Shown here in pieces: positions 1 to 42,286 of a stretch of 42,286 nt of DNA. The stretch covers positions 1 through 42,286 of the forward strand of contig CAIVGC010000043.1 of NCBI GenBank assembly GCA_903905335.1, given 5' to 3'. The notes beneath the pieces are model-generated. The model was not told where the DNA came from, made no database searches, and was given only the letters and a program-made list of their open reading frames with translations. How positions within the stretch are numbered: the stretch's first letter is position 1; each line of letters starts with the position of its first letter. The stretch is from an uncultured Methylococcaceae bacterium (GTDB lineage Bacteria; Pseudomonadota; Gammaproteobacteria; Methylococcales; Methylomonadaceae). Made by a program: the position numbers and the translations under genes.

Positions 1-119
1 GAGATTAAATCAGAAAAAAGGCATAAGCCAATAAAGCTAAGTGTTAATAAAAAAACGCGTCTAAACCGACGATCTATTAATTCTTGGATACGCATAACTT
101 TAACCTTACTCAATAACAT
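1..119 (-). CDS. N-terminal fragment of an unidentified membrane protein, running off the window start
   Basis: Reverse-strand reading gives MLLSKVKVMRIQELIDRRFRRVFLLTLSFIGLCLFSDLI, open to the window edge, with one TM-like segment; start uncertain (119 or 95). Confidence 0.35.
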   Translation of the reverse strand, partial: MLLSKVKVMRIQELIDRRFRRVFLLTLSFIGLCLFSDLI

Positions 120-664
120 ATCTACAATAGTAACCGACAGAATATTTTTACAAGCTTCTGTTAGACCAGTTTCAGCAACCTTGCCGGTGGACTATTATTT
201 TAAAGTGACATTAAAATAATTACGTCTAGTTCCTGAGGGTCTTGAGCTTTGTATTTAGAAATGCTTAGCAAACCCTTTTTTAGCATTAAAGATAACGTTA
301 CTTTAATAATTTGCAAATAAAAATTAACATAAAATGGAATTAAATTAACTTGCAAGATATGAAACCCCAATTTTTTTAGGCATTCCAACTGATAACTTAT
401 CTAACCTGTAATCGTGGGTGTTGCTCATGAATTCTATAAAATATCTACATGAAACAACTTATTAAGGCGCTGGGCTGATCCTCCATATCTCGAAAGTCTT
501 TTACCCTAAATTGAGAGAGATAACAGGTTACCTCTCCCTTATCATACTAATGAATTCGACGAACTGTATATTGCCCTGTCATCCTTGGCCTCATATTAAT
601 AGCAGTTTCAATAGATGTTTTAACATGTCAGGTCATTTATTTTCAGCAAATTCCAGCAAAGGCA

Positions 665-1000
665 TTATTCAGTTAATAGCGCTTCTTGAACAGTCGTAGT
701 AATTACGAAGAGCTTACTGAAACCGCTAATATCAAAAACATCACGCAATGTCGTACTTAATCCACACAATCTAACCGATCCTTTAACAGCACTTATTCGC
801 TTGGCTGCCAATAAAAACACCCGTAAAGCAGCACTACTGACATAATTTACGGCAGTTAAATCAAAAATCATTTGCGTTTCACCGTTACTGATCATTTCGA
901 GGCATTGCTGCTCTAGGTCTTTCGAGTTTGAAGCGTCAACACGTCCAACTAGAGCAATCACTATAAAGTTTCCTTGTCGTGTTGATGAGATCGTTAACAT
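665..1000 (-). CDS. STAS-domain anti-sigma factor antagonist (RsbV/SpoIIAA-like)
   Basis: 111 aa; STAS pattern with phosphoacceptor-type motif DLTAVNYVSSAALRVFL. Confidence 0.85.
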   Translation of the reverse strand: MLTISSTRQGNFIVIALVGRVDASNSKDLEQQCLEMISNGETQMIFDLTAVNYVSSAALRVFLLAAKRISAVKGSVRLCGLSTTLRDVFDISGFSKLFVITTTVQEALLTE

Positions 1001-1026
1001 ATATATTTTCCCTTTTTTTGGATTGA

Positions 1027-2769
1027 TTAATCATTAAATATTAAGCGTAATTCACAACGCTCGCCATTATGACGAGTTATTACCTTATCAGCCAATCGAT
1101 AAAGTAAATAACCTGCCATCTGTATTACCGCATCTTTATCATTAAGCATCTCTTCGTGACTTGGACGATGAGTCATTATATTTAATAGACTGCCTTTGTA
1201 GCTTAGAATTACTGTAAAACTATACTCATTAAATAATGTTTGAAGTTGAATGGTGTCGCTATCTTCATTATATGTATTAATCAAACCATGATCCGTAAGA
1301 ATTTCGAATGCCTGCCAAGTTGCATACTCTGCACGTAGAACCACTTCGGGACGCGCGCCCCAACTCTTACCTTGTTGCTCGAGAAATAAGATTACATCAT
1401 CTAGTGAGCTATGCAGAGCATCGAAATTACGTTGTTCGCAGGTGTGATTTTTAATTTGAAATACCATCGATAGTAGGACAGCACTAACAATACCCAAACT
1501 GACGCCTGACGAAAAAAATGCTTTTAAAATATCAAGTGAATTATCTCTAAATAACAACGTCATCGGCTCATAACTGATACCCAAAATAAGTCCGATACCT
1601 AAAGCCAAGGTTTTTCTATTATCCAAAAGGCGAGAACTCATGACTTGAAGACCAGAAAGTGCTGTGAAAGAGGCTAAAAAAATGAGTGCTGCCCCCATCA
1701 CTGACAAAGGCAAAAGTTGCCAAAGTACGATAGCCTTAGGCATAAACGCAATTATGCCCATTAATCCAGCAAGCCAATATGCCAAATAACGACTGGTGCA
1801 TCCAGTAGATGCCGCTAAACTAACTGCCCCACCACTTGAAGTAAGAGGAAGGCCATTCATAAAAGAATTGATTATATTCGTAATACCCTCGGCCAGAATA
1901 CCTTGCTTAATTAACTGTAAATCGGGACGCTTCCAGTCTGTGTCATTGAAACGCTGTGCTGCAGCTAAGGCACCGAAACCATGCAGCGCAAGAAATAAGC
2001 CTGTAAAAATGGCCGGCAAAATTGAATATCTATCTAAAGACCAACCGATATTCATTAGCCTAGGCACATAAAATAAGGGAGCCTTATGAAATACAGCCCA
2101 ATCATTTCCTGAAATAATATCCAAAAATGTACTGGCAATGAAACCAGTCAATAACCCTAAAAACGCAGAGAACAAACGTAGATGTCCAGATGACCAAACA
2201 TTAAAACCAATCATAGTACCTAAGGTAAGGACACATAAAAGACCCTGTTGGCGCAAGGATATCCCCACCTCGACTTCTAAAACCAGCTTAATGCCGTAAT
2301 AGCCTAAGCCCAAGCCAATTAACAAAACAGCTAAACCTGCTATCTGAACTGTAAACACGCTCCTTAATCGCTGGAATAGAAGTGCAAAAACCATCTGTGC
2401 CAAGCCCATTACAGCAACCATACCAAAAACAGCACCTAAACCACTGTTAGTTTTAACCAATAATAAGCCTGAAAAAGTTGATGATGTTGCTTGTACAGGA
2501 CAAAAATACCCCGATCCGATACCAAAAATTCTGGCGGCCTGTAGTACCACGCCTAAACCTGAAGCCAATAACGTTGCGGAAATTAATTGTAAGGATTGCT
2601 CTTGATCCAGTCCTAGATTACGAGAAAAAAGGGGTGATATCACCAAATAAACACCAAGAAATGACATCTGTTGTAAAGCAAGAATCAGTAGAATTGGTAA
2701 TGGTGGCTTGTCACTTGTGCTATATAGTATGTTTTCGGGTAAGCGCATGGTATTGTTGATCTTATTCAA
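1027..2769 (-). CDS. NCS2-type (xanthine/uracil) permease with C-terminal degenerate HATPase-like domain
   Basis: N-terminal ~430 aa polytopic, NCS2-like (PLPILLILALQQMSFLGVYLVISPLF; GSGYFCPVQATSSTFSG). C-terminal ~130 aa ends with a GHKL-like layout (MAGYLLYRLADKVITRHNGERCELRLIF) but lacks clear N-box and G-box residues. Confidence 0.8.
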   Translation of the reverse strand: MNKINNTMRLPENILYSTSDKPPLPILLILALQQMSFLGVYLVISPLFSRNLGLDQEQSLQLISATLLASGLGVVLQAARIFGIGSGYFCPVQATSSTFSGLLLVKTNSGLGAVFGMVAVMGLAQMVFALLFQRLRSVFTVQIAGLAVLLIGLGLGYYGIKLVLEVEVGISLRQQGLLCVLTLGTMIGFNVWSSGHLRLFSAFLGLLTGFIASTFLDIISGNDWAVFHKAPLFYVPRLMNIGWSLDRYSILPAIFTGLFLALHGFGALAAAQRFNDTDWKRPDLQLIKQGILAEGITNIINSFMNGLPLTSSGGAVSLAASTGCTSRYLAYWLAGLMGIIAFMPKAIVLWQLLPLSVMGAALIFLASFTALSGLQVMSSRLLDNRKTLALGIGLILGISYEPMTLLFRDNSLDILKAFFSSGVSLGIVSAVLLSMVFQIKNHTCEQRNFDALHSSLDDVILFLEQQGKSWGARPEVVLRAEYATWQAFEILTDHGLINTYNEDSDTIQLQTLFNEYSFTVILSYKGSLLNIMTHRPSHEEMLNDKDAVIQMAGYLLYRLADKVITRHNGERCELRLIFND

Positions 2770-3463
2770 TCACGGGAAGAAATCCGGTATTATCTGCATC
2801 CGTAGCCCACAAGTCACCACTTTCCAAATCAAACCACCAACCGTGTAAACTAAGAGATCCAGTATCAATACGCTCTTTTATCCATGGATAGGTCAGCAAA
2901 TTATCCAATGACCCTCTGATTGCGGCACGCTCAACCAGGTGTTGATGTTCACACAGGTTTTTCATATCGTCTTCGCTTAAAGGCGAATCCTGACCCTGCT
3001 CTGACTCTGCAAGCTTATCAATAACATATCTAACGCAACCATCCATCGCGATTGACACCCAATCACCTATAAAATCACGTTGAATTTTTTGACCAGAAAT
3101 TGACTTTAATAACGCGTTAATACCACCGCAATGCGCATGACCTAAAATCACTATATGTTCAACCTCAAGATCTCGAACAGCGTATTCAATTGCAGAACGA
3201 GCTCCATCATGTTTTCCCTCCATGGCATAAGTTGGCACCAAATTAGCAACATTTCGAAGCACAAATATCTCTCCTGGCGAAGCATCAGTTAATATGGCTG
3301 GATCAACACGAGAATCGCTACAAGCAATAAGTAAAACTTTAGGGGATTGCCCGTTTGCAACTAGGGCTTTCATATCTCCTAAATCCAGTTTATAAGCGCG
3401 TTGCTGGAAACCTTTAATGCCCTCAAATAACTTGTTTAAAGTAGGATGTATAAATGCTTGCAT
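2762..3463 (-). CDS. beta-class carbonic anhydrase
   Basis: Zn-ligand motifs CSDSRVDP and HAHCGG; the likely start is M20 of the listed 252-aa ORF (position 3463). Confidence 0.92.
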   Translation of the reverse strand: MQAFIHPTLNKLFEGIKGFQQRAYKLDLGDMKALVANGQSPKVLLIACSDSRVDPAILTDASPGEIFVLRNVANLVPTYAMEGKHDGARSAIEYAVRDLEVEHIVILGHAHCGGINALLKSISGQKIQRDFIGDWVSIAMDGCVRYVIDKLAESEQGQDSPLSEDDMKNLCEHQHLVERAAIRGSLDNLLTYPWIKERIDTGSLSLHGWWFDLESGDLWATDADNTGFLPVIE

Positions 3464-3758
3464 AAAATTCCAATAATCATTATTGCTAAGATAAATAAAG
3501 TAGTTATAGATCCTGAACAATTATAATTCGATCTAAACCCAAAATAAAATAATCAATTGGGTACAATATTCTTAAATAAACTTCACTAATTTATAGTAAA
3601 CACATACCTCTTTCTTATTTTACAGATGTTACTTCGTTGTTCATTCTTTATTTTTAATAATTTTCATCAAACAATTAATTCAGCTTGATCTCTAGCATCT
3701 AACCTTCATAAGCAGTAACTTAGTCAGGATTAAAAATTTAACTTAATTCTAAGAATCC

Positions 3759-4610
3759 TTAAATATATCTTGCTCGTAATAACTCCGCTGCATTTTCATC
3801 TAATAACTCTCTTCTTCGCACATTTTCAAAACGTGAAAGTAAATCATCTACCCGTAATCGTCTTTTTTGAGCAGCATTGTAATCATGTAACACATTTCCT
3901 TTGTGCATCATCACTATACGATCACCAAGATTTATAGCTTGTTGCATAGAATGCGTTACCATTAATGTAGTAAGACGTTCTCGAGCAACAATTTCGTCCG
4001 TTAATGCAATTACTTGATCAGCGCTTTTAGGATCAAGGGCTGCAGTATGCTCATCCAGCAATAACAGCCTGGGCTTAAGCCAGGTAGCCATTAATAAAGT
4101 CAGTGCTTGACGCTGTCCTCCGGAAAGCGAACCAATGGCACAATCCAAACGATCTTCTAGACCCATTTTAAGTTCTCGTATCCTATCTCGTAATTCATCT
4201 TGTAAATGACGCGAATGTGCCCAACTTAAACCACGAAACTTACCTCGCTTGGCTGCTAAAGAAAAATTATCAAGAATTGACATTGTTGGTGCAGTACCAG
4301 AAAACGGATTTTGAAAAACCCTGCCAATTAAACTGGCTCGACGATGCTCAGGCCATTTACTTACATCATGTCCATCAAGCTCAATACGCCCAGAATCGAT
4401 AGGAAAACTTCCAGCCATGGCATTCAATAAAGTTGATTTACCAGATCCATTACCGCCAAGCACAATGACAAACGCCCCCTCCTCAATATCAAGATTAATA
4501 CCTCTCATCGGGCGCACCTCATTTACTGTACCTGAGTGGAACGTTTTATAAATATTATCAAGCTTTACCAACGCTCTATTAACCGATAATTGCGATTTAT
4601 GCTCACTCAT
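3759..4610 (-). CDS. ABC transporter ATP-binding protein
   Basis: Walker A GGNGSGKST, signature LSGGQRQAL, Walker B LLLLDEHTAALD. Confidence 0.92.
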   Translation of the reverse strand: MSEHKSQLSVNRALVKLDNIYKTFHSGTVNEVRPMRGINLDIEEGAFVIVLGGNGSGKSTLLNAMAGSFPIDSGRIELDGHDVSKWPEHRRASLIGRVFQNPFSGTAPTMSILDNFSLAAKRGKFRGLSWAHSRHLQDELRDRIRELKMGLEDRLDCAIGSLSGGQRQALTLLMATWLKPRLLLLDEHTAALDPKSADQVIALTDEIVARERLTTLMVTHSMQQAINLGDRIVMMHKGNVLHDYNAAQKRRLRVDDLLSRFENVRRRELLDENAAELLRARYI

Positions 4611-5542
4611 GCGTCCCCCTGGAATTTACGTACAGAAAGCTTACTCATCATATTCGGCAAAATTAGTGCTGCAAAAACAAAAACAGCCGTAATCAACTTA
4701 AGATCGTTAGGATTAAGACCAAATGACAAAGCAATTGCAACCAACTGTCTAAACAAAATAGAACCAATAATAGTCCCAATAATAGCGATGCCCACGCCCG
4801 TTGCACCGGTAAGTGCTTCGCCTATAATAACACTCGCCAACCCCCAAACTACCATACCAATACCCATCTGCACATCTGCAAAATTTTGATACTGAGCCCA
4901 TAATGCACCCGCTAAACCAACCAAGCCATTAGAAACTGCGAGTCCAAAAATACGATAATTTTCTACATTACCACCTAAGGCTTTAACCATTTGCGGATTA
5001 TCACCAGAAGCACGCATTGCTGTACCAATATCAGTGCGTAAAAAAATCCATAATAACAGCGCAATAAAGCTCACCAATGCAAACATGAATAACAACATAG
5101 TTAAATCTGCACTAGATACTGTCCAGCCCCACAAATTAGTTTCTGACCCAGAAAATATATAAGCACCCAGTTGCTCACAATAAGTCGATAAAGTCGCTGC
5201 ACCCAAAAAAGGGATATTACTACGCCCCATAACATGTAAATTGACTGAGTATAGTGCCGTCATAACCAAAATACCTGACAACAACGAATTAATGTGAAAA
5301 CGAGTTTGTAAAATGCCACTAACAGTGCCCGCCAGTGCCCCAGCTAGAAATCCAGCCGTTGTTGCCAAGAGTGGATTGACGCCATGCTTAACAAGTAAAA
5401 CACTCGCCACTGCTGCGCCAAAAGTCAAGGAGCCATCGACCGTAATATCCGGAATATCAAAAATCCGATAAGAAATATAAACACCTAGGGCTAATAACGA
5501 CAAAATTATTCCCAAAGTTAATGCGCCTATCAATAATGTCAT
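4607..5542 (-). CDS. ABC transporter permease (TrpXYZ/LivH-like)
   Basis: 311 aa polytopic; FDIPDITVDGSLTFGAAVASVL and SGILQTRFHINSLLSGILVM typical of permeases paired with ABC_sub_bind SBPs; ATGA-type overlap with the ATPase gene. Confidence 0.88.
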   Translation of the reverse strand: MTLLIGALTLGIILSLLALGVYISYRIFDIPDITVDGSLTFGAAVASVLLVKHGVNPLLATTAGFLAGALAGTVSGILQTRFHINSLLSGILVMTALYSVNLHVMGRSNIPFLGAATLSTYCEQLGAYIFSGSETNLWGWTVSSADLTMLLFMFALVSFIALLLWIFLRTDIGTAMRASGDNPQMVKALGGNVENYRIFGLAVSNGLVGLAGALWAQYQNFADVQMGIGMVVWGLASVIIGEALTGATGVGIAIIGTIIGSILFRQLVAIALSFGLNPNDLKLITAVFVFAALILPNMMSKLSVRKFQGDA

Positions 5543-6783
5543 TGCGGTTTTTCCTCTTTGAAGTTAATAGGTGCACACCATAAAGCACCTCTTCGCAAAT
5601 AACTTTCGCCAGCGCCAATACCGTCACGATCATCATTAAGTAAATGTAATACGCCACGAATAGTTTGAGTAAGCATTAATTTTTGCAAACTTTCCGATAA
5701 ATCAATAAGCCCTTTACATACAGGACTAAAGGGAACAACACAACTGTGAACATGTATAAACAAGTCACTATCTTTAGCTATAGGTCTTAATTGCGTTGCA
5801 AGAAGAGGCGGCGGGTCACGCGCAATTATACCAACGATTAAGCAGGTATCATCAGCATAGGCTGGTTCAGCAGTAAACAATAAATGATCACGAATAGCGG
5901 GGAAATCAAAGAAATTATCAGCAGCAGTTTCATGTGAGATTTGAGCAGCACCAATAAGGTGAGCCGTTTCTGCTAAAATAACTAGAGAAACGGTATTACT
6001 AGCACATAGCTCCATCGCTGCTTTTGCTAAATCACTTAAGCGCATTGGTGCGGTTTCCGGCATCTCTCCAAAGCGCATAAGATATCGAAACTTTCCTACT
6101 CCCTTTAGTCCATGCAACAGAGTAACCTCAGGAACCAAGTCTAGCTCTTTTTGCATCCAATCCGGATGAGCAGAATCATCTCCTGGCAAAGTAATTGCCA
6201 AACCTGATACTGCAAGTAATTCACCAAAACTCGACGCAGTAAAATTAGTGGTTCCCAAAACGCCCTGACCAATAACCCAGGTATCATTATGAACAGGTAT
6301 GGCAGTGTCATATTTTAAATCAGTAGCCAACGTTTTATCTGTATTACCCATGACTAAGCCCTGCTGAACTGAGTCGATGCTTAATGTGTATACTTCAAAA
6401 TCATTTTCACCAACTTTTATTGGACGAGATTCATTATTCTTATGTTCTTTAAGAATCGGTCTTTGATTTATTTCAGAAGAATTGAAAGTATCAAGCAACT
6501 GTTGAAACCCAACCAACTTCAAGACGTCACTGACTGTAACGGATGGATTAATAAGTCGAAAAGATCCACCAACTGCTTTCAGGCTTTTAGCCAGTATAAT
6601 CAATACCCGTATTCCAGCAGAACTCAGATAATTAACTTGTGATAAATCCAAGGCTATACGGTGAGACCCTCCATGTACAGCATCCTGTAGCGCCTTATTT
6701 ACTGTATTGCTCCAAGCAGCATCGAGTCTTCCACGCAATTCAATACGCATTTCATCGCCGTCGAGTTCAGTAATAATTTCCAT
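5539..6783 (-). CDS. STAS-domain protein with ~280-aa uncharacterised C-terminal domain
   Basis: N-terminal ~110 aa STAS (DLSQVNYLSSAGIRVLIILAKSL); C-terminal region not recognised; overlaps the permease ORF start. Confidence 0.8.
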   Translation of the reverse strand: MEIITELDGDEMRIELRGRLDAAWSNTVNKALQDAVHGGSHRIALDLSQVNYLSSAGIRVLIILAKSLKAVGGSFRLINPSVTVSDVLKLVGFQQLLDTFNSSEINQRPILKEHKNNESRPIKVGENDFEVYTLSIDSVQQGLVMGNTDKTLATDLKYDTAIPVHNDTWVIGQGVLGTTNFTASSFGELLAVSGLAITLPGDDSAHPDWMQKELDLVPEVTLLHGLKGVGKFRYLMRFGEMPETAPMRLSDLAKAAMELCASNTVSLVILAETAHLIGAAQISHETAADNFFDFPAIRDHLLFTAEPAYADDTCLIVGIIARDPPPLLATQLRPIAKDSDLFIHVHSCVVPFSPVCKGLIDLSESLQKLMLTQTIRGVLHLLNDDRDGIGAGESYLRRGALWCAPINFKEEKPQ

Positions 6784-6801
6784 CTACGTCCTCTATTATA
6801 A

Positions 6802-9768
6802 TTATTGAATATTGCTTAATCGTATGTCTGCTTTGCTTATAAGCTCTGCAGGCAATCTCATATTTAAAGCCTTTGCGTGCTCTTCACTGATGATCAGATT
6901 GATTTTTGACGTACGGGAAAATGGAATATCTTTAGGTGATTTACCTCGCATCACTTCAACTGCTTTAAGAGCAGTATCAAAGCCAGACTGATAATAATCA
7001 GTCGAATAAGCAACAGCGGCACCTTGCTCTAAACCGGATTTACTAAAAGTAAACAATGGTTTTTTAGCTCGCATGGCTGCTTGAGAAATTGCCATAAATC
7101 CAGAGACCATCTGATTGTCAATTATTTGCACCCAGGCGTCAATGGGTTGACTGGCCATTGCTAAAGCGGCATTCGGCAATTCACTTGTTGAATTTACTGG
7201 CAATTTTGATACAGAAAGTCCGTGTTGAAGAGCTACTTTTTCAAACAAATCCATATTATATACCGAGTTATCTTCACCGGGGGTGAACAAGGAACCGATC
7301 TTATGTATCTCAGGAAAGTACTGTTTAATCATCGTGATCATCTCCTCGACAGGAGCGGGAACGGAGACACCAGTGACATTTGGCAGGTGATTAGTATCAT
7401 CGGCTCCAGCTCCGGCGATTACTGCATTAGAAACCAAAGAAAATAAAACAGGTGTTTTTTTGACTTTGTGCATAACAGTTTGTAAGGTTGGCGTAGAAAT
7501 TGTCATAACTAAGTCAGTCCCATCACTACCCACCGAATCGGCAAGGCTAGACAATACGCTCATATCACCTTGTGCTGAGACATCATTTAATACAAAATCC
7601 CGTCCTGACTGCAACCCAGCTGCTTTCAGTCCATCATCAATACCATGAATAGTTTCTTCGGTCGGCTGTGACTCCATATAGGAAACACGTTTGATCTTCC
7701 ACTGATGACCTAATGGTTGTAATGTTTGATTGGCATTGACGCTAGTAGAGCTTGATGTTACCTGTGACCGCACATCATCACTAAATACAATACTCAAACG
7801 CTTTGCACTGTCCTCATTGAGTAAAGTAGATTTCTTACTGACATTACGAAAAGGCATCACTGCTGGTTTCTTGCCTGTTAATACTTGAGCCAATAGTTCT
7901 GCAGCGGCTCGACCACTTTCCTTATAATCAACACCTACGACCATTAAGGCATCATGCGCGATAAACTCAGGTTGATCCAAAATAAGTGGAATTCCTGCTT
8001 TCGCGGCTATACTAGCAACAGCATCTAATGCCTGATACATGGTATTGTCACCCACGGAAAAAATGGCTCCGACATTCTTTCCTATTAACGCCTGTGCAGC
8101 CTGCACCGCATCAGCTGTTGTATTAATAGGGACTTCTTCCAGAATAATTCCCGCTTTATCACACAAATCACGCAGCACCTCGGCAACTTTTACCGAATTG
8201 GCTTCACTTGGATTATAAAGGATACCCAGCGCATGAATATTCGGTAGCACTTTGCGAGTCAAGCCGAGCATATCCCCAACAGGCGGAAATGAGCCGATGC
8301 CAGTCAAGTTTGCTAAATGCTCTGAAAAGCTTTTCCCTGCACCAGCAGCAATAGGATCAGTAACATAAGTAAACACCACAGGTTTGTGTTTTGCCATCAT
8401 ACCAACGCCCTGCAAAACAGGAGTCGTTAACGTCAATATTGCATCAACATCACTACTATCAAGCACTTGCCCAATAGTGGGTATCTGTGCAATTTCACCT
8501 TGTGCATGCATACTTTGAAAAGTTAAATTACGACCTTCCTCCAAGCCTAAAACTTTTAATCCTTCCCGCAAACCACTCATAACTGAATCTATACCAGGTT
8601 CAGGGGCAAAATAAGCTACTCCAACTTTATATATCCGCCCAGGTTCAATCGTTATAGGAAATTCCATCGTAACCAAAGGCAATGACTCCATATTGTCGCC
8701 AGTCTTTTTTTCTATACCCTGTTCGTCAATAATGCTAAAAGCCTGAGCGTACATGTCTTTGGTAAATTGCCAGGACAGTGGTAGAGATTTACGAACTTTG
8801 TCATTTAGTAACATACGTTTAGGCATAAAATCCTTAACCGCAATAGTTGCAGGATCAACTCCACCAAGAATATCAGCGACTATACGCCCTAGTTGTTCAC
8901 CGACTTCGTGATAGTCTGCTCCAAGATCGAACAAGCTACCTTTTTTAACATGACCTGAAATATTAGAAAAAACAGGAATATGTGCCGTGCGGGCGACTTC
9001 AATTAGACTATCAATTGCCGTATTAACAGTGGCATCTCCTCCCGTCCAAAAAGCCTCCGCGCCCCGAGCCACTAAAGATTGAGCCGCTTCACGTATATCT
9101 TTGGCTTGCTCTACTGGGGCTTCAAGCAACACCAAGCCGAGCTCTATAGCGATGGCTCTTGCTTGTTTAGTACAAAACTCAGAATTAACTTCTGCAGGAT
9201 TCCACACAACACCCACTGTTTTAAGCGCAGGATTTATCTGCTTAGCCATTCGAAAAATTTCTGCAACAGGTTGTGGAGTCCCGATACCCGTTAAATATGC
9301 TGGCTTATCAAGACTATCCAGCGATTTAACACCAACCCCTGAGGCGACTGGAGTAGTAACCGCGCCAAAAACATGTGTGACCCGCCCAGTTCGATTAGCA
9401 TTAGCTAAAGCCTGCAACATAACTGTAGAAATAGAAACCGCTAAGCGGTAATCTCCACTGGTTATCTTTTGTGCCATAAGATTAGCAGTGGGTAAATCAC
9501 CTTCAGGATTATAGGTAGTAATCGCTAATTTTTGACCATCGCTGTAACCTCTAGCACTTAACGCATCAAGCATTCCAGAACGAACATCATCCATAATCGG
9601 ATTAGAGCTATGCTGCAAAATAGCCAAGGGAATGGCAGCACTTACTAATCTATTTGTCATAGATTCTGAATGACGATTATGGCGATCAGACCATAGCAAA
9701 ATTGCTGATGCTATAAATAATAAAAATAGAGAAAAAATTATGCGTTTATTAGCTTCAGTCATAGCCAT
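6802..9768 (-). CDS. Membrane-anchored ABC substrate-binding protein with three tandem SBP (ABC_sub_bind-like) domains
   Basis: 988 aa; N-terminal hydrophobic anchor; three repeats of the family pattern, starting near AILQHSSNPIMDDVRSGMLDALSARGYSDGQ, VGVAYFAPEPGIDSVMSGLREGLKVLGLEEGRN and VSYMESQPTEETIHGIDDGLKAAGLQSGRD. Confidence 0.88.
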   Translation of the reverse strand: MAMTEANKRIIFSLFLLFIASAILLWSDRHNRHSESMTNRLVSAAIPLAILQHSSNPIMDDVRSGMLDALSARGYSDGQKLAITTYNPEGDLPTANLMAQKITSGDYRLAVSISTVMLQALANANRTGRVTHVFGAVTTPVASGVGVKSLDSLDKPAYLTGIGTPQPVAEIFRMAKQINPALKTVGVVWNPAEVNSEFCTKQARAIAIELGLVLLEAPVEQAKDIREAAQSLVARGAEAFWTGGDATVNTAIDSLIEVARTAHIPVFSNISGHVKKGSLFDLGADYHEVGEQLGRIVADILGGVDPATIAVKDFMPKRMLLNDKVRKSLPLSWQFTKDMYAQAFSIIDEQGIEKKTGDNMESLPLVTMEFPITIEPGRIYKVGVAYFAPEPGIDSVMSGLREGLKVLGLEEGRNLTFQSMHAQGEIAQIPTIGQVLDSSDVDAILTLTTPVLQGVGMMAKHKPVVFTYVTDPIAAGAGKSFSEHLANLTGIGSFPPVGDMLGLTRKVLPNIHALGILYNPSEANSVKVAEVLRDLCDKAGIILEEVPINTTADAVQAAQALIGKNVGAIFSVGDNTMYQALDAVASIAAKAGIPLILDQPEFIAHDALMVVGVDYKESGRAAAELLAQVLTGKKPAVMPFRNVSKKSTLLNEDSAKRLSIVFSDDVRSQVTSSSTSVNANQTLQPLGHQWKIKRVSYMESQPTEETIHGIDDGLKAAGLQSGRDFVLNDVSAQGDMSVLSSLADSVGSDGTDLVMTISTPTLQTVMHKVKKTPVLFSLVSNAVIAGAGADDTNHLPNVTGVSVPAPVEEMITMIKQYFPEIHKIGSLFTPGEDNSVYNMDLFEKVALQHGLSVSKLPVNSTSELPNAALAMASQPIDAWVQIIDNQMVSGFMAISQAAMRAKKPLFTFSKSGLEQGAAVAYSTDYYQSGFDTALKAVEVMRGKSPKDIPFSRTSKINLIISEEHAKALNMRLPAELISKADIRLSNIQ

Positions 9769-9771
9769 TTA

Positions 9772-10550
9772 TTATCCCAACTCAAAACTTGTTATTCCAA
9801 ACACCTTATGTAAAGGCACATTTGGAATTTCTTTACTATACATACGCGCAGTTTCGAATATTTTTTGCATGTTGAATTGTTCTGCTATTTTTAATGATTC
9901 CGAGTTAGGCTCAGGAATATCCAAATAATAGAATTCACCGGCTATATTTGAGATGAGCGCCTCTAATATTTCAACAGCAATAACTTCATTATCTGCGAAC
10001 AAGGGACCTACTTTATATCCTTTTATACATTTCCTAAGAATCCCATATCCTAAAAGATGAGTTTCATTTTCGACATAATATCCAACGGAGTCGACTTGAA
10101 CAATCCAACGTCGAAGAAACTCTGTACGGGGAACCAAGAAAATTTCACGATCATATTCAAGTAATTTATTAAAATCCACATCAGCAATCGGCAAGGCTGT
10201 TGGTGATTCCTTGCTTTTCACTTTCCCTTCGAATCGAATCGAATATTTTTGTAGGCATAATTAAATCCAAAATTTTGGTAGGTCATCTGCTTTTCTAAAA
10301 CACCATCCAGACCAACATTACGATCACCTAAATATTCTAAAGCGACTTTTCCCAACTGAATACCCTGCCATTGACCACGATACTCAGGATCTATAATAAA
10401 AAGACCTATAAAGCCATAATGATCATTATAAGCAACTCCAGAGATACTCCCAATTAATTTACCATCAACCTCAATAATGAAAAATCCATTTAAGTCAGCA
10501 TGATAGAAGGCATCTGCATCATAAAGACCCGGATTCCATCCTTCCAATGC
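9772..10550 (-). pseudogene. Two-domain GNAT acetyltransferase, split by a frameshift and lacking its normal N-terminus
   Basis: ORFs 10218-10547 (EGWNPGLYDADAFYHADLNGFFI...GFIGLFIIDPEYRGQ) and 9772-10221 read as one protein in two frames; an in-frame TAG lies two codons before ALEGWNPG. Confidence 0.75.
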
Positions 10551-10709
10551 GCCCTATGAGCTTATCATTAGATACTAAGTCTTTTCAGCTCTGACTGACC
10601 AAGTTGCTAGGTAAGATATTTAATAAAACAGTTGATGTTTCTAGGCTTTAAAAAGGCCATTTTAATTAATTTCCCTATACAAATCATAAGAGAAAAAAAA
10701 TCGCCGGCT

Positions 10710-11171
10710 TCACTCTAAAAGTTTTTTTGTTAATGTCACTACATTATGATTTTTAGCATAAGAATAATCATAGGCATGCATATAACTCTTTACCAGATAG
10801 ATACCCAGCCCGCCAATAGGCCTATCCTCTAGCTCTAGTGTCAAATCCGGAGATTCACTTTGAAAAGGATCAAAGGCATCGCCATCATCTGTAATATGGA
10901 TGATAATTTCTTTGGTATTTGTTTCAATCAAAACATCTATAGCACCAGTCCGGCCGTCCGGATATCCATATTCAATAACATTAACAATTAATTCTTCCAA
11001 TACAAGATTAACTTGCATAACGACCGCGCAATCCCAACTAACTTCCTCACCAAAAAGTTCCACATTTTCAGCTAATGAAGATAATGCATCAATTTCATTT
11101 GGCAAAACGCGAATAAATTTACGATAATCAGTCACTTGATCATTGATATTAAATTCCTCATGTTTAATCAT
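10710..11171 (-). CDS. RsbW-like anti-sigma factor / serine kinase (GHKL ATPase)
   Basis: 153 aa with N-box LVLEELIVNVIEYGYPDG, G1 DDGDAFDP, G2 GGLGIYLVKSY. Confidence 0.9.
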   Translation of the reverse strand: MIKHEEFNINDQVTDYRKFIRVLPNEIDALSSLAENVELFGEEVSWDCAVVMQVNLVLEELIVNVIEYGYPDGRTGAIDVLIETNTKEIIIHITDDGDAFDPFQSESPDLTLELEDRPIGGLGIYLVKSYMHAYDYSYAKNHNVVTLTKKLLE

Positions 11172-11244
11172 TAGTGTGCCACCATATAGTTAGTATTGTA
11201 ATAGTCTGACATTTCAACTGCTCTCTCTCGTGACATATTTACCT

Positions 11245-14200
11245 TTAAAGAGGATCCCATTTTAGTACCGTGATTGTTATATCATCAGATTGTGGCGCGC
11301 CCCCAGCAAAACTAATGACACTATCAAAAATGGCTGTAACCAGTGCTTTTGCATTTTGGCTGCCGTATAATTGCACCTGTTCAAGCATTCTAGCCTCACC
11401 ATACTCCTCCCATTCTGGATTGAAAGCTTCTGTTACGCCATCGGTATATAAAATGAGACTATCTCCGGGGGCAAGCTGTTGTTTGTGCTCTTGAAAACTT
11501 ACGTCTTCGATAACGCCTAGCGCTGCATCTCCGAAGGACCTCAACATTTCGAGAGTGCCGTTAGCATGTCTCAACACAGGCGGATTATGTCCACCATTGG
11601 CATATATTAATTGACCACTGACAGGATCAAATACCGCATAAAAAACTGTGACAAACAGATACATGGGGTTTTGAGTACACAATATATCATTGGTACGTTG
11701 CAAACATTCGCTAGGCCCTGATGAAGTGGCAGCAATAAGGCGTAAATTGGTTCGTGCCACGGCCATAAAAAAAGCCGCTGGAACGCCCTTGCCTGAAACA
11801 TCGGCCATCACCAAGCCCAGTTTACCGCAAGGCAATTCGATAAAATCATAGAAATCACCGCCCATTGTCGTTGCCGGAAGCATACGAGCGGAACCTTCAC
11901 AACCATTAGCAGCAGGAAAATATGCTGGTAAAATGTCGATCTGAAGATTCCTTGCGATTTCGAGTTCACTATTGATATACCCATGAGCTTCCTTCAATTG
12001 CTCTTCGCCTCTCTTATATTCAATAGCGACACTCGCTAAGCGCGCAGATTGTTCGATAAGATAAATATCTGTTTTTTCTGGAGTCTGCTCTTCATTATGA
12101 TAGATCGAAAAAGTGCCTAATACTTGGCCCGATGCCAACCGGATAGGTTGAGACCAACATGCACCTAAACCAGCAATAACAACAACCTCTTTAAGCAATT
12201 CATAACTAGGATGCGTTAAGATATCATCAACAATAATACGCTCCGCTGTTAACGCCGCCATTCCACAAGAACCTACTCCAGAATTTATATGTAAGCCGTC
12301 AAGCGCTTTAATATAGATCTCTGGCAAGCTGGGGGCTATACCATTAACTAGACGCTGTCCTTTTTTATCTAATAACCAAATGCTACAACGCATAGCTGAA
12401 TTTAATTGCTCAACACCTAGTACGATAGCTTCAAGAATACTAGTAATAGAATTTTCACCAGTCAACATCTCCAGAGTATGGCTACGAAAATACTCATATT
12501 TTTCAGCTTTCTTTCTTGCTTTGACTTCCTGCTTAATAGATTCATTTTGTTCATTAAGCTCATCTTCAGCTAAGGACCGACTCTCCTGAACTAGAACTAT
12601 CCACCAAGCAGCGATGCTACTTAAAGCACCTAGTACAAAAAACAAATTGAATAAAGATGCAGCATATTCTGCTGCTTTATATGAATCAATATTACCGTAA
12701 CTTAATGAATACGATAGCCAAAAAGTTATAGCAACAGCCAATAACATTACACCTAAGATCAATGTAAATTGGGAAATTCTAGAAGCCGTTTGCTTCGAAA
12801 TATTATGCGTGAATATTAAGTTAAGTATTCTAGAAACTACTTGACTATAAATAGATATTTGCAGCGGTTTACATTGATCCTTACAGCTAGCATCCAAGGT
12901 GCAACATAAAGAACAAATTGGTTTTTCATAATAGGGACAATAAGCAAAATCAGTTTGTGAATACTGTTCACTACAAACGCCACAAAAACACAGTTCATCT
13001 GATTTTTCAAAGTGCACATCCTCACGTGCGATGTAATATTTACCTTTAGTTAGCTTGGCAATAACAGGCACAAGAATCAAACTAATCATCATAGCAATTA
13101 ACCAGGAGTAGGCTTGGGCAAACAGCCCAAAAACTCCAGTGAAAGCAATGATGGAAACCAGTGAGGCCAGCAACATACTGACAAAACCAACCGGATTAAA
13201 ATTGTAAAGATGTGCACGTTTAAACTCGACAATGGGTGGACTTAACTTTAAAGCTTTATTAATCGTAAGATCTGCAACGACTGCAAAAACCCAAGCAATA
13301 GCAACATTAGAATATAGCCCTAGAACTTTTTGCAGGACTTCGAATACGCCCATTTCCATTAATAATAAGGCTATACCAATATTGAAAACTAACCATACCA
13401 CCCTACCAGGATGCGCATGGGTAATCCTAGAAAAGAAATTTGACCACGCCAATGATCCAGCATAAGCATTAGTCACATTAATTTTTATTTGCGAGATAAT
13501 AACAAAAATCGTACTCACTAAAAGCGCTAGTTTTTGATGATCAAAAACATAAGTAAAAGCGACATAATACATCTGAGCTGGTTCTTTTGCTTCAGCATAA
13601 CTAAGGCCTGCTATAACGACTAAGGAAGCCAGTAACATACCCGCCATTTGCTTAAGGCAACCCAATATTATCCAGCCAGGCCCGGCCGCCAATAAGGAAA
13701 ACCACCAACTAACACGATTATTTTTATGTAGATCAGGCATAAAACGCAAATAATCAACTTGCTCGCCAATTTGAACAATTAACGATAATGAAATTCCAGT
13801 GGCGATGCCGAAATAATAAGGATCAAATTCATTGCTACCGGAAAGTTGACCCTTAAAATCAGTTAAAGCTTCTATGGTATGAGGTGATTGTGTGTAGAGA
13901 AAATAAAAAGGCAAAATCATCAATATCAGCCAAATGGGCTGTGTCCACAAATGCAAACGATTGATAGCTGTTATTCCATAAAAAACAATAGGAAAGATAA
14001 TGAGAGAACACAATAGGTAGCCCAAATATAAAGGTAGCTCCATATAAAGCTTGAGAGCTTGAGCCATAATAGACGCTTCTAAAGCAAAAAATATAAAACA
14101 AAAAGAAGCGTAAATTAACGAAGTGAGTGTAGATCCAACGTAACCAAAGCCTGCGCTACGTGTTAATAAGTCAATATCAATATTATAACGTGCGGCGTAG

Positions 14201-14472
14201 TATGAGATCGGCAACCCCGCCCCAAAAATCAAAAGCGATGCCAGCAAAATTGCCCACATTGCATTCGTATAACCATAACTAAGTAACAGGCTAGCACCAA
14301 TAGCCTCTAGCGCCAAAAATGCGGCGCTTCCTATCGCGGTATTCGCAAGCAGAAATGGCGACCATTTTCTAAAACTAGACGGTGAATAACGTAACGCATA
14401 ATCTTCAATAGATTCATTTGCAACCCAATGATTATATTGACGACGTGTTTTTTCAACCGTATGTTTTGACAT
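11245..14472 (-). CDS. NCS1-type permease fused to Cys-rich segment, GAF domain and SpoIIE/PP2C (RsbU-like) phosphatase
   Basis: 1075 aa; N-terminal ~480 aa NCS1-like transporter; CFCGVC...YCPYYEKPICSLCC...CKDQC; two further TMs; GAF-like region; C-terminal SpoIIE motifs LVMADVSGKGVPAAFFMA, LYTDGVTEAFN, SDDITITVL. Confidence 0.88.
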   Translation of the reverse strand: MSKHTVEKTRRQYNHWVANESIEDYALRYSPSSFRKWSPFLLANTAIGSAAFLALEAIGASLLLSYGYTNAMWAILLASLLIFGAGLPISYYAARYNIDIDLLTRSAGFGYVGSTLTSLIYASFCFIFFALEASIMAQALKLYMELPLYLGYLLCSLIIFPIVFYGITAINRLHLWTQPIWLILMILPFYFLYTQSPHTIEALTDFKGQLSGSNEFDPYYFGIATGISLSLIVQIGEQVDYLRFMPDLHKNNRVSWWFSLLAAGPGWIILGCLKQMAGMLLASLVVIAGLSYAEAKEPAQMYYVAFTYVFDHQKLALLVSTIFVIISQIKINVTNAYAGSLAWSNFFSRITHAHPGRVVWLVFNIGIALLLMEMGVFEVLQKVLGLYSNVAIAWVFAVVADLTINKALKLSPPIVEFKRAHLYNFNPVGFVSMLLASLVSIIAFTGVFGLFAQAYSWLIAMMISLILVPVIAKLTKGKYYIAREDVHFEKSDELCFCGVCSEQYSQTDFAYCPYYEKPICSLCCTLDASCKDQCKPLQISIYSQVVSRILNLIFTHNISKQTASRISQFTLILGVMLLAVAITFWLSYSLSYGNIDSYKAAEYAASLFNLFFVLGALSSIAAWWIVLVQESRSLAEDELNEQNESIKQEVKARKKAEKYEYFRSHTLEMLTGENSITSILEAIVLGVEQLNSAMRCSIWLLDKKGQRLVNGIAPSLPEIYIKALDGLHINSGVGSCGMAALTAERIIVDDILTHPSYELLKEVVVIAGLGACWSQPIRLASGQVLGTFSIYHNEEQTPEKTDIYLIEQSARLASVAIEYKRGEEQLKEAHGYINSELEIARNLQIDILPAYFPAANGCEGSARMLPATTMGGDFYDFIELPCGKLGLVMADVSGKGVPAAFFMAVARTNLRLIAATSSGPSECLQRTNDILCTQNPMYLFVTVFYAVFDPVSGQLIYANGGHNPPVLRHANGTLEMLRSFGDAALGVIEDVSFQEHKQQLAPGDSLILYTDGVTEAFNPEWEEYGEARMLEQVQLYGSQNAKALVTAIFDSVISFAGGAPQSDDITITVLKWDPL

Positions 14473-14613
14473 TATTTCTTTATATTTAAAAAATTCACAG
14501 ATTATAAATTACAATACTGATTATATCTAAAGTAATTTGGTTGATCTTAAACTAAATATGCCATCATATTTTTCGAAGCATTAATACACTTATAAATTTA
14601 TTGAGAATTTCAA

Positions 14614-15276
14614 ATGAAAAACCATATAAACACACAGATAAAATTAATGGCTATTGTTATTTTTTTCATACTCCTGACTGGACTAAGTGCAATTTACCTA
14701 ATGGACGCAGTGCAACGTTCAGAAAACACCTCAAGCCAACAACAACAAGAATTACTGATAGCGGCATTTGAAATTGAAGAAGCGCATACGCAGTTTAAAA
14801 TTCAAGTTCAAGAATGGAAAAATCTATTGCTTCGAGGTAGAAACCCTGATGACTTTCAACATTATTTAGCTTCTTTTAATCTGCAAACAACTGAAGTACA
14901 GCAACATCTAGCAAAAGCTAAATTCGCATTTAAAGAAGATTGGGCGGGTAAATTTGATGAGCTAAGCAATAACCATAAACGCTTGATTGAAACCTATTTA
15001 ACAGCACAATCAAAAACAAAATTCGACGATCCTTCCAGTGTTCAGGCTTTGGATAATTCTCTTCGAGGCATTGACCGCCCAATGGATCTATTATTTCCCA
15101 AACTAACTCACTACCTCTCCGAGCTAGTTAAAAATAAATTAATTGAAGACAATCATTTACATGCGGCGACACATCACCAGCATGTTTGGTGGATCACTTT
15201 TTGCGTCAGCATCAGCATCATTCTAATGATCGCTTTATATTGGATCAGCTTTAAAAAAGCTATCATCAGTAAATAA
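14614..15276 (+). CDS. Two-TM periplasmic-sensor-like protein without output domain (four-helix-bundle-like)
   Basis: 220 aa; N-terminal TM, helical Q/E/K-rich extracytoplasmic region, C-terminal TM, then only ~10 residues (SFKKAIISK). Confidence 0.6.
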   Translation: MKNHINTQIKLMAIVIFFILLTGLSAIYLMDAVQRSENTSSQQQQELLIAAFEIEEAHTQFKIQVQEWKNLLLRGRNPDDFQHYLASFNLQTTEVQQHLAKAKFAFKEDWAGKFDELSNNHKRLIETYLTAQSKTKFDDPSSVQALDNSLRGIDRPMDLLFPKLTHYLSELVKNKLIEDNHLHAATHHQHVWWITFCVSISIILMIALYWISFKKAIISK

Positions 15277-15293
15277 AGTGACCAATCATTAAT

Positions 15294-16874
15294 ATGGAAA
15301 TTCTAATCAATATCCTAGCAGGATTAGGTCTTTTTTTTATCGGCATTGCCAATGTAAGCCAAGGCCTTAGACAATTAACCGGCCCAACCTTTCGCCGCCT
15401 GATGGCACGAGCCGGAGACAATCCTTTCGCGGCGGCAGCAACAGGAACCATGGCAGGCGCTTTATTACAAAGCTCCAATGCCGTGACCTTTATAATCATC
15501 GGCTTGATTAATACCAAAGCACTTGACACACGTCGTGGCCAACCTATTTTGGCATGGGCAAACGTCGGCACCTCTGCACTGGTTTTACTGGCCTCAATGA
15601 ACTTGCGACTGGTTGCACTTTTTCTGTTGGCCTCAACAGGCATTGCCATGCACTTGAGTCAGGAAAAATCAAGATATCGTTATTTAATGACAGGAATGAT
15701 GGGCCTTGGCATGCTGCTAATGGGTGCTGATTTAATCAAGGTAGGCGCCAAACCCTTACAAGATATTGAAGACTTTAGAAATATAATTGCCTTTGGTGTT
15801 CAATATCAATTACTGGCGGTCATTATCGGAATGGTATTGGCGGTCTTCACTCAAAGTACATCGACAGTTGCGGTGGCTGCAATTGGTATGACGCAATCAG
15901 GCTTGTTCGGCATTGATCAAACCTTACTACTGGTCTTTGGCGCAAATATTGGTTCTGGTATTAGCACAGCATTAATGGCAGCAAATCTAAGTGGTTCGGG
16001 CCGACAACTTGCCTATTTTCAATGCGTATTCAAAATCATTGGTTCTTTACTGTTACTTACCTTATTTTACCTAGAAAATAGTTATCATTGGCCATTACTT
16101 AAAGCTGGTGTTGCAAGCTTAGACCCAAGACTAAGCACCCAGATTGCCTTGGCTTATTTACTCATGCAATTGGCAGGTGTTATTGGTACCTTGCCAATTA
16201 GTCAATACTTAGCCACTATTTGTCGCCGACTATCACCGCCCACTAAACACGAAGAACTTTCGTGTTCACAATATTTATTTGACCAAGCTCTGGAAGATCC
16301 ACAGACAGCAATAGCACTTGCAGTATGCGAAGCCAAAGATATTGCTACTCGCATTTCTGAGCTATTACCTTACGATGGCTCAACATTGGATAATTTTGGT
16401 AGAAAAACACTACTTGACGGTAGCCTAGCCGTATTACAGGAAACTCGTGAATTTCTTGCTGAAATGCTCAACTACCAACCTGATCTAGCCGTTGTCGAAC
16501 TCAATCTTAGATTACAGACTCAATGCGAACTCATCGAACAACTAATGGAAACAACGCTTCAGATTGGACTTACACTGGATGAATTACCAGAAACTGACGG
16601 CATGAAACAAATTAGCAATAGCGTCATAGAAGGCCTGCACTTTATCCTACTAACCTTGATTGATTGTGTAATAGAAGAAGATGACGATAATATTTCCTTA
16701 TTAGAAATAATGACTGATGACCGCACAGAAATTATGCAACGTTTACGGAACTCACTCATGCAGGAAACGAATGGAATGGAGCAAGCTAATTATCAAGCCT
16801 TACTCAATGTGACTATTTTTCTGGATCGCTCCATCTGGTTGACACGCCGACTAATGTTAACACTCACGCCATAA
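15294..16874 (+). CDS. Na/Pi cotransporter family protein with C-terminal PhoU-like region
   Basis: 526 aa; duplicated QSS motifs (ALLQSSNAVTFIIIG; TQSTSTVAVAAIGM), GANIGSGISTALMA; helical C-terminus. Confidence 0.88.
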   Translation: MEILINILAGLGLFFIGIANVSQGLRQLTGPTFRRLMARAGDNPFAAAATGTMAGALLQSSNAVTFIIIGLINTKALDTRRGQPILAWANVGTSALVLLASMNLRLVALFLLASTGIAMHLSQEKSRYRYLMTGMMGLGMLLMGADLIKVGAKPLQDIEDFRNIIAFGVQYQLLAVIIGMVLAVFTQSTSTVAVAAIGMTQSGLFGIDQTLLLVFGANIGSGISTALMAANLSGSGRQLAYFQCVFKIIGSLLLLTLFYLENSYHWPLLKAGVASLDPRLSTQIALAYLLMQLAGVIGTLPISQYLATICRRLSPPTKHEELSCSQYLFDQALEDPQTAIALAVCEAKDIATRISELLPYDGSTLDNFGRKTLLDGSLAVLQETREFLAEMLNYQPDLAVVELNLRLQTQCELIEQLMETTLQIGLTLDELPETDGMKQISNSVIEGLHFILLTLIDCVIEEDDDNISLLEIMTDDRTEIMQRLRNSLMQETNGMEQANYQALLNVTIFLDRSIWLTRRLMLTLTP

Positions 16875-17071
16875 TTTAATTAACTAGAATTCTGGGCTAT
16901 TGAAAAACTTAAGGCGTGACCGCGTGAGGTATAGAAGCATTTCACCCCACTTTTCATCTAAGCTTAGTCAGTAGGGTTTCAGAGCACATAGATGTAAATA
17001 TTGAATACTAATCAAAAGAATAGTTCGTTGTAACCATGGTACGTCCTCTATTATTAAAAGGTAACTATTGT

Positions 17072-18229
17072 ATGCGTATTGGCACAACCATAAGTTCTGT
17101 ACAAACACCAATTATCCCAGTAATTGGCGAATGGACGCGTAATACGCCAGGTACCTTATCATTAGGTCAAGGCATGGTTTCATACCCTCCACCTAAATTA
17201 GCATTGCAAAAAATATGTGATTTTGGCTTGCGTACTGAAGAGCATTTATATGGCTCCTCATTGGGCCATGAGCCCTTGTTGAAATTAATAGCGACAAAAT
17301 TACTTTCCGAAAATGGCATAGACTCCAGTAGTCATAATAGACTGATGGTAACTGCGGGGTCCAATATGGCATTTTTGAATGTATTAAGAACCATTACAGA
17401 TCCCGGTGATGAAATCATTTTGCCATTACCTTATTACTTCAATCAAGAAATGGCTATACGTATGCTTAATTGCATACCAGTCACGGTGCCGACGGATGCC
17501 AGTTATCAATTACAATTGGAGGGGTTACGTTCAGCGATTACTGAAAAGACCCGGGCTATTGTTACTGTTTCACCTAATAATCCCAGTGGCGCCGTATACC
17601 CAGAAAAAGCATTACGTGCCGTTAATCAGTTATGTAAAGAATATGGTTTATATCATATCAGTGATGAAGCCTATGAATACTTCACTTATGGAGAGGTAAA
17701 ACATTTTTCGCCTGGAAGTATTTTGGGCTCTGAGTCACATACGATCTCATTATTTTCTTTATCAAAAGCTTATGGATTCGCCAGTTGGCGGATTGGTTAT
17801 CTTGTTATTCCAGAAATGCTCTTACCTTCATTGTTGAAAGTACAAGATACCAATCTTATTTGCCCGCCCTTGATCACCCAATATGCTGCGATGGGTGCCT
17901 TACAGACAGGAAGTTCTTATTGTAGGGATCAAATTCAGCAATTGGCCAAAATTCGTGATCAAGTAACTATTCGTTTACAAGCCTTGAACCAAGTAAAGGT
18001 TGTAGAAACCGAGGGAGCCTTTTATTTGCTGTTAAAAGTTAATACTCAAAAAAATGATTTGCAGTTGGCAAAATCGTTAATTGAGGAATTCAAAGTAGCT
18101 GTAATACCTGGATGTGCTTTTGGTTTACATGACGCTTGTTATCTTCGGATTTCATACGGAATGCTTGCTGAAGAAACTGCTAAGATCGCTTTGCAACGAT
18201 TGTGTAAAGGACTTAAGTTACTTTGTTAG
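17072..18229 (+). CDS. Class I/II pyridoxal-phosphate aminotransferase
   Basis: TVSPNNPSGAVYPE, SDEAYEYFTY, SLSKAYGFASWRIGYL (PLP lysine); likely start MRIGTTISSVQTP at 17072. Confidence 0.9.
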   Translation: MRIGTTISSVQTPIIPVIGEWTRNTPGTLSLGQGMVSYPPPKLALQKICDFGLRTEEHLYGSSLGHEPLLKLIATKLLSENGIDSSSHNRLMVTAGSNMAFLNVLRTITDPGDEIILPLPYYFNQEMAIRMLNCIPVTVPTDASYQLQLEGLRSAITEKTRAIVTVSPNNPSGAVYPEKALRAVNQLCKEYGLYHISDEAYEYFTYGEVKHFSPGSILGSESHTISLFSLSKAYGFASWRIGYLVIPEMLLPSLLKVQDTNLICPPLITQYAAMGALQTGSSYCRDQIQQLAKIRDQVTIRLQALNQVKVVETEGAFYLLLKVNTQKNDLQLAKSLIEEFKVAVIPGCAFGLHDACYLRISYGMLAEETAKIALQRLCKGLKLLC

Positions 18230-18284
18230 TAATGATAGTTAAAAATAATATTACTATTCCCTGTTTTAACTTAAACTCGGGGTG

Positions 18285-18374
18285 TTAAAACATCAATCTT
18301 CTCCGGATTAACGATTGCACCGACCTTTAAAATATTGATCTGCTTTGAAGTAACAATACCCGAGACCTTTAAAA
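18285..18374. repeat. Degenerate 42-bp tandem repeat (about two units)
   Basis: TTAAAA at 18285, 18327 and 18369 (spacing exactly 42), with similar intervening text ending GACCTTT. Confidence 0.55.
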
Positions 18375-18447
18375 GCTTAACTAGTGGTTGGACCGTCGTC
18401 GCAACAGTTGCTCAATCTAAATATGAGGTGAGTGGCCTGGTTATTGG

Positions 18448-18486
18448 CTACTACTACTACTACTACTACTACTACTATTATTATTA
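18448..18486. repeat. Trinucleotide microsatellite (CTA)10(TTA)3
   Basis: Direct reading: ten CTA units followed by three TTA units. Confidence 0.97.
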
Positions 18487-18603
18487 TTTTGACGTCGCTA
18501 TAGTCACGCCGACTGGCACTACCAATTTTTGTGCGCCTGTAAAAAAAATTAGTGGTGTAGTCGCACCTTATCAAACGTTTCGGTTGGGGTTAAAAACCGA
18601 TGC

Positions 18604-18627
18604 CGGTCGGGGTTATAACCCCGACCG
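18604..18627. repeat. 24-nt perfect palindrome CGGTCGGGGTTATAACCCCGACCG
   Basis: Self-complementary; an alternative partner TTTCGGTTGGGGTTA lies at 18578-18592. Confidence 0.95.
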
Positions 18628-18804
18628 AAACATTTAGATGCCTCAATAACTTTCGAAACGTTAAACGTAAAGGACGTGATTGCAAACCCCGCCCCGCCTC
18701 GTTACAAACCCCATCCCGCTTCAGCTCACGCTCTAAACTAAGACAATCTCGTCGTTCCGACAGATTTATCCACCGGAATGACGATTCGGTTACTAAGAGC
18801 GTCT

Positions 18805-19161
18805 TTATGGTTGCGGACTTTTTTGCAACTTTAAGGTTTGTTGTATTTGCTTTAATTCACTGGGCGGCATTTTATTAATATGCTTTTTGACTAGATCAGG
18901 CATCTCTATCATTTTAGCATTGGCAAATTGCGCCAATTCTTTAGAGCTTAAATTATTAAGCTGCTGTTGCACTAAGCCAGAAAGTTGAGTGCGTTGCTCT
19001 GGCTTCATGTTAGGTTGAAACTTTTGTATAAGTAACTCAAGCTGCTGTGGTGTTACTAATGATTTAATAGCTGATAAAGATTGTTCTTCGCCAACGGCTT
19101 TTGCCATTGGGCTAACGACTATGCTTAATATAAGTATTATTAATGATTTGTTGATCAACAT
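18805..19161 (-). CDS. Small Gln/Lys-rich predicted secreted protein
   Basis: 118 aa with N-terminal signal-peptide-like segment (MLINKSLIILILSIVVSPMAKA). Confidence 0.55.
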   Translation of the reverse strand: MLINKSLIILILSIVVSPMAKAVGEEQSLSAIKSLVTPQQLELLIQKFQPNMKPEQRTQLSGLVQQQLNNLSSKELAQFANAKMIEMPDLVKKHINKMPPSELKQIQQTLKLQKSPQP

Positions 19162-19212
19162 GGTGTGCCTCTGTGAGTAATATTATAAAACCTAGCTTGA
19201 TAACGACGGCTC

Positions 19213-19513
19213 TATGTGAATTAGAGAGGGTAAATAAAAATAAGAGCGAAAAATACAATCTCATTAGTACCTAAAAAACCCTAAATTCGTCATCCCGGCA
19301 TGGATTCACGTCCGGCTATCCTGCCTGACACCCTTCGGATAAATGCAAATCTGTTCCATACAGATTTGTGCCGGGATCTAGAGCACATGGACGTATGCAT
19401 TGAATGATGGAGTGCTTATCATGAAACTTATAGTGATACGGCTCACCATCCATGGCAACTGGTTTCCGGCAGTCCTTGCCGGAATGACGGTTTACACACA
19501 CTCGATTCACATA
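19213..19513. mobile_element. MITE-like element with terminal inverted repeats (copy A)
   Basis: Left TATGTGAATTAGAGAGGGTAAA and right (reverse complement) TATGTGAATCGAGTGTGTGTAAA; CGTCATCCCGGCATGG and TGCCGGAATGACG inside; shares interior with 28677-28912. Confidence 0.7.
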
Positions 19514-19545
19514 GAACCATAACGACTGTGTTACTGAAGATTTCG

Positions 19546-21336
19546 CTACTGATATTCATCATATAACTTGGCATAAAGACCGTTTTGATTCAGTAAAGTT
19601 TCATGACTACCCTGCTCTATCACCAGACCTTGCTCAAATACATAAACATGATCGGCTTGTTTAACGGCACTTAAGCGGTGAGCAATAATCAGCGTAGTAC
19701 GACCTTTTAAGAACTCCGTCAAAGCCACATGTAAATGATGCTCAGTTTCACTATCCAGTGCTGAGGTCGCTTCATCTAAGATCACGACTTTAGGATCAGC
19801 CACTACCATACGCGCAATGGCCATACGTTGCCGTTGACCACCAGATAGACGCATCCCTTGCCTACCGACAATAGTATCTAAGCCCTGTTCCAAATCTTTT
19901 ACGGTAGCTGTTAGTTGTGCAATCGCCAAGGCTTGCCATAACACAGCATCAGCTACTGTTTTACCCAAGGTAAGATTAGCACGTATGCTATCGTTAAATA
20001 AAACTGGGTGTTGCAGTACAGTAACTACATGTTCTCTAACCACATCCAAACCGATACTTTCTATCGGCACATTATCAAAATAGATCTGGCCCGAACTAGG
20101 CGTATAAAGTCCTATTAGCGCTTGTATTAAAGTTGATTTACCACCGCCACTAGCCCCAACCAGGGCAACCTTTTCTCCGGCTTTAATATTTAAGTTAATG
20201 CCGTTGAGGATGGTTTCTTCACCATAACTAAAGTGTAAATTATCTATCCGAATAGCCACGGTTTTTTTATCTAGAAAAGGATTTTCAAGATGTGGATAAG
20301 CGGGTTCTTGTTTTAAAGCATATAAACCATTAATACGCACCAAGGCAGCTTTAGCGGCATAAAATGCATATTGTATACTTAAGATTTCTTGTACCGGTGC
20401 CATCATAAACCAAAGATAACCGAACACAGCGAGCATTTGGCCGATACTCAGGTCAGAATAAAATACCATTAGCATTGCGCAAGCGCGAAATATATCAAAA
20501 CCGAACAAGAACACTAAAAAACTGATGCGGGAGGCAGCATCACTTTTCCAAGTAAACGCGGCAGAGTATTCTTTAACCGATCGCGCTGTGCTGATTAATT
20601 GCGCACAATAATGTAGCTCGCGATTACTGGCGCGAATTTGATGAATGGCTTCTAAAGTTTCGGTTAATGCTTGCTGAAACACTTGATAAGCTGAATTTTC
20701 TTTAGCCTTAAGATCCTTGACGCGTGAGCCGACTACGCGAGTAAAATAAATAACAACAGGATTTAACAGCATGATAAATAGGCCTAGCTGCCAGTGCACC
20801 CATAAGAGTATCGCCGCCGTACCTAAAATCGTTAAACTGGCCACTAATAATTTACTAACCGTGGTGCCGATAAAGGCATCAATGGTATCTAGGTCTTTAA
20901 CTAAATGCGTGACCACCGTGCCCGTGCCTAAGCTTTCATATTCGGACATGGAGATGGTTTGTAAGTGACCGATAAGATTTTGACGAATACGAAAGACGAT
21001 GTCTTTAGCAATACAGGAGAAATGCCGAGCTTGGATGATGTTAAAGATGATGGCTATGATGCGCAGTATTAAACTGACGACTAAAATAACCGAGATATAT
21101 AAAATTGGCCTATGCCATTCTTCTGGAAACCAAGGGTTAATGAGGCTCATGGCCATGCCTGGCTTTTTAAGCAAGACTTCATCCACTAGCATCGGCATTA
21201 ACAACGGCACAGGTACACTGGCCATCATCGCTAAAACCGCGATGAAATGAGAATAAATCAGCGCTTTTTTATGCTCTAAGGCAATACGATAGATCGTGCC
21301 CCAAGTATATGATGGTTTAGCTGATTTTGATTGCAC
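19546..21336 (-). CDS. ABC transporter, fused permease/ATPase (MsbA-like exporter)
   Basis: 596 aa; TM domain, Walker A GASGGGKST, signature LSGGQRQRMAIARM, DEATSALD. Confidence 0.93.
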   Translation of the reverse strand: MQSKSAKPSYTWGTIYRIALEHKKALIYSHFIAVLAMMASVPVPLLMPMLVDEVLLKKPGMAMSLINPWFPEEWHRPILYISVILVVSLILRIIAIIFNIIQARHFSCIAKDIVFRIRQNLIGHLQTISMSEYESLGTGTVVTHLVKDLDTIDAFIGTTVSKLLVASLTILGTAAILLWVHWQLGLFIMLLNPVVIYFTRVVGSRVKDLKAKENSAYQVFQQALTETLEAIHQIRASNRELHYCAQLISTARSVKEYSAAFTWKSDAASRISFLVFLFGFDIFRACAMLMVFYSDLSIGQMLAVFGYLWFMMAPVQEILSIQYAFYAAKAALVRINGLYALKQEPAYPHLENPFLDKKTVAIRIDNLHFSYGEETILNGINLNIKAGEKVALVGASGGGKSTLIQALIGLYTPSSGQIYFDNVPIESIGLDVVREHVVTVLQHPVLFNDSIRANLTLGKTVADAVLWQALAIAQLTATVKDLEQGLDTIVGRQGMRLSGGQRQRMAIARMVVADPKVVILDEATSALDSETEHHLHVALTEFLKGRTTLIIAHRLSAVKQADHVYVFEQGLVIEQGSHETLLNQNGLYAKLYDEYQ

Positions 21337-21406
21337 AGGAGGGTAAGCTCTATTTCATTAATAAAAAAGCACCAATTAAGGTAGGTCGGGTAACAGCTTT
21401 ATATCT

Positions 21407-21461
21407 CTATGTTAATCGTAGTGGGTAAACCGTCATTCCGGCAGTCCATGCCGGAATGACG
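21407..21461. mobile_element. Partial MITE-family end: TIR plus 31-nt perfect hairpin
   Basis: CTATGTTAATCGTAGTGGGTAAAC, then CGTCATTCCGGCA-gtcca-TGCCGGAATGACG (21431-21461). Confidence 0.75.
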
Positions 21462-21521
21462 TATTGCTTGTATTCGGCTACTTATAAAAGGTGTTTTTTC
21501 CAGCCCGATTTACAAAGAGCC

Positions 21522-22601
21522 TTATAAATTATCCAAAATCGCTCGTTTAACCGCATCCAAACTGGCCTCTATGGTCACAGGATGAGCGGAAGCACATTGT
21601 TTGATAGCGGTATCTGGATCTTTTAAACCATTGCCCGTCAACGTGCAGACGATGATACTGCCCTCAGGGATTTTACCAGAAGCAATGTCTTGCATCGCAC
21701 CGGCTAATGAAGTCGCAGATGCGGGCTCGCAAAAGATACCTTCATATTGTGAGAGCATTCTTTGAGCCGCTAAAATTTGTTCATCACTAAACTTGTCAAA
21801 CCAGCCACCAGACTCTTTTTGTGCAGCCCAAGCGAAATCCCAAGATTGTGGATGACCTATACGGATAGCTGTGGCAATTGTTTCTGGGTTATCAATCATG
21901 TGGCCGGCGATAAAAGGGGCAGCTCCGGCTGCTTGATAACCACACATGATAGGGCGGTTACTACATACTCTATCGGTCGCGTATTCTTTGTAGCCTTTCC
22001 AATAAGCGGTAATATTTCCGGCATTTCCCACTGGCAAGCAGTGATAATCGGGCGCAAAGCCTAAGTCATCGACAATTTCAAAAGCTGCGGTTTTTTGACC
22101 ATCAATACGATAAGGATTAATAGAGTTCACGATAGTAACAGGCGCTTGTTCTGCCACTTCTTTAACCAAGGCCATGCCTTGATCAAAATTACCATTAATT
22201 TGAATGATAGTCGCATCGTACATTAAGGTTTGCGCTAATTTACCTTGGGCTATTTTGCCATCAGGAATTAACACAAAGGCTTTAATGCCGGCTCGTGCAG
22301 CATAAGCGGCAGCGGCGGCAGAAGTGTTACCGGTAGAGGCACAGATGATAGCTTGACTACCCTCTTCTACCGCTTTGGTAACCGCCATGGTCATACCGCG
22401 ATCTTTAAAAGAACCGGTTGGATTTAAGCCTTCAAACTTTGCATAAATCTTTACATCTTTACCCAGTAATCTAGGAATATTTTGCAACTCAATCAGTGGC
22501 GTATTGCCTTCATTTAAACTGATGATGCGCGTATTAGCACTAACCGGCAGACGGTCTCTATAACGTTCAATTAATCCAGTATGGTGTTTATGGGTAGACA
22601 T
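21522..22601 (-). CDS. thrC: Threonine synthase
   Basis: PLP-fold; LNEGNTPLIEL, GLNPTGSFKDRGM, STGNTSAAAAAYAARAG; adjacent to hom. Confidence 0.94.
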   Translation of the reverse strand: MSTHKHHTGLIERYRDRLPVSANTRIISLNEGNTPLIELQNIPRLLGKDVKIYAKFEGLNPTGSFKDRGMTMAVTKAVEEGSQAIICASTGNTSAAAAAYAARAGIKAFVLIPDGKIAQGKLAQTLMYDATIIQINGNFDQGMALVKEVAEQAPVTIVNSINPYRIDGQKTAAFEIVDDLGFAPDYHCLPVGNAGNITAYWKGYKEYATDRVCSNRPIMCGYQAAGAAPFIAGHMIDNPETIATAIRIGHPQSWDFAWAAQKESGGWFDKFSDEQILAAQRMLSQYEGIFCEPASATSLAGAMQDIASGKIPEGSIIVCTLTGNGLKDPDTAIKQCASAHPVTIEASLDAVKRAILDNL

Positions 22602-22607
22602 AACTAT

Positions 22608-23918
22608 TTATCTCAAGGTTTCTAAACGGATACGATTGACTTTTCCGGTCACAGTTTTTAAGGCTTCGATTTTTGTAATCGCAGCATTCATTTCATGTTC
22701 CATGGTAATTTCAGTCAACAAAATAATGGGGACAGCCGGAGCATCATCTAAAGGTTCTCTTTGTATAATGCCTTCAATACTAATGTGATGATCAGCTAAT
22801 ATACGGGTAACATCGGCTAAGGTGCCTGGTTTATCTTCAGCATTTAAGCGTAAATAATAGGCTGTTTTAAATTGATCAGGCGGTAAAACGGGAATATCTA
22901 CTAAAGAATCAGCTTGAAAGGCCAAATGCGGTACGCGGTTTTCAGGATCACTGGTTAAGGCTCTAGCGACATCAATCAAATCAGCGACTACCGCTGAAGC
23001 AGTAGGTTCAGCGCCTGCACCTGCACCATAATAAAGACTAGGCCCTACAGCATCACCTTTAATGACTATGGCATTCATCACACCATTGACATTAGCAATC
23101 AAACGTCGCTTTGGGATTAAAGTGGGATGAACTCTAAGCTCAATGCCATCTGGCATTTTTCTGGCAATGCCTAAATGTTTAATCCGATAACCTAATTTAT
23201 TAGCATACTCAACATCAAGACGCGTAATTTCAGTAATACCTTCGGTATAAACTTTGTCAAACTGCAAAGGAATACCAAAAGCAATTGACGCTAAGATGGT
23301 CAATTTATGAGCTGCATCGATGCCTTCAACATCAAAGGTAGGATCAGTTTCTGCATAACCCAAAGCTTGAGCTTCGGCTAAGGCATCATTAAAGCTACGG
23401 CCTTTATCGCGCATTTCAGTCAAAATGAAATTGCCTGTGCCGTTAATAATACCGGCTAGCCATTCAATTTGATTGCCACTTAAGCCTTCGCGTATGGCTT
23501 TAATAATGGGAATACCACCGGCAACAGCCGCTTCGAAAGCAACAATAACGCCTTTTTCACTGGCTTTGGCAAAGATTTCATTACCATGTAGAGCAATCAA
23601 TGACTTATTCGCCGTGACGACATGCTTGCCGTTGCTAATAGCTTTTAAAACCAAATCTTTAACTAAACCTGCACCACCGATTAACTCCACAACGATATCA
23701 ATATCTGGATCGTTAATGATATCCATAGGATCGGTGGTTAAAATAATACCTTGGGTATCACAGATACGTTGTTTATCTAAGTCTTTAACTGAAGCACGGG
23801 TAATAGTGATCTTCCTACCTGCGCGCCTAGCGATTTCTGCCGCATTGCGCTTTAGTACATTAACGGTACCACCGCCCACTGTACCCAATCCTAATACACC
23901 TACTTTTACCGGTTTCAA
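22608..23918 (-). CDS. hom: Homoserine dehydrogenase with C-terminal ACT domain
   Basis: GLGTVGGGTVNVL; AAVAGGIPIIKAIREGLSGN; GIINGTGNFILTEM; ACT region RLNAEDKPGTLADVTRILADH. Confidence 0.95.
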   Translation of the reverse strand: MKPVKVGVLGLGTVGGGTVNVLKRNAAEIARRAGRKITITRASVKDLDKQRICDTQGIILTTDPMDIINDPDIDIVVELIGGAGLVKDLVLKAISNGKHVVTANKSLIALHGNEIFAKASEKGVIVAFEAAVAGGIPIIKAIREGLSGNQIEWLAGIINGTGNFILTEMRDKGRSFNDALAEAQALGYAETDPTFDVEGIDAAHKLTILASIAFGIPLQFDKVYTEGITEITRLDVEYANKLGYRIKHLGIARKMPDGIELRVHPTLIPKRRLIANVNGVMNAIVIKGDAVGPSLYYGAGAGAEPTASAVVADLIDVARALTSDPENRVPHLAFQADSLVDIPVLPPDQFKTAYYLRLNAEDKPGTLADVTRILADHHISIEGIIQREPLDDAPAVPIILLTEITMEHEMNAAITKIEALKTVTGKVNRIRLETLR

Positions 23919-24036
23919 TTCTAGCTCCAGTTAAACATTATTGATCTTCTATACCCCAAGCATTTATGGTTGTGGATATTTTATAGTTATTGCCGAGCTT
24001 GTTGGCTTGCTTAAAGATGCAACGCAACATGACTAC

Positions 24037-25224
24037 TTAAGTCGTCAAACCGTCTTTTTTCATCATCAGGCGAATACCACGAACGGCTTGACGAGTACGG
24101 TGTTCATTTTCAATTAAGCCAAAGCGGACATGATCATCGCCGTACTTACCAAAACCTACGCCGGGAGCTACAGCCACTTTAGCTTCTAATAATAGTTTTT
24201 TAGAAAACTCCAGCGAGCCCATTGCTTGATAAGCTTCTGGTATTTTTGCCCAAACAAACATGGTTGCTTTGGGTTTTATAACCGGCCAACCAGCGGCATT
24301 CAAACCCTCACAAAGGACGTCGCGTCTTTTTTTATACATCTCGGCAATTTCAGTCACGCATTCTTGCGGACCTTCTAATGCGGCAATTGCTGCAATTTGT
24401 ATGGGTGCAAAAGTGCCGTAATCCAAATAAGATTTAATTCTTGCCAGAGCAGAAACCAGCTCTTTATTGCCACACATAAAACCGACACGCCAGCCTGGCA
24501 TGTTATAGCTTTTAGACATGGAGAAAAATTCAACTGCGATATCTTTAGCGCCTTCGACTTGTAGTATAGAGGGTGCTTTATAGCCATCGAAAACAATGTC
24601 AGCGTAAGCAATATCCTGAACTACCCAGATATTATGCTCTTTAGCGACTGCAATAATTTTCTCAAAGAAATCTAGCTCCACACATTCGGTAGTCGGATTG
24701 CCTGGGAAATTAAGGATGAGCATTTTAGGCTTAGGCCAAGAATCAACTATCGCTTTTTGTAATTCTTCAAAAAAGTCACCACCGGGAACCATAGGCACAT
24801 GCCGTAAATCGGCGCCGGCAATGACTACACCATAAGGGTGGATAGGATAAGCAGGATTAGGCACCAGCACCACATCACCAGGACCTAAGGTCGCCAAGGC
24901 TAAATGCGCCAAGCCTTCTTTAGAACCGATGGTCACTATGGCCTCAGTTTCGGGATCTAAGTCCACATCATAACGAGTTTTATACCAGTCACAGATGGCT
25001 TTTCTTAATCTAGGAATGCCCTTAGAGACTGAATATCGATGAGTATCGGGGCGTTGGACAGCCTCTATCAATTTATCAACAATATGTTGCGGCGTGGGTT
25101 GATCGGGATTCCCCATACCAAAATCAATAATATCCTCACCCGCTGCACGAGCTTTAGCTTTCAGCTCATTGACTATATTAAATACGTAAGGAGGTAAACG
25201 ACTTATTCTATGAAATTCTTGCAT
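24037..25224 (-). CDS. alaC: AlaC-like PLP aminotransferase
   Basis: [56 protein letters not shown]. Confidence 0.88.
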
Positions 25225-25399
25225 TAACAGCTCTTAAGCAACCCAAGTATGAGTAAAATTTAAAAAATAGCTTCTCAATCGCTAGACGATGAAAAGACAC
25301 AACAAAACCGAATAAATTACTGATGTAATCAGTGCCTGTCAAATATTAACGATAATTTTACTATTAAAACGCCGACTTTAAAATGAACAGTTGCATCAT

Positions 25400-26170
25400 T
25401 TAACTCCGCATTGCCAATACGCGCGTCACTCGCAACAGGTCTTCTTGCGTATCTACACCCGCTTCGGGCGTGTTATCGATGACTTTGACTAAAATTGCTT
25501 CACCCTGCCAAAGTATTCTCAGTTGTTCCAAAGCTTCGACCGACTCCAGTGCTGAGGCAGGCCATGAACAATAACGATTTAAAAAATCGACCCTATAAGC
25601 ATATAAACCAATATGTCTAAGATAAGGCACAGCACCTGACGGCGCTTTATCTTTCAGATCAAAAACGCCTCTTTCCCACGGAATAGGCGCACGACTAAAG
25701 TAAAGTGCATAACCAGCTTGATTCAAAACCACTTTAACCGCATTGGGGTTAAATATTTCTTCTGAATTTATTATTTTAGCTGCCAATGTAGCAATACCAG
25801 CAAGCTTTTGAGTCGCTAAAGCTGCTGCAACCTCTCGTATAGATTCAGGAGGAATTAAAGGTTCATCACCTTGCAAATTAACAATAATATCATCCCCAGA
25901 CCAACCACAAAGCCTTGCCACTTCAGCAATTCTTTCTGTGCCACTTTGATGATCGGCTCGTGTCATCACCGCTTTTATACCTAAATCAGTGACGGCTTGA
26001 AAGATGCGTTGATCGTCCGTTGCTACGACCACTTCTTCAGCATCGGCTTCTTGCGCACGCTCACAAACATGAACAATCATAGGTTTGCCAGCTATATCTA
26101 ATAAGGGTTTACCAGGTAAGCGACTTGAACCATATCGAGCAGGAATAACGACTTTAAAACGGTGACTCAT
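25400..26170 (-). CDS. kdsB: 3-deoxy-manno-octulosonate cytidylyltransferase
   Basis: [38 protein letters not shown]. Confidence 0.96.
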
Positions 26171-26361
26171 TGATATAAAGCGTCTACTTCTTCACTACTT
26201 AACTGACGCGCTTCATCTTCAATCATCACAGGGATGTCATCACGAACGGGGAAGGCTAAACGATCGGCTCTGCATATCAGTTCATCAGCGACCTTATCAT
26301 AATGCAATGGGCTTTTGCATAATGGGCAAGCCAGAATATCGAGTAATTTTTTATCTATCAT
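26167..26361 (-). CDS. Trm112/YcaR family protein
   Basis: [17 protein letters not shown] and [16 protein letters not shown]; overlaps kdsB and lpxK. Confidence 0.93.
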
Positions 26362-27349
26362 GCTTTTCTCTTAAAAGATTTAATAATTGTTCTGTAAAAA
26401 GACTATCAGGCTTAGCAGTCACTGGCACATACCAATGTTGCTGACCTGCAAATAACGTGCATTTTACCGCATCTTTTTCTGTCATCAACACGGGCTGTTG
26501 ATCAGAAAACTCAATATCTTCGCGTTGAAACGAGTAATGATCGGGAAAACTTTTGTTGCTAGTGTTCAGTCCTGCTAACGCTAACTGCTTAAAAAACCGT
26601 TCTGGATGTCCTATGCCAGCAATGGCATGACAATCCTCAGTTATAAAATCACCTAGGTGCTTTGGCTCACCCGTTAATAAATTAATAGCGATGTCACCTT
26701 CTAAGCACATAGAAAACTCATTGGGTTCTTGTTTTTCACCATTGACGATAATAAAGTCAACACTGGTTAAGCGCTCTATAGGTTCGCGCAAAGGTCCTGC
26801 GGGTAAACAATAACTATTACCAAAACGCCTTACACCATCAATGACGGCAATTTCAATATCTCTGTGTAAAGCATAATGCTGTAAACCATCATCCGATAAA
26901 ATGACGTTACAATCTGCTTTTTCTAATAATAATCGAGCGGCATCTACACGTAGCGGCCCAACTGCCATAGGACAAGCTGTTTGTTTGGCAATTAACAGAG
27001 CCTCATCACCGACGTCTTTTGCTAGGCTACCAGCATCTACCCACTGGGGCCAAGATTCGGCTAATCCACCGTAACCTCGACTGATAATGCCCGGCTTAAA
27101 GCCTGCATGTTTAAGATATTTGGCTAAATAAATAATTAACGGCGTTTTACCGGTACCGCCCACGGTAATATTACCCACGACAATAACAGGCACGGGTAAC
27201 GTTTGGGTTTTTAGTAGCCCAATTCGATATAAAAACTTTCTAAAGCGAACGACATCACTGAATAAAAACCCCAGAGGCATTAGCCACAAACCAATGAAAG
27301 GATCTTTATACCAAATATCTAAGGCCCAGCGAGCAAAGGTTTTCTTCAT
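26351..27349 (-). CDS. lpxK: Tetraacyldisaccharide 4'-kinase
   Basis: [45 protein letters not shown]. Confidence 0.95.
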
Positions 27350-27421
27350 ATTGTCGCCTTAAGCTTAAATTATAGGGAATATCATGGGGCTGGCATCAAT
27401 TAACATGATTAATGGCTTATT

Positions 27422-28585
27422 CTAACCTACCACAAGCTTATCTTGACTATTTTCCCTGCCCACCCAAACATAAGCGATGATAAAAGCTAAGCCACAACAT
27501 GCGGCAGCCATTGAAAACACAAACTTTGGGCCTAGTAAATCCCAATAATAACCACTATAAACACTACCCAACACGCCACCTAAGCCAAAACAAAGACTGG
27601 TATATAACGCTTGGCCTTTACCTTGATGTTGTTCACCAAAATAACGACGCAGCAAATACATAGCAACAACATGGGTACCTCCAAAAGTGGCGGCATGACA
27701 CAGTTGTGCAACAATCAGCACCCACAAATACTCAGAACCCCAACCTATCATTAACCACCTAGCAGTCGCTAAAACTAAACTAAGTAAAAGAATGGTGCGT
27801 AATGAACAGTATTTTAAAAGGTTACGCATATAGATAAACAACACAATCTCAGCTACGACACCTAATGCCCAGAGAAATCCCGTCAACATAGCCGAATACT
27901 GAGCCTCTTTTAGAAAAATTGAATAAAAAACATAATAAGGCGCGTGAGCTATTTGCAATAATACATTAACCGCCATGAAAGCTAAGACCTCTGGCATCTT
28001 AATGATTTTTAACATACCATGCGCGGCCTTGCCCAAATTAAGACTTTTAGCTTCAGGTGTCACAAAGGTAATTCCGGCATTTAACAATAAAAATGCCGCT
28101 ATGATTAAAGGTAGGCAAGTGACTGGATAGTATTCTAAAACTGCACCAATACCCAGTACAGCAACAATAAAGCCTATCGAGCCCCACAATCTTATTCGAC
28201 TATAGCGATCTGGTGCATTTCTTAAATGCGCCAAGGTTACGGCTTCAAATTGCGGCAACATGGCATTCCAAAAAAAACTAAAGCCTATGGTAATCAAGGC
28301 AAAATCTACATAACCATGAGTCCATATAAACCCAGCGCCGATCATATTAGAAAAAAAAGCTGCTAATCGAATAATGCCTATACTTTTACCGGTACGATCG
28401 GCTATCCAGCCCCATATCAGGGGCGCTATTATTTTGGTCCCTACTAACAATGCAGAAAGCTCACCTATTTCAATGGGATTAAAACCACAATCTTTTAAAA
28501 AAAGACTCCAGTAAGGGATAAATCCACCTAAAGCCGCAAAATAGAAAAAATAAAAACCTGACAGCCGCCAGTAAGGGATAGACAT
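27422..28585 (-). CDS. MFS transporter (HcaT / nucleoside-H+ symporter-like)
   Basis: 387 aa, ~12 TM; YFFYFAALGGFIPYWSLFLKDCGF and RIRLWGSIGFI. Confidence 0.85.
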   Translation of the reverse strand: MSIPYWRLSGFYFFYFAALGGFIPYWSLFLKDCGFNPIEIGELSALLVGTKIIAPLIWGWIADRTGKSIGIIRLAAFFSNMIGAGFIWTHGYVDFALITIGFSFFWNAMLPQFEAVTLAHLRNAPDRYSRIRLWGSIGFIVAVLGIGAVLEYYPVTCLPLIIAAFLLLNAGITFVTPEAKSLNLGKAAHGMLKIIKMPEVLAFMAVNVLLQIAHAPYYVFYSIFLKEAQYSAMLTGFLWALGVVAEIVLFIYMRNLLKYCSLRTILLLSLVLATARWLMIGWGSEYLWVLIVAQLCHAATFGGTHVVAMYLLRRYFGEQHQGKGQALYTSLCFGLGGVLGSVYSGYYWDLLGPKFVFSMAAACCGLAFIIAYVWVGRENSQDKLVVG

Positions 28586-28676
28586 TTATTTACGTTATAA
28601 AAAAGGAGGTCATATTAATAGTCTCATATGTTTTTGCACTTTTCCTATGTTAGGACTCTGCAATTCAATCTGTTTC

Positions 28677-28912
28677 TATGTGAATCGTAGTCGGTAAATC
28701 GTCATTCCGGCATGGACTGCCGGAAACCAGTTGCCATGGAGGGCAAGAGACATATCACTATAAGTTTCATGATAATCACTTTAACTACGACAAGTACATC
28801 CTTGTATTCTGGATAACGGCAGTCCATGCCGTGATCCAGAATGTGGTTTTTTTCAGGCACTTAGTATGTGTATTTATCGGTTTTATTTTATTTACCCACT
28901 ACGGATCACATA
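28677..28912. mobile_element. MITE-like element with terminal inverted repeats (copy B)
   Basis: Left TATGTGAATCGTAGTCGGTAAA (28677-28698) and right (reverse complement) TATGTGATCCGTAGTGGGTAAA (28891-28912), 19/22 identical; interior matches reverse complement of copy A. Confidence 0.78.
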
Positions 28913-29001
28913 CAGCCTTCAATCTTATTTCATGCAAGGACTTATGCAACTATTAATACTTTAATGACGGGAGCAATAAGCTTAGATTGCCCCCCTATCA
29001 A

Positions 29002-30090
29002 TTACCGTATAACAGGCAAGCCAGATTGAACATGTAGGTTTTGAGCCCTATGTCTTAGTAAATGATCCATCAAGACCAAAGCCATCATTGCTTCAGCTAT
29101 CGGAGTAGCGCGTATGCCCACACAAGGATCATGACGTCCTTCGGTACTCACTTCTATGGCCTCACCTTGCTGGTTAATACTCTTACCGGGCAAGCGTAAA
29201 CTAGACGTTGGCTTTAAAGCAATACTGGCCGTAATGGATTGACCACTAGAAATACCGCCTAAAATACCACCGGCATGATTACTTAAAAAACCGTCTGGCG
29301 TTATTTCATCACGAAACTGTGTGCCTTTACTGTTTACACAGCCAAAACCATCACCTATCTCTACACCTTTAACCGCATTAATACTCATCAAAGCATGAGC
29401 CAAGTCAGCATCTAAACGATCAAAAATTGGCTCACCTAAACCAGGCGGCACATTGGTTGCGACGACTTCAATTCTTGCGCCTATAGATTCACCTTCCTTA
29501 CGTAAGGCATCCATGTAAGCTTCCATTTCTGCCACTTTATCGATATCAGGACAAAAGAAGGGGTTGCTATCGATGACTGACCAATCAAGCTTTTCTATTT
29601 TTATCGGGCCTAATTGTGATAAATAACCACGAACTTCTATACCAGCTAGTTCTTTAAGATATTTTTTGGCGATACCACCTGCCGCAACTCTCATAGCCGT
29701 TTCACGAGCCGATGAACGACCACCACCGCGATAATCTCTAAAGCCGTACTTTTGCTGATAAGTATAATCAGCATGACCAGGCCTAAAAGTATCGGCAATT
29801 TTAGAATAATCTTTTGAGCGTTGATCAGTGTTTTGTATTAATAAGCCTATAGGCGTACCGGTAGTTTTGCCTTCAAACACGCCTGATAATATCTTCACTA
29901 CATCTGCTTCACGACGCTGTGTGGTATGCCTTGAGGTACCTGGTTTTCTGCGATCAAGATCTTCTTGTAAATCAGCTTCTGATAGCAGCAATCCAGGAGG
30001 ACAGCCATCGACAATACAGCCTATCGCAGGACCATGACTTTCACCAAAGGAGGTGACTGTGAATAATTTTCCTATTGTATTTCCAGACAT
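29002..30090 (-). CDS. aroC: Chorismate synthase
   Basis: [44 protein letters not shown]. Confidence 0.97.
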
Positions 30091-30091
30091 A

Positions 30092-31024
30092 TTAACCTAA
30101 CGCCGCTATAAATAAATTGTGATACTCATGAACCTGCCCTGCCGTTAGCAAGAACACACCGTCACCACCTCGTTCAAAATTCATCCAAAAGAAGGGCACG
30201 CTAGGAAAAGTATCTTGTAAGGTTTGAGCACTACTGCCAACTTCTACACACAAAATACCCTGCGTAGCTAAATAGGCATCGGCATCAACCAAAATGCGTA
30301 TAACAAGATCCAAGCCTGACTCACCGCCTTTAAAGCCCATGTCGGGTTCTGCGCGAAACTCTTGAGCCAACTCTGACCATTCTTGGTGACTGACATAAGG
30401 CGGATTGCTGACAATAATGTCATAGTGAGCTGCTGGCAATTCATTAAATAAATCCGATTGATATAACGTTACCGATTCTGCTAGCTGATGTTTTTCAACA
30501 TTGATAGTAGCTACATCTAAGGCATCTGCAGATAAATCAACAGCGTCAACATAGGCTTCTTGGAAAGCATAAGCGCAAGCAATAGCTATACAACCACTAC
30601 CGGTACATAAATCTAAAATACGAACGACTTGCTCTTCTTCCACCCACGGCGAAAAACGCTGCTCAATGAGTTCAGCAATAGGTGATCTTGGTACTAATAC
30701 CCGATTATCAACATAAAAAGCTAAGCCAGCGAATATAGCCTCATTCGTTAAATAAGCAGCAGGTGTTCTTTCATTAATGCGTCTGTCAATTATGTCTATA
30801 ACAGCTAACCGTTCTGCCATGGTTAATGCCGCATCAAGATAAGCTTCAGCCAAATTATAGGGTTGATGTACCGTATGTAAGACGAGTGCAGCCGCTTCAT
30901 CAAGCGCGGTAAGCGTGCCATGCCCAAAACTAACGCCAGCGATGGTAAAGCGACTGGCTGCCCAGCGTATATAATCACGCAACGTTGTAAGGGTCGTTAA
31001 AACATCTGTATCTGTTGTTTGCAT
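30092..31024 (-). CDS. prmB: 50S ribosomal protein L3 glutamine N5-methyltransferase
   Basis: [23 protein letters not shown]; typical partner of aroC. Confidence 0.94.
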
Positions 31025-31134
31025 GAGTCAATTATTAAGCAAGTGTGAGAGATTCTGACTAAAGTGAGGATTTTAAACTAATCCAGCTTATTCAGTTTAA
31101 GTTTTATAGGCCATCACCCACAAAAACGGAGGCC

Positions 31135-31330
31135 CTATGCAAGACGTAGCTAATAAAAAATCTATTTATATATAGTCGAAAACACCTAAATCGTCATCCC
31201 GGCATGGACTGCCGGGATCCAGAATACAGGGATGTATTAACCAACTAAACGTTATGTGCAAGTATTGTAATGCCATCCAAGACAACTGGTTTATGGCAGT
31301 CCATGCCGAAAAGCCCGTTAATGTGTTTAT
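31135..31330. mobile_element. Degenerate MITE-family copy (copy C)
   Basis: Interior CGTCATCCCGGCATGGACTGCCGGGATCCAGAATACAGGGATGTA and CAACTGGTTTATGGCAGTCCATGCCG; weak left TIR; right TIR not recognisable. Confidence 0.55.
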
Positions 31331-31344
31331 ATTTTTTGATAAGT

Positions 31345-31393
31345 CATCACCCACAAAAACGGCGGAATAAATCCGCCGTTTTTGTGGGTGATG
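31345..31393 (-). terminator. Strong hairpin downstream of degP, probable terminator
   Basis: Perfect 22-nt arms CATCACCCACAAAAACGGCGGA / TCCGCCGTTTTTGTGGGTGATG with 5-nt loop. Confidence 0.75.
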
Positions 31394-31442
31394 CAAACAA
31401 CAACTCTTAATTAAGTGCTGTTTGCATCAGACACGCCGAGTC

Positions 31443-32906
31443 TTATTTATCAATTTTAAGAGCTAAAAAGGCTGGGCTACCACGACGCTGAATTAAAGCT
31501 GCGATTGACTTACCCGCAGGTAAATTTTTAACGATTTCTTCAAACCCAGCTACATCATGTACAAGCTTGTTATCAAGACGCAAAATAACATCGCCTGGTT
31601 GTATACCGGCACTTTTTGCCGCACCTTTGACGGCATTTTGTACCAATACGCCATCTTTAGCGACCTGCGCTAACTGCCTTTCTTCAGCAGTTAAATCTGT
31701 CACAGTTACGCCTAATCTGTTAGTCGGCTTGGTTTTTTCTGCTTTTTTATCAGCGACCTTATCGACTTGTTCAGGCAATAAACCTATATTGAAATTAACG
31801 ATTTTTTCTTCACCTTGCCTGATGATTTTTAGCGTAGCTTTATCTTTAATAGGCGTCATCCCGACCATAGGAGGTAAGTCACCCGACTTTTCAATAGCTT
31901 GCCCATTAAATTCGGTAATGATGTCGCCAATCTGTAACTGCGCTTTTTCAGCTGGACTATCGGGTATTACTTTAGAAACCAAAGCACCCTGAGTTTTTTT
32001 CATGCCAAAAGATTCAGCTAATTCCCGCGTTACATCCTGAATTTGCACACCTAACCAACCATGCGCAGCTTTACCTTTAGTTTTAATCTGCTCAACCACA
32101 TTCATAACTACATCCATAGGAATAGAAAATGAAAGTCCCATAAAGCCACCGGTACGGCTGTATATTTGCGAGTTAATGCCGACTACTTTGCCATCCATAT
32201 TAAACAAAGGACCACCTGAGTTGCCAGGATTAATGGCGACGTCCGTTTGAATAAAGGGCACATAATTACCACCAGGTAAACTACGACCTTTTGCGCTCAC
32301 AATACCTGCGGTAACTGATTGTTCAAAACCAAATGGGGAGCCGATAGCTAACACCCACTCACCAACTTGTAATTTATTAGGATCTCCAATACTGACTACA
32401 GGCAAATCAGTGGCTTCAACTTTTAACACTGCAACATCGGTGCGCGCATCAGAACCAATCAGCTTAGCAACTAACTCACGTCGATCAGAAAACTTAACAA
32501 TAATTTCATCCGCGTCTTTAACAACATGATGATTAGTGAGTACGTAACCACTCTTATCAATAACAAAGCCCGACCCTAAAGACTGGGCATCACCCTCACC
32601 TTCAGCACCATTACCACCGCCATTGCCTCCACCATTAGGATTATTAAAGAAATGTTTAAATAATTCTTCCATTTCAGGAGGCATTCCCTCAGGCATAGGA
32701 ATTTCTTTTTGAGCACCCTCAGGGACTTCAGGCTTGGCTTTTTGAGTGGTACTAATATTCACTACTGCAACACCATTGGTCTTCACCATTTCGGTAAAAT
32801 CTGGCAATTGCGACCAGCTATTTTGATTAAACATAAAAACGAGGACAACACACCAAGCAAGCTTTTTAAGCATAACAACTCCATTCCCTAAATAGTGATA
32901 AAACAA
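31443..32906 (-). CDS. degP: Do-family periplasmic serine protease (DegP/MucD)
   Basis: Catalytic motifs TNHHVV, RTDVAVLKV, GNSGGPLF; two PDZ-like domains; Gly-rich insert GGGNGGGNGAEGEGD; likely start MLKKLAWCVV. Confidence 0.95.
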   Translation of the reverse strand: MFYHYLGNGVVMLKKLAWCVVLVFMFNQNSWSQLPDFTEMVKTNGVAVVNISTTQKAKPEVPEGAQKEIPMPEGMPPEMEELFKHFFNNPNGGGNGGGNGAEGEGDAQSLGSGFVIDKSGYVLTNHHVVKDADEIIVKFSDRRELVAKLIGSDARTDVAVLKVEATDLPVVSIGDPNKLQVGEWVLAIGSPFGFEQSVTAGIVSAKGRSLPGGNYVPFIQTDVAINPGNSGGPLFNMDGKVVGINSQIYSRTGGFMGLSFSIPMDVVMNVVEQIKTKGKAAHGWLGVQIQDVTRELAESFGMKKTQGALVSKVIPDSPAEKAQLQIGDIITEFNGQAIEKSGDLPPMVGMTPIKDKATLKIIRQGEEKIVNFNIGLLPEQVDKVADKKAEKTKPTNRLGVTVTDLTAEERQLAQVAKDGVLVQNAVKGAAKSAGIQPGDVILRLDNKLVHDVAGFEEIVKNLPAGKSIAALIQRRGSPAFLALKIDK

Positions 32907-33037
32907 TTTTGTTTATAATATGGTTAGACATATTGATTGAACTACAACTTCACACAAGACCCTATAACTTGTGGCTACCAATTTAAGACGGGACACTAAG
33001 CTTAATCATTCACTTATAAACATGGTTCTTCTAAGCA

Positions 33038-33123
33038 CAGACAAAGGACGAAAGGTTAAGGGTTAAGCCGCCTTAAGTTGCTAGACTCCTAGACTTAATC
33101 TTTCGCCCTGAACCTTTTGTCTG
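33038..33123. repeat. Long imperfect inverted repeat in the degP-rseA gap
   Basis: CAGACAAAGGACGAAAGGTTAAG (33038-33060) versus CTTAATCTTTCGCCCTGAACCTTTTGTCTG (33094-33123). Confidence 0.75.
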
Positions 33124-33159
33124 GGCTGAAACTGTCACGCCTTAAGCTGGCAGCCGATT

Positions 33160-33648
33160 TTATTCTTGATTATAGGTCGTCACTTTAGCATAAGGCTTAT
33201 CGTCTGCCTCACTTTGTGCATAAGCACCGGAACTATGCTGCTGAAGATAAAAATCAATACGTTTATTTAGATCCGACTGCTCAGGCAACCATTGTTTTGC
33301 CATCTGCAAAGTGGCAGCGGGGTTAAATAGACCTTGCTCAAGAATAAAAGCCATAATAGCAAGGGAAGCTACCAAAGCTAACCATTGATAGGTTTGCTTA
33401 AATGAAACGGGTATTTCTATTACAGGTGCTGGCTCTTGTTGGATGTGCTGAGCTATATTTTCAGAAAAGCCGGCTTTTACATCTAAATAGACTTGGCTCT
33501 TTAAAGCATAACTCATCGCAGCATAACGATTCAATTTAGCTTGCAATTCAGGTTGCGCAGATAACTCTTTTAATAATTGCAAAGCATCAGCATGATTCAA
33601 TTCATTATCCATAAATTGAGATAGTTTCTGATTTACATCTTCAGACAT
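33160..33648 (-). CDS. rseA: Sigma-E anti-sigma factor
   Basis: N-terminal QKLSQFMDNELNHADALQLLKEL, one TM, directly downstream of rpoE. Confidence 0.9.
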   Translation of the reverse strand: MSEDVNQKLSQFMDNELNHADALQLLKELSAQPELQAKLNRYAAMSYALKSQVYLDVKAGFSENIAQHIQQEPAPVIEIPVSFKQTYQWLALVASLAIMAFILEQGLFNPAATLQMAKQWLPEQSDLNKRIDFYLQQHSSGAYAQSEADDKPYAKVTTYNQE

Positions 33649-33659
33649 TTCAATTCAAC

Positions 33660-34250
33660 CTATTCTAGTAAAGGAGTTAATTGTTTGTCAATCGCCTCAC
33701 GCGCTCTAAATAAACGTGAACGTATCGTACCAATAGGGCAATCCATAACTAAGGCAATCTCCTCATAACTTAAACCCTCTAATTCTCGTAACTGAAAAGC
33801 AACACGCATTTCTTCGGGTAAGTTTTCTATCGCCCTATTAAGAGTTGTGATTATTTCTTCATTTAGCAATAATTTCTCAGGCGTTTCCAGCCCTTGTAAT
33901 TGAGACATATTTCCCATGATCTCTAAATCTTGAATATCCAATTGATAATCACTATGCCTTCTAGTCCGTGAAATCAGATAATTTTTAGCGGCATTAATAG
34001 CAATGCGATACAGCCATGTATAAAAAGCGGCCTCACCTCTAAAATTACCTAACGCCCGATAAGCTTTAATAAAAGCTTCCTGAGCTACATCTTGAGCTTC
34101 ACTGGGATCTTTAACATAACGATTAACCAACTGAATAATTTTATGCTGATATTTAATCACCAAAAAATCAAAGGCAGCCTTATCACCTTGCTGAACCCGC
34201 GACACTAATTCTTCGTCTAATTGTTCGCATTTTCTGGGCTGATTAATCAC
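33660..34250 (-). CDS. rpoE: RNA polymerase sigma-E factor
   Basis: Sigma-70 region 2 (AQDVAQEAFIKAYRALGNFRGEAAFYTWLYRIAINAAKNYLI) and region 4 (LPEEMRVAFQLRELEGLSYEEIALVMDCPIGTIRSRLFRAREAI). Confidence 0.96.
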   Translation of the reverse strand: MINQPRKCEQLDEELVSRVQQGDKAAFDFLVIKYQHKIIQLVNRYVKDPSEAQDVAQEAFIKAYRALGNFRGEAAFYTWLYRIAINAAKNYLISRTRRHSDYQLDIQDLEIMGNMSQLQGLETPEKLLLNEEIITTLNRAIENLPEEMRVAFQLRELEGLSYEEIALVMDCPIGTIRSRLFRAREAIDKQLTPLLE

Positions 34251-34427
34251 TTCGGCTCTTTGAATAAGGTCATGGACAGCAATGATGTCATAAAGTTCTT
34301 AGGTACAAAATTGTGCTATCACGCTAAAAAGCGTTATTATCCATAAACGTTACTAACTAAGCCACAATCTTCACTTAGTAACCGACACTTTATTCACTTT
34401 TATTTTAGTATCTACGCAATTACCATC

Positions 34428-36029
34428 ATGCCTTATACAAAAAAACTAGAAGTACTAATTATTGGCAGCGGCGGAGCAGGTCTTACGCTAGCCTTAAAGT
34501 TAGCTGAACAACACATATCTGTTGCTGTATTATCCAAATTTGCACTCATTTCTAGCAGCACCTATTATGCTCAAGGTGGAATATCTGCAGTTTTTGATGC
34601 CGAAGATTCTATAGAATCACATATCGAAGACACCCTTGATGCTGGTGCAGGGCTATGTAAGCCCGACATTGTCAGATTAACAGTGACTCAAGGTAAAAAC
34701 TCCATAGAATGGTTACGAACACAGGGCGTTGTGTTTACTGAAGAAGAAAACGCCTCGGGCCAAACACAGCTGCATTTAAACCGTGAAGGCGGTCATTCGC
34801 ACCGACGAGTAGTACATTCTGATGATGCCACCGGCAAAGCCGTATCGCTATCACTGATTGAACGTGCACAACAACATCCCAACATCGAATTATTAGATCA
34901 TCATAATGTGGTCGAATTAATCACCTTGCCTACAAACGATGCGAATGGCAAAAAAATAATCGGTGCTTATGTCTTAGATACTCAAGAAAATAAAGTTAAA
35001 ACCTTAGCCGCCAAGATTGTAGTCCTGGCAACGGGTGGCGCTAATATGGCCTATATGTATAGTACTAATCCTCATAGTTCTACAGGAGATGGTATTGCCT
35101 TAGCTTGGCGTGCAGGGTGTCGCGTTAGCAATATGGAATTTATGCAATTTCATCCCACCTGTCTTTATCATCCTGAAGCACGATCTTTTCTTATTAGCGA
35201 AGCATTAAGAGGCGAAGGCGGTAAATTGGTGCTCAAAGATGGCTCGTCTTTTATGGAAAAATTCGATTCTAGGGGCGAATTAGCGCCTAGAGACATCGTC
35301 GCAAGAGCCATAGATCACGAAATGAAAAAACGAGGCATAGATTGTGTCTACTTGGATATCAGCCATAAACCAGCCACTTTTATTCGCGAACACTTTCCAA
35401 CCATTTATCAACAATGCTTAGACTATGGTATAGACATAACCAAGCAACCCATTCCCGTAGTTCCGGCCGCACATTACACCTGTGGTGGCGTCATGACAGA
35501 CGACTACGCTCGTACCGACATTACCAATTTATATGCTGTCGGCGAAGTAGCTTGTACTGGACTACACGGTGCCAATCGGATGGCTAGCAACTCTTTACTA
35601 GAATGCCTAGTTTTTGCTGATCGTGCTTGTGCTGATATATTACAAAAACTCCCCACAATTATCTCACTCCCCAAAATACCTGATTGGGACGAATCTAAAG
35701 TCACAGATTCAGATGAAGAAGTCGTCGTTGCCCATAACTGGAACGAACTACGGCATTTTATGTGGGATTATGTCGGCATAGTAAGAACCGACAAACGCTT
35801 AAATCGTGCATTAAGTCGAGTAGAGTTACTGAAAAAAGAAATAACGGAGTATTATAGTCATTTTCGCATTACCAGTGACTTACTAGAATTACGTAATTTA
35901 GTTATAGTTGCCGAACTCATTATTCGTTGCGCCCAGCAGCGCAAAGAGAGTAGAGGTTTACACTATACTCTAGATTACCCAGAAACAGATCAAAGTGTTC
36001 CGCCACTTGATACTATACTTATTCCTTAG
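34428..36029 (+). CDS. nadB: L-aspartate oxidase
   Basis: FAD motif [31 protein letters not shown]; divergent from rpoE as in many gammaproteobacteria. Confidence 0.96.
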
Positions 36030-36284
36030 CTTGCTCAGCTTTTTTAAAGTACATGAGAATCAGCCTCCATGATAGAAAAATACCTCGCTCTAATGTTATT
36101 TGATTACGCTAAAAAACATTGAATAATATTTTAGCTGTTGCTGATATCTAAAATATGCGATAAGTTAAAAGCTTGTTATTTTAAAATTGCTATTCAGAAG
36201 CTATCTATTCAATTTAAAGTTTATAAAATAATCACTTTGATTTTATGCATCATTATTAATTAGCACTAAAATAAGCCATAACTA

Positions 36285-38444
36285 ATGACGACAAAACGAC
36301 ATATAGCAAATAGCCTTAGTAACGGCATCTCTTCCGATGAGGCACATGCACAGCCATTAAACAAAAGCTTACCTAGCACTTGCATTTTAGTCATCAGCCA
36401 AGACAGCCACTTTAATTTACTGACTATTGAAAATTTACGTGCCGCTGCTTTTTTTGTAGAAGTCGCCTGCACAAGTGCACAGGCACAAGAAAGCATAAAA
36501 AAACAACAACCAGATATTATTCTCTTAGATTGCTCACTAGAAAATCTTAATAGCTTTCAATTATGCAAGCTCTTAAGAACTAATCCTGAGCTCATAGATA
36601 CACCCATTATCATGGTTACCGCACCGAACGATAATGAGTCTATTAATAAAGCCTACACCGCAGGCGCTACCGACTTTATCTCGAAACCCATAAACTACTT
36701 GGCATTTACTCATCACATCTACTTTATTTTAAAATCTAGTCAAAATACCCACGAACTGCGAAATCCTAGCCTACAATTAGCCACTTTAACCACACTAAAA
36801 TCTGCTCAACGCATTGCTAGATTTGGCTATTGGACTTGGCGCATAAAAGACAATCACTTTGAGATTTCTGCCCACTTGGCAAATTTATGTGGTATTGAGC
36901 TAGAGCAATTCGACGGTACCCTTCAAGGTTTTATACAATTAGTTTATCCACATGATCGTAATTACGTTGAAAATCTATTTGCTACGACGACAGATTTAAA
37001 TAGCCCACAAAAAATTGAATATCGACTTCAAGTCAACCATGCAGAACCCATTATTGTCCAGCAAGAAATAGAGGCCATTAATAACAAAGATGAATTTATT
37101 ATCACAGGCACAGTTCAAGACATTACCCGACAAAAAGCAGATGAGCAAAAAATCTACCAATTGTCTTTCTATGATAATCTGACCGGCTTAGCAAATAGAC
37201 CCTACTATATAGAACGCATCAATTGTCTTATAAACACAGCAACTAGGCGCAATGAACAATTTGCTTTTTTGTTTATTAATCTTGATGACTTTAAAGAAGT
37301 TAATGATCGCTACGGCCATCACCTAGGCGATCAGTTTCTTTATGCCATTGCTCAGCGTTTAAAATTAGTTGCTCGAGAAATAGATTTTATAGCGCGCTTA
37401 GGTGGCGATGAATTTTGCATCATTATTGATAATGTTTTCGACGACAATGATGTCATAAAAGTAATTAAACGCTGCCTATATCAGATTAAGCAGCCACTAA
37501 CAATAGATAATCACCAACTAACTCCTGGCGCCAGTATCGGCATCTCTATTTTTCCAAGAGATGGCAATAATATGAACGACCTGATTACGGCAGCTGATTC
37601 TGCGATGTTTCAAGCGAAACAAACTGGAAAACATGGCTATAGTTTTCATTCGCATAATAAATCAACCCCCGCCACGCTCCGCAGAGAAAAAGAACAATTG
37701 TTACGAGAGGCTTTTAAACAAGACCAACTCATACTGTACTATCAACCACAACTGTCCATGAGCAATAGACAAGTAGTGGGTATGGAAGCGCTAGTTCGCT
37801 GGCAGCACCCAACATTGGGTATTGTTACCCCAGACTACTTTCTTGATATGATAGAACAATTAGGATTACAGTCTGAGCTAGGTGTATGGGCCATTAAAAC
37901 AGCCTGTAAGCAACTAGCCGACTGGCATAGCTGTGGTTTGCCATATATACAAGTGGCTGTTAATTTATTTCCTACTCATTTTCAAGACCATCAACTTGTA
38001 GAAATCGTTAAAGAAACTCTATATGAAACCGGAGTCCCTGCACATTTCTTAGAACTAGAAGTTACAGAAAGCGCCATGCAAACCAAAGGTCATATAGAGG
38101 TTTTTAAACAGCTTAGAAACATCGGCTTAAAAATTGCAATCGATGATTTCGGTACCGGCTTTTCCTGCTTAGCATCTTTAAAACAATTGCCATTGGATTG
38201 CTTAAAAATAGATAAAATATTTATAGACGATATGCTTTACAATTCCCATACCGTTTTATTACTAGGGACTATAATCAGTTTAGCTCATGCCCTAGACTAC
38301 TCCTTAATTGCAGAGGGCGTTGAAACGGAAGGTCAGGCATTAAGATTACAGCGTTTAGGCTGTGATATTATCCAAGGTTATCATTTTAGTAAGCCATTAC
38401 CCGCAGATGAGATTCCAGAATTCGTCAGAAAAACCCTCCATTAA
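36285..38444 (+). CDS. Receiver-PAS-GGDEF-EAL signalling protein
   Basis: REC-like N-terminus (PDIILLDCSLENLNSF), PAS-like region, GGDEF (RLGGDEFCIII), EAL (EALVRWQHP; DDFGTGFSCLASLKQLPLDCLKIDK). Confidence 0.93.
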   Translation: MTTKRHIANSLSNGISSDEAHAQPLNKSLPSTCILVISQDSHFNLLTIENLRAAAFFVEVACTSAQAQESIKKQQPDIILLDCSLENLNSFQLCKLLRTNPELIDTPIIMVTAPNDNESINKAYTAGATDFISKPINYLAFTHHIYFILKSSQNTHELRNPSLQLATLTTLKSAQRIARFGYWTWRIKDNHFEISAHLANLCGIELEQFDGTLQGFIQLVYPHDRNYVENLFATTTDLNSPQKIEYRLQVNHAEPIIVQQEIEAINNKDEFIITGTVQDITRQKADEQKIYQLSFYDNLTGLANRPYYIERINCLINTATRRNEQFAFLFINLDDFKEVNDRYGHHLGDQFLYAIAQRLKLVAREIDFIARLGGDEFCIIIDNVFDDNDVIKVIKRCLYQIKQPLTIDNHQLTPGASIGISIFPRDGNNMNDLITAADSAMFQAKQTGKHGYSFHSHNKSTPATLRREKEQLLREAFKQDQLILYYQPQLSMSNRQVVGMEALVRWQHPTLGIVTPDYFLDMIEQLGLQSELGVWAIKTACKQLADWHSCGLPYIQVAVNLFPTHFQDHQLVEIVKETLYETGVPAHFLELEVTESAMQTKGHIEVFKQLRNIGLKIAIDDFGTGFSCLASLKQLPLDCLKIDKIFIDDMLYNSHTVLLLGTIISLAHALDYSLIAEGVETEGQALRLQRLGCDIIQGYHFSKPLPADEIPEFVRKTLH

Positions 38445-38509
38445 TAACTCGCTATCGTAGAGCAATAATCATTTATTATTTTTAAGTTAGACAGGCACTT
38501 CAAATAACA

Positions 38510-39277
38510 CTAAGCGCCAATAAACCCATGTAAACCGCGCTTGGACTTAACGGCCAACCAGGCTTTTAAATGCACTAACTCTTCGGTTTCTTCCAGCTCA
38601 TCTATACTCTGCTTATTTCTTAATAAGCGAAAAGCAGCCGATAAGGCTTTTAAACGATCACCCAGAATACCTGCTCGTCTTAAACCTACTGTATTTAATT
38701 TATAATGCCTTGCAGGGCGTCCGCCTACCAACATATAGGGAATGACATCCATGTTAAGTCCGGTCGTACCTTGCACTATGGCATAAGAACCAATGCGGCA
38801 AAATTGATGCGCCACCACAGCACCGCCAATAAAGACATTATTACCGACCTCAACATGACCACCTATAGCCACATTATTAGCAAAAATAGTGTTATTGCCA
38901 ATCGTACAATCATGTGCAACATGACTGTTATTCATAAAAAAACAACCATTACCAATACGTGTTTCAGCCTGTTCTTTAGATGCTCGATGAGCCGTAAAGC
39001 CTTCTCTAAAAACATTACTATCGCCAATAAGCAACCAAGAATCAGTTTCTGACTTAAAGCTAGTATCTTGAGGCAAGCCGCCCAAGACAGCATGAGGATG
39101 TAAGATATTAGCGTTACCCATGCGCACATGGCCATGCACCACAGCATGAGCGCCTAACTGGCAATGATCACCTAAGACCGCACCGCTTTCAATGACGGCA
39201 AAAGGACCTATGCTGCAATGTTCACCTAGCGTGACATCAGTATCTATAAATGCAGTGGGATGTATGTTTTGTGTCAT
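38510..39277 (-). CDS. lpxA: UDP-N-acetylglucosamine acyltransferase
   Basis: Left-handed beta-helix hexapeptides (HPTAFIDTDVTLGEHCSIGPFAVIE; HVAHDCTIGNNTIFANNVAIGGHVEVGN). Confidence 0.95.
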   Translation of the reverse strand: MTQNIHPTAFIDTDVTLGEHCSIGPFAVIESGAVLGDHCQLGAHAVVHGHVRMGNANILHPHAVLGGLPQDTSFKSETDSWLLIGDSNVFREGFTAHRASKEQAETRIGNGCFFMNNSHVAHDCTIGNNTIFANNVAIGGHVEVGNNVFIGGAVVAHQFCRIGSYAIVQGTTGLNMDVIPYMLVGGRPARHYKLNTVGLRRAGILGDRLKALSAAFRLLRNKQSIDELEETEELVHLKAWLAVKSKRGLHGFIGA

Positions 39278-39282
39278 CGTGA

Positions 39283-40167
39283 CTAACCTCTAGGATGAAA
39301 TTTTGTATGTAAGGTTTTTAAACGTTCGCGGGCAATATGTGTATAAATTTGTGTAGTCGACAAATCCACATGCCCTAATAACAATTGTACAACGCGCAAA
39401 TCCGCCCCATGGTTTAACAAATGCGTGGCAAAAGCATGCCGCAGAGTATGCGGTGACAAGTCTTTATTAATGCCAGCCTTTTTAGCATGGCGCTTGATAA
39501 TATGCCAAAACGCTTGTCGAGTCATACCGTCGCCGCGATTGGTGACAAACAAATAATCACACTGCCGCTCAGCCAATAAAGTTTTACGTGCTTGCGCCAT
39601 ATAATCTTCTAGCCAAGTCATAGCGACCTCACCGACAGGCACCAAACGCTCTTTATTGCCTTTACCACGAATTCTGACTACGCCCTGCCTTAAACTGATA
39701 TGTTCAAATTTCATACCAACCAACTCAGAGACTCTAAGCCCAGTCGCATAGAGCATTTCTAACATGGCTCTGTCTCTAAAACCCATGGCATTACTATGCT
39801 CAGGTGCATTAAGCAACAACACTACATCATGTTCAGAAAGTGAGATCGGTAAAGGCCTACCTAATTGAGGCGATTCAATCAGCCCCGTAGGATCATTGCT
39901 GATACGATTTTCTCTTAGAAAATAACCATAAAAGCGCCGCAGACTCGATAAAATACGTGCAGTAGAACGATTGCCGATACCGGCTTGATAGCGACTAGCC
40001 AAGAACGTTGATAAATCGCTAGTATCTACGTCTAATAATGATTTATCAGCTAAGTTTTTAGCAAAGATGCGTAAATCACTGCCATAAGCAGACAAAGTAT
40101 TTTCACTTAAGCCCTGCTCTACCCAAACCGCATCCAAAAATTGTTCGATTAAGTCAAGATTACTCAT
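39283..40167 (-). CDS. xerD: Site-specific tyrosine recombinase
   Basis: R...HTLRHAFATHLLNHGADLRVVQLLLGHVDLSTTQIYTHI. Confidence 0.93.
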   Translation of the reverse strand: MSNLDLIEQFLDAVWVEQGLSENTLSAYGSDLRIFAKNLADKSLLDVDTSDLSTFLASRYQAGIGNRSTARILSSLRRFYGYFLRENRISNDPTGLIESPQLGRPLPISLSEHDVVLLLNAPEHSNAMGFRDRAMLEMLYATGLRVSELVGMKFEHISLRQGVVRIRGKGNKERLVPVGEVAMTWLEDYMAQARKTLLAERQCDYLFVTNRGDGMTRQAFWHIIKRHAKKAGINKDLSPHTLRHAFATHLLNHGADLRVVQLLLGHVDLSTTQIYTHIARERLKTLHTKFHPRG

Positions 40168-40645
40168 AATTAAAGCTAGCTTCAGCCTTTAATAATTTAG
40201 CTTTAATGTGTATAAGATCACCTCCGGTCTGACCGCAATAGCCACCTAAGCCAGAAACAGAAACGACTCGATGACAAGGAATCAGAAAAGGATAGGGATT
40301 GTCACGACAAGCATTACCGACCGCTCGTGCAGAAGACCCAATTTTTGCGGCTAAAGCAGAATAGCTAATAGTAGTTCCATAAGGAATATTGCATAGCTCA
40401 GACCATACTAACTGACGAAACTGGCTACCTTGCTTTAATAACTTGACTGCAAACGGTGCGTTTTCTTTTAAATCCAGCCGCTGAATCACCGGATGATTAT
40501 TATTAATGGATAGCGTATCGTCAGTCTTTAAAACCCAAACAGCCTGACAAATAACATCTAGGCGTATCATTAATTGCAAATAACCAGCAGGAGTATATAG
40601 GGTTATAAACTCCTTAGCGCCTGAGCAACTTTCAATCCATTGAAT
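40160..40645 (-). CDS. ogt: Methylated-DNA--protein-cysteine S-methyltransferase
   Basis: Active site PYPFLIPCHRVVSVSGLGGYCG; listed ORF runs to 40720 but that extension enters repeat sequence, so the start is probably the MIQWIES methionine. Confidence 0.85.
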   Translation of the reverse strand: MQWIESCSGAKEFITLYTPAGYLQLMIRLDVICQAVWVLKTDDTLSINNNHPVIQRLDLKENAPFAVKLLKQGSQFRQLVWSELCNIPYGTTISYSALAAKIGSSARAVGNACRDNPYPFLIPCHRVVSVSGLGGYCGQTGGDLIHIKAKLLKAEASFNYE

Positions 40646-40680
40646 CATCATGATCAAAATCAGCCGTTTCAAGTTAAAGC

Positions 40681-40917
40681 GGACGTTGGTTGGGTTGCAT
40701 CTTTTCGCAACCCAACTCATTGCCGAGCGTTGTTTTGTTGGGTTAACGATAGAGCCGTTAGCCCAACCTACAGTGTATTGCCAAGCCTGTCGGGGTTACA
40801 AACCCCGACAGGCATCGGGACGTAGGTTGGGTTGCATCTTTTCGCAACCCAACTCATTGCCGAGCATTGTTTTGTTGGGTTAACGATAGAGCCGTTAGCC
40901 CAACCTACGGCGTATTG
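40681..40917. repeat. 100-bp direct duplication (40681-40780 and 40818-40917) flanking a 29-nt perfect hairpin (40785-40813)
   Basis: Near-identical GGACGTNGGTTGGGTTGCATCTTTTCGCAACCCAACTCATTGCCGAGC...CCGTTAGCCCAACCTAC at offset 137; hairpin GCCTGTCGGGGTT-ACA-AACCCCGACAGGC. Confidence 0.95.
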
Positions 40918-41474
40918 TCTATTATGGGCAAAACAGGCGCTTTAACTTTAGTGCCTTTAGGTTCTTGCGCTAAATAACTGGTCGCCGCAACTGGGACTGA
41001 ATCCTGCGTCAAAATTGGCCCTAATTCAATCATGGCTCTTAAATAAACCTTACGCTTAAAATAAACCACATCTTTAAGCGGTTCCCAGTAATCTAACCAG
41101 CGCCAGTCATCAAACTCGGGTTTTGAACAATGATCAAAGCGCACCGTGCTATCTTCAGTCAGCAAGCGCAACATATACCAAATTTGCTTTTGCCCTATAC
41201 ATAAAGGCAACGAGTTTTTACGAACATAGCGTTCAGGTAATTGATACCTTAACCAATAACGTGTGCGTCCCAATATTTCTACGTGCTGCTTTTGCAAGCC
41301 CGTTTCTTCCCACAATTCTCGATACATCGCTGTTTCAGGGTCTTCGTCGTCATTAATTCCGCCTTGCGGGAATTGCCAAGCGTTTACGCCCATCCGTTTT
41401 GCCCAAAACACGCGACCCTCATCATTGCAAAGGATGATTCCGACATTGGGCCGGTATCCTTTAGAGTCTATCAT
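40905..41474 (-). CDS. rppH: RNA pyrophosphohydrolase (NUDIX)
   Basis: [25 protein letters not shown] box [23 protein letters not shown]. Confidence 0.94.
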
Positions 41475-41632
41475 GTTAAAACCTGTACTTTTTTCAGCCT
41501 AGAATTTAACTTTAAAATCTCGATAAAAATACAAGACTAGGTTATGTTGTTTATAATGTCTCCATTGTTCCATAAATAACAACTAGATACCAGCGCGTAT
41601 CTACCTTTTTAATAAGCACAAACAGGTTTAAT

Positions 41633-42286
41633 GTGAGTTTAGTGATTTTTGATTTAGATAATACCCTAATTGCCGATGATAGTGATTACTTGTGGGGACA
41701 GTTTCTGGTCGATCAAGGTATTGTTGATAAAGACCTGTATGAACAAGCCAACATCAAGTTTTATGACGATTATAAACACGGCACTTTAGACATTGTTGAG
41801 TATTTGCATTTCTCCCTACAGCCCTTAACGCAACATGATCCTGAGCAACTGTATCGTTGGCGCGAGCAATTTATACTAGACATTATTACCCCGATACTCT
41901 TAAAACCCGCGCAAAAACTCATCGCAAAACACCGTGATCGGGGCGATACCCTAATGGTGATTACCGCCACAAATCGTTTCGTAACCGCCCCCATCGTTGC
42001 CCTTTATGGTATAGAGCATTTATTGGCTACGACACCAGAAATGATAGACGGACGTTACACCGGCCAATACATCGACATCCCCTGCTTTCAAGCAGGTAAA
42101 GTGCAATTATTAAACGCTTGGTTAGAAACCAGCTCAGAAACCCTAGAAGACAGTTGGTTTTATAGCGATTCGCATAATGATTTACCCTTGTTAAAGCTAG
42201 TCGACCACCCAGTTGCGGTAGATCCAGATGAAAAACTCTCGACCTATGCAAAAAACTCAAACTGGCCAATCATCAGTTTAAGATCA
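41633..42286 (+). CDS. HAD-superfamily hydrolase (HAD-IB, SerB-like), runs to window end
   Basis: GTG start; VSLVIFDLDNTLIADDSDYLWGQFLVDQG...GDTLMVITATNRFVTAPIVALYGIEHLLAT...SWFYSDSHNDLPLLKLVDHPVAVDPDEKL; absent from the supplied ORF track. Confidence 0.88.
   Translation, partial: MSLVIFDLDNTLIADDSDYLWGQFLVDQGIVDKDLYEQANIKFYDDYKHGTLDIVEYLHFSLQPLTQHDPEQLYRWREQFILDIITPILLKPAQKLIAKHRDRGDTLMVITATNRFVTAPIVALYGIEHLLATTPEMIDGRYTGQYIDIPCFQAGKVQLLNAWLETSSETLEDSWFYSDSHNDLPLLKLVDHPVAVDPDEKLSTYAKNSNWPIISLRS

Follow-up and report, generated by a model that had tools for sequence, protein, structure and literature searches.

Partner switching is best known for controlling gene expression, and the question raised by a block of genes at positions 665-14472 of the window (the whole 42,286-nucleotide stretch analysed here, from a host whose draft genome is 3.17 Mb) is what such a switch controls when its components are placed among transporters. 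All of the genes named in a preliminary description of this DNA are present on the minus strand, where domain searches agree on a phosphatase, a kinase, two STAS proteins, an importer, a carbonic anhydrase and an NCS2 carrier, confirming that a complete phosphatase/kinase/antagonist set is physically linked to transporters. In the direction of transcription, the order is an NCS1-like/GAF/SpoIIE protein, RsbW, a broken GNAT acetyltransferase, a triple substrate-binding protein (SBP), a STAS protein with an additional domain (STASx), an ABC permease, an ABC ATPase, a beta-carbonic anhydrase, an NCS2 permease with a C-terminal tail, and a stand-alone STAS protein (STAS1). As had been claimed, no sigma factor gene is found among the ORFs of the block. 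The recurrence of the arrangement in other bacteria suggests that the switch controls the transporters directly.

The spacing of the genes is uneven. The SpoIIE and RsbW genes are separated by 73 bp, and are followed by a gap of 162 bp and by the GNAT gene (9772..10547), which encodes an intact 280-aa protein in L115 but is truncated, frameshifted and split into two ORFs in the window, where it is probably non-functional. Gaps of 3, 18, -4 and -4 bp then lead up to the ATPase gene, 238 bp separate it from the carbonic anhydrase gene, and the carbonic anhydrase, NCS2 and STAS1 genes are closely packed. This spacing suggests a SpoIIE-RsbW unit, an SBP-STASx-permease-ATPase unit (gaps of 18, -4 and -4 bp), and a carbonic anhydrase-NCS2-STAS1 unit. 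Because of the gaps and the broken GNAT gene, a single long operon was dropped as a description in favor of what are probably two or three transcription units. The preliminary description is further corrected by the broken GNAT gene, by the GAF domain and Cys-rich linker of the phosphatase, and by the C-terminal domain that STASx carries. An Rfam search of the window returned no match. Outside of the block, an RpoE-type sigma factor gene with its own downstream partner lies at 33660-34250, 20 kb away.

The sensor-phosphatase (1075 aa, 11245..14472, minus strand) consists of an NCS1-like membrane domain (residues ~1-475), the Cys-rich linker, which is kept in those rows of the alignment that are readable in frame, TM helices, a GAF domain (residues 674-818, Pfam E=1.1e-14), and a SpoIIE/PP2C domain (residues 883-1072, encoded at 11257..11826, Pfam E=1.2e-50) whose metal-binding motifs are present, GGDF, DVSGKG, TDG and SDD being recognizable in the sequence. 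The NCS1-like part, previously called a fused permease, finds no counterpart in Pfam at E<=1 or in the PDB; its likeness to NCS1 carriers comes from profile-profile alignment with PF02133 members, for which hhalign gave 93.9% over 371 columns versus at most 3.1% for shuffled controls. The first ~657 residues are ~44-55% identical to many proteins of ~1150 aa, which are histidine kinase hybrids, mostly carrying a response-regulator domain where scanned, and 69% identical to an NCS1-PAS-GGDEF-EAL protein (L006). Most likely it serves as a receptor and not as a third uptake system, which would reduce the three transport systems previously counted in the block to the ABC importer and the NCS2 carrier.

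The 153-aa RsbW-like Ser kinase (10710..11171, minus strand) matches HATPase_c_2 at 1e-21 and has intact N, G1 and G2 motifs, in agreement with its earlier description as an intact kinase. Orthologues with 46-63% identity were found in six relatives. The relatives retrieved by similarity to the window are methanotroph-like Gammaproteobacteria (Crenothrix, a Bathymodiolus methanotrophic symbiont), and the term 'Methylococcales-like' is used below on that ground. The SpoIIE and RsbW genes adjoin the STASx block in the window and in L116, L117 and L119. In G406, G309 and G399, where the importer has no kinase nearby, an RsbW orthologue is encoded elsewhere (46-60% identity versus ~30% for paralogues), in a locus that also includes STAS1, SpoIIE and a histidine kinase, and in G309 the carbonic anhydrase-NCS2-tail-STAS1 genes as well. 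No close RsbW orthologue was found for the ABC-STASx genes of G373, G302 and G425, the last of which lie at a contig end. Identities to the window rank nearly alike for RsbW (G433 63%, G406 60%, G326 60%, G408 53%, G309 48%, G399 46%) and for STASx (G433 66%, G326 65%, G406 62%, G408 59%, G309 51%, G399 50%), a pattern that is compatible with a functional link but is not proof of one, because relatedness of the species would produce it too.

The phosphatase probably has a different history. In a tree of SpoIIE domains, that of the window clusters with its own paralogue (C354) and one Crenothrix sequence (support 100/99), while the phosphatases encoded beside the orthologous RsbW of G433, G326, G408 and G406 form a separate group (100/99). 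The idea of orthologous phosphatases throughout was dropped on account of this placement, and the sensor-phosphatase was most likely exchanged while the kinase, STAS proteins and importer stayed. In the relatives, the inputs are instead histidine kinase/response regulator proteins adjoining a GAF-SpoIIE protein, or a response-regulator-SpoIIE protein. Because other sensors are paired there with the same RsbW, the conserved core is RsbW-STAS-importer, not the NCS1-SpoIIE fusion. The complete fusion was seen in the window only, and its NCS1-like part is not conserved with the importer.

The importer is of the TrpXYZ family types (a permease and an ATPase served by a binding protein of the ABC_sub_bind family), a family name that is no proof of tryptophan or another aromatic amino acid as substrate. 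Its binding protein (6802..9768, minus strand) has three tandem ABC_sub_bind (TrpX-type) domains, supported by Pfam, NCBIfam NF041285 and PDB entries 3lft, 3lkv and 6hni. It is followed on the same strand by STASx (414 aa, 5539..6783), the BPD_transp_2 permease (4607..5542, Pfam E=2.7e-33, 60-66% identity in Nitrospirota) and the ATPase (3759..4610, Pfam E=1.6e-27). The STASx gene overlaps that of the permease by 4 bp, and overlaps of this kind are frequent among subunits of one complex. STASx consists of a STAS domain (residues 1-104) whose fold matches RsbV/SpoIIAA, with Ser55 as candidate phosphoacceptor, and a conserved C-terminal domain of ~300 aa without a match to any family searched; the two block STAS domains match Pfam at 6e-19 and 6e-16. 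Ser54/Ser55 are invariant in 13 STASx sequences. An AlphaFold model of STASx built on a four-row alignment is usable for the STAS domain and weak for the C-terminal part (mean 66.7), which when modeled alone reached 38, with no usable fold.

Neighborhood conservation had been set beforehand as a check on the proposed system, and homologues do share gene order, both in the relatives and in a second phylum. The SBP-STASx-permease-ATPase order is kept in Methylococcales-like relatives and in Nitrospirota, where L148 has SBP-STASx-permease-ATPase-SpoIIE-RsbW-STAS on one strand, and L044 has the same genes split into two blocks. Relative to the window, the ABC ATPases of L044 and L059 are 63-65% identical and STASx of L044 is 32% identical. 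STASx is also found with SpoIIE, RsbW and STAS in loci that have no nearby ABC genes (L150-L153). Within the order, 10 of 151 genomes, counting that of the window, encode STASx with its C-terminal domain, and in the neighborhoods retrieved from them it is accompanied by TrpXYZ-type importer genes. Broader samples gave STASx in 1 of 399 Pseudomonadota genomes, namely the genome of the window, and in 4 of 246 genomes of the phylum of the Nitrospirota locus; by these counts the full set is rare. Furthermore, the ATPase has a C-terminal extension ending ...AAxxLrxxY that is common to 13 STASx-linked ATPases, least clearly in L149 and counting L059, whose contig breaks off before any STASx gene can be seen, and that is lacking from the STAS-less TrpXYZ ATPases compared, which number five. 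Some group-specific positions are also found in the body of the STASx-linked ATPases.

The last three genes, also on the minus strand, encode the beta-carbonic anhydrase (2762..3463, NCBIfam; ATG 3463 is the likely start in an ORF open to 3520, set against L115), the NCS2 (xanthine/uracil-type) permease (1027..2748, PF00860 4e-35), and STAS1 (665..1000; Pfam and TIGR00377), with Ser56 as candidate phosphoacceptor. The HATPase-like tail previously ascribed to the NCS2 carrier (1030-1416) holds up by profile comparison, in which alignment with RsbW gave 92% versus at most 1.5% for shuffled controls; direct Pfam support is lacking, and the ATP-binding motifs are degenerate. In L123, a related NCS2 gene adjoining STASx has a Pfam-recognized HATPase_c_2 tail. 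NCS2-tail genes are found with STAS, RsbW and SpoIIE in Kaistia, Bosea and Mesorhizobium, loci that were found via SpoIIE and hence are biased, and in G091, which was found via the tail itself; those of G465 stand apart from any switch genes, and a search for the tail on plasmids gave no match. If the tail binds STAS but does not phosphorylate it, the NCS2 carrier would itself be a switched partner.

A nucleobase-type ligand, as previously proposed, finds no support in the genes that surround kin of the sensor. Each of the 28 hybrid-kinase sensor loci inspected has genes for formamidase, for urease or for an ABC importer of the urea/formamide type. With a slightly stricter gene set, urea/amide genes are present in 28/28 sensor loci, chosen from top matches with related families included and thus not fully independent, versus 2/72 control loci, a convenience set. 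The two control loci that score are the in-trans RsbW/STAS switch loci of G309 and G399. In both, a gene for a UrtA-like binding protein follows STAS1 on the same strand, co-directional with the carbonic anhydrase and STAS1 genes. These proteins score 446 and 449 bits against TIGR03407, under the cut-off of 493, and urea-binding proteins and AmiC are among the solved structures closest to them. The same urea/amide neighborhood is found in named plasmid records of Burkholderia vietnamiensis, Methylovirgula, Klebsiella, Rhizobium and Mitsuaria. Thus, for two different types of sensor the candidate ligand is urea or another small amide-like molecule. In the host genome, no urease or formamidase was found, nor any Urt/Fmd binding protein in a search run without a positive control, and this absence counts against a simple urea story.

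What the sequences show is the domain make-up, a gene order that is conserved, an orthologous kinase both in cis and in trans, the exchange of the phosphatase, and a tie in the genomes between the sensor family and urea/amide genes; the output and the direction of signaling are what we infer. The NCS1-like membrane domain would bind urea or a small amide, and the ligand state would be passed on by the Cys-rich linker and the GAF domain to set the activity of the SpoIIE phosphatase. RsbW would phosphorylate the STAS domains of STASx and STAS1, and the phosphatase would reverse this. STASx would be a fourth subunit of the TrpXYZ-type importer that associates with the ATPase either when phosphorylated or when not, and so switches uptake on or off. 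STAS1 would alternate between two partners, RsbW itself and the kinase-like tail of NCS2, thereby gating the carrier. The carbonic anhydrase may serve the imported or hydrolysed substrate. That this is a partner-switching system with transport as its output, in which sensing of urea or amide leads to STAS phosphorylation and gates importers after translation, we judge to be just on the probable side of even. Weighing against it are the STASx loci that lack ABC genes (L150-L153), the ABC-STASx genes for which no close RsbW orthologue was found (G373, G302 and G425), the NCS2-tail genes of G465, and the small number of STAS-less ATPases compared. The version in which it is transporters and not sigma factors that are switched, with RsbW gating the ABC importer through its STAS subunit and NCS2 through a pseudo-RsbW tail, beneath a urea/amide receptor, is put forward tentatively, at somewhat less than an even chance.

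With RsbU/RsbW/RsbV (SpoIIE/SpoIIAB/SpoIIAA), the block shares a SpoIIE phosphatase, an HATPase_c_2 kinase with intact motifs and STAS proteins with a conserved Ser, but it has no sigma factor, its STAS partners lie inside transporter operons, and its NCS2 carrier has a kinase-like tail. The closest parallel for the importer is MlaFEDB, which likewise has a STAS protein encoded within an ABC system, a C-terminal extension on the ATPase and a candidate phosphoacceptor. In MlaFB, the STAS protein MlaB binds the helical subdomain of the ATPase, the extension of which docks at the interface and is dispensable for MlaB binding in pull-downs but needed for function; a phosphomimetic at Thr52, which corresponds to the candidate phosphoacceptor of STASx, weakens binding, although the paper has no experimental evidence of MlaB phosphorylation (PMC7367683). 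The block differs in its TrpXYZ-type importer, an unrelated family whose BPD_transp_2 permease, working with ABC_sub_bind proteins, is not a Mla/MCE member, in the ~300-aa extra domain on its STAS protein, and in the kinase and phosphatase alongside, so that the likeness would be functional and not homologous. STAS-less TrpXYZ operons have the families of binding protein, permease and ATPase in common with the block; those inspected encode the three in direct succession (in a different order in one example), have just one binding protein, and lack both a STAS gene and the ATPase extension. In Pseudomonas aeruginosa, SiaABC(D) is also a Gram-negative phosphatase/kinase/antagonist set with a non-sigma output, but governs biofilm formation and not a transporter (PMC7647112). 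The icfG cluster of Synechocystis shares one kinase, one phosphatase, two STAS proteins and a link to carbon nutrition, but its kinase controls a sigma factor, and transporters with STAS or kinase-like domains are not described there (PMC12329169). Carrier-like receptors on signaling proteins are found in CbrA (SLC5-STAC-histidine kinase, PMC13022988) and Amt-histidine kinase (PMC5764959), from which the sensor differs in its NCS1-like carrier, Cys-rich linker and SpoIIE effector, and its kin in carrying histidine kinase or GGDEF-EAL. In the open-access literature, no description was found of partner switching with ABC transporters or of NCS1-type urea sensors.

Transporters that report to regulators are known from other flux-sensing systems, and the main rival to gating through phospho-STAS reverses the direction of signaling: the sensors would be the ABC importer, tandem binding protein included, and the carrier NCS2, and their substrate occupancy or flux would be relayed through STASx and STAS1 to RsbW, with the output elsewhere. 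The tandem binding domains without matching extra permeases fit such a role, as do the single ABC_sub_bind proteins that directly adjoin the switch histidine kinase in L117 and L195, the UrtA-like proteins in switch loci, and the retention of STASx with the switch where ABC genes are absent. However, in the window a membrane sensor dedicated to the phosphatase is already present, the block offers no other conserved output gene, and the ABC-STASx genes can persist while the switch sits at another locus. We consider this reversal unlikely, and phospho-STAS gating remains the best-supported reading of the gene arrangements.

Less likely again is that RsbW also holds a sigma factor or other regulator encoded elsewhere, with the transporters as co-located targets. 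RsbW, STAS and SpoIIE are standard parts of sigma control, and Slr1861 of the icfG operon is an anti-SigC factor whose antagonist is encoded outside of that operon (PMC12329169). Against this, no sigma gene came to light in the block, nor among the genes of the homologous loci, which were searched with a limited set of query genes, and the operon with a STAS subunit and the pseudo-RsbW tail on NCS2 would be left without a role. Chance proximity of unrelated genes is very improbable: the confinement of the complete fusion to the window, the decaying GNAT gene and the presence of at least two transcription units would suit it, but the linkage is conserved in two phyla with tight spacing and in-trans co-occurrence, and gene order already disfavors it. 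The association of partner switching with transporters is real, conserved and more than a chance neighborhood.

For MlaFB, regulation of the STAS subunit was left as an open question, with phosphorylation raised as a possibility without evidence (PMC7367683). Because the block unites a STAS subunit, a candidate kinase and a candidate phosphatase in one place, that question becomes directly testable here. The sensor belongs to a widespread family of carrier-derived receptors tied to the use of urea and amides, one member of which is found on many Klebsiella plasmids, and the family has been joined to three kinds of signaling output: histidine kinase, GGDEF-EAL and SpoIIE.

Domains resembling the NCS1-like part of the sensor-phosphatase, its proposed urea/amide receptor, are also found attached to other signaling outputs. 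The NCS1-type sensor domain matches 342 Klebsiella plasmid records, and in the single record inspected, plasmid pTHO-017-1, the sensor is a hybrid kinase encoded with a formamidase and a urea-type ABC importer. Elsewhere, in locus L006 (9998-13657), an NCS1-like sensor of the urea/amide type forms one protein with PAS-GGDEF-EAL, and agmatine-deiminase-like and carbon-nitrogen hydrolase genes lie nearby, and the NCS1-like sensor gene of a Bathymodiolus methanotrophic symbiont (L007, 7281-8510) is broken.

In several Nitrospirota, the gene for STASx, the STAS protein with a C-terminal domain of ~300 aa, is preceded by a gene for a ~530-aa protein without a Pfam match (L045, 6081-7646; L148, 10817-12412; L152, 10496-12097; L153, 5314-6960), and the L045 protein, the only member translated, carries a HENSHH motif. 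In L149, STASx adjoins a 1271-aa fusion of binding protein and ABC permease (10583-14398).

Within the window, the GNAT gene at 9772-10547 is frameshifted and truncated relative to the intact copy in locus L115, and a short ORF at 18335-18637, which contains a stretch of consecutive tyrosine codons, is probably a simple-sequence repeat. The same genome encodes a second SpoIIE-RsbW-STAS set (L132, G000:C361, 929-8607), in which the phosphatase is PAS-SpoIIE and ABC-type genes lie a few kilobases away.

Past a small membrane sensor-like ORF (14614-15276) that adjoins the sensor-phosphatase gene, the window carries a divergent Na/Pi cotransporter-like gene (15294-16874). RsbW/STAS/SpoIIE genes are also next to Na/Pi genes in loci L039 and L040, and SpoIIE/RsbW genes occur in the vicinity of one in L013. 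The Na/Pi cotransporter is possibly a third type of transporter attached to RsbW/STAS/SpoIIE switches.
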